A stretch of DNA of 64,000 bases from Thermodesulfovibrionia bacterium (GTDB lineage: Bacteria > Nitrospirota > Thermodesulfovibrionia > UBA6902): assembly GCA_020053105.1 (NCBI GenBank), contig JAGVNU010000028.1, forward strand, positions 1-64,000, given 5' to 3'. The notes beneath the pieces were generated by a model that was not told the origin of the DNA, did no database searches, and saw nothing but the letters and a program-made list of their open reading frames with translations. This document shows, piece by piece, positions 1-64,000 of the stretch. How positions within the stretch are numbered: the stretch's first letter is position 1; each line of letters begins with the position of its first letter. Made by a program: the position numbers and the translations under genes.

Positions 1-162
1 CGTTATCCGGGACGAATTGTCAGGTTGTTTACAAAGGACCCTTCCCAAACAATTCTGTTTCCATCCAGCACTTGAAAATAAATTGGGGGAACTTCACAGA
101 ATAAATATCTTGACAAAGCAGTCCCCATTTATTAAATTTATAGCTCACGGTAACCGTTTGCC

Positions 163-1425
163 ATGCAAAGAATATCATCAGGCGTAAAAAATCTCGACTC
201 GCTTATTGACTCGCTTTATATCGGAGACAATATTGTCTGGGAAGTTGATGCCGGGACTTCCTACGATATCTTTGTGCAGAATTTCATTAAACAATCCTTT
301 CATGAATCTCAAACAATCGTCTACGTAAGCTTCAACAGTTCACCCCAAAGCGTATTGAGCAGGATAAAGGATTTTATGGTCCCTGATTATTTTATCCTGT
401 TCGATGGGTTTACCTCAGGGAAGGGAAAGAATGATGAGACCTTTCTGAAATTCTACAAAAACAAGTCGGAATTGAATATTGTCAGAATTGAGGACCCAAA
501 GAATATAGATCAGTTTACACGCAAGCTTAATCAGATTGAGGAAAGCCTTCCGCCTGGGGCGCGGTACATCTTTGACAGCCTTACAGGGATGCAGGACCTG
601 TGGGGAAATGAGGACGACACGTACAAATTTTTCACATATATGTGCCCGCGGTTGTATGACCTGGAGACCGTTGCTTACTGGATACTGGAAAAGGACGCCC
701 ACAGCCAGAAATTCAAGGCAAATCTAAGGCATATCACCCAGGTCGTATTTGAACTTTACAGCAGAAGGGAGGAAATGTATATCAAGGCCCATAAGCTTGA
801 GGGCCGTCAGGACAGAGAGGCCTTTAAACCCCATTCTTATGAAATAAAAGCTTCCGATATAACTGTCAGTTTTCCGAAGAAAGTGCCTTCCCGTGAAATC
901 GGAAGCAGAATAAAAGAGGCCAGGGTACGGCTCGGCATTAACCAGAAAGAGCTTGCGGACAAGGCGGATGTGACCCCGAGCTTCATATCACAGATCGAGA
1001 ACAACCAGATAAGCCCGTCACTCAGCTCTTTCCTCCAGATCGCAGAGGCCCTCAATATCGACCCCACTGAATTGCTCCAGCGGGACGCCAAACAGAAGGA
1101 ACTGCCGTGGCACATCACTCGTGAATCGATAAAGCAAAGGCTCATCGAGAGAGAGTCTGAATATTCCATATATTCAGTGCTGTTAAACGGAGACTCATCT
1201 GTTTATCTTACGGTCATCCATGGGGGGAAGACCGTGAAAAAACATTTTATGCATCATAAAAAGAATGAATTTATATATGTGCTCAACGGGGAAGTGTCTG
1301 TAACGGTCGAGAATAACGAGAGGCATCTGCGGACTGGAGATTCACTTTACCTGAAGAAGTCCGTTCCATCAGAATGGCGAAATATATCAAAGGGGGAAGT
1401 CGATCTGCTGATATCTTATTCCTGA
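163..1425 (+). CDS. Degenerate KaiC/RecA-like domain + XRE HTH + cupin regulator
   Basis: N-terminal KaiC-like fold (SSGVKNLDSLI..., Walker-B-like ARYIFDSLTG) but no GxxxxGK[ST]; central HTH_3 (IKEARVRLGINQKELADKADVTPSFISQIENNQISPSLSSFLQIAEAL); C-terminal cupin (HHKKNEFIYVLNGEVSVTVENNERHLRTGDSLYL). Confidence 0.85.
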   Translation: MQRISSGVKNLDSLIDSLYIGDNIVWEVDAGTSYDIFVQNFIKQSFHESQTIVYVSFNSSPQSVLSRIKDFMVPDYFILFDGFTSGKGKNDETFLKFYKNKSELNIVRIEDPKNIDQFTRKLNQIEESLPPGARYIFDSLTGMQDLWGNEDDTYKFFTYMCPRLYDLETVAYWILEKDAHSQKFKANLRHITQVVFELYSRREEMYIKAHKLEGRQDREAFKPHSYEIKASDITVSFPKKVPSREIGSRIKEARVRLGINQKELADKADVTPSFISQIENNQISPSLSSFLQIAEALNIDPTELLQRDAKQKELPWHITRESIKQRLIERESEYSIYSVLLNGDSSVYLTVIHGGKTVKKHFMHHKKNEFIYVLNGEVSVTVENNERHLRTGDSLYLKKSVPSEWRNISKGEVDLLISYS

Positions 1426-1620
1426 TTTACATGAGTTGATTTCAGGATAGTGGAGGCGTTAAGGATTTTTTTGCCCGCAGCATTAATAAATACTTAATTA
1501 TAGCAAGCGTAAATTCAAGATTACTTAATTAAAGGAGGTGAAGAGAGAATTTTCAGGGAATCATCACATTGCTTTGCACTGTTTATTATTAAATTTAATT
1601 AAGAGCAAAAGGAGAAAGAA

Positions 1621-3279
1621 ATGAATCTTCAGCAGCCAAATGCAAATGATGCAACAAGGACAACCAATCGTTCAAGGAGTGTAGCTCCCATGAGCGGACT
1701 ATGCACCCGCTGTATCGACGGATGCCGCGGGAACTGTGAAGTCTTTAAATCCACGTTCAGGGGAAGAGAAGTGATCTACCCCGGCCCGTTCGGAGAAATA
1801 ACTGCAGGCGGAGACAAGAATTATCCCGTCGACTATTCTCACATGAACATTCAGGGTTACGCACTCGGGGCCAAAGGGCTCCCCAAAGGACAGGTCGGCG
1901 ACCCCGATACAGCTACATTCCCCGGAGTTAACACTGAAACCGAATACGGCTGGACCAAAAAAGTGAAGATGAAGGTGCCGATCTTTACAGGTGCGCTCGG
2001 GTCAACCGAGATAGCCCGTAAGAACTGGGAACACTTTGCAGTTGGCGCCGCCATCTCCGGCGTCACTATCGTATGCGGTGAGAATGTATGCGGCATTGAT
2101 CCCCAGCTTGAATTAAACAACAAGCACAAGGTGACAAAGGCCCCGGACATGGACCGGAGGATCGAGACCTACCGCCGTTACCATCAAGGGTATGGCGAGA
2201 TACTTGTGCAGATGAACGTCGAGGACACCAGACTGGGCGTTGCCGAATACATCATAGAGAAGCACCAACTTGAAACTATCGAACTGAAGTGGGGGCAGGG
2301 CGCAAAGTGCATCGGCGGAGAGATCAAGGTGCACTCGCTTGAGCGGGCGGTTGAATTACAGAAGCGCGGTTATATAGTCACGCCTGATCCGTCCGATCCC
2401 ATTGTTCAGGCCGCATTCAAAGACAAGGCCATCAGGGAGTTCGAGCGCCACAGCCGGCTCGGGTTTATTGATGAGAAAGGCTTTTACGCAGAGGTAAACA
2501 GGCTGAGAAAACTCGGCTTCAAACGCGTGACTTTAAAGACCGGCGCATACGGCCTGCGTGAACTGGCAATGGCGATCAAATGGAGTTCAAGGGCCAAGAT
2601 CGACCTCCTGACCATTGACGGCGCTCCCGGCGGCACAGGCATGAGCCCGTGGCGTATGATGGAAGAATGGGGCATGCCGTCACTGTACCTGCACGCAGCG
2701 GCATACGAGTTCTGCAAGATACTTGAGAAGCAGGGCGAACGTGTCCCGGACATTGCTTTTGCCGGCGGATTTAGCAGTGAGGACGGTGTATTTAAGGCGC
2801 TGGCGCTCGGCGCGCCGTTTACAAAGGCCGTTTGTATGGGACGTGCATTGATGATCCCGGGAATGGTCGGGAAGAACATCGCCAAGTGGATAAAGGCAAA
2901 TGACCTTCCGAAGACTGTAAGCGAGTATGGCACTACGGTTGAAGAGATATTCGTAAATTATGAGGACGTGAAGAGCATCGTAGGCAGCCAGGAGATCAAG
3001 AACATCCCTCTGGGCGCTATCGGCATTTACAGTTACTCACAGAGGATCAGGGTCGGTCTTCAGCAGTTGATGGCCGGGGCCCGCTGCTTTAACACCGAAT
3101 CTATCACGAGGGACGAGCTGATGTCGCTGACAGAGGAGTGCGCAAAGGTCACTGGCATTCCTTACCTGATGGACGCTTACAGGAAAGAGGCCATGAAGAT
3201 CCTGAAGTCCTCGCAGAAAGCCATGGCCAAGAGGACGAATAACAAACCGCACGATAATTATGTCAGGGCGCGTGTTTAA
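1621..3279 (+). CDS. FMN-binding glutamate synthase family protein (GltB central-domain type)
   Basis: Cys-rich N-terminus CTRCIDGCRGNC, FMN-barrel motifs LTIDGAPGGTGMSPW and IAFAGGFSSEDGVFKALALGAPF; RBS aaaaggagaaagaaATG. Confidence 0.88.
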   Translation: MNLQQPNANDATRTTNRSRSVAPMSGLCTRCIDGCRGNCEVFKSTFRGREVIYPGPFGEITAGGDKNYPVDYSHMNIQGYALGAKGLPKGQVGDPDTATFPGVNTETEYGWTKKVKMKVPIFTGALGSTEIARKNWEHFAVGAAISGVTIVCGENVCGIDPQLELNNKHKVTKAPDMDRRIETYRRYHQGYGEILVQMNVEDTRLGVAEYIIEKHQLETIELKWGQGAKCIGGEIKVHSLERAVELQKRGYIVTPDPSDPIVQAAFKDKAIREFERHSRLGFIDEKGFYAEVNRLRKLGFKRVTLKTGAYGLRELAMAIKWSSRAKIDLLTIDGAPGGTGMSPWRMMEEWGMPSLYLHAAAYEFCKILEKQGERVPDIAFAGGFSSEDGVFKALALGAPFTKAVCMGRALMIPGMVGKNIAKWIKANDLPKTVSEYGTTVEEIFVNYEDVKSIVGSQEIKNIPLGAIGIYSYSQRIRVGLQQLMAGARCFNTESITRDELMSLTEECAKVTGIPYLMDAYRKEAMKILKSSQKAMAKRTNNKPHDNYVRARV

Positions 3280-3333
3280 ACAGCTGGTCGTCGGCCCGTA
3301 TCGTTCAGCAAGGTTTTTCTGACAATGTGTTTT

Positions 3334-3363
3334 GCAGGGGTGGACGGCTGTCCGCCCCTGTAA
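3334..3363. repeat. Palindromic intergenic repeat gcaggggtggacggctgtccgcccctgt
   Basis: Inverted repeat CAGGGGTGGAC/GTCCGCCCCTG between CDSs; resembles elements at 39668 and 42714. Confidence 0.7.
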
Positions 3364-3397
3364 ATGGGCAGAGGGAATTTTTATAACGGAGTCTGCA

Positions 3398-4360
3398 ATG
3401 AATAATACGATGTTTTCGATTCTCAAGATACTGGATAAACACACGGACATAGTGGGCTCAAAGGGGATATCGAACCAGTTGAAGATGCATGGGGTAGACC
3501 TTACCGAAAGGACGGTCCGCTACCACCTGAAGATCCTCGATGAAAGGGGACTTACGGAGGTGTTCGGCAAGGAAGGCAGGAGGATCACCGGCAAAGGCAG
3601 GAACGAGATACAGCACTCTCATGTGTCACAGAAACTCGGATTTGTGATAAGCAAGATCGAATCTCTTTCATATCTGACTACCATCAATCTTGAGACATTA
3701 AAAGGGGAGGTCATTCTTAACATATCTTTTTTCCCGGAGGGAGAACGGAAAAACGTGATGAGGCTGCTGAAGCCGGTCTTTTCGTCCCCCTATGTGATGA
3801 GCGACAGGATAATATTCGCGCGGGGAAGCGGAAGGATCGGAGATGTCACAATCCCGCCGGGGAGGATCGGTATCGGGACGGTGTGCAGCGTTACGATTAA
3901 CGGAATATTTCTGAAGGCCGGCATTCCGGTCACGTCAAGGTTCGGAGGTGTTGTAGAGATAATCAACGGGAAGCCGGTGAGATTCGTGTCGCTGATCAGT
4001 TACGAGGGTTCTTCGCTTGATCCTCTCGAAATATTCATCAAGAGCAAGATGACCGATGTCTCGGGACTGATCAACGGGAACTCAGGGAGGATACTCGCGA
4101 GCTTCAGGGAGATACCGGTAGTTTGCATTGACGCGGCCAGAAAGCTTACTGAAGCAATGGCGGCGCGGGGCATAAAGGGAGTGATTCTGATAGGAGAACC
4201 TAACAGGGCGCTGCTGGAGATACCTGTTGGAATAGATAAGGTGGGAATGGTGATTGTAGGCGGACTGAATCCGATTGCCGCAATAGAAGAAAGTGGTATA
4301 TCCACGGAAAACAGCGCGATGTCGACACTTTATGAGTATTCAAAATTAACGTCATTTTAG
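3398..4360 (+). CDS. NrpR-like transcriptional regulator (wHTH + NrpR/DUF128 regulatory domain)
   Basis: wHTH (SNQLKMHGVDLTERTVRYHLKILDERGLTE) followed by NrpR domain (IPPGRIGIGTVCSVTINGIFLKAGIPVTSRFGGVVEI...KVGMVIVGGLNPIAAIEESGI). Start moved from 3332 to ATG 3398, preceded by ggag. Confidence 0.85.
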   Translation: MNNTMFSILKILDKHTDIVGSKGISNQLKMHGVDLTERTVRYHLKILDERGLTEVFGKEGRRITGKGRNEIQHSHVSQKLGFVISKIESLSYLTTINLETLKGEVILNISFFPEGERKNVMRLLKPVFSSPYVMSDRIIFARGSGRIGDVTIPPGRIGIGTVCSVTINGIFLKAGIPVTSRFGGVVEIINGKPVRFVSLISYEGSSLDPLEIFIKSKMTDVSGLINGNSGRILASFREIPVVCIDAARKLTEAMAARGIKGVILIGEPNRALLEIPVGIDKVGMVIVGGLNPIAAIEESGISTENSAMSTLYEYSKLTSF

Positions 4361-4381
4361 CTGTATGTATTAGAGTGTCCC

Positions 4382-4723
4382 ATGAAAAAGATAGATGCGG
4401 TCATTACGCCTTTCAAGCTCGACGCGGTAAGGGATGTCCTCTGCGGCCTGGGCCTCCAGGGCATGACTATTATAGAAATTAAAGTCCCAGGTCAGCAGGA
4501 CAGGGGTGTGGGGATATCGAAAAGACCGGCCCATTCAATAGAGTTTATCCCAAAGTTAAAAATCGAAATCATCGTTCCGGACAGCGTCGTGGATAAAGCG
4601 GTGGAGATGATAAACAAAAGCGTTAATATGCACAGTGACAAGAATGACTTCATATTCGTCAGTCATATTGAAGAAGCGGTAAGAATAAGGACAGCCCAAA
4701 AAGGGGAGGACGCGATAACGTGA
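4382..4723 (+). CDS. Divergent P-II nitrogen regulatory protein
   Basis: MKKIDAVITPFKLDAVRDVLCGLGLQGMTIIEIK... and VRIRTAQKGEDAI are P-II hallmarks; T-loop and B-loop divergent. Confidence 0.9.
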   Translation: MKKIDAVITPFKLDAVRDVLCGLGLQGMTIIEIKVPGQQDRGVGISKRPAHSIEFIPKLKIEIIVPDSVVDKAVEMINKSVNMHSDKNDFIFVSHIEEAVRIRTAQKGEDAIT

Positions 4724-4802
4724 TAAGAAGCAGACTGTTTCCCGTGTGAGCGGATTTATGGTTTAGAACTTTATAACTGCTGAAGAACGAAGCAAAAAGG
4801 AG

Positions 4803-7800
4803 ATGAATATGCCCAGACGTGACGATATTAAGAAGGTTATGATCATCGGCTCAGGCCCCATTGTAATCGGCCAGGCCTGCGAGTTTGATTATTCAGGGAC
4901 CCAGGCCTGCAAGGCCCTAAGAAAACTCGGATACAAGATCGTGCTTGTGAATTCAAATCCCGCCACGATCATGACTGACCCCGGCATGGCCGATGTCACA
5001 TATATTGAACCTCTTACCCTTGATTACATGACAGAGATAATCGCAAAGGAGCGGCCTGACGCATTGCTTCCCAATCTCGGGGGCCAGACCGGATTGAACC
5101 TTTCTTCAGAGCTTGCAAAGGCAGGGGTGCTGGAAAAATATGGCGTAAAGGTCATAGGTGTAAATATCGATGCAATAGAAAGGGGAGAGGACCGTCAGGC
5201 ATTCAAGGACACCATGGACCGCCTCGGCATTGAAATGCCTAAAAGCGAGGTTGCCACAAGTGTTGAGCAGGCTGAAAGAATCGCTGATAAACTCGGGCTG
5301 CCGGTTGTAATACGTCCTGCCTATACTATGGGCGGCACCGGTGGAGGGCTGGTTTACAATATGGAAGAACTGCGGACAGTCACAAGCCGCGGGCTTGCCG
5401 TCAGTCTCGTTCATCAGGTGCTGGTAGAGGAGTCTGTTCTCGGGTGGGAAGAACTGGAACTCGAAGTTGTACGCGATGCCAAAAACCAGATGATCACGGT
5501 CTGTTTCATTGAAAATGTTGATGCAATGGGCGTACACACCGGAGACTCTTATTGCACTGCGCCGATGCTTACCATTGACACTGAGCTGCAGAAAAGGCTG
5601 CAGAAATATTCCTATTCAATCGTAGAGGCAATCGAGGTCATCGGGGGTACAAACATCCAGTTTGCGCATGATCCCGGGACCGGGCGGGTAGTCGTTATCG
5701 AGATCAATCCCCGCACCTCCCGCTCATCCGCATTGGCTTCAAAAGCTACGGGATTCCCTATCGCCCTTGTGTCCTCAATGCTGGCAGGCGGACTTACAAT
5801 GGATGAAATCCCCTACTGGCGGGACGGCACGCTTGAAAAGTATACCCCTTCAGGTGACTACGTTGTCGTTAAATTTGCAAGGTGGGCCTTTGAAAAGTTC
5901 AAGGGTGTTGAAGATAAATTAGGCACTCAGATGAAAGCCGTGGGCGAAGTCATGAGTATCGGGAAGACATATAAAGAGGCCTTTCAGAAATCCATCCGTT
6001 CACTTGAAAATGGGCGCTACGGCCTGGGCTTTGCAAAAGACTTTAATAATAAAACTCTCAGTGAACTGATGGAGATGCTTAATGAACCGTCCAGTGAACG
6101 ACAGTTCATAATGTACGAGGCGCTGCGAAAAGGGGCGGAGGTCGATGTCCTCAACAGAAAGACCCATATCAAGCCCTGGTTTATTCAGCAGATGAAGGAG
6201 CTGGTGGGGCTCGAAGAAAAACTGCTTAGGTATAAAGGCAAACTCCCGCCGGATGAACTTCTCATCCAGGCCAAAAAGGACGGGTTTGCCGATAAATATC
6301 TTTCAAAGATACTCGGTGTCCTCGAGGTGGATGTCCGCACGGAAAGGACTTCTCTTGGAGTAGTGGAGGCATGGGAGCCGGTGCCTGTAAGCGGTGTGGA
6401 AAACGCGGCTTACTATTATTCAACCTATAACGGGACTGACAAGGTTGAAGTGAGCCCGGACCGCAAGATCATGGTCCTTGGCGGCGGCCCTAACCGTATT
6501 GGGCAGGGGATTGAATTTGACTACTGCTGTGTCCATGCGGCCTTTGCGCTGCGTGACGAAGGCTATGAATCAGTTATGGTCAACTGCAACCCGGAGACGG
6601 TTTCAACCGACTATGACACTTCAGACAAACTTTACTTTGAACCTCTGACAATGGAAGATGTCCTGGCAATTTATGAGAAGGAGAAGCCTCTTGGCGTAAT
6701 CGTCCAGTTCGGTGGACAGACCCCGCTTAACATCGCATCAGAACTGGCTGCTGCGGGGGTCAAGATACTGGGCACAAGCCCTGAGACCATTGACCTTGCA
6801 GAGGACCGGGACCGTTTTCGCGGGATTATGAAAGACCTCGGAATCCCGCAGCCCAAATCAGGCATGGCGAGCAGTGTTGAAGAGGCCATTGCCGTTGCAG
6901 AGGGAATCGGCTATCCGCTTATAGTCCGGCCGTCGTATGTTCTTGGAGGGCGGGGCATGGAAGTGGTATACGATAATGATATGTTAAGGGAATATGTTTC
7001 CGCTGCAGTGGACATTTCGCCGGAGCGTCCGATCCTTATCGAGGAATTTCTGGAAAACGCGATCGAAGCTGAAGCCGATGCAATAGCAGACGGCGCCGAT
7101 GCCTTTGTCCCTTCTGTCATGGAGCACATTGAACTTGCCGGTGTCCACTCCGGAGACTCAGCGTGTGTCATCCCTCCGGTCAGCATCCCTCAGAAGCATA
7201 TTGACACAATCGAAGAGTATACAAGAAAGATAGCGATTAAATTCCACGTTGTCGGGTTGATGAACATTCAGTATGCCATTGCCGATGACACAGTATATGT
7301 CCTTGAGGCAAATCCGCGGGCAAGCCGCACAGTGCCTCTGGTGAGCAAGGTCTGCAATATAGCAATGGCGCGTCTTGCCACGCAGATAATGCTGGGTAAA
7401 AAACTCAGTGAACTCAAACTCACGCGCAAACATATACCTCATTATGGCGTCAAAGAAGCGGTATTTCCATTCAATATGTTTCCTGAAGTGGACCCGCTGC
7501 TCGGGCCTGAGATGCGTTCAACAGGAGAGGTGCTCGGCATGGCCGTCAACCCTGGATGCGCGTTTTACAAGGCACAGGAAGCCGCCAAATCGAAATTGCC
7601 CCTGGAAGGCACTGTTTTGATTTCCGTGTCCAGGCGCGACAGGGCCGGGGTGATAGAAGCCGCGCGGTGTTTTGCCGCTGCCGGATTTGCAATCAGGGCC
7701 ACAGAGGGAACATTTCAATACCTCTCTGATAACGGCGTACATTCTGAAAAAATAATGAAGCTGCATGAGGGCCGTCCTAACCTGGTGGACGCTATCAAGA

Positions 7801-8009
7801 ACGGGGAAATCCAGCTTGTAGTCAACACCCCGATAGGCAAGCGCAGCGCCATAGATGACTCATACATTAGAAAGGCAGCGATCAAATTCAATGTGCCGTA
7901 CATAACTTCGCCTGCGGCCGCAATCGCCGCTGCCAGAGGGATTGCGGCATTCCGCGAGAAGAAAAGCGTTATCAGGAGTCTGCAGGAATTTCATGAAGAT
8001 ATCGGGTGA
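4803..8009 (+). CDS. carB: Carbamoyl-phosphate synthase large subunit
   Basis: 1068 aa, duplicated ATP-grasp halves (VMIIGSGPIVIGQACEFDYSGTQACKAL; IMVLGGGPNRIGQGIEFDYCCVHAAFAL), C-terminal MGS-like domain. Confidence 0.97.
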   Translation: MNMPRRDDIKKVMIIGSGPIVIGQACEFDYSGTQACKALRKLGYKIVLVNSNPATIMTDPGMADVTYIEPLTLDYMTEIIAKERPDALLPNLGGQTGLNLSSELAKAGVLEKYGVKVIGVNIDAIERGEDRQAFKDTMDRLGIEMPKSEVATSVEQAERIADKLGLPVVIRPAYTMGGTGGGLVYNMEELRTVTSRGLAVSLVHQVLVEESVLGWEELELEVVRDAKNQMITVCFIENVDAMGVHTGDSYCTAPMLTIDTELQKRLQKYSYSIVEAIEVIGGTNIQFAHDPGTGRVVVIEINPRTSRSSALASKATGFPIALVSSMLAGGLTMDEIPYWRDGTLEKYTPSGDYVVVKFARWAFEKFKGVEDKLGTQMKAVGEVMSIGKTYKEAFQKSIRSLENGRYGLGFAKDFNNKTLSELMEMLNEPSSERQFIMYEALRKGAEVDVLNRKTHIKPWFIQQMKELVGLEEKLLRYKGKLPPDELLIQAKKDGFADKYLSKILGVLEVDVRTERTSLGVVEAWEPVPVSGVENAAYYYSTYNGTDKVEVSPDRKIMVLGGGPNRIGQGIEFDYCCVHAAFALRDEGYESVMVNCNPETVSTDYDTSDKLYFEPLTMEDVLAIYEKEKPLGVIVQFGGQTPLNIASELAAAGVKILGTSPETIDLAEDRDRFRGIMKDLGIPQPKSGMASSVEEAIAVAEGIGYPLIVRPSYVLGGRGMEVVYDNDMLREYVSAAVDISPERPILIEEFLENAIEAEADAIADGADAFVPSVMEHIELAGVHSGDSACVIPPVSIPQKHIDTIEEYTRKIAIKFHVVGLMNIQYAIADDTVYVLEANPRASRTVPLVSKVCNIAMARLATQIMLGKKLSELKLTRKHIPHYGVKEAVFPFNMFPEVDPLLGPEMRSTGEVLGMAVNPGCAFYKAQEAAKSKLPLEGTVLISVSRRDRAGVIEAARCFAAAGFAIRATEGTFQYLSDNGVHSEKIMKLHEGRPNLVDAIKNGEIQLVVNTPIGKRSAIDDSYIRKAAIKFNVPYITSPAAAIAAARGIAAFREKKSVIRSLQEFHEDIG

Positions 8010-8177
8010 CATGCCATTCATCATATTTACATAGCCTTTGATCAGGAAAGATTATTTTGCTTTTTCACATAGAAAAAGTTATATTGGATCACATCCAAAT
8101 GCAGTAACTCAGATGCGCATGTTTTATCCGCAATTCCTTCGGCTCTACGGATGTGATACGATACGTCAATACTTTTT

Positions 8178-10175
8178 TTGCAGGAAAAGACTTTGTCTAT
8201 AAAAAATACAATATTAATATCACTTCTTTTTGTCTCATTAATTATAGGCATATTTATTATTGGTATTTTCTACTACGAAGTTGAGCATGCCGAGTCCATC
8301 GCGAAAAGAGAGGCAGGTGTAATTGCCAAAACAGTTACTTTTTTTGTTGAAGACATAGTCAAAGATACCAGCTCTTTAAGAGCTATGGGCGAGAGTTCTG
8401 AACTTCAGAATATCATCGTAAAGTTCAGGAATTTTGAAAAAAGAGATATAGCCATTGTTGACATGAACGAGAAGATAATTGCAGATGCAGTTCCTGAGGA
8501 GATAGGCACTGTTTTTTTGCATGATCCAAACAACGAAGTGGCCCATACTTTGAAAGACGGTCAAATCAGAACATTCACTGAGATCAGCAAGGCATATCCG
8601 CAAGGCATCAAACTATTGGCTTATCCTTTGGAACTGGAAAGCGGGAAACGCATAGGCGGAGTGATTCTGGAGTATACGCCATTATATAATGAGGTCATGA
8701 AATGGGGAAAAAGCCGTTTTTATAAGCTGATGGTTGTTTATGCAGGTGTCCTGTGCATTTTTATTGTGTTGGGATATCTGATTTCCAGAAAAATATACAC
8801 CCCTTTGATAGAGATAAATAATGCGGCGTTGAAGATTGCAGGGGGAGATATGGAAACCAGAGTGTCGTATGAATCATCCGACGAATTAGGTTTATTGGCA
8901 GATAGTTTTAACAGGATGACCGAAAACTTAAAAGAGTCCAGGGACAAGATACTGACTTCACATAAAAAACTTGAAGAGGAAATCATCGAGCGGAAGACCG
9001 TTGAAGAGCGGTTAAAGAAAGCAATTAATAAAATCGCCGATGAAGAGGCCAAGACAAAGTCTATCATTAAAGGACTTGGCGTCGGCATTATCATTCAGGA
9101 CCTCAATTATAAAATTCTATATGAAAACGAGCTGCAGCAAAAAAAGATAGGTAATCATATAGGCGAGTTTTGCTACGCGGCATATGAGGGCAAGGACCAT
9201 ATATGCGAAGACTGTCCGATGGTGCTGTCATTACAGGATGGGGGAATACACAGGACTGAAAGAAGGATTCCCACCGAGGAAGGTGATATCTACTATGAGC
9301 TTATCTCATCTGCCCTGTTAGATTCTGAAGGAAAGATAGGAGGGGGCATCAAGGTAGTGAAGGACATCACTGAACTCAGGCAGACGGCAGAGAAATTGAG
9401 GGAACACCGTGCACATCTTTTAGAGCTGGTTGAACAGCGTACTGCGGAGGCATTACAATCCGCACATCTTGCATCTATTGGAGAACTGGCTGCAGGCGTA
9501 GCTCATGAGATCAACAACCCGATAAACGGGGTAATTAATTATGCGCAGATACTGGCAGACAGAATGCTGAAAGGCTCAAAGGAAGAAGATATGGCGCGGC
9601 GGATATTAAAAGAAGGAAACCGCGTATCTGAAATTGTACACAGTCTCCTTACTTTTGCGAGACAAAATAAGGACAAAAAGTTGTCTGTCAATGTTAGTGA
9701 CATTTTATCTGAGACACTGACCCTGACTATGGCCCAGCTCCGTAAGGACAACATCCATCTGGACATAAATATGCCCGGAGACCTCCCGCTGGTCCTGGCG
9801 AACCCGCAGCAGTTGCAGCAGGTTTTTTTGAATATACTTAATAATGCAAGATACGCCTTGAATCAGAAGTATCCTAACCTGCATGAATATAAAAAGATCG
9901 AAATACGAGGCGATCTGAATGTTGCCATGCATGACACCCCGCATGTTCAGATTAGTTTTCTTGATTATGGGCCGGGAATTTCTTCTGACAATTTAAATAA
10001 AGTACTAAACCCGTTTTTTACTACAAAGCCGGCAGGGATCGGCACCGGTCTTGGCTTGAGTATAAGTGACGGCTTGATAAAAAACCATGGCGGCAGTCTC
10101 AAACTGGAGAGTAAAGAGGGAGAATTTACAGAGGTCATAATTGACCTGCCTGTTATTGAGAAAGATGAAACGTAA
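8178..10175 (+). CDS. Membrane sensor histidine kinase (TM-HAMP-PAS-HisKA-HATPase)
   Basis: Two TM segments, HAMP, PAS, H-box GVAHEINNPINGV, G-box GIGTGLGLSI; TTG start. Confidence 0.9.
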   Translation: MQEKTLSIKNTILISLLFVSLIIGIFIIGIFYYEVEHAESIAKREAGVIAKTVTFFVEDIVKDTSSLRAMGESSELQNIIVKFRNFEKRDIAIVDMNEKIIADAVPEEIGTVFLHDPNNEVAHTLKDGQIRTFTEISKAYPQGIKLLAYPLELESGKRIGGVILEYTPLYNEVMKWGKSRFYKLMVVYAGVLCIFIVLGYLISRKIYTPLIEINNAALKIAGGDMETRVSYESSDELGLLADSFNRMTENLKESRDKILTSHKKLEEEIIERKTVEERLKKAINKIADEEAKTKSIIKGLGVGIIIQDLNYKILYENELQQKKIGNHIGEFCYAAYEGKDHICEDCPMVLSLQDGGIHRTERRIPTEEGDIYYELISSALLDSEGKIGGGIKVVKDITELRQTAEKLREHRAHLLELVEQRTAEALQSAHLASIGELAAGVAHEINNPINGVINYAQILADRMLKGSKEEDMARRILKEGNRVSEIVHSLLTFARQNKDKKLSVNVSDILSETLTLTMAQLRKDNIHLDINMPGDLPLVLANPQQLQQVFLNILNNARYALNQKYPNLHEYKKIEIRGDLNVAMHDTPHVQISFLDYGPGISSDNLNKVLNPFFTTKPAGIGTGLGLSISDGLIKNHGGSLKLESKEGEFTEVIIDLPVIEKDET

Positions 10176-10530
10176 AGCAAATATCCTGGTAGTTGATGAC
10201 GAAGAGTGCATAAGGAATACATTCGGGATCTTTTTGGCGGATGAGGGACATGATGCTACAACTGCCTGTAATTACAGGGAAGGACTGGCTGCGCTTGATC
10301 AGAAGGAATTTAATCTTATAATTGTTGATATCATACTGGGAGATGGATCAGGACTTGATCTTGTCCCGGAGATCAAAAAGAGGGGCATGAATTGCAAGGT
10401 CATTATTATCACAGGAGCGCCTTCTGATGAGTCCGCTTCGTATGCTTTAAAGGAAGGTATTTTTAAATATATCCCCAAGCCGGTCCGCAAAGACGAACTG
10501 CTGCGTGTAGTCAATAGTGCCTTGAGTTAA
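10165..10530 (+). CDS. Single-domain response regulator (receiver)
   Basis: NILVVDDEECIR...IIVDIILGDGSG...KYIPKPVRKDEL; overlaps the upstream HK stop by 11 nt. Confidence 0.9.
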   Translation: MKRKANILVVDDEECIRNTFGIFLADEGHDATTACNYREGLAALDQKEFNLIIVDIILGDGSGLDLVPEIKKRGMNCKVIIITGAPSDESASYALKEGIFKYIPKPVRKDELLRVVNSALS

Positions 10531-10584
10531 TCCTGGACAAGCCGGAAGACGAAAGAGTTCGCTGACAATACTATACTGGAATAA

Positions 10585-12114
10585 TCAGCCATGCCGCATC
10601 ACAAAAAAAGGCGCGTGGTTGGACGTGAATACAGGAGGGTCTTTCTGTAATATCGCTGAGACAGCCGGATGCCTTTTGAATTCATTATCCAGAAAATGCC
10701 TTACATTTTTTCTGCCCCAGCCATTGGGATGGACAAAATCGGTATAGAGAGAGAGGTCCCCTTCATAAAAACGGCTGGTCTTGTATCCGGCCACCTCCGG
10801 CCCGCAAACAGGCATGTTAAAGAGCGCGATATTCAGGAACCCGATTTCATCTTTATGCCGGAGAGTAAACTCAAGTGTGTTTCTGGCTTCGGTCAACGAC
10901 TCCGGCGGCGTGCCGAAGAGTAAATAGACATAGGTCGCTATCCCCGCCTTTTTCAAAGTCTTTAATACAAGGGATGCGGTTTCAAGGTCAATCCCTTTCT
11001 GCATTTTATCAAGGACAGCCTGGTCGCCGGATTCGAGACCGAGCTTCAGCATGACACAGCCGGAGTCTTTCAGTGCCTTACAAAATTCCAAATCCGTCAA
11101 AAGTTTGCTGACCCTGGCAAAGCCGTACCACGGAACTCCCGGAGGATCTGCGGCCAGTCTTTTTAACAGCGTCGCGCTTATGGCATTGTCCAGCAGATGA
11201 ACAAGGGAAGGCCGTATGTTCGTTGCGAGCTTATTGAGATCATCCATTACCCTGTCAGCCGGAAGAGGAATGTATGGATTGTCCTCAGCCATTTCAGGAC
11301 AGAAAGAGCACCTGTTCCAGTAGCATCCGCCTGAGGCGCTGTATGGGAGTATCCGCCCCGGAGAGAGGTAATCATTCAAAGGTAATGAATCATACGACGG
11401 AGTGTAATGTATTTTATTGGCATTATCGATACCCGCAATTGAGAGAAGCTGCTGTTCACCCGGCCCTGCTATCATGGTGTCGATGAGGCCGGTGAACGGG
11501 TCCTTCCAGTCCGCGTTTTTCATCCACGAAGTGATGAGACCCCCGCCGAGGATTATTTTTATCCCGGGAAAGTTCTGCCTGATAAAGCCGATCATTGCAA
11601 AAGCGGTCAGCGCCTGACTTAAATAATTGAGGGAAAACCCGGCGACAGAAGGTCCATCTTTTTCAATCAGGTCCCTGAGTCGTTTTGAGAAGTACGGGTA
11701 AAAGGGATTGATCTCAGTTCGTTCAGCCGCCTGAATAAGGTCAGCGCTCCGCAAGGGAGAAAGCGTACTGTCTTTATAATTTGCGAGTCCGATGATTACT
11801 TCGCTTTCAACCGACTTCTCTATCGCATGGTCCAGATCAATTACTGCGCGTTTGTAGCGGTCGATATTAAGATATGTCTGCCGGCTTCTCAGAGAGGTGT
11901 TATTGCCGGACGCGTTACGGAAGGCCCGGCTTGTCCATCTGTCGGATGATGTCCCGGGCAGCGGTTTAGAGAGGTGAATCAGATAAAGAAGCCCTTCCAG
12001 ATTTGCATCCAGAATGCGGTGACTTATTCCACGACTGGTGAGCGCGCCTGAAAGCCTTGCTATGCCTGCGGGGGGCTCAGAGGGTTTTGCAACCGGAGGG
12101 TGAATGAGTATCAT
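10585..12114 (-). CDS. Radical SAM protein with B12-binding-like N-terminus
   Basis: MILIHPPVAKPSEPPAGIARLSGALTSRG; cluster GCYWNRCSFCPEM; radical SAM barrel (YGFARVSKLLTD...LKLGLESGDQAVLDKMQKGID). Confidence 0.85.
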   Translation of the reverse strand: MILIHPPVAKPSEPPAGIARLSGALTSRGISHRILDANLEGLLYLIHLSKPLPGTSSDRWTSRAFRNASGNNTSLRSRQTYLNIDRYKRAVIDLDHAIEKSVESEVIIGLANYKDSTLSPLRSADLIQAAERTEINPFYPYFSKRLRDLIEKDGPSVAGFSLNYLSQALTAFAMIGFIRQNFPGIKIILGGGLITSWMKNADWKDPFTGLIDTMIAGPGEQQLLSIAGIDNANKIHYTPSYDSLPLNDYLSPGRILPYSASGGCYWNRCSFCPEMAEDNPYIPLPADRVMDDLNKLATNIRPSLVHLLDNAISATLLKRLAADPPGVPWYGFARVSKLLTDLEFCKALKDSGCVMLKLGLESGDQAVLDKMQKGIDLETASLVLKTLKKAGIATYVYLLFGTPPESLTEARNTLEFTLRHKDEIGFLNIALFNMPVCGPEVAGYKTSRFYEGDLSLYTDFVHPNGWGRKNVRHFLDNEFKRHPAVSAILQKDPPVFTSNHAPFFVMRHG

Positions 12115-12184
12115 TAATAAGTACTCTTTAATCTATCTTGCTGCCTTGATAATATCGGTGATAACTGAGATCACGCTGAGGCAT
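12115..12184 (-). pseudogene. HepT (HEPN) N-terminal remnant downstream of the MNT gene
   Basis: MPQRDLSY / frameshift / TDIIKAAR-stop-IKEYLL; ATG overlaps the MNT 3' end; truncated at the radical SAM start codon. Confidence 0.55.
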
Positions 12185-12482
12185 AGACAACCTCTGCAGA
12201 ATCGAGTATCTCCTTACGGCGGATGTGATTACGGCTCCGTTCGATCCCGCGTTTGCTTACGAGATCGATATTACGTCCGAAGATAGTCGTCAACTCATCC
12301 TGCATTTCAACATGATCCATAAGACTCCATCGTGCATCAGGAGCAAAAGTCACCAGAACATCAATATCACTATTAGACGTAAAGTCTTCACGCAATACTG
12401 AGCCGAAAAGCGCGAATTCGGTAATCTTCCAGCGTGTGCAGAAACCTGTGATTATTTCTTCTGGAATATTAAGCCTTACCAT
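12171..12482 (-). CDS. MNT-type minimal nucleotidyltransferase (MntA-like antitoxin)
   Basis: FALFGSVLREDFTSNSDIDVLVTF (GSx10DxD) and ...RKEILDSAEVVYA. Confidence 0.88.
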   Translation of the reverse strand: MVRLNIPEEIITGFCTRWKITEFALFGSVLREDFTSNSDIDVLVTFAPDARWSLMDHVEMQDELTTIFGRNIDLVSKRGIERSRNHIRRKEILDSAEVVYASA

Positions 12483-12546
12483 GCGTATTCCTCCTTAATA
12501 TGCATCATTATACAATATATACAAAATGGCCTGATATTATAAACTA

Positions 12547-14025
12547 TCAACCGTTCTTATCAATAAACGCGTCCCGCATTAATTTGCTCTGTCTCTCAAA
12601 CGCCTGTCTCGGGTTCTTGGGGTCTTTCATGAGGGAAATTTCCTGTGTGATTAATCGCGCGAGGTTCAGAACATGTGTATCTATTTTCGCTGATTCTCTT
12701 TTGTAGAGCGGATGGTCTCTATTTAAATAAATCGTTGTTTCCTCTGAAAACACCTCTGCCCCGTCTTCTCCGAAGCCGTCCACACATATAGAGACGCCTA
12801 TGTCTCCGAATTTCATTCTCTTGATAACAGCATTAGGCGTCAGTTGTTTCACCTTCGGTTTTTTCTTTCTCTTCTTCTTCGGTTCTGCTGCTTTTGCGGC
12901 TTGATCTTCCGGAACGGTTTGTACGGCCTGAACAGCTTCTTTAGTCATACCAGCCGCGCCGCCTATGCCCTTTGTTTCATCTCCGGCAGGAAACGCCCCA
13001 AACGGCGACAGATCGGGATTTGCCGCCAATGCCTTATATATTTTCTGTAAGGCCTCTTTTAAGGCACGGCTGACTTTTCTCCCTTCTTTTTTGCCTGACA
13101 GCTTCTGAAGGATATTCTTTACATCTCCTGTGACCCTCTCCATGACTTTTCTAAATGCTTCGTACTCCGGAGAGTCTTTTATGAAACCGGTCCTGTCGCT
13201 GGTTATCGGGAGAAAGTCCGCGTTAGCCTCCCCGGCTATCCGCGCCATGGCCTTACCCCATGTCTCCATACCGAAGAATTCACGTCTTACGGTCACCTGT
13301 TTTACTTTTATCTCTATTCCCAGGTCCTTGACCGACGAGGCTGTTTCGGGAAGTATGATCACTTCGCCTGAGACAGGGCCGAACGGAGTTCCTTCAAGGA
13401 AAGGGATTTTGTGACCTGAAAGGCTTCTTGGTGTGATAGAGTGTCCATTGAGCCTTACCCTGAAATGAGGCGCCTTGAGCGGAGTGCCCTCGGTTATTCT
13501 GGCTTCAATGTCTTTGGGATTAAACTTTTTATTCAGACCTGCAAGTATAACTGTTGTACCATTCGTCTTCCTGAAATCAGGGGGCAGGATCTCAAGCGGA
13601 AGCTGCCATAGCCCCGTTGCCTTTTCCCATTCTTCCTTGTCAAAGGTGACCCTTCCGACAAAATCTCTGTTCTTTGTTATTACCTCAAATCTTTTGGCTG
13701 CCGAGAGGGTGGCGAATTTTCCGATGCCGAACTGTCCTATCCTGTCCCTCCCATAGACAGGAGATTTCGGCGAATGGAGTTTTTGCTGCGAGCCGATATT
13801 GAAATACTGTTTGAGACCGTCCCTGTCCATGCCGCTTCCGTTGTCGCTGATTTCGATAATGTCCTCGCCGACGATAATCTCCACCAGAGCCGCGTCAGCA
13901 TCATAGGCGTTGTTCACGATTTCTCGCACAAATTCTATGCTTTCAGTATAAAGCCTCTCGCCGATAGTGATGATGTGGCTTTTGTCGATTGTTACGTTGA
14001 TAAATTCGTTGCTGTTTGTGTCCAT
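12547..14025 (-). CDS. Hsp90/GHKL-type ATPase domain protein
   Basis: REIVNNAYDADAALVEI, EISDNGSGMDRDGL, RIGQFGIGKFATLSAAKRFEV; Lys-rich linker and C-terminal domain of unknown function. Confidence 0.8.
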   Translation of the reverse strand: MDTNSNEFINVTIDKSHIITIGERLYTESIEFVREIVNNAYDADAALVEIIVGEDIIEISDNGSGMDRDGLKQYFNIGSQQKLHSPKSPVYGRDRIGQFGIGKFATLSAAKRFEVITKNRDFVGRVTFDKEEWEKATGLWQLPLEILPPDFRKTNGTTVILAGLNKKFNPKDIEARITEGTPLKAPHFRVRLNGHSITPRSLSGHKIPFLEGTPFGPVSGEVIILPETASSVKDLGIEIKVKQVTVRREFFGMETWGKAMARIAGEANADFLPITSDRTGFIKDSPEYEAFRKVMERVTGDVKNILQKLSGKKEGRKVSRALKEALQKIYKALAANPDLSPFGAFPAGDETKGIGGAAGMTKEAVQAVQTVPEDQAAKAAEPKKKRKKKPKVKQLTPNAVIKRMKFGDIGVSICVDGFGEDGAEVFSEETTIYLNRDHPLYKRESAKIDTHVLNLARLITQEISLMKDPKNPRQAFERQSKLMRDAFIDKNG

Positions 14026-14096
14026 ATTTATTAATATATTTGGGTCTTCTGATATAATACACGATCATTAGACGAAGCTTCATTATTTAATGCGAT

Positions 14097-16724
14097 ATGG
14101 AAAGTAAACAGATAAGACAACTGTTCCTGGACTTTTTCAGGGAGAAGGGGCATGAGGTCCTTCCGAGCTCGCAGCTTCTCCCGAAAAACGACCCGACCCT
14201 CCTTTTTACCAACGCGGGGATGGTCCAGTTTAAATCGGTTTTTTTAGGTGAAGAGGAACTCCCGTTTAAAAGGGCGACAACAGTGCAGAAGTGTCTCAGG
14301 GCCGGCGGCAAGCACAATGACCTTGAGAATGTGGGCAGGACTGCGCGGCACCACACATTCTTTGAGATGCTCGGCAATTTTTCTTTTGGCGATTATTTTA
14401 AGAAAGAAGCGACTCAATGGGCATGGGAGTTTCTGACCGAACGCATAAAACTTCCTGCTGATAAACTCTATGTGACTGTTTATGAAAAAGATGATGAGGC
14501 TGCGGAGATATGGAAAAGGGACATAGGCGTTTCTGCTGACCGGATTTACCGGCTTGGGGAGAAAGACAATTTCTGGCAGATGGGCGATACCGGCCCGTGC
14601 GGACCATGTTCTGAAATACTTATAGACCAGGGGCCTGAGATGGGCTGCGGCAAGTCTACATGCACGGTGGGATGCGACTGCGACCGGTATCTTGAGATAT
14701 GGAACCTTGTGTTCATGCAGTATAACAGGAACGCGGCCGGAGAACTTACCCCTCTGCCCAAACCCAGCATTGATACCGGGATGGGGCTTGAGCGGCTTTC
14801 GGCAGTGCTTCAGGGCAAGGTAAATAATTTTGACTCTGACCTGTTTATGCCCGTCATCAGGAAGGTCGAAGAGATTTCCGGGAAAAAGTACCATGCGGAT
14901 TCTGCCACTAATGTCTCCATGCGGGTCATAGCCGACCATATCAGGTCTGCGGCTTTTGTCCTTTCAGAAGGATTGACGCCTTCTAATGAAGGCAGGGGAT
15001 ATGTGCTGAGACGGATTATAAGGCGGGCAGCGAGACACGGGTTCATGCTCGGTATTGAGGGGCCCTTCCTTTATAAAGTGCTTGAAGCGGTATATGAGAT
15101 AATGTCAGGGTCTTATCCTGAATTGCTTGAGGGCACGGAAAACAGCAAAAAGGTGCTTAAGTTTGAAGAGGAGAGGTTTGCGCATACCCTTAATTCCGGC
15201 GTCACGATATTAGACAAGCTTATTGCTGAAGTTAAATCCTCAGGGAAAGATACAATACCAGGCGCTGAACTGTTTAAGCTTTATGATACATTCGGCTTCC
15301 CGCTGGACCTTGCCCAGGACATTGCAAATGATAACGATCTTCTTATAGATCATAAAGGCTTTAATGATGAAATGGAGCTTCAGAAGACCCGTGCCAGGGC
15401 CTCATGGGTCGGCGCGGAAGAAGAAGTTCCGGCGGTTTATAAGAAGATAAAAGACATCCTGAAGGCAACAAAATTCCTCGGTTATGAGACGCTGCAGTCT
15501 GATTGTATTGTCAGCGGAATCATAAAGGACAATTCCCTCGTTGAAGAGGCGCATGAAGGCGAAGAAGTGGAAGTGGCGCTGGACGTCACTCCATTTTATG
15601 CAGAATCAGGCGGCCAGATCGGCGATACAGGAGTCATCAGAGCTGATAATGTAAAGATAGAAGTCAGGCATACAAGGAAGATCAGCGATATAGTGCTTCA
15701 TACAGGGACAGTGAAAAGAGGAACGCTTCGCAGCGGGATGGCAGCCCGCGCATCGGTTGAAGAGGAAAGAAGAAAGGCCGTTATGCGCAACCATACTGCC
15801 ACTCACCTGCTGCAGGCCGCGTTAAGGGAAGCGCTTGGAGACCACATCAAACAGGCCGGTTCACTGGTTGCCCATGACAGGTTGAGGTTTGACTTCACGC
15901 ATTTCTTTGCAATGGATGATCATGAGATAAGCGAGGTTGAAGAAATCGTCAATGAAAAGATCATCGGCAACCTCCCTGTTGAGGTGAAGGAAACGTCTCT
16001 TGACGATGCCATCTCCAAAGGCGTGACCGCATTGTTCGGAGAGAAGTATGGAAATAAGGTAAGAGTTGTAAGGGCAGGGGATTTTTCCGCTGAACTGTGC
16101 GGCGGCACCCACTGCAGAGCTACAGGGGACATCGGGCCTTTCAAGATCATATCCGAGGGAAGCGTCGCATCAGGCGTCAGACGCATTGAGGCCATCACAG
16201 GGTTCTCAACCCTTGAATACAATAAGGCCAGGGAGGCCGAGCTTAGGAAGGCCGCTGCCCTGCTTAAAGTAAATGACCTGAAAGTTTCAGAACGGGTGGA
16301 AAAAGTGCTGGGGGACCTGAGGCAGCATGAAAAAGAGCTTGATAAAATTAAACATAAAGCGGTAACGCACGGCGTTGATGCCATAATGGAAAAAATAGCC
16401 GTGATTAACAATGTCAAGGTGCTGGCCCATAAAGCGGAAGGCCTGGACATAAAATCTTTAAGAGGCCTTGCCGATTCGTTAAAGGACAAAATGGGTTCCG
16501 GCGTTATAGTCATTGGATCGGCGGTGGATGGGCAGGCTTATTACGTTTCAGCTGTGACAAAGGACCTCGTTTCGCGCCTTAATGCAGGAGAAATATTAAA
16601 GGCTGTTACCGGAGGGAAAGGCGGCGGAAGACCGGACATGGCGCAGGGCGGAACCAGCGATGCGGAGGGAATTGACAGGGCGTTATCTTCCGTGTCTGAT
16701 ATAATTAAAGATAAGATGAAGTAA
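14097..16724 (+). CDS. alaS: Alanyl-tRNA synthetase
   Basis: 875 aa; IRQLFLDFFREKGHEVLPSSQLLPKNDPTLLFTNAGM, RNHTATHLLQAALRE, ELCGGTHCRATGDIG, C-terminal DHHA1. Confidence 0.97.
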   Translation: MESKQIRQLFLDFFREKGHEVLPSSQLLPKNDPTLLFTNAGMVQFKSVFLGEEELPFKRATTVQKCLRAGGKHNDLENVGRTARHHTFFEMLGNFSFGDYFKKEATQWAWEFLTERIKLPADKLYVTVYEKDDEAAEIWKRDIGVSADRIYRLGEKDNFWQMGDTGPCGPCSEILIDQGPEMGCGKSTCTVGCDCDRYLEIWNLVFMQYNRNAAGELTPLPKPSIDTGMGLERLSAVLQGKVNNFDSDLFMPVIRKVEEISGKKYHADSATNVSMRVIADHIRSAAFVLSEGLTPSNEGRGYVLRRIIRRAARHGFMLGIEGPFLYKVLEAVYEIMSGSYPELLEGTENSKKVLKFEEERFAHTLNSGVTILDKLIAEVKSSGKDTIPGAELFKLYDTFGFPLDLAQDIANDNDLLIDHKGFNDEMELQKTRARASWVGAEEEVPAVYKKIKDILKATKFLGYETLQSDCIVSGIIKDNSLVEEAHEGEEVEVALDVTPFYAESGGQIGDTGVIRADNVKIEVRHTRKISDIVLHTGTVKRGTLRSGMAARASVEEERRKAVMRNHTATHLLQAALREALGDHIKQAGSLVAHDRLRFDFTHFFAMDDHEISEVEEIVNEKIIGNLPVEVKETSLDDAISKGVTALFGEKYGNKVRVVRAGDFSAELCGGTHCRATGDIGPFKIISEGSVASGVRRIEAITGFSTLEYNKAREAELRKAAALLKVNDLKVSERVEKVLGDLRQHEKELDKIKHKAVTHGVDAIMEKIAVINNVKVLAHKAEGLDIKSLRGLADSLKDKMGSGVIVIGSAVDGQAYYVSAVTKDLVSRLNAGEILKAVTGGKGGGRPDMAQGGTSDAEGIDRALSSVSDIIKDKMK

Positions 16725-16786
16725 TTTAAATTATTGTTTCTGTAAATTTTATTAATCGATTTAGCAGATAGAAGAGGAGGGGTATC

Positions 16787-17107
16787 ATGACTATCAACGA
16801 AATCATTCACAAGGCCTTAATGGTGGGCATCGGCGTGCCGGAGAAGATCAACGAACTTGTTGACGAACTTGTTAAAAAGGGTGAATTGAGTGAGAGTCAG
16901 GGCGCCAAACTTATTAAAGAGTACTCAGAGAAGATGTCGAAATCAGGGGATGACATCAGCAAGGGTGTAGCCGAGATAATCAATAAGGCGCTTGAAAAGA
17001 TGAATATCCCAACGAGAGACGAAGTAGAGAAACTGAGCAGAAAGCTCACTGCCCTTTCCGCACGTATCAAGAAACTTGAAGAATCGTCCCCGGACAGGGA
17101 GTCATAA
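16787..17107 (+). CDS. Phasin/PhaF-like coiled-coil small protein
   Basis: 107-codon helical ORF, good RBS (agaggaggggtatcATG), immediately upstream of ubiB-like gene. Confidence 0.6.
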   Translation: MTINEIIHKALMVGIGVPEKINELVDELVKKGELSESQGAKLIKEYSEKMSKSGDDISKGVAEIINKALEKMNIPTRDEVEKLSRKLTALSARIKKLEESSPDRES

Positions 17108-17113
17108 GATCCT

Positions 17114-18823
17114 TTGATAGGTATAACAGGTCTTTTAAGATTCTGGCATACGTACAAAAATCTCAGCCGCATAAAACAGGTCGTCAACGTGCTGCTCAAG
17201 CACGGCTTCGGGCAGTTTATTGAACAAACCAATCTGCAGCGCTTTATCCCCCTTAGAAAAAGGATCAAATATTTCGCCCGTCGGCAGGACGTGGAAAGGC
17301 ATACCATTCCCCAGAGGTTAAGGATGGCTTTCGGAGAACTGGGGCCTTCATTTATCAAGCTCGCCCAGATGCTTTCCACAAGACCTGACCTCGTAACAGA
17401 GGAATACGCGAACGAGTTTAAAAAGCTTCAGGACAGGGTCCCTTCTTTTCCTTCTGACAAAGCGGTACAGATGATAGAATCAGAATTTAAAATGCCTCTG
17501 GCAAAAGTCTTCGCGGACTTCGACACGGTTCCTGTTGCGGCAGCATCTATTGCCCAGGTGCATAACGCTGTTCTCAATACCGGGGAAAAAGTCATTGTAA
17601 AGGTCCAGCGGCCGGACATACGTGAAACTATAGAGACCGACATCGCCATCCTGGGCGCTCTTGCCCGTCTCATGCTGAAATACATACCGGAAAGCAAATA
17701 TTTTGATCCGCAGGGGATTGTCAATGAATTTTCAAAGACCATAAAAAGGGAACTCGATTTTATCATGGAGGCCAAGAACGCCCAGCGGTTCAGGAAGAAC
17801 TTTGAAGGGCATCCTGATATTTATATCCCCGCCGTGTATCCGGATTTTCTTTCTGCCAGGGTAATCGTCATGGAGAGGATCGAGGGCGCAAAAATCGATG
17901 ACATTAAAGCAATCGATGACCTCGGAATAGACAGGCCAGGGCTGGCAAAGAAGGGCGTTGACGCTTATTTTAAGATGATCTTTGAAGACGGCTTTTTCCA
18001 TGCGGACCCGCATCCCGGGAATATATTTGTTCTGAAGGACGGCAAGATAGGGCTTATGGACTTCGGCATAGTCGGCTGGCTGGCTCCGGAGATGATTGAC
18101 AACATTGCCCGGGCATTTCTTGCGGTCATAAACAAGGACTTTGACCGGCTTATAGATATATACATAAACCTCGGGCTGGTACAGGATGAAGTGGACCTGG
18201 ACGCGTTCAAGAGGGAATTCCGCGCTGACCTGGTGTACATGATGGAGCCGCTTTATGATCTCAGTATCTCGGAAATCAACTTTCCCGAATACCTTGAGGC
18301 CCTCACCCACCTTGTCATAAAGCATGGTCTCAGGGTGCCTACCGATCTGCTGCTGATGAACAGGACCATCCTGATCGTGGACGATATAGGACGGCGTCTC
18401 GACCCAAAATTCAACCTCATATCAGCTGCTGAGCCATACGCAGCCAAGCTCGTAAAAAAACGCATGAGCCCCAAGAGCATATTTGGCAAGGCAGTAGACA
18501 ATATAAGCGAAATGGGAGAGCTTTTTCTCGATACACCCAAACAGATAAACCGGCTTCTGAGAAAGACCATTCGGGACGAAGTGAGTTTCAAAATGGAAAT
18601 AGCAGGGATGGACAAACTGATAAGAGACCTGGATCGTTCAAGCAATCGAATAGCATTCAGCCTGATCGTCGCCTCTATCATTCTGGGATCATCCATGCTG
18701 ATCCAATCAAATATAGGGGGGAAAATATTCGGCCTGCCCGCTGTAGGGGCCATAGGATTTCTGGTTGCCTTTATACTGGGGGTGAGGCTTCTTATTTCTA
18801 TTTTAAGGTCTGGGAGACTTTAG
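17114..18823 (+). CDS. ABC1/AarF/UbiB family atypical kinase
   Basis: FGELGPSFIKLAQMLSTRPDLV, AAASIAQVHNAVL, DGFFHADPHPGNIFVLKDGKIGLMDFGIVGWL, two C-terminal TM helices; TTG start. Confidence 0.92.
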   Translation: MIGITGLLRFWHTYKNLSRIKQVVNVLLKHGFGQFIEQTNLQRFIPLRKRIKYFARRQDVERHTIPQRLRMAFGELGPSFIKLAQMLSTRPDLVTEEYANEFKKLQDRVPSFPSDKAVQMIESEFKMPLAKVFADFDTVPVAAASIAQVHNAVLNTGEKVIVKVQRPDIRETIETDIAILGALARLMLKYIPESKYFDPQGIVNEFSKTIKRELDFIMEAKNAQRFRKNFEGHPDIYIPAVYPDFLSARVIVMERIEGAKIDDIKAIDDLGIDRPGLAKKGVDAYFKMIFEDGFFHADPHPGNIFVLKDGKIGLMDFGIVGWLAPEMIDNIARAFLAVINKDFDRLIDIYINLGLVQDEVDLDAFKREFRADLVYMMEPLYDLSISEINFPEYLEALTHLVIKHGLRVPTDLLLMNRTILIVDDIGRRLDPKFNLISAAEPYAAKLVKKRMSPKSIFGKAVDNISEMGELFLDTPKQINRLLRKTIRDEVSFKMEIAGMDKLIRDLDRSSNRIAFSLIVASIILGSSMLIQSNIGGKIFGLPAVGAIGFLVAFILGVRLLISILRSGRL

Positions 18824-18964
18824 TCCCTTAACGGTTAAATTCTGTACAAAATGATATGAAAATCAGCCACGAAGGCACAAAGTCACAAAGTGAATGATGG
18901 TTTTATTCGTGTCTTAGCGGCAAAAGAATTGGTTCCGGCTTCGCCGGGTTAGGAGGAGCGACAC

Positions 18965-19402
18965 ATGACAATCGATGAACTTAAACAGTACTGTGAAAAT
19001 GAATTTAAAAATATTGATCGCATAATGGATGAGCTTTTCACGGTCTTCAGGCATGAAGACGGCGAATACACCCTTGCCGAACAGGCCGCTATCTCTACTT
19101 ATATCATGAATGCATACAGCGCGGTTGAGAGTATCCTGAAACAGATGCTCCTTTATGACAAGCTCGATGTAGGAGACGCCCCCGGCTGGCACGAGAAGGT
19201 GCTCAGGAAGGCGGGCGAGATAGGGATACTCCCTCCGGACCTTTTGCATACAATATCCAAATATTTGTCCTTCCGGAACTACTTTATCTATACCTACATG
19301 TTCAACATCAAATGGGAAGACATGAAACCGCTGGCTGAAGGGATCAAAGACCTGATCGCGCAGATCAGGACAGAGACGGATGAGTATCTGCAGACGATTT
19401 AA
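18965..19402 (+). CDS. HepT-like/HEPN-fold protein with altered Rx4H motif
   Basis: All-helical 145 aa; C-terminal FRNYFIYTYMFNIKWEDMKPL resembles the HepT-like FRxxFRHxYxFxLDWERLxPL region. Confidence 0.6.
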   Translation: MTIDELKQYCENEFKNIDRIMDELFTVFRHEDGEYTLAEQAAISTYIMNAYSAVESILKQMLLYDKLDVGDAPGWHEKVLRKAGEIGILPPDLLHTISKYLSFRNYFIYTYMFNIKWEDMKPLAEGIKDLIAQIRTETDEYLQTI

Positions 19403-19412
19403 GATAAAACAT

Positions 19413-19733
19413 CTACTGAAGGGCCTTTAAGGTTTCAACATATGTCAGCGGCGGATCTATAATTGTCATGCCAACACTGTCTGTTAATCCGTGAGGAGGG
19501 GTCCTATACACCCATTTTACCTTACAGTGCAAATTCAGTTTTTCACCTGAAGGCAATTCAAATCTTATTTCAATAGGCATATCGGTAATGAAATTAAATG
19601 AGGATTTGACGGGGGCCGTTACATACATGCCTTCTTCGGAAAGATTTTCTATATAGACCGCAAGGCGTTTATCGGCGCTGAGCAACTCTGCCTGGATATT
19701 GACGATTAATCTTTTGAAACGCCTTGCATCCAT
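19413..19733 (-). CDS. PilZ domain protein
   Basis: RRFKRLIVNIQAELL...YIENLSEEGMYV...DMPIEIRFELPSG. Confidence 0.75.
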   Translation of the reverse strand: MDARRFKRLIVNIQAELLSADKRLAVYIENLSEEGMYVTAPVKSSFNFITDMPIEIRFELPSGEKLNLHCKVKWVYRTPPHGLTDSVGMTIIDPPLTYVETLKALQ

Positions 19734-19772
19734 GTGCTTATTGTAACATAATAACCCGTGATCGGATTTGTC

Positions 19773-19985
19773 TTATTTCTTCTGATAAATCAGCTTCAAA
19801 ACAAGCAGCACCCACGGTATGCTGTGCAGGACAAGATCGAGCCAATCTATAGGACGGACGAGGCGGCCCCTGACAAGCATTAGTATCTTCTCAACGATAT
19901 GGGGCGGCCAGAAGGGGGCGAGGCCCAGGGTCAGGCATAAAAAAATAGCAACGCTCCATGGCAATTTATCCAGCAGATGGTTCAT
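19773..19985 (-). CDS. Small two-TM membrane protein (70 aa)
   Basis: MNHLLDKLPWSVAIFLCLTLGLAPFWPPHIVEKILMLVRGRLVRPIDWLDLVLHSIPWVLLVLKLIYQKK; 5' part duplicated at 23525-23653. Confidence 0.75.
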   Translation of the reverse strand: MNHLLDKLPWSVAIFLCLTLGLAPFWPPHIVEKILMLVRGRLVRPIDWLDLVLHSIPWVLLVLKLIYQKK

Positions 19986-20080
19986 GGGGTCCAGTATATC
20001 AGATTAAACAGCTGTCAGATAAAAGCTGTCATCGGTCAGCAATCAGCTAGCAAAAAGGACTTCCCCCTGCGTACATTTAT
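19867..20080 (+). repeat. Left copy of ~200 bp imperfect direct repeat flanking the islet
   Basis: Matches 23534-23744: 44 nt identical (agtatcttctcaacgatatggggcggccagaagggggcgaggcc) and 29 nt identical (gcaacgctccatggcaatttatccagcag), continuing through tcagc-rich tail to cccc. Confidence 0.9.
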
Positions 20081-20211
20081 TTATCTGCCTCCTTCCTTTT
20101 GTATTATTTTCGTGACAAACCCTACGAGGGATGTTTATAATCTCCTATCCAGGGACGGCTGAAGTTTATTTACCCTCCCTGCATAGTATCGATATCGTTA
20201 GCGATAAGATA

Positions 20212-20757
20212 ATGAAACATAAGATAATCTTTGTAGGGGGGATACATGGTGTTGGTAAATCAACTTTTAGTAATTCCTTGGCTTCTAGGATTAATGCAAG
20301 ACATTTTTCTGCAAGTGACCTCATATTAATGATAAAGAAAGTAAAGATTACGAAGAATAAAAGAGTATACGATATTCATGGGGATCAAGACATACTATTG
20401 AATGCAATTAATGAAAACTTAAAGGAAGGGATGCTATATATTATAGATGGCCATTTTTGCTTGATAAATAAGAACGGGGAAATAAGCAAAGTGCCGGAAC
20501 AAACATATAAGAGTATCTCTCCCATGGCTATAGTCATGTTATATGATGAGCCATCTAATATTTATGATCGACTGGATAAACGAGATAATGAAAAATACAG
20601 TTTTGAATTTATAAAAGCTTTTCAGGAACAAGAGTTAAATTACTCAAAATATATAGCAGACAACTTTGGCATTCCCTATATTTCATGCAATCCATTTACT
20701 GAGTTCAGCCATGTTTACAAATTTATCGGTAATGTTCTCGAAAAGGAAATAGTCTGA
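20212..20757 (+). CDS. P-loop nucleotide kinase-like protein (AAA/adenylate-kinase-like)
   Basis: KIIFVGGIHGVGKSTFSNSLASRI (Walker A); start trimmed from 20131 to ATG 20212. Confidence 0.75.
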   Translation: MKHKIIFVGGIHGVGKSTFSNSLASRINARHFSASDLILMIKKVKITKNKRVYDIHGDQDILLNAINENLKEGMLYIIDGHFCLINKNGEISKVPEQTYKSISPMAIVMLYDEPSNIYDRLDKRDNEKYSFEFIKAFQEQELNYSKYIADNFGIPYISCNPFTEFSHVYKFIGNVLEKEIV

Positions 20758-22271
20758 TGCGTGTTTTACTAGATACAAACATAATAATTCACCGGGAAGC
20801 TACTAAAATTATAAATAAAGAAATCGGGATCTTATTCAATTGGTTTGATAAACTCCATTATGAAAAGTGCATTCATCCTTTATCTTTATCTGAGATAAGA
20901 AAACATAACGATGAAGATGTTGTGAAAACTATTGAAGCCAAAGTTCAGAATTACAATCTTCTAAAAACAGAAGCACCTGAAGTTAAAGAAATCGTTAATC
21001 TTAGAGCTAAGCACGACCGGAACGACAATGATAAGGTAGACACTTCTTTGCTTAAAGAGGTTTTCTGCAAAAGAGTTAATTACTTAATAACAGAAGATCG
21101 TGCTTTACACTTTAAAGCTGATGAACTTGGCATAGCTGAAGTTGTATTTACAATTGATGACTTCCTTGAAAAGGTCACTGCTGAAAATCCATCTCTAACT
21201 GATTATAAGACGCTTTCAGTGCGGAAGGAGTATTTTGGGAAAATTAATATTGACGATCCATTCTTCGATTCTTTTAAAGAAGATTATAAAGGATTTGAGG
21301 AGTGGTTTAATAGCAAATCAGATGAAATAGCTTATATTTCTCAATCTGATGATGGTGAGATATTGGCTTTCCTTTATGTAAAGATTGAAGATAAGAGTGA
21401 ATATTATGGAGATATAAATACTGTCTTCTCTCCGATGCATCGACTCAAGATAGGAACTTTTAAAGTCATTTCTAATGGTTATAAGCTTGGAGAACGATTT
21501 TTAAAAATAGTGTTTGATAATGCACTTGCCAATAAAGTGGATGAAATATATGTAACAGTATTTGATAACCGAGAAGAGCACGAACGGCTGATTGGCTTAT
21601 TAGAGGACTGGGGCTTTGAGTATTATGGCGTGAAATCGACAGCATCTGGTAAAGAGAGAGTATATGTAAAAAAGTTTAAACCTATTCCGGATGCAAGCAA
21701 TCCTAAAAAAACATATCCTTTTATAAAAAAGGATAGACGTTATTTCATCGTTCCCATATATCCTGAGTACCATACGGAATTATTCCCAGATTCAATTCTA
21801 AAGAATGAATCACCACAGAATTATGTAGAGAATGCACCACATAGAAATGCAATACAAAAAGTATATATATCAAGGTCTATATATCGTGACTTAATGCCTG
21901 GAGATGTTATTATATTTTATCGAACAGGCGGCAAATACAGAGGAGTTATATCAACAATCGGAATCGTTGAAAGCATTATTACAGATATCAATAATGAGAA
22001 TGAATTTATTAGTTTGTGCAGAAAAAGAAGTGTATTTTCAGATAAGAGCTTGTCGGAACATTGGAATTATAATAAATGGAGCAGACCATTTATAGTTAAT
22101 TTTCTTTATCTGTATTCGTTCCCAAAGAGACCTAACTTAGATATGCTGATTAAATTAGGTATAATTGCTGATATTCATAGTGCACCTAGAGGATTTGAGC
22201 AAATTAAGAAAGAACAGTTTGAGACTATTTTGGAGGTGTCAGGGTCTAATGAAAGTTTTATTATCGATTAA
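20757..22271 (+). CDS. PIN nuclease - GNAT - EVE/PUA-like three-domain protein
   Basis: PIN (VLLDTNIIIHRE...LSLSEIRK...LITEDRALHF), GNAT (GYKLGERFLKIVFDNALANKVDEIYVTVFDN), C-terminal EVE/ASCH-like (RDLMPGDVIIFYRTGGKYRGVISTIGIVE...); TGATG overlap with upstream stop. Confidence 0.8.
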   Translation: MRVLLDTNIIIHREATKIINKEIGILFNWFDKLHYEKCIHPLSLSEIRKHNDEDVVKTIEAKVQNYNLLKTEAPEVKEIVNLRAKHDRNDNDKVDTSLLKEVFCKRVNYLITEDRALHFKADELGIAEVVFTIDDFLEKVTAENPSLTDYKTLSVRKEYFGKINIDDPFFDSFKEDYKGFEEWFNSKSDEIAYISQSDDGEILAFLYVKIEDKSEYYGDINTVFSPMHRLKIGTFKVISNGYKLGERFLKIVFDNALANKVDEIYVTVFDNREEHERLIGLLEDWGFEYYGVKSTASGKERVYVKKFKPIPDASNPKKTYPFIKKDRRYFIVPIYPEYHTELFPDSILKNESPQNYVENAPHRNAIQKVYISRSIYRDLMPGDVIIFYRTGGKYRGVISTIGIVESIITDINNENEFISLCRKRSVFSDKSLSEHWNYNKWSRPFIVNFLYLYSFPKRPNLDMLIKLGIIADIHSAPRGFEQIKKEQFETILEVSGSNESFIID

Positions 22272-22626
22272 ACCGGAGTATGCAGAAAAAATCTTAGTTG
22301 GCAATAAAAAGTACGAATTCAGGAGAACTATATTTAAATGTGATTCAATATCAAAAGTAATTATTTATGCTACAAGTCCGATTCAGAAAATAATTGGGGA
22401 ATTTGAAATCGATGACATCCTGACCTTGAATACTTTTGACCTTTGGAAAAAAACCATGCGGTATTCCGGAATTAATAAAGAATTCTATGACAATTATTTT
22501 TCAGGTAAACAAGAAGGTCATGCCATCAAAATTAAAAAACCGAAACGATATTCCAAGTACTTAGATTTGCATGACTATAATATTAAGCAAGCACCACAAT
22601 CATTTATATATCTCAACACATATTAA
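22249..22626 (+). CDS. ASCH domain protein
   Basis: MKVLLSIKPEYAEKILVGNKKYEFRRTIFK...KVIIYATSPIQKIIGEFEIDDI; ggagg RBS; overlaps upstream gene by 23 nt. Confidence 0.85.
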   Translation: MKVLLSIKPEYAEKILVGNKKYEFRRTIFKCDSISKVIIYATSPIQKIIGEFEIDDILTLNTFDLWKKTMRYSGINKEFYDNYFSGKQEGHAIKIKKPKRYSKYLDLHDYNIKQAPQSFIYLNTY

Positions 22627-22629
22627 CTC

Positions 22630-23010
22630 ATGAGAACTGTTGCATTACTTGGCAGTATGGCCGCTATAATCTCCATTATCGCTGGAGTTTATCAATTTGC
22701 ACGCTCAAACAGACTTTCCATATTTTCAAAGTACTGTGATAAATATAATCAAATAGTTAAACCTGAAATATATGAAGATTGGGTTAAGGCACTTAAAGGG
22801 GACAAAGATTTACAGATTAAACTTGAACCACAGATGATTGCATATTTGAATCTCGTTTGGGAGGAATTGTTTTTATTAGAAGATAAGCTAATATCAAAAA
22901 AGCTTTGGAATCACTGGAATCGCGAGATAAAAGAGACACTGTCAAGTTCGTTTGCACAAGACGTTATGAATAAATATGACTATCACTTTCCAGTAAGCTT
23001 TATGAAATAA
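22630..23010 (+). CDS. Hypothetical protein with N-terminal TM
   Basis: LLGSMAAIISIIAGVYQFA TM; starts 3 nt after the ASCH gene. Confidence 0.6.
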   Translation: MRTVALLGSMAAIISIIAGVYQFARSNRLSIFSKYCDKYNQIVKPEIYEDWVKALKGDKDLQIKLEPQMIAYLNLVWEELFLLEDKLISKKLWNHWNREIKETLSSSFAQDVMNKYDYHFPVSFMK

Positions 23011-23070
23011 ACAAAGCGCTGACACCATGGGCTCAAATGCATTCCGGTTTAACGGTAAGAAGGCGTGAAT

Positions 23071-23550
23071 ATGAACGAGAGAATCTTACTCTGCATAACT
23101 ACATTATTACTTCTTTTAGTCGGTTGCGCCGATAGATATCTCAAACCGATATCGACATGTCAACCACTATCTGCTTTTGATACGATTATAATTACCCCTT
23201 TTAATGGTGACTCTGCATTTATCGAAGAAGCACAATACGGACACCTGCCTCCTAGGATTGCTCTTGCTACCACTGAACGTTTGAAAGATCAACTGGAAGA
23301 TAGTCATATGTTTAGAAATGTAATACAATCTTCTGATTGTACAGATCATGCTATCAAGATTGATGGTAAAATTTATAGCCTAACTCATCATAGACGATCA
23401 TTCCATATTGGTATTCGGGGGCAAATCATTAATTGCCAAAATGGTGACGGTCTCTACAAATATGACAATGATGATGAACAGGATTCTGAAATTGTTAAAT
23501 TGCCAGGCCAAATCGCAGGTAAGCTCATTGCCGGCCCCTGGCAAGCATGA
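23071..23550 (+). CDS. Putative lipoprotein running into the right repeat
   Basis: Signal ending LLLLVGC; last codons (GPWQA) lie in the right repeat, so the C-terminus may be non-native. Confidence 0.55.
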   Translation: MNERILLCITTLLLLLVGCADRYLKPISTCQPLSAFDTIIITPFNGDSAFIEEAQYGHLPPRIALATTERLKDQLEDSHMFRNVIQSSDCTDHAIKIDGKIYSLTHHRRSFHIGIRGQIINCQNGDGLYKYDNDDEQDSEIVKLPGQIAGKLIAGPWQA

Positions 23551-23653
23551 GTATCTTCTCAACGATATGGGGCGGCCAGAAGGGGGCGAGGCCGAGAGTG
23601 AAGCAGAGAAAAATGGCAACGCTCCATGGCAATTTATCCAGCAGCTGGTCCAT
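23525..23653 (-). pseudogene. Truncated copy (42 codons) of the 70-aa membrane protein gene
   Basis: MDQLLDKLPWSVAIFLCFTLGLAPFWPPHIVEKILMLARGRQ*; 38 of the first 41 residues match 19773-19985 closely, then stop. Confidence 0.85.
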
Positions 23654-23744
23654 GGGGTCAGTATAGCATATGAAAAAGCTATCAGCGGTCAGCTATCAGC
23701 TTTCAGCCAAAAAAGACTACCCCTTTAACTCTACTCCCTACATT
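23534..23744 (+). repeat. Right copy of ~200 bp imperfect direct repeat flanking the islet
   Basis: See 19867-20080; same orientation, start-to-start distance ~3.67 kb. Confidence 0.9.
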
Positions 23745-24970
23745 TTTAAAATCTCAGGTTTTTTCCAGAGAACAATAGCAGTCCCTGCCAGACAAAACCC
23801 GGCGCTTGTCATCAGCGCATTTTGCGTACCTACATAATGAGCGAGGCTGCCGACCGCGAAATTCCCCAGAGGCGTCATTCCCAGAAACATAGTTGTAAAG
23901 GAGCTCATTACCCTTCCCCTTAATTCGTTGGGGACATTGAGCTGAAGCAGGCTGTTTGCAGTGGCAATCTGGTTGATAGCTCCAAATCCGACGAGAAAGA
24001 GCATGGTGTATGAAAGCCAGACGCTTGTTGAAAATGAGAAGATGAGCAGCGCTGTTGAAAAGATGATGCCTGCAACCGCCATGACTATGCCCTTTCTCGC
24101 AGTATCTCCCTTTATTGCAAGGCCGACTGCCCCTGTAAACGCGCCGGCCCCTGCGCATCCCATGAGAATGCCGAGTCCTGTAGCGCCTGTTTTCAGGATG
24201 TCCCTTGCATATACGGGGAGAAAAGATATGTATGGGAAGCCGAAGAAACTGACTATCCCCGCTGCTATCAGGAGCGCAGATATGTCTGAATTGTGGAAAA
24301 TATATTTAATGCCTTCCTTGAGCGAACTTGTCATCCCCGGTTTTGAAGTTGTTTTGGACTCTTCGGGTTTGAAACGCATTTTAACAAGCGCGATGACTAT
24401 TGCTATGAAGCTTAATGCGTTAATGAAAAAACACGGCGCCAGCCCGAAGGCGCCCATGATCAGACCTGCAATGGCCGGACCGATCATTCGCGCCACGTTG
24501 AAGGCGGATGAATTGAGCGCTATGCCGTTCAGCAGGTCTTCTTTGCCTACCAGTTCGATGATGAAGGACTGACGCGCCGGGATTTCAAAGGCATTGACCG
24601 AGCCGATCAGGAAGGAGAGAACCAGGACATGCCAGACATTGACCGCTCCGGCTGCAACCAGTATGGCGAGAGTCAATGCAAGAAACATAATCACTATGTT
24701 TGACAAGAGTATTATGTTTTTTTTCGGATGTCTGTCTGCAAGAACCCCTCCGGCCAATGTAAAGAGGAGTATCGGAGCTGATGCGACCATTCCCGCGAGC
24801 CCAAGGAAAAAGGGGGAGTCCGTAAGCTTGAAGACCAGCCAGCCCTGCGCAGTCTGATGCATCCACGTGCCGATGAGGGAAATCAATTGACCGGTCCAGA
24901 AAAGCCTGTAATTCCTGTGCCTGAGCGCTGCCAGCGGACGAAAAGTTTTCATAATGAGTAATGATAGCAT
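23738..24970 (-). CDS. MFS transporter (EntS-like)
   Basis: 12-TM; FRPLAALRHRNYRLFWTGQLISLIGTWMHQTAQGWLV, GGVLADRHPKKNI; start may be ATG 24952. Confidence 0.9.
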   Translation of the reverse strand: MLSLLIMKTFRPLAALRHRNYRLFWTGQLISLIGTWMHQTAQGWLVFKLTDSPFFLGLAGMVASAPILLFTLAGGVLADRHPKKNIILLSNIVIMFLALTLAILVAAGAVNVWHVLVLSFLIGSVNAFEIPARQSFIIELVGKEDLLNGIALNSSAFNVARMIGPAIAGLIMGAFGLAPCFFINALSFIAIVIALVKMRFKPEESKTTSKPGMTSSLKEGIKYIFHNSDISALLIAAGIVSFFGFPYISFLPVYARDILKTGATGLGILMGCAGAGAFTGAVGLAIKGDTARKGIVMAVAGIIFSTALLIFSFSTSVWLSYTMLFLVGFGAINQIATANSLLQLNVPNELRGRVMSSFTTMFLGMTPLGNFAVGSLAHYVGTQNALMTSAGFCLAGTAIVLWKKPEILKM

Positions 24971-24981
24971 ATGGAAATGCC

Positions 24982-25020
24982 GTTCGAACTGCTCGAACAG
25001 TTAGAACGGTTCAAGCTGTT
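24982..25020. repeat. Degenerate GAAC/GTTC short-unit repeat
   Basis: gttcgaactgctcgaacagttagaacggttcaagctgtt; related sequence at 52161-52236. Confidence 0.5.
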
Positions 25021-25043
25021 TATATTATGGTATAATTCTATCC

Positions 25044-25958
25044 GTGATGACCTTTAAAAGACTCATGTCGTTTGCAGTTATTATGTCTCTTGCGTTGTGG
25101 TCGTGCCAGAAAAAGGAGCCGGATTCATCCGGCAATGCCCATCTGAAAGGGCCCCGTGCATCTGAAAAACTCAGGATACTGACTACGATCTCCCCCCTTT
25201 ACAGTTTCACGAAAAACATTGCCGGCGATGCTGCGGAGGTCGAAAACCTGCTGCCTTCAGGTGCAGGCCCCCATGATTTCTCTTTGAGCCCCATGGATGC
25301 AAAGAAGGTCACGGATGCCCGGGTGCTTGTTATTAACGGCGTAGGCCTTGAGGCATGGCTGGACAAAGTAATAGACGCAGCGAACATGCATGGGGACGAT
25401 GACGGGAAGCTGATCGTGGCAGATACGAGCAGGGGTGTTGAGGTCATGAATAAGGACCCTCATATATGGCTCTCTCCGCAAAACGCTATTATTCAGGTGC
25501 GGAACATAAGGGACGCGTTGATAAAAGCCGATCCGCGCAATCGTGATATTTACGCGGCCAATGCCGAAGCCTATATCATTAGTCTAAATAATCTGGACAG
25601 TGAGATCAGCAGTGAGATAAAGACATGGAGCAAAAAAGAGTTTGTCGCCTATCACTCAGCATTCGGATATTTTGCAAGGGCTTACGGACTTCAGCAGGTG
25701 GCCGTGATCCAGGAGACCCCTGAGACCGAACCTTCTCCAAGGCATATAGCGTCAGTTGTGGAGACAATAAAGGCAAAAGGGATCAAATCTATATTTACCG
25801 AAACTCAGGCCTCACATAAGATAATCAGTTCGCTCGCCACGGACCTGGGCCTGAAGGTGTACAGCCTTGACACCCTGGAGAAAGGGTCCCCCGGAAGACA
25901 ATGGTATGAAGACCGTATGAGGGTCAACCTTGTTGTTCTTGGGGAGGCATTAAAATAA
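25044..25958 (+). CDS. znuA: Zinc/manganese ABC transporter substrate-binding lipoprotein
   Basis: LWSC lipobox; TTISPLYSFTKNIAGDAAEVENLLPSGAGPHDFSLSP, VINGVGLEAWLDKVI, DPHIWLSPQNAI, FVAYHSAFGYFA. Confidence 0.88.
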   Translation: MMTFKRLMSFAVIMSLALWSCQKKEPDSSGNAHLKGPRASEKLRILTTISPLYSFTKNIAGDAAEVENLLPSGAGPHDFSLSPMDAKKVTDARVLVINGVGLEAWLDKVIDAANMHGDDDGKLIVADTSRGVEVMNKDPHIWLSPQNAIIQVRNIRDALIKADPRNRDIYAANAEAYIISLNNLDSEISSEIKTWSKKEFVAYHSAFGYFARAYGLQQVAVIQETPETEPSPRHIASVVETIKAKGIKSIFTETQASHKIISSLATDLGLKVYSLDTLEKGSPGRQWYEDRMRVNLVVLGEALK

Positions 25959-25967
25959 GGACTTATT

Positions 25968-26720
25968 ATGATCGCCCTGCAAGTTGATAACCTCTGCGTA
26001 AAGGCCGATAACCGGCACCTTATTGAAAACATAACGTTCTCTGTTGAGGACGGAAAGATCATTGCGATCATTGGCCCTAATGGCGCCGGCAAGACCACCT
26101 TGATAAAGGCGATCCTCGGGCTTATCCCATATGAGACGGGCACGGTGTCCCTTTTCGGACGGCCTTTTAAAAATAACCACTCTGATATTAAAGTGGGATA
26201 TGTTCCTCAGAGGCTGGAATTTGACAGGACCATCCCCCTTACCGTATCAGAGCTTCTGGGTTTCACTGTGCCCCCGGTCTATACAATCCCGTTTATGAAA
26301 AGGAAGGGCGCCAGGGCGCACATTGACAACTTATTGAAGATCGTAGGCGCTCAGGCACTGGCGCATAGAAGTATCGGCAGCCTGTCCGGAGGCGAACTCC
26401 AGCGGGTCATGATCGCAAAGGCGATTGTGAATGACCCGAAGATACTCTTCCTCGATGAGCCCGCCTCAGGCGTGGATATTGAAGGACAGGAAAGGTTTCA
26501 CGACCTGATAAAACGCCTTAATAAGGAAAAAGGACTGACCGTGATCCTGATCTCTCATGATCTTAATGTGGTCTACCGTTACGCCGATAATGTGCTCTGC
26601 ATGAACAGGAAGCTTATATGCACCGGCAGTCCTGAGGAGACGCTGACCGATGATGTCATCAAAAGCATGTACGGAGAAATGATGGGTGCGTATATCCATA
26701 GCTGCCATGAACATGATTAG
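25968..26720 (+). CDS. znuC: Metal ABC transporter ATP-binding protein
   Basis: GPNGAGKTTLIKAIL, LSGGELQRVMIAKAI, ILFLDEPASGVD. Confidence 0.9.
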   Translation: MIALQVDNLCVKADNRHLIENITFSVEDGKIIAIIGPNGAGKTTLIKAILGLIPYETGTVSLFGRPFKNNHSDIKVGYVPQRLEFDRTIPLTVSELLGFTVPPVYTIPFMKRKGARAHIDNLLKIVGAQALAHRSIGSLSGGELQRVMIAKAIVNDPKILFLDEPASGVDIEGQERFHDLIKRLNKEKGLTVILISHDLNVVYRYADNVLCMNRKLICTGSPEETLTDDVIKSMYGEMMGAYIHSCHEHD

Positions 26721-27525
26721 CGAATTCTTATCATATCCCTTTATCCAGAGGGCCTTGCTGGCTTCCATAATGGTCGGCATACTTTGCCCCTTTGTCGGGA
26801 ATTTTGTGGTGCTCAGGAGGATGTCTTTCTATTCAGACGCCATATCGCATTCCGCCTTTGCCGGGATCGCGGCCGGGGCGCTGCTTGGGGTCGACCTCTC
26901 ATTATCATCAATAATCGTGGCAATTCTCATCGCTGTCATCATTGCGTTTCTGTCCGAAAAGACCGGCCTGTCCCATGACACGGTCATAGGGATCGCTTTT
27001 TCAGGCACGATTGCTGCGGGCATGCTGGTCATGGGGATGCTCAAGGGCTACAGGGCAGATCTGTTTACATTCCTCTTCGGAGACATCCTGGCAATAACGG
27101 ACAAGGACCTCTTAATGATCTTTATCGTCGGGATACTGACGGTTATTCTCCTGCTGACTTTCCTCAAACCCTTTCTCCAGATTACATTCAATCGGGACCT
27201 TGCGAGAGTGGAAGGGATCAGTGTGCGGTTTTTTGAATATCTGCTGTTCCTCATTATCGCTGTTGTAATAACCGTAAGCCTTAAGATTATAGGGATGATC
27301 CTGGTGACGTCACTTCTTATAGTGCCCGCCGCATCTGCCAAAAACCTTGCATCAAGCATGAAACGGCTCTTTGTGCTTTCATGCGTCTTCGGTGTTGTTT
27401 CAGGGGTCATAGGGCTGGCAATGTCTATTTACCTCAACACATCCTCCGGCCCGACGATTGTGCTTGTGAGTATTATGATTTTTTTCATAACCATGTTTAA
27501 CAGGGGAACGATCACTAATCGTTGA
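26707..27525 (+). CDS. znuB: Metal ABC transporter permease
   Basis: ABC-3 family permease FLSYPFIQRALLASIMVGILCPFVGNFVVLRRMSFYSDAISHSAFAGIAAG; overlaps znuC. Confidence 0.9.
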   Translation: MNMISEFLSYPFIQRALLASIMVGILCPFVGNFVVLRRMSFYSDAISHSAFAGIAAGALLGVDLSLSSIIVAILIAVIIAFLSEKTGLSHDTVIGIAFSGTIAAGMLVMGMLKGYRADLFTFLFGDILAITDKDLLMIFIVGILTVILLLTFLKPFLQITFNRDLARVEGISVRFFEYLLFLIIAVVITVSLKIIGMILVTSLLIVPAASAKNLASSMKRLFVLSCVFGVVSGVIGLAMSIYLNTSSGPTIVLVSIMIFFITMFNRGTITNR

Positions 27526-27549
27526 CCTGGCAGAATAAGGAGCGATCTA

Positions 27550-28743
27550 ATGAGATATGTAATCATAGGTAATGGAGTGGCCGGGACAACTGCAGCTGAA
27601 AATATCAGAAAGACGGACCATGACGGAGAAATAATAATTCTGACTGAGGAGGCTGTTCCTTTTTACAGCCGTATCAGGCTGATTGAATATCTTGCCGGAG
27701 AGGCGGCGGCGGAGGACATTATAATCCGCAAAAGCGACTGGTATGAAAAGAACAGAATAACGCTTCAGCTGAACGCTCATGTATCTGAAATAGATAAAGA
27801 AAATAAAAGTGTAATTACAAAAAATGGAGAGGGCCGGCCATACGATGGACTGCTCATTGCAACCGGCGGCATTTCTTTTGTGCCTCCAATTCCGGGATCG
27901 GATAAAAAAGGTGTCTTTACCTTAAGAACAATCCAGGATGCGGATGAAATCATCGCTTATGCTGAAGGCGTCAAAAAGGTAATCCTCATCGGCGGCGGGG
28001 TCCTCGGACTTGAAGCAGGCAACAGCCTGAGAAAGACAGGGCATGAGGTCACGATTGTAGAATTTTTCCCCCGCCTGCTGCCCAGACAGATGGACCCGGA
28101 AGGAGCGGAGGTCCTCAAGTCGCAGATGGAAGGCATGGGGTTTAAATTTTATCTCGGGGCAAAATCAAAAGAGATCTTCGGGGACGACAGGGTAAAGGGC
28201 CTGCTGCTTGAAGACGGTACCAGCATTGACGGGGACCTGATTATCATTTCCGCCGGGGTGAGACCGCAGTCGGAGTTGTGCAAAAAACTCGGCCTTAAAA
28301 TCAGCAAAGGGGTAGTCGTCAATGACAGGATGGAGACTGAGATAAAGGATATTTATGCAGCCGGGGACCTGATAGAGCACAGAGGGATTTTTTACGGTAT
28401 CTGGCCGGCGGCGCACAAGCAGGGGGAAGTAGCGGGATTAAACATGGCTGGAGGAAATGCAGTATATGAAGGGACAACGATGTCTAATGTACTAAAGGTC
28501 GTCGGCATTGACCTCGCGGCTGGAGGAGACATTGACGCCGACGGCAAACTGGAATCAATTATTCAAAAGGATGAAGGGAACTGTATATATAAAAAGCTTG
28601 TGATAAAGGACAATGTTATTGCAGGCTGTATTTTATACGGCGATATTTCAGGCTATCAAAAAATTCTCAGGGCCATAGACGGGAAGAAAAATATAGGGGC
28701 TGTCAGGCAGAATCTTGAGAAATGGGACCTGGGCGGATTGTGA
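27550..28743 (+). CDS. NAD(P)/FAD-dependent oxidoreductase (rubredoxin/nitrite reductase-like)
   Basis: MRYVIIGNGVAGTTAAENIR, VILIGGGVLGLEAGNSLRKTGHEVTIVE, DIYAAGDLIEH. Confidence 0.88.
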   Translation: MRYVIIGNGVAGTTAAENIRKTDHDGEIIILTEEAVPFYSRIRLIEYLAGEAAAEDIIIRKSDWYEKNRITLQLNAHVSEIDKENKSVITKNGEGRPYDGLLIATGGISFVPPIPGSDKKGVFTLRTIQDADEIIAYAEGVKKVILIGGGVLGLEAGNSLRKTGHEVTIVEFFPRLLPRQMDPEGAEVLKSQMEGMGFKFYLGAKSKEIFGDDRVKGLLLEDGTSIDGDLIIISAGVRPQSELCKKLGLKISKGVVVNDRMETEIKDIYAAGDLIEHRGIFYGIWPAAHKQGEVAGLNMAGGNAVYEGTTMSNVLKVVGIDLAAGGDIDADGKLESIIQKDEGNCIYKKLVIKDNVIAGCILYGDISGYQKILRAIDGKKNIGAVRQNLEKWDLGGL

Positions 28744-28750
28744 CCAGCAA

Positions 28751-28771
28751 GTAGGGGCATGGCGCGCCATG
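28751..28771. repeat. Palindromic repeat gtaggggcatggcgcgccatg
   Basis: 21-mer identical to 51491-51511; contains perfect palindrome CATGGCGCGCCATG. Confidence 0.75.
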
Positions 28772-28968
28772 ACCTTTCCGACTTTATAAGTATGGATTTA
28801 GAATAAAACCCAGTGATGGGGGCAGGTCTGACTCCATTCAACTCACGCTATTTAGACGGAAAGGAATTTTAAACCTCTGCATTGAAGGGTCAGATATTGT
28901 GTGCTACACTGCTATCAAGGCACCCCAAGATAAGATGGGCAGCGAAACACTATTATTGTTCATAGTAG

Positions 28969-31203
<2,235 letters not shown>

Positions 31204-31676
31204 TCGGAAATCAGGAAAATACCCGTCAAATTGACCGATCTGATAAGGGAAACAATGGAGGCAGTTAAACCTGTGGCAGCTGAAAAGAAAACTAATATCA
31301 GACTGGAGGTCCCTAGCTCGGTAACAGTCATGTTGATCGACCCGGACCTTACCAAACAGTGCGTCCTGAATCTTCTGGATAACGCGATGCGGTACAGTCC
31401 TCCTGAAAAGGAGATAGTGCTTAGGCTGACAGAAGAGAAAGAACATTTAAGGATAGATGTGATTGACAGGGATACGGGATCGAAGAAAGCGAGAGGGGAA
31501 ATATCTTTGATAAGTTTTACCGCGGGAAATCAGCGGAGAAAAGCGGGGCAAAGGGTACCGGACTAGGGCTTGCGTTCGTTAAGGAAGCCATGGAAAAACA
31601 GGGCGGCGCCGTTTCGGTCAGCAGCACAAGCGGAGAAGGCTCAACATTTATGCTGACGTTTCCAAAGACGGTTTGA
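31204..31676 (+). pseudogene. 5'-truncated, frameshifted histidine kinase (HATPase) fragment
   Basis: LTKQCVLNLLDNAMRYSPPEKEIVL...; after +1 G at 31469-31471 reads DRGYGIEESERGNIFDKFYRGKSAEKSGAKGTGLGLAFVKEAMEKQGGAVSVSSTSGEGSTFMLTFPKTV*. Confidence 0.85.
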
Positions 31677-31792
31677 ATCTGTCTCAGCTTGCAGACTTCA
31701 GAATGATAAATAAAGCTTTTATGCAGTATGTTGTAGTAAAAAAATAAGGACAGGCGAGATGCCTGCCCTTATCAAAATGGAATAAGGATTAT

Positions 31793-32491
31793 TTATGCTT
31801 TTCTTCTAAAAAACCTTCTTCCTGCCAAAAGCGTTCCGCCTGTTATAAAAAGGATTGTGCTGACCGGTTCAGGGACGATTGCAACATTTGTCGTTGTCTG
31901 CATCATGGAGTTGGCAGCAAGGTTAACAGTTGTTTTAGTAGTTAAAGAATAAGGGGTTGATAATGATACTGATCCGCTTGTGGTCCCTCCAGTTGGGCTA
32001 CTGTAAGTGCCCAGGCTTCCCAGTAACAGACCTTCACCAAAAAGATTATTAGTATTATCGATATAACTACCAAAATTCACAGTCCCACTCCCCGAAATAG
32101 AAGAGAGACTTCCACTCATGTTGTACCCGGCGGGTGACGATGTTGGGCCAAAACCTATATTACTGAACCATGCCGTCAAAGTACCGCCGCCGACCGCTGA
32201 ACTGGTAACTTCAAATGTATTGAGTCCCAATACAGGTAAAGAGTCTGTACCAGTTTGAACCCCTGTTGTCACAATAACTGAAAAATTACCGATATTGCCA
32301 CTATAAGTAATTACACCTGATGCCGGAGAAACATCTAAACCGAATGCTCCGTCTGCAACATCTATGGTAGTCGTACCATCCCATAATCTTATCGTTGCAG
32401 TTGCATGGGCCGATTGGGCATTAAGAAGAGTAACGGTACAAAAGAACAGAATTGCAAGTCCAAGCATTTGAAACAGATTCATTTTTTTCAT
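31793..32491 (-). CDS. PEP-CTERM sorting-domain exported protein
   Basis: Signal peptide [31 protein letters not shown]-terminus [27 protein letters not shown]. Confidence 0.88.
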
Positions 32492-32563
32492 AGTATTGCT
32501 TCCTTTTTTAAATGATTTTTAAATTTAAGGACTTAATTTTTTATTAAGATATTCTTTATATGA

Positions 32564-32579
32564 AGCAATTATATTGCCA
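32564..32579 (-). promoter_or_regulatory. Sigma-54 -24/-12 promoter upstream of PEP-CTERM gene
   Basis: Minus strand TGGCAATATAATTGCT (GG-N10-GC), ~60 nt before expected start region. Confidence 0.65.
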
Positions 32580-32767
32580 ACTGGCAAAAGAAATAAAATA
32601 TTCAAGTAAATTAATTAGATAACGGTTATGGTTTTATTTCTCTAATGAAAAAGGGTGAGAATATTGTCTATAACGATTAAGGATGGTTTAGGTAACTATA
32701 GAAAATGAAAGCCGGAAAATATGGATGGCACAATATTGTGTCTGTGACAAATGTCTCAGGCTTTTTA

Positions 32768-34225
32768 TTAAAATTTAGATTGCCTGGTCAGACGTTTATT
32801 CAATGCATGGCGGGTCAGTCCGAGCAGTGAAGCTGCAATTCCCTGATTACCATCAGCCCGTTTCATGGCCTCGGATATCAGAAACTCTTCAGCCTCTTTT
32901 ATGGTAGGCAGTTTCCCTTTGGCTTTGAATATTGTATCGATATCCTGCGGCAGCGGCAAAAATCTTGATTTAGAAAACAACCCCTGCTCTTTAATGAACG
33001 ATCTGAAAACGTTGATCGGCAGAATGCCTTTTTTATGATGGGCCATGGCGTGATAGCTCATTGCCTTCAGCTCCCGCACATTGCCGGGGAAACTGTAATT
33101 GGAAAGGAATGTTATTAACTCTGGAGGAAAAGCGGGTCTTTTCTTTTTTAATGTTTTTGCGGCGTCATTCAGGAAATGCTCAAGAAGCAAAGGGATATCT
33201 TCAAGCCGTTCACGCAAAGGCGGCACATGGATATGATAAACATTGAGTCTGTAAAATAAATCCTCCCTGAACTTTTCTTCTGAAATGCGTTTTTTCAGAT
33301 CGCGGTTGGTGGATGCGATTATTCGCGCATCGCTCTGCTCCTGAACGTCCGAACCGAGCGGATAGAATATGTGCTCTTCAAGAAGCCGGAGCAGCTTCAC
33401 CTGCGACAGTTCTGAAAGGTCGCCGATCTCATCAAGAAAAAGGCTGCCGCCTGAGGCTTTGACAATCATTCCTTCCCTGTCTTTGTCCGCTCCTGTAAAC
33501 GCGCCTTTCTTATGACCTAACAGAGTATCTGAAAACATTGTGTCATCGAGACCTGCGGTGTTGACAGGAACAAACGACCCGTTGACTCTGCTTGCTTCAT
33601 GTATTGCCCTTGAGATCAATTCTTTACCGACGCCTGTTTCACCGGTAATGAGGACCGGCTTAAGGGACCCGGCTATTGCCTCGATATAACGGAAGATGGA
33701 AAACATCTTTCTGTTTTTCGTGAGCATGGAAGAAAACGCAGAGGCGTGTCCTGTAAGTCCTTCAAGATCACCTGGACTTGCAGTCTCTGGATCGTGCTGC
33801 AAGTCCCGCAGTTTCAGCGCCTTCTTAACGGCAGTAACGAAATTATTCTCCTCAACTGGTTTCACAAGATAATCAAGCGCCCCCGATTTAATACATGCAA
33901 CCGCCTTTTCCACCTCATCGATAGCGGTCATGATAATAACCGGTATATTCGGGAATTCAAGATTGATCTCCGCAAGAAGCTCATCGCCGCTTTTATGCGG
34001 CATTGTCAGATCCAGGACTACAGCTCCGATGTCCTGTTTGGACAGCAGAGGCATTACTTTAAGGCTGTCTTTGACAGTTAAAATATTATTGATCCCGGCA
34101 GTCCGCAGAATTACGCTGTAACTCAACAGTATATGCTGTTCATCATCCACTAATAAAACCGGTAACGTGTGATGAGTAACTAGTAACGGGTTTGATGGTT
34201 TGTTCTTATTCATCGCAAACCCCAC
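32768..34225 (-). CDS. NtrC-family sigma-54-dependent response regulator
   Basis: Receiver, GETGVGKELISRAIHEAS, KKGAFTGADKDREG, C-terminal Fis-type HTH (QGIAASLLGLTRHALNKRL). Confidence 0.92.
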   Translation of the reverse strand: MGFAMNKNKPSNPLLVTHHTLPVLLVDDEQHILLSYSVILRTAGINNILTVKDSLKVMPLLSKQDIGAVVLDLTMPHKSGDELLAEINLEFPNIPVIIMTAIDEVEKAVACIKSGALDYLVKPVEENNFVTAVKKALKLRDLQHDPETASPGDLEGLTGHASAFSSMLTKNRKMFSIFRYIEAIAGSLKPVLITGETGVGKELISRAIHEASRVNGSFVPVNTAGLDDTMFSDTLLGHKKGAFTGADKDREGMIVKASGGSLFLDEIGDLSELSQVKLLRLLEEHIFYPLGSDVQEQSDARIIASTNRDLKKRISEEKFREDLFYRLNVYHIHVPPLRERLEDIPLLLEHFLNDAAKTLKKKRPAFPPELITFLSNYSFPGNVRELKAMSYHAMAHHKKGILPINVFRSFIKEQGLFSKSRFLPLPQDIDTIFKAKGKLPTIKEAEEFLISEAMKRADGNQGIAASLLGLTRHALNKRLTRQSKF

Positions 34226-36325
34226 CCGCGTTCACAGGCAGTTTTACCATAGCTGTTGTACCCTTTCCGGCTTCCGATATAAATTCAAGCACGCCATTGT
34301 GCTCCTTAATAATGCTGTAGGAAATGGAAAGCCCGAGTCCCGTACCTCCAGTTTTGAGTTTTGTTGTGAAAAAAGGCTCTATTATTCTGCCGATTGTATC
34401 TTCAGGTATTCCGGAGCCTTCGTCCCTGACCTCAATGAGTGCCATACATGATTTTTTGTCAAAAGAGGTAGACACCCAAATGCCCTGCCTTTTATTCGAC
34501 AGCGCCTGGAGGGAGTTCATTATCAGGTTAATCACCACTTGTTCGATCTGCTGAGAGTTTCCTCTAACTGGAGGGACATTTCTTCCACGCCTGAAGTGGA
34601 AATTGTCAGTATGTTTTATTATCTGGTGATTGAGCATTGTCTGCGCTGTTCTGACAGTGTTGTTGATGTCTACCTTTCCATGAGCAAAGGACTTCCCCTG
34701 CCGGACAAAATCGCGAAGATTGGTGATTATCTTATGTATCCTGACAGGGCCTTCGTTTACCGCTTCTATTACCTGCGGCATAATTTTTCGCATCTCGGAA
34801 TAAGGCAGGCCCCCGAATTTAAAATCCCCCTTTGCCAGGTAATGCGCCTCAAGGATTTTCCGGTTGTCCTTCCACGTATTTTTTATCAGTTTTGAATTAG
34901 ACATGATGAAACTATTCGGATTGTTGATTTCATGGATAATACCTGAAACGAGAGTACCGAGAGAGGTCATTTTATTTGCCTGAAGAAGTCTCAATTGAAT
35001 GGCCTTAGCATCTTCTTCCAGCTGTACTTTTGTGGTGATGTCCCTCGCTAATTCGATTATATTTTTTACTTGCCCGGATGAGTCCTTTATCGGGAATGAC
35101 CTTATGTCCCAGACCAGACCTGACGGAGATTTGAATACGGCGGTTTCTTCCCTTCCTGTGAGATAACTTTTGATAGTCGGACAATTTTGCATGGAGAGAA
35201 GATACTGCAGCAAAGTTTATAGCAATACTGACCGGTCAATCCTTCGATATTTCTGTTGAATCTGAAGGCGGCTGTTTTGTTGGCCCAGATTATCTGCATA
35301 TCCGGAGACAGAAGCAGGATGTTGTCCGGGATGGCATCCAGAAGGATACGGAATTCCTGCGAAAGCCTTCTATATTCATTCTTGCTCCTGAGCAGATCGT
35401 CTTCGGCTTTCTTCAGTTCGGTGACATCGGTAATGGACCCAACCCATCTGACGGCTTTTTTATTTGCGAACCCGATTGCCTTTCCGCGCTCATCCCAATA
35501 CCTGTATGCTCCGTCTTTGTGTTTTATACGATAAACCACATAAAAGTTTTTCCCTGTTCGAACCGCCTCTTCCGTTTTATTAGCTACAGTCCGGCGGTCC
35601 TCCGGATGAATCTGCTTAAGGTGACCGTCTATTGTGCGCGGGAATTTCCCCAGTTCATATCCTAAGAGCTTATCTATGTCTCCGAACCAGTGCAGACTGT
35701 TATTGCTGACATCACGTTCCCATATAAGGTCTGTAGTCGATCTTGCCACAGCATAGAAGCGTTGTTCGCTTTTGCGGGCAGCTTGCTCCATCCTTATATG
35801 TTTTGCAATTTCGGATTTTAATTTTCTGTTGATTGTACTAATGTCGGCCGTGCGTTCTTTGACAAGCTTCTCAAGATTTATGTTGAGTTCTATTATCTGC
35901 TCTTCCAGATTTACGCGCTCCGTTATATCATGCGCAGTAGCATACATCAAGCCTTCATTAACATCTGTATGAAATATCCAGCCCAGTAATCTATATGAAC
36001 CGTCTTTACATTTATAGCGGTTTCTGCAGGACGTTATATGTTCCCTGTTGTTACATGATGTTACTTCCCGAGAGGCAATATCGCGGTCTTCGGGATGGAT
36101 AAATTCCAGAATTGGTCGTGATAATATTTCTTTAAGAGAGTAGCCTAACAGTTTTTGAAACGCGGGATTCACAAGCTTGAAATATCCGTCCAACCCCATA
36201 ATACAGAGAAAACTGTTAGAGCGCTTAAAAAAACGTTCGTATGTTTTGAGATCGGTTGTTAAATCAAGGTGTTCGATCCCACGGTTGGAAACGGGTTGCT
36301 TTTTTAATGCCCTTTTGCCGGCCAT
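34206..36325 (-). CDS. Multi-PAS histidine kinase interrupted by a frameshift
   Basis: ORFs 35102..36325 (PAS domains) and 34206..35213 (PAS end, H-box GIIHEINNPNSF, HATPase); one extra A in run at 35185-35188 joins them as ...SPCKNCPTIKSYLTGREETAVF. Confidence 0.85.
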
Positions 36326-36470
36326 GTGTTGTCCCGCTTAAACTTTTAGACTGAATTGGTTCAGCTACTATGAGCCCGTGTTTAATAATAATACAAGCGA
36401 AGGCCAATATGTCAATGAAAATTACTGTTGTGGTAATGAAGCAAAAGATGATTGCCTTTGAATGAGTTCT

Positions 36471-37022
36471 TTACCTGATCCTTTTTGATATTGCCTTGAA
36501 TTCCGGCGTGCCGGCTTTTTCGAGGAGCTGAAACAGCACGGTCTCAGTGCAGGTGACGACCGTGCCCGCGTCACGCATCATTTCCCTGCCGGTCTTATAA
36601 TCGTCCTTCTTTCGCGAGCTGACAGCGTCACTTACAAGATGGACAAAATATCCTCTTCCCAGAAGCCCCAGGCAGGTCTGCAATACGCAAACGTGCGTTT
36701 CCATGCCGGTAAGTATGATATGCGTTTTTCTCAATGAGGCGATTTTCTGCAAGAACCCATCTCCCCTGCAGCAGTCGAAAGATACTTTTTCAAGAGGCGC
36801 ATAATCAGGCAATGCTTCTTTTATCTCATTGATTGTGTGCCCAAGGCCTTTAGGGTACTGTTCTGTGACTATGATGGGAATGCCGAGGAGTTTGGCAGCC
36901 TCAATGAGGTGCAGACAGCTGGTTGTAATCTTTTTCTTCTGGTCCATTACAACCGACAGTTTGTCCTGAATGTCTACGATTACGAGAACGGAGTTGTCTT
37001 TATTAAGAATGAATTTGTCCAT
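36471..37022 (-). CDS. Isochorismatase-family cysteine hydrolase
   Basis: SVLVIVDIQDKLSVVM, ILTGMETHVCVLQTCLGLLGRGYFVHLVSDAVSSR. Confidence 0.9.
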   Translation of the reverse strand: MDKFILNKDNSVLVIVDIQDKLSVVMDQKKKITTSCLHLIEAAKLLGIPIIVTEQYPKGLGHTINEIKEALPDYAPLEKVSFDCCRGDGFLQKIASLRKTHIILTGMETHVCVLQTCLGLLGRGYFVHLVSDAVSSRKKDDYKTGREMMRDAGTVVTCTETVLFQLLEKAGTPEFKAISKRIR

Positions 37023-37215
37023 GTTGATTCCTTTCCTTTTGCCGGATTCAGACTTACCAGTACAGCATAAACATGATTGGTGAATATTTCAAGCGGACTG
37101 GGTTATGCAAAGTCAGTCTCGGGAATTACGATGGAACCATGCGGCTTGTAATTATAATCATTAGAATATCGGCTAAAGTTCAGCTGGGTATCTTCCGATA
37201 AAGGCTTAACGGAAG

Positions 37216-37371
37216 GTGATTAAAGAGCATATTATCTTTTTCCGTGCCAATAAATACTGGCACAACTGGCAGAGCGAATTTAGAAAAGGAACGTATCGGA
37301 TTGAGATACTAATCAAGGGAGGTGATGACAAGCAGATTGTTTCAATGTATGAAGACGTTAAAAAATATTAG
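37216..37371 (+). CDS. Possible 51-aa small ORF of unknown function
   Basis: GTG-start frame VIKEHIIFFRANKYWHNWQSEFRKGTYRIEILIKGGDDKQIVSMYEDVKKY*, protein-like composition; below ORF-track length cutoff. Confidence 0.35.
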   Translation: MIKEHIIFFRANKYWHNWQSEFRKGTYRIEILIKGGDDKQIVSMYEDVKKY

Positions 37372-37390
37372 TCCATTAATAAGGAGGAAG

Positions 37391-37852
37391 ATGCAAATGA
37401 AGAAACTGTATGTCGTATTATTTGCTGTTGCACTTATGTTTGCAATAGCAGGTGTAGCCGGGGCTGAGGACGGACCGACGCCGACAAAGCTTGAAGGGGT
37501 CAAGATAGTGCCCACTGATGAGGTAAAGGCGCTGTTAGGCCAGAAGGACGTTTATGTTTTTGATATGAGGAAGTCATTGAACTATGGCAAAGGGCATCTG
37601 AAGGGAGCTGTATCGCTTCCCTTTAAATGGACCGCAGACAATGAAGACGCGAGCAAACGTCAGGGCGAATTTAACCAGTCTGTGATGCCCAAGGACAAAA
37701 ACGCGAAGATCATTTTCCACAGCGACGGACCGACCGGGTGGAAATCCTATTATGCTTCTAAAATAGCAAAAGACGCCGGGTATAAAAACGTTATGTGGTA
37801 CAGAGACGGTTTTGACGACTGGTCGACAAAAGGTTACGCTGTAGAGCATTAA
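37391..37852 (+). CDS. Exported rhodanese-like domain protein
   Basis: Signal peptide MQMKKLYVVLFAVALMFAIAGVAGAED; YVFDMRKSLNYGKGHLKGAVSLPF...VMWYRDGFDDWSTKGY; aggagg RBS. Confidence 0.8.
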   Translation: MQMKKLYVVLFAVALMFAIAGVAGAEDGPTPTKLEGVKIVPTDEVKALLGQKDVYVFDMRKSLNYGKGHLKGAVSLPFKWTADNEDASKRQGEFNQSVMPKDKNAKIIFHSDGPTGWKSYYASKIAKDAGYKNVMWYRDGFDDWSTKGYAVEH

Positions 37853-37946
37853 ACAATAATTGTCCTCACCTGCCCTCTCTATGAAGGGAGGGCAGGGAGG
37901 AATTTACAGGGAGATTCGGTACGACTATATTATCGAGGGGCAAAGT

Positions 37947-39593
37947 ATGAGCATCAGAAACAGAATAATAATATCTTCTGCAGTACTGGTAATGTTGTTT
38001 CTTGTGATGGGAGGTATTAACTGGTTCGGGAACAAGGCTGTAATGGAAAAGACCGAGCTTGCACATCTGCTTAACGACGGTACCATGCATCTTCAGGGAT
38101 TGTTCAGGGGAATAAATGAATTCATTATTGATGAAGGGGAACCCCTGTCTGTAAAGTTAACGCATGAACATATGTCCGGATACGATGAACTGCATAATAA
38201 ATTAATAAGCCTTTTGAAGGACCCTGCGATGCGTCAGGTATATGAAGAGACAATCACTCCTGAATGGAAAAAGGTCAGAGAAGGCGCGGAAACTTTCTTG
38301 CAGATTAAAAGGATAAATGTCGCAAACGATGACGCCATGCTTCAATACGGCCGGCTTACAGCCGAGGCAAGAATATTACTTAAGGAAGTTGAGGCCCTCG
38401 CGGACAAAAGTCTGGCGGACGCAAAGGCAATGGCAGAGAAAATTAAAGCTATTGTAAACATAGTCGCGGCGGCAAATGTGGTAATTATGTGTATTATACT
38501 GTTTAACCTTTACCGGTCTATTACGTCTCCGATCAAGAATTTACATACCATCGCCGAAGGCTTTGAAAAAGGGGACCTGAGTATTGCAATGGATGAATCA
38601 CGAAAGGACGAGTTCGGAAAGCTGGCCGTTAATTTCAACCAGGCTCTTATCAAACTCAGCTCCTTTATCGGACGGCTGAAGCAGGACATAAATTCCGTGG
38701 CAGTCAGTGCTGAGAGAGTTTCCGACGATACTGCCAGGATCGCCTCAGATGCTCAAAACCAGTCGTCACAGACAGGACAAGCTGCTGCAGCTACTGAAGA
38801 ACTTTCGGCAACATTTTCCGATATTGTCCAGAATACCGAGATCGTTTCCTCATCCGCCAACGATGCATTCAGTCTCGCAATGGAAAGCAGTGAAGTTGTA
38901 ATAGAGGCCATGAACTGCATGAATACCATAGCAGGGGCCGTAAAAGACGCAGCCGGCATTGTTGAAGGCCTGTCGCACAGGTCTATGCAAATTGGGGAAA
39001 TCATAGGGGTAATTAATGAAATCGCGGACCAGACAAATCTACTTGCGCTGAATGCGGCCATTGAGTCTGCACGCGCAGGTGAACAGGGCAGGGGTTTTGC
39101 AGTAGTAGCGAATGAAGTTAAAAAACTGGCGGAAAGGACCACTGCCGCCACGAAAGAAATAGCGGTCATGATAAACGGGATCCGGCAGGACACCGGCAAG
39201 GCCGTTGAGTCCATGCAGTTCTGTACAAGGGAAGTGTCCTCGGGCGCCGGCTTTTCGGAAAAGGCCGGGAATTCATTGCAGATGATAGTTGTATCATCCC
39301 AGAATGTTACAGACATGATCAGGAGGATTGCTTCTGCCGTTGAAGAACAATCCAGCGCGGCCAGTGAAATTACATCCAATCTTGCAGAGATAGCGAATAT
39401 AACGAATCAAACAAATGAAGGCGCCAGGCATTCTTCCGAATCCAGCAAGCTCCTCCGTGACACGGCGCTGGAGTTGAAGGACCTTGCAGGCGAATTCAGG
39501 CTGAGAAGTGGAATCGATGAAAGGGTGTCGCAGGATGACAAAGAACAAACAAACGCCGGGAGACATAACTTTACATCTCAAATCGGCAGCTGA
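37947..39593 (+). CDS. Methyl-accepting chemotaxis protein
   Basis: TM-periplasmic-TM-HAMP, signalling core [46 protein letters not shown]. Confidence 0.93.
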
Positions 39594-39667
39594 AATTAAC
39601 AAAGATAACGTGGAACACTTTCAGTAACTATTCGTATTAATTCGGGAAGAGGACAGGCAGTTCTTTT

Positions 39668-39700
39668 AGCAGGGGCGGGCGTTAGATACCCGCCCCTGCT
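39668..39700. repeat. Palindromic intergenic repeat / likely bidirectional terminator
   Basis: agcaggggcggg-cgttagata-cccgcccctgct: perfect 12-bp stem between convergent genes. Confidence 0.8.
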
Positions 39701-39707
39701 GATTCAT

Positions 39708-41681
39708 TTATAATCTCTCTTTTACCAGATTGTCTACAACCGAAGGATCGGCAAGGGTTGAGGTGTCGCCTAAATCTTCGACGTCTCCTTTTGCGATTTT
39801 ACGCAGGATCCTCCTCATAATCTTTCCGCTCCGGGTCTTTGGCAGTCCGGGAGCAAACTGCAATTTGTCCGGTGTTGCAATCGGGCCTATGACTGTCCTT
39901 ACATGTCCGACGAGGATCTTTTTCAGTTCAGCCGACGGCTTCTGCCCGTCCTTCAGTGTTACATAAACATATATGCCTTCACCTTTTATTTCATGGGGGA
40001 ATCCGACAACAGCGGCCTCAGCAACGGCCTCATGACTGACAAGCGCTGACTCAACTTCAGCGGTCCCGAGCCTGTGGCCGGAGATATTGATGACATCATC
40101 AATCCTTCCCATTAACCAGTAATCACCGTCTGCATCAATACGGGCGCCGTCGCCGGTGAGATATTTGCCGGCGAATCTCGCGAAGTAAACTTCTTTCACC
40201 CTCTTTTGTTCCGGATCGCCGTATGTGCCGCGTATCATCCCTGGCCAGGGTTTATCAATAACGAGATACCCGCCTTCATTGACTGCCGCCTCGGTGCCGT
40301 CTTCTTTCAGTATCTTCGGCACGACTCCGGGGAAGGGCCTGTTAGCGGAGCCCGGCTTCAATGTCATCGCGCCGGGAAGGGCCGTAATTAATATACCGCC
40401 TGTCTCTGTCTGCCACCATGTATCGACAATCGGCAGTTTTTCTTTGCCTACATTGACGTGATACCACATCCACGCCTCAGGATTTATCGGTTCTCCAACC
40501 GAGCCGAGGACACGGAGTGAGGAAAGGTCATGCTTAAGAACATGGCCCTCGCCTTCTTTCATTAATGCCCTGATCGCTGTAGGCGCTGTGTAGAAAATAT
40601 TGACTTTATGTTTATCGCAAATCTGCCAGAACCTTCCGGCATCGGGATATGTCGGGATGCCTTCAAACATGAGGCTTGTCGCGCCGTTTGAGAGAGGTCC
40701 ATAGACGATATAGCTGTGTCCCGTTACCCAGCCGATGTCTGCTGTACAGAAATGGATGTCCTCATCATGATAATCAAATATCCATCTGAATGTGAGGTTG
40801 GTAAAAAGGAGATATCCGCCGGTAGTGTGCAGAACGCCTTTGGGTTTTCCGGTTGACCCGGAGGTGTAAAGTATGAACAAGGGATCTTCCGCGTCCATCT
40901 GTTCAGGTTCACAATAATTTGAAATATCAGCGGCGTTCATTTCATCATGCCACCATTTGTCCCTGTTTGGTTCCATGTCTATCCCGTCTGTTCTTTTTAC
41001 GACAATCATTTTTTCAACTGTCGGACATTCTTGCAAAGCAACGTCTGCATTTGCCTTGAGCGCTACCTGCCTGCCTCCTCTCAGTCCCCGGTCCGCAGTG
41101 ATGACAAGCGTTGACTTGCAGTCCTGTATCCTGTCTCTGAGCGCCGTGGAGCTGAAGCCGCCGAAAACGATACTGTGGATTGCGCCTATCCTTGCGCAAG
41201 CGAGCATGGATATTGCCAGCTCCGGTATCATCGGCAGATAGATCGTTACCCGGTCTCCTTTTTTTATCCCGTGTTTCTTCAGGACATTTGCGAATCTGTT
41301 CACCTCATAATAAAGCTGCTGATATGTATATGTCCTGTAACTCCCGTCGTCAGCCTCCCATATTATTGCTGCCTTGTTCCTTGTCGCTGTTGTTATATAT
41401 CTGTCGAGGCAGTTGTATGAAGCATTGAGTTTGCCGCCCTGAAACCACTTTATCTCCGGCTTGTGAAAATCATATTCAAGTACCTTGTCCCATTTTTTAT
41501 ACCAGGTCAGGTTCTTGTCAGCCATCTCGGCCCAGAAGCCTTCAGGGTCTTCAACGGAGCGTTTGTAAATCTTTTCGTATTCCGCAATGCTCTTGATATG
41601 GGCCTTGCTGCTGAAATCCTTTGACGGCGGGAAGGTCCTTTCTTCCGTCATAAGTACTTCAATCTTCTTGTCATCTGCCAT
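39708..41681 (-). CDS. acs: Acetyl-CoA synthetase
   Basis: 657 aa; [58 protein letters not shown]. Confidence 0.96.
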
Positions 41682-41817
41682 GCAAACCTCCTTATTATTG
41701 TTAACGCGTGATAATTAAGCTTATCGTATTACGTATTGAACATCTTGAGTTATTTATAAAATATACTACGCGACAAACCAGAAACAATCCAAAACACTTC
41801 CGGCTGATCTCCCGAAT

Positions 41818-42390
41818 CTATGCCGTCAGATTATGACATGACCGCTTAATATCCGAAAAAGTCTTCAGGGCCTCATGGGCGTGTGAAATGATCCAGAAAG
41901 AAGTCTGTTCAACCGGAACGGCATTTACATCCCCGAATATAAACTCCGTTGCTCTGGAGCCGAACTGGTCCTGATAACCGGTAACATCATTCCACGAGTC
42001 ATGGTATATTTTATACCTGTCCTTTAATGAATCGGGTCCGTCAATGGACTCCGCGGATTTGCCATATGCCAGGGAATACAAATTATGTATTTCATCTATC
42101 AGCGATTGATTGGACCTGGAGAATTTTTTGTCCACAAGCCAGAAATTTATCGCCACTATTTCATGAAACAGTTTGTGCTTATGCAATCCACTGAACAGCG
42201 ATTCTGTTTTGGAATGCTCCTCTTTTATAAACGAGAGCGCATGGTCAACACAGGTATCGAACAACAGCCTGCCGAGCTCTTTTTGCGCCCCGTCCCGGGG
42301 CAATTTCCGAATTGCCTTCAGCCTGCCGCTATGGGAATTGTCTTTGCCGTTGAAAACCTTTTTAACTAACGCAGTAATCATAAGTAACAC
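41818..42390 (-). CDS. Hypothetical protein
   Basis: 190-aa ORF without recognised domain; same strand, 4 nt from next gene. Confidence 0.5.
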   Translation of the reverse strand: MLLMITALVKKVFNGKDNSHSGRLKAIRKLPRDGAQKELGRLLFDTCVDHALSFIKEEHSKTESLFSGLHKHKLFHEIVAINFWLVDKKFSRSNQSLIDEIHNLYSLAYGKSAESIDGPDSLKDRYKIYHDSWNDVTGYQDQFGSRATEFIFGDVNAVPVEQTSFWIISHAHEALKTFSDIKRSCHNLTA

Positions 42391-42394
42391 CTTT

Positions 42395-42664
42395 TTACCG
42401 CCAGGAAGCGGGTTTGAAAATTATAACAATTGCGAGCCTTATAATGATAATTAATAAAATCGAAAGGGCAGGGACCCACCCTCCCTTTGCAAATGGGAAT
42501 ATCCTTTGAGTCAGCCTGAAGACCGGGTCAGTCACCTTTGCAAAAGCAGTTGTCATGATGTTTTGCCTGGCGCCGATGATGAGCGTCAGGAGGACCCTTC
42601 CAAGGACCATCCACATGAGGAACGACAATGTGTAGTTGACAAGCTGAAAAATATAAATGCTCAT
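42395..42664 (-). CDS. YggT family membrane protein
   Basis: VNYTLSFLMWMVLGRVLLTLI...DPVFRLTQRIFPF...ALSILLIIIIRLAIVII. Confidence 0.8.
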   Translation of the reverse strand: MSIYIFQLVNYTLSFLMWMVLGRVLLTLIIGARQNIMTTAFAKVTDPVFRLTQRIFPFAKGGWVPALSILLIIIIRLAIVIIFKPASWR

Positions 42665-42713
42665 AGGTTATATAATTTACTCCTCTGTGGTTACCCTTGG
42701 CAAGGGGATGTTT

Positions 42714-42743
42714 TGCAGGGGCGCTGCATGCAACGCCCCTGCA
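42714..42743. repeat. Palindromic intergenic repeat
   Basis: tgcaggggcgctgcatgcaacgcccctgca, near-perfect 30-bp palindrome. Confidence 0.8.
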
Positions 42744-42753
42744 TTTGAAAACT

Positions 42754-44760
42754 TTACTCCGCGTGCGTCTGTGCAGAACCTCTTGGAATTCTGACACTCT
42801 CTACGAATTCCTGCAGCTCGTGAGAAGGAGGTGCAGTCAATCTTGAGACAATGTAAATCGTGATGAACCCGAGCGGAATGCCGAACAGGCCGGACGAAAT
42901 GGTCTTTACCCCGAACCAGTTCAGTCCGTAGAACCTGCTGCCTATCATGTAAAACAGGCACATAGAGAAGCCTAACCACATGCCCGTAAGCGCGCCGGCC
43001 TTATTGGCCCGTTTGTCCCAGATGCCCATAACAAGGGCCGGGAAGAACGACGCAGCCGCAATCGAGAACGCCCACGCCACGAGCTCGACTATGATCGTAA
43101 GCTTAAAGGTGGCGACATAGGCGGAGATAAGCGCGACTACCACAAGAAGCACCCTTGAAATCGTAAGCCTCTTCAGGATCGAGGCGTTCGGGTTGATCAT
43201 CTTGTAGTAAAGATCGTGCGAAAGCGAGTTTGAGATGGTCAGAAGCAGACCGTCCGCAGTTGAAAGCGCTGCTGCAAGACCGCCTGCTGCCACAAGCCCT
43301 GAAACAACGTACGGAAGGCCCGCTATCTCAGGCGTTGCAAGCACGATTGCGTCAGCCCCGATTGTCAGCTCGTAGAACTGGAGTATGCCGTCGGCGTTCA
43401 GGTCTTTGAATGAGACCAGCCCTACCTTGGCCCAGTTCGCCATCCATGCAGGCAGCGATGCTATCGGCAGTCCTACGACATTGCTCAGCACCTCGTTTCT
43501 TGCAAAGGCGGCATATGCCGGAGCTGTGAAGTAAAGCAGGAATATGAAAAAGAGCGACCATCCGACAGAGATACGCGCCTGCTTGACCGATGGGACCGTG
43601 TAGTATCTCATGAGAATATGAGGCAGCCCCGCTGTTCCTACCATGAGGCAGAAAGTCAGGGCCAGCATATTCAGCATGTCCAGCCTCGCGAACGGTTCCA
43701 GATATGGTTTGATGGGTTTTGATTTGCCATCAGCAGCCGCTTTTGCCGCTTTCCATTTCTCTGTCGCTTCTGTTGGGTTTTTGGGAAGCGCTGCTATGGA
43801 TTTCTGTATCGCTTCCCTGTCAGCCGCAGGGGCATCGACAGGAAGCGCGGCAAGCTTGTCTTCAAGCGCCTGGTTCTTTGCCGCAAGGGCCGCAGGAACA
43901 TCTTTCATGTCAGCGGCGATCTTTTCCGATTCAACCTTCCATAGGCCCATGACCTCTATTTCTTTCGGGTCCGCATTTATTGCCTTTTCCTTTGCGTCTA
44001 TCTTCTGCAGCACCTGCCCGTACATGACCTCCGATACAGGTATCCCTGTTGTGTTATAGGACATGACCGTCACAGGGACGAGATACGCAAGGATCAGGAT
44101 GATGTACTGGGCGACCTGTGTCCAGGTGACCGCCTTCATGCCTCCCAACATCGAGCAGACCAGGATGCCTGCGAGACCGACAAAGACGCCGATCTGGAAA
44201 TCAATACCAAGGAACCGGCTCATGATGATTCCCACACCCGTGACCTGTGCGATGAGGTAGGTGAATGACGCGATTATCGCCGCGATGATCCCTATTGTTC
44301 GCGCCGCGCTGCCGCCGTACCGTGCGCCGAGAAAGTCGGGGATCGTGTATTGTCCGAATTTTCTCAGATATGGGCCGAGGAACACCGCCAGGAGCACGTA
44401 TCCGCCGGTCCACCCCATGACATAGGCAAGGCCGTCATACCCGAGACCGAAGATGGTCCCGGCCATTCCGATAAAGGAAGCTGCGGACATCCAGTCTGAG
44501 CCGGTCGCCATTCCGTTGAAAAGCGCGGGGACCGATCTTCCTGCAACATAATACTCTGAGACCTTGGCAGTCCGCGATGATATGCCGATAAGTGCGTAAA
44601 GCCCTATGGTAATGCCCATGTACGTGTAACCGATGGCTGCATTCGACATACCCATCTTCTCTCCGAAACCGAGAGCGATGACGAAGAGGATAAAGCCCCC
44701 GGTGTACATCAAGTAGATCTTGCCGAGGTTGTCCAAGAATGATGATTTTCCGTTTGCCAT
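42754..44760 (-). CDS. Sodium:solute symporter (acetate-type, VC_2705/ActP-like)
   Basis: SSS-family TM architecture; adjacent to DUF4212 protein and acs; carries a large soluble insertion. Confidence 0.88.
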   Translation of the reverse strand: MANGKSSFLDNLGKIYLMYTGGFILFVIALGFGEKMGMSNAAIGYTYMGITIGLYALIGISSRTAKVSEYYVAGRSVPALFNGMATGSDWMSAASFIGMAGTIFGLGYDGLAYVMGWTGGYVLLAVFLGPYLRKFGQYTIPDFLGARYGGSAARTIGIIAAIIASFTYLIAQVTGVGIIMSRFLGIDFQIGVFVGLAGILVCSMLGGMKAVTWTQVAQYIILILAYLVPVTVMSYNTTGIPVSEVMYGQVLQKIDAKEKAINADPKEIEVMGLWKVESEKIAADMKDVPAALAAKNQALEDKLAALPVDAPAADREAIQKSIAALPKNPTEATEKWKAAKAAADGKSKPIKPYLEPFARLDMLNMLALTFCLMVGTAGLPHILMRYYTVPSVKQARISVGWSLFFIFLLYFTAPAYAAFARNEVLSNVVGLPIASLPAWMANWAKVGLVSFKDLNADGILQFYELTIGADAIVLATPEIAGLPYVVSGLVAAGGLAAALSTADGLLLTISNSLSHDLYYKMINPNASILKRLTISRVLLVVVALISAYVATFKLTIIVELVAWAFSIAAASFFPALVMGIWDKRANKAGALTGMWLGFSMCLFYMIGSRFYGLNWFGVKTISSGLFGIPLGFITIYIVSRLTAPPSHELQEFVESVRIPRGSAQTHAE

Positions 44761-44761
44761 T

Positions 44762-45043
44762 TTATTTCTCCTCCTCCTCTTCTACCCCGAATTCTTTGTC
44801 ATACTTGTTCATTTTGAACGCGTAGTTGAATATGAGCCACACGAACACGATGAGGGAGCCCTGAGCGGCCATGTAATAACCGAACGGGAACCCTAGGATC
44901 ACTATGTTGTTGAGCTCTTTCACGAAGAAGGCGCAGACGTAAGTGACAATGAACCATATAACCATGGTAAATATTGTAAGTCTTATGTTCTTCTTCCAGT
45001 ACAAATTACGAGTTTCTTTTGAAACTTCCTGAAGCTCTTTCAT
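44762..45043 (-). CDS. DUF4212 (TIGR03647-type) small symporter subunit
   Basis: YWKKNIRLTIFTMVIWFIVTYVCAFFVKELNNIVILGFPFGYYMAAQGSLIVFVWLIFNYAF; start after gaaaggagg. Confidence 0.85.
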   Translation of the reverse strand: MKELQEVSKETRNLYWKKNIRLTIFTMVIWFIVTYVCAFFVKELNNIVILGFPFGYYMAAQGSLIVFVWLIFNYAFKMNKYDKEFGVEEEEEK

Positions 45044-45143
45044 GCCATTTAATCCTCCTTTCAAAGTTTGAATCGTGAATTTTTTCTTTTACCTCTCTAT
45101 CCCCCCTGATCACCTCCTTTTCCCTGAAGTAATAACAGCGTAT

Positions 45144-45791
45144 TCATGCCTTTCCTATTTTCAAGAGGTCCCTTATGCTTTTTACGCCGGACCCGGGCAG
45201 TGAGCTTAAAAACCGCTGGAAGAGCTGGGCGGTAATGAACGCGTCGCTCAGGGCGTTGTGCCCCTCGTTGAATGAAATGCTATACTCCCTTGCAATAGAG
45301 AACAGGTCGAGTTCGTCCCGCCTGGCAGTGTAATGCCTGCTGAATGGTCCTTCATTGGATTTTATCCATTCGTATATTTTGCAGGTGTCCACTGCCGCGT
45401 TCTTCATATTTTTTCTGCCGGTGCGTTTCAATTCCTTGTTGATGAAATTAATGTCAAGCGATACAAAATGCCCGACTATAACACTGTCCCCGCAAAAGGC
45501 TGACAGTTCATCCAGCACAGCGTCTATCGCTGGTTTCTGCTCAACCTCGGACGGAGTAATCCCGTGTATCAGGATGTTTTTGTGGTCCATACCGCTGGAC
45601 GGATGAATGAGCTGGTAAAATGACGCGCCTATATCTATCCTTGCGCCTTTCATCCTGACTGCGCCGATAGAGACTATAGAGTCCTTTTTTAGATCAAGTC
45701 CCGTGAGTTCTGTATCAATCACGGTGTATTCCGCTTCCCCGATTGCCAGAGGCGCTGTGTCATCTTTTCTAGAGAAGAAGCCTGCCAGCAT
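45144..45791 (-). CDS. DnaQ-family 3'-5' exonuclease
   Basis: YTVIDTELTGLDLKKDSIVSIGAVRMKG, IVGHFVSLDINFINKEL, EGHNALSDAFITAQLF. Confidence 0.88.
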   Translation of the reverse strand: MLAGFFSRKDDTAPLAIGEAEYTVIDTELTGLDLKKDSIVSIGAVRMKGARIDIGASFYQLIHPSSGMDHKNILIHGITPSEVEQKPAIDAVLDELSAFCGDSVIVGHFVSLDINFINKELKRTGRKNMKNAAVDTCKIYEWIKSNEGPFSRHYTARRDELDLFSIAREYSISFNEGHNALSDAFITAQLFQRFLSSLPGSGVKSIRDLLKIGKA

Positions 45792-45792
45792 A

Positions 45793-47700
45793 TTATTGGT
45801 TCACCATCCCCGGCCTGTATAATTCTGTGATTGCCTCCTGAATATTCAGGATGAGCTGGAAGGATTCCTTCAGGGATTTTTTCTCAAGTCCGCTGAGATT
45901 GTTCGGGTTGATGAAATTGTCCGGTTCCAGGGACTTCCCCATCAGGGCTATCTGGTGATGGATCCTGAGGAGGCTGATGAACTCAAAAGCCTGCTCTATC
46001 TCCTCGCCGAGTTCCATGACTATCGGATGCTTGTCTTTGAGAGAGCGCAGCCTTTCAAGGGTGGAGGTCTCGGACAGGCCTCTTTCAAGTGCAAACAGCC
46101 TTGCGATATCTACTATTGGGCCGATGCCCCGGAATTTGAGATTGAACTCGTCCTTATGCACCCCGCCTTTTTCAACGATAAAGGACTTGAAGAAACCGAG
46201 CGGGGGTCGGTTGTTCATTATAGTGCCTGCCATGCGGGCAAAGAAAACGTTCTGATTTTTCAGGGTCTTGTTAAGGTATGCTCTTAATTTATCCGCGAGC
46301 TTGATGTCTCCATGCACAGGACGGAAGTCGAAGAATATTAGTGAAAATAATAAAGAATCCGGGGTCGGGGTATTTATCCATTTTGAAAAATAGTCTTTCC
46401 AGATTTTTAAGGGCTGACGCCATTTCGGATTGCTTGCCATATAACCGGCCGGGCAATTTGGAAAGCCGCATGCGACCAGTGCCTCTTTTACAAAGTCGGA
46501 AAATCCTTTAAAATATTCCTCTGCTTTCTTCCCGTCTCCGGGGGATTTCGGGTCTTCGTAGATAATCGCATTGTCCTGATCGGTCTTGAATGTCTGCTCT
46601 TTTCTGCCTTCGCTGCCGAACACAATGAAACAGTAATCGACCGGCGGTTTCCCGAATTTTCTTTCAGCGATCTCGAGTATCTTCCTGACGAGACGGTCGT
46701 TGATCTCTGATATTATCCTTGTGATATTGCCTGCCTTTGCTCCTTCTTTAAGCAGTAGGTTGACTATCCTGTTGATCTTTTTTGAGACCGGCACAAGGTC
46801 CTCGATGTTCTGGCGGGTCTCTATGTCCCGGACAACGGAGATGGGGGAAGTGCCCTGCAGCATCATAAGGTCGTGATTTGTCAGGATGCCTCTTAATTTC
46901 CCATCATCAATTACAAGCAGATGATGAATGTTGTAGCGGATCATTTTAAGCAGGGCCTCAAAACAGTAGTCCCTCGCCTCTGTTGTCATAAGCGGGACAC
47001 TCATTATGCTGCTGATCGGCTCAGCCACATTAAGGCCCTTTGAGACGACCTTGTCGCGGAGGTCCCTGTCCGTAACGATACCGGCAGGCAGGTTGTCCTG
47101 ATCTACGAGGACAAGCGAGCTTATCTTCCTCTTTGACATCACCTCTGCGGCGTCTTTTATGGAAATCTCATTGGGCGCAGTTACTGCTGTCCTGGATGCC
47201 AGTTCTCCGACCGGTGTCGTAAACAGGAGTTTGTCGCCGCCGCCGTACAACAGGCTTTTGCTGTGCATTTCACTGAAGGTCTTATCTATGTATTTATTAA
47301 GGAATGATTTGAGGAAATACTCTGAGAAGGCCGCGTTGCCATCCAGGAGCCCCTGTATGGTTTCTTTAGTTACGAGGTAGCAGATTGTGTCCTCCACGGC
47401 TTTGACATTGGCGCGGGACCTGTCTCCACGGATTAGGGAGAGAAGGCCGAAGGTGTCACCCTCGCTCCTGTAATCAATTACAACTTCCTCGTTAACATCG
47501 GGTCTTATGAATACCTTGACCCCGCCTTTTTTTATGATCCTGAGAAAGTCACTAGGCGGCCCGTCCTGCTGTAATATAAGCGTGTCTTTCGGGTAAAACT
47601 CGACGATGACCCCGCCGGCAATATTGCCCAGCGTGGCATCATCCAGTTCCTGAAAGGGCTGGATATTACTGAGAAAGTCTTTTACCTCTTTTACAGTCAT
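45793..47700 (-). CDS. cNMP-binding / CBS / DUF294 nucleotidyltransferase-like protein (copy 1)
   Basis: cNMP domain, CBS pair (VMSKRKISSLVLVDQDNLPAGIVTDRDLR), DUF294 (FIVFGSEGRKEQTFKTDQDNAIIYEDP). Confidence 0.9.
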   Translation of the reverse strand: MTVKEVKDFLSNIQPFQELDDATLGNIAGGVIVEFYPKDTLILQQDGPPSDFLRIIKKGGVKVFIRPDVNEEVVIDYRSEGDTFGLLSLIRGDRSRANVKAVEDTICYLVTKETIQGLLDGNAAFSEYFLKSFLNKYIDKTFSEMHSKSLLYGGGDKLLFTTPVGELASRTAVTAPNEISIKDAAEVMSKRKISSLVLVDQDNLPAGIVTDRDLRDKVVSKGLNVAEPISSIMSVPLMTTEARDYCFEALLKMIRYNIHHLLVIDDGKLRGILTNHDLMMLQGTSPISVVRDIETRQNIEDLVPVSKKINRIVNLLLKEGAKAGNITRIISEINDRLVRKILEIAERKFGKPPVDYCFIVFGSEGRKEQTFKTDQDNAIIYEDPKSPGDGKKAEEYFKGFSDFVKEALVACGFPNCPAGYMASNPKWRQPLKIWKDYFSKWINTPTPDSLLFSLIFFDFRPVHGDIKLADKLRAYLNKTLKNQNVFFARMAGTIMNNRPPLGFFKSFIVEKGGVHKDEFNLKFRGIGPIVDIARLFALERGLSETSTLERLRSLKDKHPIVMELGEEIEQAFEFISLLRIHHQIALMGKSLEPDNFINPNNLSGLEKKSLKESFQLILNIQEAITELYRPGMVNQ

Positions 47701-47759
47701 AAGTTGTGACTTTTTTTATATTTTTAGGGGACAATAATTAAAATAGATGGATAGAGTAA

Positions 47760-47775
47760 AGCAAGGCACATGCCC
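47760..47775 (-). promoter_or_regulatory. Candidate sigma-54 promoter for the DUF294-DnaQ-DUF4212-SSS operon
   Basis: Minus strand GGGCATGTGCCTTGCT (GG-N10-GC), 60 nt upstream of the 47700 start. Confidence 0.55.
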
Positions 47776-47988
47776 ATAGGGCGGTAGTTATTTGAACTTA
47801 TTGAAAATAAAGGCATAATTGTCTCGGGATGGGTTCAGGGCCAGCTTTTCCTTTCGGGGCAATATATGGTGGATGTTACTTTAAGTATCGTTATAACGGA
47901 AGAATTCAAGAAAATTATTAAATATCAGGCAGTTTAGGGATGTTACTTTTTGTAATTAGGTCTTGGGAGGACGTGAAAAAATGTAACG

Positions 47989-49338
47989 TTACTTGCCCCT
48001 GATGAGGCCCCATCTCTTTCTTTTTTCCCATAGCGATTTTCTTGTTATACCAAGCATGTCTGCCAATTCATTTTCACCGCGTGTTGACTGATACCGGAGA
48101 ATAAACTCCTTGGTATACCCCTCAATTGAGAGGACCTTGTCAAGTGCTTCGCAGGGAAAGTCATCAATGACCTGGAGTGTTTCCGGAAGATGTTCCGGCA
48201 ATATCATGTCCCGGTCCGTTACGAGCACTGCCCTTTCAATAATGTTCTGCAGTTCACGTACATTCCCGTGCCATGAATAATTCATCAGCAGGGTCTGCGC
48301 CATGTCATCAATTGTCGCTATGTGCTTGCCAAGCTCGTTTGAATATTTATTGAGGAAATGTCTTGCGAGTACCATGATGTCTTCCTTTCGTTCTCGCAGC
48401 GGGGGGAGCTTCAGCGTTACAACATTGATTCTATAGTAGAGGTCTTCCCTGAAGACACTGTCCTTGACTGCCTTTACAGGGTCCCTGTTTGTCGCGGTTA
48501 TAAAGCGCACGTCGATCTTTCTGCTCTGAACGCCGCCAAGGGGACGGATCTCCAGATCATCAATTACGCGGAGGAGCTTTGCCTGTAAGGAAAGAGTCAT
48601 GTCCGCAATTTCATCAAGGAATACTGTTCCGCTGTCGGCCTCTTCAAATAATCCCCTTTTGAAAGTTACCGCGCCGGTGAAGGCGCCTTTGGTGTACCCG
48701 AACAGTTCGGACTCAAGGAGATTTTCCGGGATGGCGCTGCAATTTATAGGGATGAACGGTTTTTCCCGCCTTGAGCTGTTGTAGTGTATTGCCCGAGCAA
48801 ACAGTTCTTTCCCGGTGCCGGTCTCGCCGAGCAGGAGGACGTTGCTCTTTGAGTCGGCGATCTTCTTGACTTCATCTATGAGGGAAGTGATGACCTTGCT
48901 CTGCCCGACTATCTTTCCGAAATCATATCTGTTTTCAATCTGCTTTTTCAGGATGAGGTTTTCAGCCTTAAGCGCCTTTTCCCTCAACGCGTTTTTGATG
49001 GTCCTTTTCAGTTCTTCATGAATGATGGGTTTAACTACATAGTCGTATGCGCCGGCCCTCAAAGCGCCCACCGCTGTTTCCAGAGAGGCATACGCGGTTA
49101 TCACAATAACGGATTGCTCGGGATATTTTTCTCTTACCCTGCGCACAAGTTCTATACCGTCAATTCCCGGAAGGATGATATCTGTGATGATGAGATCGTA
49201 TGTGCCGTCTTCAATGCTTTGGAGGGCGGACTCGGCGCTGTTTGCGGAATCAACGGCATACCCTTCCTGCGAAAGAACCCTTTTCAGCGACTCCCTGAGT
49301 GTCCCTTCGTCTTCAACTATGAGTATTCGTTCAGCCAT
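47989..49338 (-). CDS. NtrC-family sigma-54-dependent response regulator (complete)
   Basis: Receiver, GETGTGKELFARAIHYNS, YTKGAFTGAVTFKRGLFEEA, C-terminal HTH. Confidence 0.93.
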   Translation of the reverse strand: MAERILIVEDEGTLRESLKRVLSQEGYAVDSANSAESALQSIEDGTYDLIITDIILPGIDGIELVRRVREKYPEQSVIVITAYASLETAVGALRAGAYDYVVKPIIHEELKRTIKNALREKALKAENLILKKQIENRYDFGKIVGQSKVITSLIDEVKKIADSKSNVLLLGETGTGKELFARAIHYNSSRREKPFIPINCSAIPENLLESELFGYTKGAFTGAVTFKRGLFEEADSGTVFLDEIADMTLSLQAKLLRVIDDLEIRPLGGVQSRKIDVRFITATNRDPVKAVKDSVFREDLYYRINVVTLKLPPLRERKEDIMVLARHFLNKYSNELGKHIATIDDMAQTLLMNYSWHGNVRELQNIIERAVLVTDRDMILPEHLPETLQVIDDFPCEALDKVLSIEGYTKEFILRYQSTRGENELADMLGITRKSLWEKRKRWGLIRGK

Positions 49339-49551
49339 TTCAACCTCTCTGCGTTAATTTGGAAAATGCATTCAACATAATGCAGATGTTGGAAAATAAT
49401 TTGTTTTTCGATACCTTGAACGTAGTTTCAATCAAGGTCAGGCTTCATATTTTAACAAAGTCACATGTACAATTTGATGAAATTTATCGAGTTAAACAAA
49501 TTATTTTTCAATGTCTGCATTATTCGGATCAATTGCATTATTTTATTGCTT

Positions 49552-51444
49552 TTAAACAATCAAAGGCTTGTACATCTCAACAACCGTCCCCTGCAGTTTC
49601 GATATAAGATGGAACGCCTCTCTGATTGTCCTTTTTTCAAGGTTGCTGAGCTTGTCAGGGTTTATAAAGTTTTCCGGTGAACGCCCTTCCTTTATCTGCT
49701 CATACTGATAATGCATCCTCAGCATCATAATAAACTCAAAGGCGTGCATAAGCTCATTGTGATACTCTTTGACCGCGGGATGCGTGATCTTAAGCGCGCC
49801 TATCCTGTCAAGAGTGGCGGTCAGTTTTATCCCGCTTTCGAGGGCGAAGAGCCTGATTATATCATTAAGCGGCATCACGCCCTTGAGCTTCAGGTCGAAT
49901 TCATTTTTATGTTCACCGCTTTTTTCAACGACGAACGATTTCAGGAACCCGATGGGAGGGCTGTTCTTTACAATTATATTGGCCATTTGCCCGAGAAATA
50001 TTTTGTTCTTTGCGATAAGCGGCATATAAAAACTGCCCAGTTCGTTGCATAAGCTGAATTTGCCGTGCACGGGTCTCATGTCAAAAAATATAAGGGATTT
50101 AAGGACTGCTTCCGGGGTCGGGCGCGATATCCAGTTTTCGAAATATTCCTTCCACCGCTTAAGAGGCTTGCGCCATTTTGGGTTGCTCGCCATGTAATCC
50201 GCCCGGCATGAAGAAAACCCTATTTGTATGAGGCTGTCTTTTATGAACCCGGCAAGCGCGGAAAAATATTTCTCCGCCTCTTCTTCAGCCTCAGCCGATG
50301 GCGTGTCTGCATAGATGATAGCATTGTCCTGGTCGGTCTTGAACGTCTGTTCCTTCCTCCCTTCGCTGCCGTAAACGATAAAACAGTAAGGCACTGGCGG
50401 CTGTCCGAATTTCCTCTCCGCGATCTCGATGACCTTTTTCAGCAGCCTGTCGTTTATCTCGGTGATAATGCCGGTAATACTGCTGGCCTTTGTGCTTTCC
50501 TGCAGAAGCAGTCCTATTATAGTATTCATCTTTGCCGAGACAGTGACGAGATCTTCAATGGTCTGCTGTTTCTCAATATCATTTACAAAGGACAATGGCG
50601 ACGTCCCCTGAAGGAGCATCAGGTCATGATTGGTGATGATGCCTTTTAATTCCCCCTCTTTAATTACGATCATATGGTGTATGTTGTACTTGATCATCTT
50701 CAGCACCGCATCAAAACATGAATCGTTCGCGTCGACCCTGATGAGGGAAATGCTCATGATGTTTTTAACCGGGTCCGTCACATTGCGTGCGCTTGCAACG
50801 ACCCTCCGCAGGTCGCGGTCTGTGATGATCCCGGCAGGGACATTGTTCCTGTTCAAAACAATCAATGAGCTGATCCTGTGCTTTGCCATGACCTGCGCGG
50901 CTTCCTGAAGAGTCGTGTCTTCCGGGACTGTTATCACCTCTTTGGCAATGTCTCCGGAAGGTGTTGTGAACAGAAGCCGGTCGGTCCCGCTGTAGGCGAG
51001 GCTTCTGCCCTTCATCTCCTCAAACGTCCTTTCAACGTACCTCGTCAGGTGAGACATGAAATACTCGGCAAACGCAGGCCTTGACTCGATCAGCTTTAAT
51101 ACCTTGTCCCTGCCGAGGGTATAGCAGATGGTATCATCGGCGGCAATGACCGTGGTCTTCTGCTTGTCCCCTGCAATCAGGGAAACGAAACCGAAGCTGT
51201 CACCTTCTCCCCTGTAATCAATAATTGAGTCGGTCCCGCCTTCAGCCTTCATCAATATCTTTACGCTGCCTTTCTTTATTGTCCGGACAGCTTCGCTGGG
51301 AGGTCCGTCCTGCTTCAGGATGACCGTATCTTTCGGATAGAATTCCATTGACAGATTGTGCGCGACGTCCTTCAGGACCGGTTCATCAAGGAGCTGAAAA
51401 GGGGGGTTCTTCTTTAAAAAGCCTATCGCTTCTTCGAGGATCAT
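49552..51444 (-). CDS. cNMP-binding / CBS / DUF294 nucleotidyltransferase-like protein (copy 2)
   Basis: Same architecture as 45793-47700 (FIVYGSEGRKEQTFKTDQDNAIIYADT); start trimmed to ATG 51444. Confidence 0.9.
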   Translation of the reverse strand: MILEEAIGFLKKNPPFQLLDEPVLKDVAHNLSMEFYPKDTVILKQDGPPSEAVRTIKKGSVKILMKAEGGTDSIIDYRGEGDSFGFVSLIAGDKQKTTVIAADDTICYTLGRDKVLKLIESRPAFAEYFMSHLTRYVERTFEEMKGRSLAYSGTDRLLFTTPSGDIAKEVITVPEDTTLQEAAQVMAKHRISSLIVLNRNNVPAGIITDRDLRRVVASARNVTDPVKNIMSISLIRVDANDSCFDAVLKMIKYNIHHMIVIKEGELKGIITNHDLMLLQGTSPLSFVNDIEKQQTIEDLVTVSAKMNTIIGLLLQESTKASSITGIITEINDRLLKKVIEIAERKFGQPPVPYCFIVYGSEGRKEQTFKTDQDNAIIYADTPSAEAEEEAEKYFSALAGFIKDSLIQIGFSSCRADYMASNPKWRKPLKRWKEYFENWISRPTPEAVLKSLIFFDMRPVHGKFSLCNELGSFYMPLIAKNKIFLGQMANIIVKNSPPIGFLKSFVVEKSGEHKNEFDLKLKGVMPLNDIIRLFALESGIKLTATLDRIGALKITHPAVKEYHNELMHAFEFIMMLRMHYQYEQIKEGRSPENFINPDKLSNLEKRTIREAFHLISKLQGTVVEMYKPLIV

Positions 51445-51490
51445 GGTAGTTAATAATATACTACAAGATGGGAATCCTTGCCGCCCTCCC

Positions 51491-51518
51491 GTAGGGGCAT
51501 GGCGCGCCATGTCCCTAC
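51491..51518. repeat. Palindromic repeat gtaggggcatggcgcgccatgtccctac
   Basis: 28-bp near-perfect palindrome; shares 21-mer with 28751. Confidence 0.8.
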
Positions 51519-51594
51519 ATGGTATGTGAACGCGACGCGAGGGGATTATTGATATTGTATAATATCCGGGAACAGATGATGAAGGAGGTCTGCC

Positions 51595-52137
51595 ATGGCA
51601 AAAGTTGTTATTATTCTGGCCGATGGGTTTGAAGAGCTTGAAGCAGTGGCCATTATTGATGTGCTCAGGAGAGCGGGGATCGGTGTCATATCAGCGGGTC
51701 TTCACGAAGGGCCTGTATCAAGCGCCCGTAATGTTAAGGTAATACCCGATACGGTTATTGATACCATTAAAACAGATGATTTTGACATGCTCGTCCTGCC
51801 CGGCGGCATGCCCGGCGCTGCTAACCTTGATGCCGATGAAAGGGTGGGGGGCCTGATAAGGGACTTCAACAGCAAGGGGAAAATGACCGGAGCGATCTGC
51901 GCCGCACCTTATGTCCTGGCTAATGCCGGCATCCTCAAAGGCAAACGCGTGACATCTTTTCCATCCTTCAAAGACAAACTCGGTCCAGCGATCTATGAGG
52001 AAAAAGCCGTTGTCGAGGACGGTAACATAATGACCAGCAGGGGGCCGGGGACCGCATTATATTTCGCGCTGGCCATTGTTGAAAGGCTCGCGGGAAGAGA
52101 AAAGGCGCAGCAGGTAAAAGAAGCGATGCTGGTATAG
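51595..52137 (+). CDS. DJ-1/PfpI family protein
   Basis: KVVIILADGFEELEAVAIIDVLRRAGI, LVLPGGMPGA, GAICAAPYVLANAGILKGKRVTSFPS. Confidence 0.92.
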   Translation: MAKVVIILADGFEELEAVAIIDVLRRAGIGVISAGLHEGPVSSARNVKVIPDTVIDTIKTDDFDMLVLPGGMPGAANLDADERVGGLIRDFNSKGKMTGAICAAPYVLANAGILKGKRVTSFPSFKDKLGPAIYEEKAVVEDGNIMTSRGPGTALYFALAIVERLAGREKAQQVKEAMLV

Positions 52138-52160
52138 TCAACAGTTTTAAAAAAAGTTTC

Positions 52161-52236
52161 AGCCGTTTGAATAGCTTGAACCCCTTGAACAGCGAAACGG
52201 CTCAAGGGTTGGAACAGTTCAAGCTGCTGGAACGGT
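52161..52236. repeat. Degenerate TTGAAC/GTTCAA short-unit repeat able to fold
   Basis: agccgtttgaatagcttgaaccccttgaacagcgaaacggctcaagggttggaacagttcaagctgctggaacgg. Confidence 0.55.
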
Positions 52237-52246
52237 TATTTATATG

Positions 52247-52756
52247 TTACCTGCAGAAAACACACGCAAACAGGAACCTTCTGGCAAAGTAAAAGGTAAT
52301 GACCCCGGGAACGCTTAACTGTATTAATGGCGCCAATCCGATTCCGTATATCGTTGGCATAGCAGGCAAATAAGCCCATTCTTTTAAAAGCAGTACCCCT
52401 CTGTATTCAATTGCGACCGCTGTTATCAGGCCGACTGCAAACGCCGCGGAGAGTTGACTCCACTTCATTGAACGGACCCAGAGGATGTCCCGCCATAATC
52501 CTGCCACCCCGAGATAAATTGCAAGGACAAGAGTAGCATCAACAAACGCGGCTTCCATGATCATTAATATATATATGTCCGCTTTGAACTTGAATCCCTG
52601 ATAAAGAAAGGCCTCGTGTGCCGACTTCCATATGTAGTTCAGCAGTAAGGATATTACAAAGATCACCACAAGCGTCAGGGAAATGTGGCTTTTCCTCAGA
52701 TGATTATCCAATGGCTGTTTCGATCCTTTGGATGTTTCTTTCACCAGGTCACTCAT
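52247..52756 (-). CDS. Hypothetical multi-TM membrane protein
   Basis: Four hydrophobic segments, no recognised family. Confidence 0.6.
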   Translation of the reverse strand: MSDLVKETSKGSKQPLDNHLRKSHISLTLVVIFVISLLLNYIWKSAHEAFLYQGFKFKADIYILMIMEAAFVDATLVLAIYLGVAGLWRDILWVRSMKWSQLSAAFAVGLITAVAIEYRGVLLLKEWAYLPAMPTIYGIGLAPLIQLSVPGVITFYFARRFLFACVFCR

Positions 52757-52921
52757 AAAATTCTTTAACGCTCTTGGTAATCAGGAAACAGTATAGACAA
52801 CATTCAGGATCACATAACTCCTCCGCCTGTGATAAAAAATAACATTATACCGGCCCGCTAAAAGCCGGAGGCTGACGTTTCCTCATTCTCCAATCCCGTC
52901 GAAGGGAATAATAGATCCATT

Positions 52922-53311
52922 TTATCGCAAATGAAATTTATTGACCTTGTTGACTTCGTCTTCCAATTGCAGCGCAATTGATATGTTTTTTGACCGATCG
53001 TCATAATCAGCCCAACCTAAAATATTTGCATGTCTCTCTGGAGTATCATCAGGAACTACTTCCAGCCCTTTATCAGTAACTTTAGATGTAACAATATCAC
53101 CTCTGCCAAGAATCTCCTTTTGAATGTGACGGTCTCCTAAAGACCATATTTCATCATCTGATATTCCAGATGTTCTGAAAACAGAAGTCTCCCCGTTTTT
53201 GGTAGGCATAAAGACAGTCCATTTGATGGTATTATTTGAAGGTCTGTAATGCTGTTTGGACGTTGCAAATCGAGTGAGAATTTCTGCAGGAGATATTGGA
53301 GCTGGAGGCAA
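52922..53311 (-). CDS. Hypothetical protein, third gene of TIGR04255-type cassette
   Basis: 129-aa ORF 7 nt after previous gene; EILGRGDIVTSKVTDKGLEVVPDDTPERHANILGWADY. Confidence 0.65.
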   Translation of the reverse strand: MPPAPISPAEILTRFATSKQHYRPSNNTIKWTVFMPTKNGETSVFRTSGISDDEIWSLGDRHIQKEILGRGDIVTSKVTDKGLEVVPDDTPERHANILGWADYDDRSKNISIALQLEDEVNKVNKFHLR

Positions 53312-53318
53312 CGCTGTT

Positions 53319-53825
53319 CTACCTTCCTGAATATAATCGTTTAAGATTGGATATTATAGCTGGGGGCAAAGAGCTTCCGAAATATTCAATCCCGTGCGTC
53401 TTGTTAGTTCCGTATAAACCTGCGTAAATAATTTCACTTTTCCCGCTTACACTTACGACAAAAATTGACCGATTCCCTCTGTACCATTCCAGAGCTATCT
53501 CGCCATTTGGTTCGGCGGTAATAGAAGGCATGGGGAATGTCATATTTGAAGGTAGCAAGTAAATTAATTTTGCTGCATCTAATACAGCATCTTCTGATAC
53601 GGGAAGTGCGCCCGTTCCATCCCAGTCTTCAACAGAACACTCCTTAAATACTTCCATGAGGGCGGCAATTGTTTCTTCAATAGGACGGCTAAAGGTTTCA
53701 GTCCTTCTGAAATCCCCGATTACCTTATCACAAAACGTTTTCAGGCCTTCAAAATCAGGACTAAATCCAAAATCCAAAAAATTAGAAACGCTTGGACAAT
53801 TAGGACAATAAGTTGCTGTGCTCAT
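53319..53825 (-). CDS. Hypothetical protein, second gene of cassette
   Basis: CPNCPSV N-terminus; VEDWDGTGALPVSEDAVLDAAKLIYLLP...AEPNGEIALEWYRGNRSIFVVSVSG...YAGLYGTNKTHGIEYF; 4-nt overlap with upstream gene. Confidence 0.7.
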   Translation of the reverse strand: MSTATYCPNCPSVSNFLDFGFSPDFEGLKTFCDKVIGDFRRTETFSRPIEETIAALMEVFKECSVEDWDGTGALPVSEDAVLDAAKLIYLLPSNMTFPMPSITAEPNGEIALEWYRGNRSIFVVSVSGKSEIIYAGLYGTNKTHGIEYFGSSLPPAIISNLKRLYSGR

Positions 53826-54565
53826 TTGTAAAGCTCCTGTAATTTTTTTGTGATACTATTGAAAAATATTTCATTCTTGAAATTTCGTAAATTTTCTAAT
53901 TTGTTCCAAGTATCTTTTTCGGTGAGACCATCCGGATTATGATGAATAGCATCTATATCCAATATTATAGGTAATGATTTGCTTGTGTCAATTATTGTTT
54001 CCAGTGCCTGGGCTATAATCGCGAATGAATTAATAGACGGTTTTGGCAACACTATGCGACTGAAAAAACTGCTTATCCCCTGAGGCAATTTCTCCGGTAC
54101 AATAGGAGGAGCTGTCAAATATTCTCCGAAATCTCCTATTGGCATTGGTATATTTAAGTTATTTATATATCTTACAGCAACTCTGTAAATTAATTCCGGA
54201 GAGGTAATATCAGCATACATTTTCCATAATCTATAAGCTTCGTCACGTAGTTGATTCCAGGTAATATATGGTTGCAATCTGCTGAAAGTGAATCCGTCCA
54301 GTCTTGTTTGGACTATTTGTTTCTTATCAGTCGTTATATAACGATACCCATGCATTTTGGCTTCTGATGACTTCACTATCACTTCTGCCTTGGGCTCAAG
54401 CTTAAATTCCGATACTTTTTGTTCCTGTTTGACAGGGTATTGCTCTCTTATTAATTCATGAATAAAGTCTATTCTATTGACATCAACTGATGAAGGTAAT
54501 TTCACACGAATATCGATAAGCGCTTCGGTAATAGGGGCATTTTTTAATGTAGGGTATTTTTCCAA
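53822..54565 (-). CDS. TIGR04255-like family protein
   Basis: YPTLKNAPITEALIDIRVKLP...RVAVRYINNLNIPMPIGDFGEYLTAPPIVPEKLPQGISSFFSRIVLP...LDIDAIHHNP. Confidence 0.75.
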   Translation of the reverse strand: MEKYPTLKNAPITEALIDIRVKLPSSVDVNRIDFIHELIREQYPVKQEQKVSEFKLEPKAEVIVKSSEAKMHGYRYITTDKKQIVQTRLDGFTFSRLQPYITWNQLRDEAYRLWKMYADITSPELIYRVAVRYINNLNIPMPIGDFGEYLTAPPIVPEKLPQGISSFFSRIVLPKPSINSFAIIAQALETIIDTSKSLPIILDIDAIHHNPDGLTEKDTWNKLENLRNFKNEIFFNSITKKLQELYK

Positions 54566-54693
54566 ATGTATATGACCTTAACTGACGGATTTAATACTAT
54601 AACGGTTTATTGTTACTCAAAGATTAGCTGTGTAATTTTCATCATTATATCAAAATTAAAATATCATAACCACAATATTATTCGTTCAAAGGC

Positions 54694-54885
54694 GTGAAAA
54701 CGGAAAAGACCCCTCGAAAAGATCGTCTGAATTATCTTGTGACAATCATTGACAGGAGGTTTATAAGTTTTCTTTCGGCGACAACCGGATTCATTCTCAT
54801 CGTCTTGCAAGTAGGTCAGATGTTGTTAAGGAACAAGAAAACAATCAAACTTGATCAGTCAGGCGACCTCAACGGCCGACCGTGA
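54694..54885 (+). CDS. Possible small single-TM protein
   Basis: GTG-start 63-aa ORF with TM; overlaps 3' end of the convergent gene. Confidence 0.3.
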   Translation: MKTEKTPRKDRLNYLVTIIDRRFISFLSATTGFILIVLQVGQMLLRNKKTIKLDQSGDLNGRP

Positions 54886-56494
54886 GACCGCTTATAAGCT
54901 TCACCAGTGAATTTTCAAGGTCCGCGTCCAGTCTTATAAATTCCAGTCCGGTCTCATATGAATATTTGCCGTTCCCGTTATTTACCTGGCGCGACCATAC
55001 GACCTTGCCGCGAGGGTGGAGTGTTTCGTTCTCGGGTGTCACTATTTTTATTTCATACTCGGAATCAGGGGACACTATTTCCGGCGTTTCCAGACATATG
55101 CCGCCGAGGCTGATATTTTTTACAATTGCCCCGTTTTTACCACCGAGCGCCGCCCGATATCCGTTTGTCACGCCGATGCGAGGATGAGAGCGTGTTTCCT
55201 TCCACGACGTATTTTTCAAACGCTGTTCGTGGTACTGTTTTTTGTCCTTATACATGGCGGCATCGGCCCTTAGCAAAAGGTCCCCTGTGGAGCATGGATT
55301 GGCGGGGTCGAAGTGGGCGGAGCCGATGCTGAACGAGATTGTATAATCCCTTTTATTCCCCCGGTTGAAAATGCCGGTACTGGTCCTGAGATTGCCGATT
55401 ACGATACTGTCTATATCGACATCAGAGTGTTCCGTTAAAAGCACTGCAAATTCATCTCCCCCGATTCGCGCCAGGATATCGGACTCGCGAAAGGTCTTTT
55501 TCAGTATGGCAGCGCTGTCAATGAGCGCCCGGTCACCTGCGTCATGGCCGAGGGTATCATTAATTGTCTTCATATCATTAAGGTCGATGTACAGGAGTGA
55601 CATTCTTCTTTTTGTGCGGTCAGCCAGTTTGCACTGCTGTTCTGCAAGCCTGAAAAAGCCCCGCCGGTTAAACAGGCCTGTCAGATCATCAGTAACAGCG
55701 GTCATGCGGAGCTGTTCCTCCAGCTGCTTGCGTCTGGTAATGTCTCTCACCGTACCCGCGGAATGCCATTTATTATTGATCCGGAAAGATGAAACAGATA
55801 ACTCCAGTGGGAAATTTGAGCCGTCCTTCTTTGTCCCGGTCAACTCAAGCGTTTTCCCGATTACCTCGCATTGACCTGTTTCGCTGAAAACCGGGAGCTT
55901 CCGGTAATACTGCAGTCGTGCCTCTTCAGACACCATCATATCATGGAGTTTCCTGCCGAGGACCTCATGTTCTGCGTAGCCGAACACCCTTTCAGCCGCC
56001 TTGTTGAAATAGGTTATGACTCCGTCTCCATCCATGACGATTATCCCGTCCAGGGAGGAATCGGAGATGGCCCGCGCCCGCGTCTCACTTGCCCGGAGCT
56101 GGACTTCCGCTTTCTTCCTTGCAATGGAATAATGAATGGACCGCAGCAGTAATCTGCGGCCGACCTGACCCTTGACCAGGTAATCCTGTGCTCCGCTTTT
56201 TACCGCGTTTATTGCGGTTGTTTCATCTTCCAGGCCCGTCATTATGATGACAGGTACATCACCCACCAGGGTGATGACACTTTCCAATGAATCGATATCA
56301 CAGAAATCAGGCAGGTTAAGGTCAAGCATTATCACATCGATGGCTGATGACAGCAGGATTTCCAGCCCTGCTTTCAGCGTTCCGGCTTGGTCAATGATAT
56401 AGACCCGGTCTTTCGCCTCTCTTAAAAGCTCCTTTATTATTCTGACATCCCCGGGATTATCCTCGATCAGCAGGATATGCAGTTCATTACTCAT
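54869..56494 (-). CDS. Response regulator-PAS-GGDEF-PilZ diguanylate cyclase
   Basis: Receiver, PAS, RESDILARIGGDEFAVLL (I-site RxxD + GGDEF), C-terminal PilZ RSHPR...NISLGG. Confidence 0.92.
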   Translation of the reverse strand: MSNELHILLIEDNPGDVRIIKELLREAKDRVYIIDQAGTLKAGLEILLSSAIDVIMLDLNLPDFCDIDSLESVITLVGDVPVIIMTGLEDETTAINAVKSGAQDYLVKGQVGRRLLLRSIHYSIARKKAEVQLRASETRARAISDSSLDGIIVMDGDGVITYFNKAAERVFGYAEHEVLGRKLHDMMVSEEARLQYYRKLPVFSETGQCEVIGKTLELTGTKKDGSNFPLELSVSSFRINNKWHSAGTVRDITRRKQLEEQLRMTAVTDDLTGLFNRRGFFRLAEQQCKLADRTKRRMSLLYIDLNDMKTINDTLGHDAGDRALIDSAAILKKTFRESDILARIGGDEFAVLLTEHSDVDIDSIVIGNLRTSTGIFNRGNKRDYTISFSIGSAHFDPANPCSTGDLLLRADAAMYKDKKQYHEQRLKNTSWKETRSHPRIGVTNGYRAALGGKNGAIVKNISLGGICLETPEIVSPDSEYEIKIVTPENETLHPRGKVVWSRQVNNGNGKYSYETGLEFIRLDADLENSLVKLISGLTVGR

Positions 56495-56630
56495 TGTTTT
56501 CTCCTTGACGTCAACTCTGATGCATGGATATTAATTAAATTTTACAATAAATAAAACCGGCTGTACAGGCAGGGCTTATCCCCGGATATTCTATTTCTGC
56601 CGGGACAGGGCCGGGCGTGAACTAATATGA

Positions 56631-57704
56631 TTAATTTTTCAGTGCAGGCAGGTGGTCCGTCCCGATTACCTCACCGTCAGATATTAATACCGCCCGTTCG
56701 ATCACATTCTGAAGCTCCCTCACATTTCCGGGCCAGTCATAATTGACCAGGAGCTCCAGCGCGCTGCTGTCCAGCGATCTGATGCTGCTGCAAAATTCCT
56801 CGGAGTATTTCTGGATGAAATAGTAAACCAGTGGCTCGATGTCCTCTTTTCTCTCCCGGAGGGAAGGTATCCGTATCGTAATGCCCCGTATAATCTGGAG
56901 GAGTTCTCTGCTGAATGAGCCTTCCTGTAAGGCGGCTTCAATGTCCCTGTCTGTTGCGGCGATGGTCCTGAGGTCCCGCTCTTTAAGCAGGGTCAGCAGC
57001 ATGCTCTGGAGTTCGGCATTCAGGCAAAGAATGTCATTAAGAAATATCACCCCGCCGTCCGCGGCGTCAAGGGCCTGCCGGATTGAATTTGTGTCAGCGG
57101 TATTGCACGGTATCGGGAGGAAGGGTTTTTGAGTCTTTCTTATGCTGTGCAGGAGCTTCGCGCAGAGTTCCTTTTCCGTCCCCGTTTTCCCGATCACAAG
57201 GAGATTGGCCGGGCTGTCCGCGATGCTTTTTATTTCATCTATGAGCTTCCGCATGGCAGGGCTTTTATAGAGCGATATTGTTTCTATGTCATATTTATTT
57301 TCAAGCTGGCACTTTAGCAGGAGGTTTTCCTTTTGCAGCGCTTTCTGGTTGATCGCGTTTTTTACTATCTGTTTGATTTCTTCATGCATGACCGGCTTTA
57401 CGATATAGTCATAGGACCCCGCGCGGAGCGCCTCGACCGCAGTCTCCAGGGAGGCGTATGCTGTCATTACCACAACGATCTGTTCGGGATTGTCCTCCCT
57501 TATCTTCCGGATCAGTTCTATTCCATTTATCCCGGGCAGAATGATGTCGGTCACTATAAGGTCATATGGCCTCTCCTGAAGTATGGCAAGGGCTGATTCA
57601 GCGGTATTGACTGTATCAACAAGATAGCCTTCTCTTGAGAGCACTCTCTTCAGGGACTCGCACAGGGTCTCTTCATCTTCTACGATAAGCAGTCTTTTAT
57701 CCAT
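56631..57704 (-). CDS. Degenerate NtrC-like response regulator (no GAFTGA, no HTH)
   Basis: Intact receiver; GKTGTEKELCAK instead of GETGTGKE; PIPCNTADTNSIRQALDAADGGVIFLNDI deletes the GAFTGA segment; ends ISDGEVIGTDHLPALKN. Confidence 0.88.
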   Translation of the reverse strand: MDKRLLIVEDEETLCESLKRVLSREGYLVDTVNTAESALAILQERPYDLIVTDIILPGINGIELIRKIREDNPEQIVVVMTAYASLETAVEALRAGSYDYIVKPVMHEEIKQIVKNAINQKALQKENLLLKCQLENKYDIETISLYKSPAMRKLIDEIKSIADSPANLLVIGKTGTEKELCAKLLHSIRKTQKPFLPIPCNTADTNSIRQALDAADGGVIFLNDILCLNAELQSMLLTLLKERDLRTIAATDRDIEAALQEGSFSRELLQIIRGITIRIPSLRERKEDIEPLVYYFIQKYSEEFCSSIRSLDSSALELLVNYDWPGNVRELQNVIERAVLISDGEVIGTDHLPALKN

Positions 57705-60651
57705 CCTGTTCCTTAGGGAGCCTTATCATGAAGGTGGTTCCTTCTCCTTTCCCGCTTTTAACGTTAATCGTGCCGTTATGGTCTTTGATTATACCATAGC
57801 AAATGCTCAGCCCAAGCCCCGTTCCTTTGCCCGGTGTCTTGGTGGTATAAAAAGGGTCGAAGATCCTGTCCAGTGCGGACTCTTCTATGCCTGTGCCTGT
57901 GTCTTTAAAGATAATCTCAATAAATCTGCCGGCCTGTTTTATGGAAATAGTAAGCGCGCCTCCGTCAGGCATCGCGTCAAGGGCATTGAGTATGAAGTTG
58001 AAAAACATCTGCTGCATCTGGTCCGGGTTCATTTTTAATGGTGGGATTTCGTCGACATCGAGTTTCAGTTTGATGTTCTTAAACCTCTTGTCGTAACTAA
58101 TAAGGTTGATCGTCCGGTTGAGGATATCGGAGATGCCGGTGACGGTCTTTTCCGAAGATGATATCCTTGCGAAATCGCCGAGGCTCCTGACTATATTAAC
58201 AATACGTTCAATATGGCTGTTAATGGTCTTGAGCGACGTTTCCGTGAATTTTATATCATCTTCCGAATCCAGTTTCTGGGCCCTCAATTCCTGGACAAGG
58301 GAAGATATTGATGCAAGCGGGTTTCCTATCTCATGCGATATACCGGCGGTAAGTCTCCCTATGCTCGCAAGTTTTGAGGAGTGCAGGAGCTGTTCCTCCA
58401 TCTTCTTTTTTTCGGTTATGTCTTCGATAATGACGACGAAGCCGCCGGACGGGTCTTTCAGGGGACTGACATTGATCTTGAATGACTGCATGGCAGGGGT
58501 CTGGACTATCATTTCGCCGTGCATGCCCTGCGTAAAGAGCTCGCCTTTCATCCACGGCATCAGATGTATGAGGGACATGTTGAATGCTGATGGTTTCTTT
58601 ATCCCCGTGATGGTCTCCATCTCCCTGTTCCAGTATTTGACCCTGAACGCGGAATCAATAGTTACGATGCCGACCGGGGCGCTTTCGATAATGTTTTCGC
58701 TGAAATCCTTGAGATATGCCAGGTCCCTGTTTGCATTGGCAAGTTCCTGCCTGGAAAGCCGGAGGGTGTCTGTTATCTGTTTTATGGAGCTGGACAGCTC
58801 CCCCCTTTCCTGGTCGGTGAGCGTGAACTTGTCTTCAAATATTATGGCGGCTATCGGGGAGCCGAGCGCTCCGGACAATATTTTTTCAGCTTCGTGTCTG
58901 ATCCTGATCAGGTCGTTCTGTGAAACAGACTCCCGGGGGATGTTGTTTCGTGAAAGGAAATTCGTGATGAATTCTTTTGCCTCTTTCTTCCCTGTATAAT
59001 GCCCAAGTATGTCCTCGATCTGCTCAATGCTGTATATGCCCCGGGCAGGGAGCATCCTCGATGAATATGATTCAACGAATTTAAATGCCTGTCTCTCTTC
59101 CTCCGCGTCCTGGGAGGTAAAAATCGAAACGCCGACATAGAGCACAATATTAAACAGAAGCCCCCAGAATAAAGAATGGCTCCAGCGGTCAAGGCCCTCC
59201 AGTCCGAATAACGCGGTAGGATTAAGGAACGTTGAATTGAATATCTTTCCCCAGAAACCTTCATTTTCAATAATGCCTGCCCTCGTGAGCGCGGGGATCA
59301 TGAGCGTATACATCCATACGGTGAAACCCGCGATGATGCCCGCTATCGCGCCCTTCTTGTTCCCGCCTTTCCAGTAAAGTCCGAAAAGGAGCGGCGGCGC
59401 GAATATTGTGACTGCTTCAAATGACTTCAGCCCGATGTCAACCAGGCTGTAGAAATGTCCGATATAGACCGCGAAGAGATATCCGAGAAAGATCAGACCT
59501 ATAATGATGACCCTTCTTGTATTAAGTATCATCAGGTAAAAACCCTTCATGGCGTTCATCCGCCAGAGCGCGGGCATCACAAAGCTGTTCATCACCATCG
59601 TGCTTAGCGCCAGTGATTCGACAATGACCATGGCGGTGGCGGCTGAGAACCCCCCGATGAAGGCCAGGAGTGCAAGATGGGGGACCCCGTGCTTAAGAGG
59701 TATGGTGAGCATGAAAAAATCGGCGCTCTGCTGAGGTTCCCCGAGTAGCAGACCGCCGTAAGCTATGGGCAGAACAAAGATGTTTATGAGAAACAGGTAA
59801 AGGGGGAAGAGCCACATCGCCTTTTTGATGTGTTCATCTGATGAGTTTTCTACAACGGACACATGAAACTGTCTCGGCAGAAACATGATTGCCATCATTG
59901 AGAGAAACGTTAGTGAGGCCCATTCCGTGAAACTGACATTGGAATTTCCTCCAAGCGTCATCAGGCCCGCGAATTCTGAATTTCTGATCCTGTCGAAAAT
60001 GCCTCCGATGCCGTCAAACAGCCCATACGAGACAAAGACACCCACGGAAATGAAGGCGATCAGCTTTATGGCCGATTCAAAGGCGATCGCGAAGATAAGC
60101 CCGCCGTGCCGTTCGGAAACATCGACCTTCCTCGCCCCGAAAAATATCGCGAAGACCCCGAGCACAAGGGTTATCAGCCATCCCGCAAAACCACTCCCTT
60201 CAGACTGTCCCGTGAGGATGGAAAAGGTCGTCATGATCGCCTTGAGCTGAAGTCCGAGATATGGGGTTATGCCGATTACCGCTACAAGCGTTACGAGGAC
60301 GGAAAGGAATAGCGAGTTGCCGTAACGTGAGGCGATAAAGTCAGACATCGTGGTGATCCTGTTTTCCTTGCATATATACACAATCTTTCTCAGGACAATC
60401 CACCACAGTGCCGCCATCAGCGTCGGGCCGATATATATAGTGAGAAAACTCAGGCCTGCGTTTGCGGCCTTGCCCACGCTGCCGTAAAACGTCCACGAGG
60501 TGCAGTAGACCGCGAGTGAGAGGGAATAGACATACGGGTTTGATACGAGTTTGCTGCCACTCTGTTCTTTCCGCTCTGCGATATATGCGATCAGAAAGAG
60601 CAGAAGCAGGTAAACAAAGATGATAGAGAATAAAACCGTTATGGAAAACAA
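57697..60651 (-). CDS. SSS-domain sensor histidine kinase (CbrA-like)
   Basis: N-terminal ~13-TM SSS/SLC5-like transporter, PAS, HisKA (GISHEIGNPLASISSLVQEL), HATPase; TTG start. Confidence 0.9.
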   Translation of the reverse strand: MFSITVLFSIIFVYLLLLFLIAYIAERKEQSGSKLVSNPYVYSLSLAVYCTSWTFYGSVGKAANAGLSFLTIYIGPTLMAALWWIVLRKIVYICKENRITTMSDFIASRYGNSLFLSVLVTLVAVIGITPYLGLQLKAIMTTFSILTGQSEGSGFAGWLITLVLGVFAIFFGARKVDVSERHGGLIFAIAFESAIKLIAFISVGVFVSYGLFDGIGGIFDRIRNSEFAGLMTLGGNSNVSFTEWASLTFLSMMAIMFLPRQFHVSVVENSSDEHIKKAMWLFPLYLFLINIFVLPIAYGGLLLGEPQQSADFFMLTIPLKHGVPHLALLAFIGGFSAATAMVIVESLALSTMVMNSFVMPALWRMNAMKGFYLMILNTRRVIIIGLIFLGYLFAVYIGHFYSLVDIGLKSFEAVTIFAPPLLFGLYWKGGNKKGAIAGIIAGFTVWMYTLMIPALTRAGIIENEGFWGKIFNSTFLNPTALFGLEGLDRWSHSLFWGLLFNIVLYVGVSIFTSQDAEEERQAFKFVESYSSRMLPARGIYSIEQIEDILGHYTGKKEAKEFITNFLSRNNIPRESVSQNDLIRIRHEAEKILSGALGSPIAAIIFEDKFTLTDQERGELSSSIKQITDTLRLSRQELANANRDLAYLKDFSENIIESAPVGIVTIDSAFRVKYWNREMETITGIKKPSAFNMSLIHLMPWMKGELFTQGMHGEMIVQTPAMQSFKINVSPLKDPSGGFVVIIEDITEKKKMEEQLLHSSKLASIGRLTAGISHEIGNPLASISSLVQELRAQKLDSEDDIKFTETSLKTINSHIERIVNIVRSLGDFARISSSEKTVTGISDILNRTINLISYDKRFKNIKLKLDVDEIPPLKMNPDQMQQMFFNFILNALDAMPDGGALTISIKQAGRFIEIIFKDTGTGIEESALDRIFDPFYTTKTPGKGTGLGLSICYGIIKDHNGTINVKSGKGEGTTFMIRLPKEQDG

Positions 60652-60828
60652 TTATCCCCCGTCGTTGCTTTTACTTTTATAAATGGTAGCGATAAAAATA
60701 AGGGCGATAAAAATAAACCACGCAAGGAATAGATATTTTGAGAGGCCGTATCTGAATATGCTCATGATGGGCCAGCTGAAAAGAATAATGCCGAGGGCAA
60801 AAAGGAATATCCATATGTCTCTTTTCAT
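60652..60828 (-). CDS. 58-aa hydrophobic small protein abutting the SSS-HK gene
   Basis: MKRDIWIFLFALGIILFSWPIMSIFRYGLSKYLFLAWFIFIALIFIATIYKSKSNDGG*; stop TAA directly followed by the TTG start of the HK; absent from ORF track (<60 aa). Confidence 0.75.
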   Translation of the reverse strand: MKRDIWIFLFALGIILFSWPIMSIFRYGLSKYLFLAWFIFIALIFIATIYKSKSNDGG

Positions 60829-60873
60829 AGAACAATATTACAATAAAATCAATTTATATAAAACAGGCCGTGC

Positions 60874-62742
60874 TTATAATGAGACCTCCATGGCACTGAG
60901 CCTTTCCTCAAATTCGCGGGTCCTGCTGTCAAGCTCCGCATGGAGCTGCTCCAGTTCGGGAAACAGGGAGTCGATCCTTGACTTTGCATCGTGAAGGGCC
61001 TTTGAGATGGTTTTAATTGTATTGCCGTCGCCCTTCAGGGAGGCTTCGTACAGTTCTTTATTGTCCTCGCCGGTCTTTTCTTCGAGGTGGATGATCTCGC
61101 TTTCGATTTCATCAATCCTTTTTTGAAGCGCTCCCAGTGTCCTTGATTTTTCATTGATCAGTTCAGCCCGGAGACGACGGATGTATTTTTTATCTGCAGG
61201 CTGGGCAACAGGTGATGCCGCTGCAGTCTCAGTCTGGGTCATCTTCTGTTCACCTTTCCACCCGACACGGTCCAGAAAGTCCTGGTATGTCCCTTCAAAA
61301 AGCGTTACCTTCCCGTCATCGAAAACAATCAGCCGGGTTGCCAGAGTATGGAGTATCATCTCACTGTGTGTAACGATAATGACTGCGCCCCCGAATTCAT
61401 CAATTGCCTCAACAAGAGATTCAGTCGACTCCATATCAAGGTGGTTGGTGGGCTCATCCAGCAGCAGCATATTGGCGGGACTGACCAGGAGCTTTCCGAG
61501 CAGGACCCGGCTCCTTTCACCCCCTGAAAGGACGCTGATCTTTTTCAGCGCCTGATCGCCGGGAAACATCATGGCGCCGCAAATTTTACGGGCCGCTCCC
61601 CGGTTATGTTCCGGGTGTACGTCCATGATCTCTTCTTCCACGGTCTTGACCGGGTTTAGCCGGTTTATGTTTGTCTGGCCGAAATACGCAAGTTTCAGGT
61701 CCCGGTGATAGTGTACGGTACCGCCCAGGGGGGCCAGCTCACCGGCAAGGAGGTTCAGGAGTGTGGTCTTGCCCTTGCCGTTTTTTCCTATGATGGCTAT
61801 GCGGTCTTTTTTCCCAGCATAGAGGCCCAGTTTCTCAATCAACTTCGGCGACCCGTCGTCAAATCCGAAAGACAGGTCTTTCACCTCCATGAGATGTTTA
61901 CCCGTAAACGGAGCTGAGTTAAAAGTGAATTCAAGGTCTTTTATTTCGGTCAGTCTCTCAAGCCGTTCTTTTTTCTGCAGGGCCTTGATCCTTGACTGTA
62001 CTGCCTTCGCCTTGGTCGCCTTGGACCTGAAGCGGTTTATGAACTGCTCGACTTCCTTCCTCTTTTTCTCGTCGTTTGTCCGGGTCTTTTCGTGTATCTC
62101 TTCTTCCAGCAGAAGCTGCTGATATACCTTTTCCGTGGGACCGGCTACCTTCCGGATCTTGCAGCGGTGTATTGCCATAGTATGAGTGGTGACGCTGTCC
62201 ATGAAGCTGCGGTCATGGGTGATGATAATGAGCTCCTTCTGCCAGCTGCGCAGGAATTGCACGAGCCAGCGAAGGGACACTATGTCAAGGTAGTTCGTAG
62301 GTTCGTCAAGGAGCAGTATGTCAGGGTCCGAGGCCAGCACCTTGGCAAGGTTCAGTCTTACCTGGTAGCCTCCGGAAAGGGCGGTGGGAGAGGCAACGAA
62401 ATCGTCTGTGGAAAATCCGAGTCCCATAAGGATGGTTTCCGCCTTATATTTCTCATCCGGGCCTTCTTCGGCAGAGGGAAGGCTGAGGCATGCCTCCTTC
62501 AATACCGTATCCTCGGTAAAACTCAGATGCTGTGAAAGATGTCCTGTCCTGTAGCCATTTGGGATGCCGATAGTCCCGGAGTCAGGGTGTTCCTGCCCGA
62601 GTATCATCCTGAAAAGCGTGGTCTTGCCGTGGCCGTTTCTTCCTATAAGCCCCACACGCTCTCCGGGATTAATGGTAAAGCCGGCCTTATCGAATACAAC
62701 CTGCTGTCCGTATGCCTTGTCTAAATTGCTGACCTGTATCAT
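60874..62742 (-). CDS. ABC-F family ATPase
   Basis: Two ABC domains (IGRNGHGKTTLFRMIL; IGKNGKGKTTLLNLLAG), LSGGYQVRLNLAKVL, LSGGERSRVLLGKLL, no TM, C-terminal coiled coil. Confidence 0.93.
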   Translation of the reverse strand: MIQVSNLDKAYGQQVVFDKAGFTINPGERVGLIGRNGHGKTTLFRMILGQEHPDSGTIGIPNGYRTGHLSQHLSFTEDTVLKEACLSLPSAEEGPDEKYKAETILMGLGFSTDDFVASPTALSGGYQVRLNLAKVLASDPDILLLDEPTNYLDIVSLRWLVQFLRSWQKELIIITHDRSFMDSVTTHTMAIHRCKIRKVAGPTEKVYQQLLLEEEIHEKTRTNDEKKRKEVEQFINRFRSKATKAKAVQSRIKALQKKERLERLTEIKDLEFTFNSAPFTGKHLMEVKDLSFGFDDGSPKLIEKLGLYAGKKDRIAIIGKNGKGKTTLLNLLAGELAPLGGTVHYHRDLKLAYFGQTNINRLNPVKTVEEEIMDVHPEHNRGAARKICGAMMFPGDQALKKISVLSGGERSRVLLGKLLVSPANMLLLDEPTNHLDMESTESLVEAIDEFGGAVIIVTHSEMILHTLATRLIVFDDGKVTLFEGTYQDFLDRVGWKGEQKMTQTETAAASPVAQPADKKYIRRLRAELINEKSRTLGALQKRIDEIESEIIHLEEKTGEDNKELYEASLKGDGNTIKTISKALHDAKSRIDSLFPELEQLHAELDSRTREFEERLSAMEVSL

Positions 62743-62993
62743 TGTTTTCTTCAGATTCTATTCTAAGATTTTGGCCTCTGCTAATTCAATCAATCGTACA
62801 TCGCTATCATAGCTATTGTTCTGAATAATTGATATTTTCTGTTTTAAATCTACGGGCAATGTGATAATATGTCGTTAACAGTAGAAATCCGATAGGTTAT
62901 GGTAATGAGATTTAAATTACATCTGGCATCTGTTGTGATAAATCTTTTGAAAATACCGGGCTCTCAACGACCCGGATTCTCATGGAGGTGGGT

Positions 62994-63224
62994 ATGAAGG
63001 CACTAATTGAAAGAATGGCAAAGGCTCTGGTGGACTTACCGGAGGAGGTTTCAGTTGGAGAGGTGGCTGGAGAAAGAACTGTTGTTTTTGAATTGCGAGT
63101 TGCCAAAACCGATATAGGCAAGATTATCGGAAAACAGGGGAATACGGCACGGGCGATAAGAACAGTTCTGAGCGCTGCCGGTACAAAACTCGGTAAGCGC
63201 TGCGTGCTTGAAATATTGGAGTAG
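62994..63224 (+). CDS. KH-domain RNA-binding protein (KhpA-like)
   Basis: [42 protein letters not shown] ggaggtgggtATG. Confidence 0.88.
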
Positions 63225-63327
63225 GCTTAGTAATACCCTAGGGATTAAATCTAATTGCAAAAGCTGTGAGTAGTTATGAGAAGAATGCGGCCTTCTCCGG
63301 AAGGCAGGTCTCGGTCCTTTCAACAAA

Positions 63328-63669
63328 ATGTTGCGCAACATGAAAAACAAACCAAAAAAACCTTTTGTTCCTGATGAAAGACAGGAGACGGTGAGGAAGA
63401 ATATAATATCAGTCCTTGAAGAGCAGCCTCTCTCGGCCAAGGACATTTCAGGGCTCGTCAGGATCCCGGAGAAAGCTGTATATGATCATCTCCAGCACAT
63501 TCAAAAGTCAGTCACAAGGAGAGGACTGAGTTTGATAATTGCCCCGTCGGAATGCAAAAAGTGCGGCTTTGTTTTTGAAAAAAGAGAAAAGTTCAAGAAA
63601 CCCGGCAAGTGTCCGGAGTGCCGGAATGAAGCAATAACAGAGCCTGTTTATTCAATAAAATCAGTATGA
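63328..63669 (+). CDS. Predicted HTH + Zn-ribbon transcriptional regulator (COG3357-like)
   Basis: ISGLVRIPEKAVYDHLQHIQKSV then CKKCGFVF...GKCPECRNE zinc ribbon. Confidence 0.75.
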   Translation: MLRNMKNKPKKPFVPDERQETVRKNIISVLEEQPLSAKDISGLVRIPEKAVYDHLQHIQKSVTRRGLSLIIAPSECKKCGFVFEKREKFKKPGKCPECRNEAITEPVYSIKSV

Positions 63670-64000
63670 TCCCGGACTTGTTGCCGCTTGGTTTCTGGGA
63701 CTGCAGTCTGAAGATTTATTCAACACGAAAGTATTTGAAAAATTTCCGTTGCCTGCTATAATGTAATTATCAGATACTCAGAAAACGACAGATTATAAAA
63801 ACAGTAAGTTAGTCACATAAACTTAAAAACGTTTTCGCAGGAGATCAGGGAATGATCACCTTCAAACTCAATTCGAATCCGGTATACAATAATTCTCTCC
63901 CGTCAATGTTGCATAGCGATTCTGCTCAATTGCTGTCTCCTGATTTATCGAATTACGTTTAAATGAAAAAACAATGACGACTGTTATTAATTTCAATATC

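Follow-up and report, generated by a model that had tools for sequence, protein, structure and literature searches.

The three genes at positions 20212–22626 of the window (the whole 64,000-nt stretch of DNA that was analysed) are read here, with moderate confidence, as a mobile toxin-antitoxin-like cassette of the PDC-M11/GevTA kind. It would be a candidate abortive-infection system in which an RNA-targeting effector is paired with an ASCH antitoxin and accompanied by an accessory kinase. The evidence for this reading includes matches to the PDC-M11A and PDC-M11B models, the GevT/GevA labels of phage homologues, a conserved gene overlap, intact acidic residues in the PIN domain, a kinase that diverges together with the effector, and empty insertion sites. 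An atypical P-loop in the GNAT domain, the lack of clear phage-defence neighbours and the RNase activity of ZmASCH, an ASCH homologue, speak against it.

A toxin-antitoxin or defence role had been put forward in the original prediction, and it holds as a putative assignment. The control envisaged there, with the kinase and the two PUA-like readers gating or neutralising the nuclease/acetyltransferase, is likewise putative. The same prediction had not recognised the gene set as a named system, which proved incorrect, as it already exists as PDC-M11, as the modules of Bell et al. 2020 and as GevT/GevA. Our literature search found no experimental paper on the system and no toxicity or phage data.

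A cassette of overlapping genes with named relatives

All three genes lie on the plus strand. The AdkA/adenylate-kinase-type (AAA_17) gene extends from ATG 20212 to TGA 20757 (181 aa), the gene of the PIN-GNAT-EVE effector (PDC-M11A/GevT-like) from ATG 20757 to TAA 22271 (504 aa), and that of the ASCH protein (PDC-M11B/GevA-like, the putative antitoxin) from ATG 22249 to TAA 22626 (125 aa). An alternative kinase ATG is present upstream at 20131, but homologues begin at the position equivalent to 20212 (e.g. L090:6456, 'MKHRIIFVGG'), which supports 20212 as the start. The kinase and effector genes meet in TGATG at 20755–20759, and the effector and ASCH genes overlap by 23 nt (22249–22271, plus strand), with GGAGGTG just 5' of the ASCH ATG, an arrangement suited to translational coupling. 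Both overlaps are as originally described, and the operon organisation inferred from them is borne out by the linkage kept among relatives. At 36/64 loci in genomes and 22/49 in phages, the ASCH start lies at offset −22 relative to the effector (58/81 loci in a second count of the overlap offset), so the overlap is ancient and has been retained. Inverted repeats 5' of the operon revealed no site evidently common to this copy and two relatives.

PADLOC assigned the effector to PDC-M11A (E=2.7e-219, residues 1–503 against positions 1–500 of 501) and the adjoining ASCH protein to PDC-M11B (3.1e-49). PDC-M11 is a PADLOC phage-defence candidate composed of A and B, and the kinase lies outside its models; no paper naming PDC-M11 was found in the literature searched. 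EVE-GNAT fusions, often with an N-terminal PIN domain, were described as putative toxin-antitoxin modules by Bell et al. 2020 (PMC7641849), where (PIN)-GNAT-EVE is nearly always accompanied by ASCH and often by an AAA_17 protein; the passage on these modules in that paper cites Iyer et al. The same three gene types and the same PIN-GNAT-EVE domain order are found here. Those modules are typically, not obligatorily, located close to defence systems such as type I R-M, whereas none is near this copy, and the 'AAA+ ATPase' of Bell et al. is here predicted to have an AdkA/NMP-kinase-type fold.

In the E. coli lambdoid phage PhiR47_2 (Escherichia phage, GenBank PV340567), homologues labelled GevT toxin and GevA antitoxin are encoded between cI and kil. 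Their genes overlap as well, and the proteins are 41% (GNAT-EVE) and 52% (ASCH) identical to ours, but the phage pair has neither PIN domain nor kinase. The toxin and antitoxin names are a GenBank label only, and no GevT paper was found in the literature search. Judged by its sequences, the cassette is another PDC-M11/PIN-GNAT-EVE-ASCH system, thus of a known kind, with a kinase-bearing subtype that is well defined. Our analysis adds the near-obligate ASCH gene, the co-inheritance of the AdkA-type kinase, the homology between effector and ASCH protein, the loss of the YqfB nucleophile, and the insertion.

The effector and its ASCH partner

The single effector sequence gave no clear Pfam match (EVE 0.02), the protein being too diverged. 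When 54 effector relatives were scanned, PIN_3 was detected in 30, EVE in 16 and GNAT families in ≤8 each. An AlphaFold2 model built from the 54-row alignment had a mean pLDDT of 86.5. In Foldseek, the middle part of this model matched GNAT acetyltransferase structures (E down to 1.3e-5), and the C-terminus matched the PUA-like ZmASCH (E=1.6e-5, target-normalised TM 0.76). The GNAT domain is thus placed at residues ~155–308 (21219–21680, plus strand) and the EVE/PUA-like domain at residues ~320–504 (21714–22268, plus strand). These two domains, which had been named from the sequence at the outset, agree with the model and with Pfam on relatives; PIN structures were not among the best 50 Foldseek matches listed. 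The call of a PIN domain at residues ~1–143 (20757–21185, plus strand) rests on Pfam PIN_3 in relatives, on conserved residues and on the order of secondary structures in the model.

Conservation of the PIN residues was counted in 94–97 relatives. D6 (93/95), E46 (94/97 as E/D), D92 (93/94), D95 (94/94) and D114 (95/96) are nearly invariant, and the acidic residues in LLDTN, SLSEI, NDKVD and TEDRA on which the PIN claim had been based are the conserved ones. Type II VapBC systems consist of a stand-alone PIN toxin and a small upstream DNA-binding antitoxin; unlike them, the PIN here is part of a multidomain 504-aa protein whose ASCH partner lies downstream. In the GNAT domain, G245 and K231 are both conserved in 128/128 sequences. 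TacT/AtaT GNAT toxins have the canonical Q/RxxGxG/A acetyl-CoA loop, from which the effector deviates: its P-loop reads G-x-[K/R]-L-G-E, with K or R at the first Gly position in 120/128 sequences and the last Gly in 128/128. With the first Gly replaced and the last invariant, acetyltransferase activity of the effector is likely, not certain.

Variant effectors of ~690 aa were observed in the same phylum (L019:904-2970; on the minus strand, L021:304-2385, L023:1459-3495 and L006:1495-3504). A canonical GNAT is followed in them by PIN, a middle part with no recognisable acetyl-CoA loop and an EVE-like end, and the ASCH gene is next. In these variants the GNAT activity may have shifted to the N-terminal end.

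The third gene had been called a stand-alone ASCH domain, and this was confirmed by Pfam (ASCH, 4.3e-6) and by the PDC-M11B match. The effector C-terminal domain and the ASCH partner family are homologous (hhalign: 93.4%, E=2.4e-7), which suggests a common ligand or pairing with each other. In a profile search, the closest solved structure to the ASCH protein was ZmASCH (ZMO0922, PDB 5guq/5gus; 4.2e-31), which cleaves single-stranded RNA in vitro in a Mg-dependent manner (PMC5615036). Tyr47 and Ser128 of ZmASCH correspond to Y40 (125/125) and S118 (124/125) of the ASCH family, while the position of its Lys53 is variable (S, G, Q or K). Given the in vitro activity of ZmASCH, the ASCH protein could itself be an effector. 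Among the matches listed, the effector accompanies the ZmASCH-like gene on most plasmids, and on some no effector was detected. At the Mesorhizobium plasmid locus L008 (3561–5874), one effector is flanked by two different ASCH genes, one of them antisense.

The ASCH fold is also that of YqfB, the E. coli N4-acetylcytidine amidohydrolase, which requires Lys21, Thr24, Glu74 and Arg26 (PMC6972931). Its nucleophile Thr24 is replaced here by an invariant Glu (E23, 125/125), so a YqfB-type N4-acetylcytidine deacetylase is unsupported and was rejected. By motif alignment, Lys21 and Arg26 of YqfB correspond to the invariant K20 and R25.

Linkage, kinase and insertion

Scanning species genomes yielded 80 full-length effector relatives with 54–72% identity, in Planctomycetota, Nitrospirota, Pseudomonadota, Bacteroidota, Chloroflexota, Bacillota, cyanobacteria, archaea and others. 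Kin of the effector also occur on phages and plasmids; a single-sequence scan of viral sequences gave no match. Loci with enough flank were used to count linkage. The ASCH gene adjoins the effector in 121/122 of them (63/64 PIN-bearing genomic, 49/49 PIN-less viral and 9/9 PIN-bearing viral), L112 being the sole exception. The kinase is present in 40/64 PIN-bearing full-length genomic loci, upstream on the same strand in 39 and with the same 4-nt offset in 21; among viral loci it is found in 14/49 PIN-less and 8/9 PIN-bearing ones, mostly downstream. The loci were picked by similarity to this effector, so these percentages describe its neighbourhood and not all such proteins. Conserved linkage, whose absence would have counted against a functional unit, is therefore what the relatives display: ASCH is near-obligate and the kinase is accessory, being dispensable to the cassette in about one third of loci. 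The effector is almost never found without ASCH, whereas ASCH-like genes occur without the effector. This is the pattern expected of a toxin and its antitoxin, though it is not proof.

PIN is absent in 55/64 viral loci, and the PIN form is that of chromosomes and plasmids. In the archaeal prophage psiM100, the PIN form lies in a fragment annotated as inserted, next to an ASCH gene. Of 5,426 complete E. coli genomes, 275 have the phage GNAT-EVE/ASCH pair. Some loci depart from the usual gene order, and in these, two uncharacterised families of proteins are repeatedly found beside the effector. One is a 311-aa protein between effector and ASCH, downstream of the effector (L147, 8497–9432; L148, L155 and L157); the other, beginning like 'NSFFIRDNQNGLRLKRFHICSWEF', is upstream of the effector (L151, L158, L159, L127 and L144).

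The kinase matched Pfam AAA_17 (1.3e-16) and the profiles of archaeal adenylate kinases. With its AlphaFold2 model (pLDDT 93.6), the best Foldseek hits were archaeal adenylate kinases (OdinAK and methanogen enzymes; query TM ~0.67–0.78). K16, D79, H81 and R124 are invariant in 73–74 sequences. The likeness to AdkA thus covers the fold (TM up to 0.78), the P-loop, the LID arginine and the D-x-H motif, which the archaeal enzyme 1nks also has (IDTHAVI); in contrast, identity is ~14–20% and the substrate region diverges. An AAA+ ATPase was rejected in view of the NMP-kinase-type fold seen by profile and Foldseek. At E<=1e-8 the kinase occurs in 2/396 genomes of the phylum, the window's genome and G273, both times at the effector locus, which also rejects a housekeeping adenylate kinase adjacent by chance. 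By predicted fold and motifs, the protein proves to be an AdkA/adenylate-kinase-type enzyme that appears dedicated to the PIN-GNAT-EVE system. In PADLOC it matched no PDC-M11 model, and weakly VakA (4.3e-6) and PDC-M51B (3.5e-4).

Kinase presence required 7 changes on the effector tree, versus 22.3 with shuffled labels. The window's effector falls in a clade with strong support, in which 36 of 39 rows have the kinase, and effector and kinase distances are correlated (Mantel r=0.73, p=0.001). These results indicate that the kinase is a co-inherited accessory, gained or lost several times. Since it also occurs beside PIN-less effectors, we infer that it belongs with the GNAT-EVE/ASCH core and not with the PIN domain.

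The cassette has 30–33% GC in a window of 47% GC, and the island around it has 32%. Three same-genus genomes have the flanks but lack the cassette, and in one of these (G003) the site is continuous. The insertion sits between the two copies of a direct repeat of ~250 nt with small gaps. The left copy (19827–20083, aligned to 23504–23748) contains a full 70-aa membrane-protein gene on the minus strand and its upstream region, and the right copy (23504–23748) contains a truncated second copy of this gene; G003 has a single copy (L185). No integrase was evident in the island. The cassette is mobile and horizontally inserted, and this copy is clean and recent.

Two further plus-strand ORFs of the island, one of 126 aa with an N-terminal hydrophobic segment (22630–23010, GC 33.6%) and one of 161 aa that is lipoprotein-like (23065–23550, GC 38.9%), have no homologue in any related locus and were therefore rejected as module genes and regarded as local cargo. 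A HepT-like HEPN protein is encoded at 18965–19402 (plus strand; HepT-like_2, 3.3e-13), with no MntA-type nucleotidyltransferase evident beside it. In all four sister genomes, including those that lack the cassette, this gene is preceded by the same gene, and it is thus a core gene of the genus rather than a part of the module.

The defence-island location envisaged in the original prediction was not seen, there being no clear phage-defence or R-M genes near the cassette and no surrounding defence island within the window; a type I R-M HsdM gene is close by in 5/80 relatives' loci. Elsewhere in the window, an HSP90/GHKL-type ATPase (12547–14025, minus strand) weakly matches PADLOC restriction-type and TmtA models with its N-terminal ATPase part. 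A catalase-peroxidase (KatG-like) gene at 28990–31203 (plus strand; 60% GC versus 47% for the window) was probably acquired horizontally. A second AT-rich patch with three ORFs (52922–54565, minus strand; 35–41% GC) is possibly another acquired island.

Alternative readings and proposed mechanism

An unlikely alternative is a modification/restriction-like system, in which the GNAT domain acetylates a DNA or RNA base, EVE and ASCH read the mark, and PIN destroys wrongly marked RNA; the kinase may then prime the base or nucleotide. The idea goes back to Iyer et al. and is cited by Bell et al. 2020 (PMC7641849), who also reported that EVE domains bind modified bases, and the occasional HsdM neighbours are consistent with it. 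However, PIN and ASCH biochemistry indicates RNA, the cassette has no methyltransferase, and most loci, this one included, have no R-M genes nearby.

We consider it very unlikely that the polarity is reversed, with ASCH acting as a ZmASCH-like RNase toxin and the PIN-GNAT-EVE protein restraining it or repairing the damage. The cutting of ssRNA by ZmASCH and the equivalence of its Tyr47/Ser128 with Y40/S118 argue for such a toxin, but the third residue, Lys53, is unconserved, the PIN catalytic residues of the effector are intact, and it is ASCH-like genes, hardly ever effectors, that exist alone. Still less probable is the counter-defence model put forward in Bell et al. 2020 (PMC7641849), according to which the prophage GNAT-EVE modifies aa-tRNA in favour of the phage and the host PIN-GNAT-EVE degrades those RNAs. 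The prevalence of the PIN-less form in phage loci and of the PIN form on chromosomes and plasmids would fit this model. However, the two forms do not differ in their ASCH partner or in how the genes overlap, and both have the kinase in some loci, which makes them look like a single system instead of opponents.

For the toxin-antitoxin reading, which we prefer, we infer the polarity, the RNA target and the role of the kinase as follows. The PUA-like C-terminus would place the effector on an RNA; tRNA, or some other RNA of translation, is the most plausible one. There the GNAT domain would acetylate the bound RNA or the amino acid attached to it, and PIN would cleave the RNA. ASCH, made in a coupled manner from the overlapping frame, would keep the effector inactive by binding to the effector itself or to the RNA site that the effector uses. 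The AdkA-type kinase would act as an accessory that controls the GNAT-EVE/ASCH core and not the PIN domain.

A bolder version, which we rate as quite unlikely, is that an RNA-acetylating and RNA-cleaving toxin has its reader displaced from RNA by a paralogous ASCH antitoxin, while a dedicated adenylate-kinase-type enzyme couples its activity to nucleotide pools or to RNA or protein phosphorylation. This would be a new type of toxin-antitoxin or defence control. The system is widespread in bacteria, archaea, plasmids and prophages, and its chemistry is now directly testable: which of the PIN, GNAT, ASCH and AdkA-type kinase parts act, on which RNA, and whether ASCH is an antitoxin that is kin to the reader of its effector.
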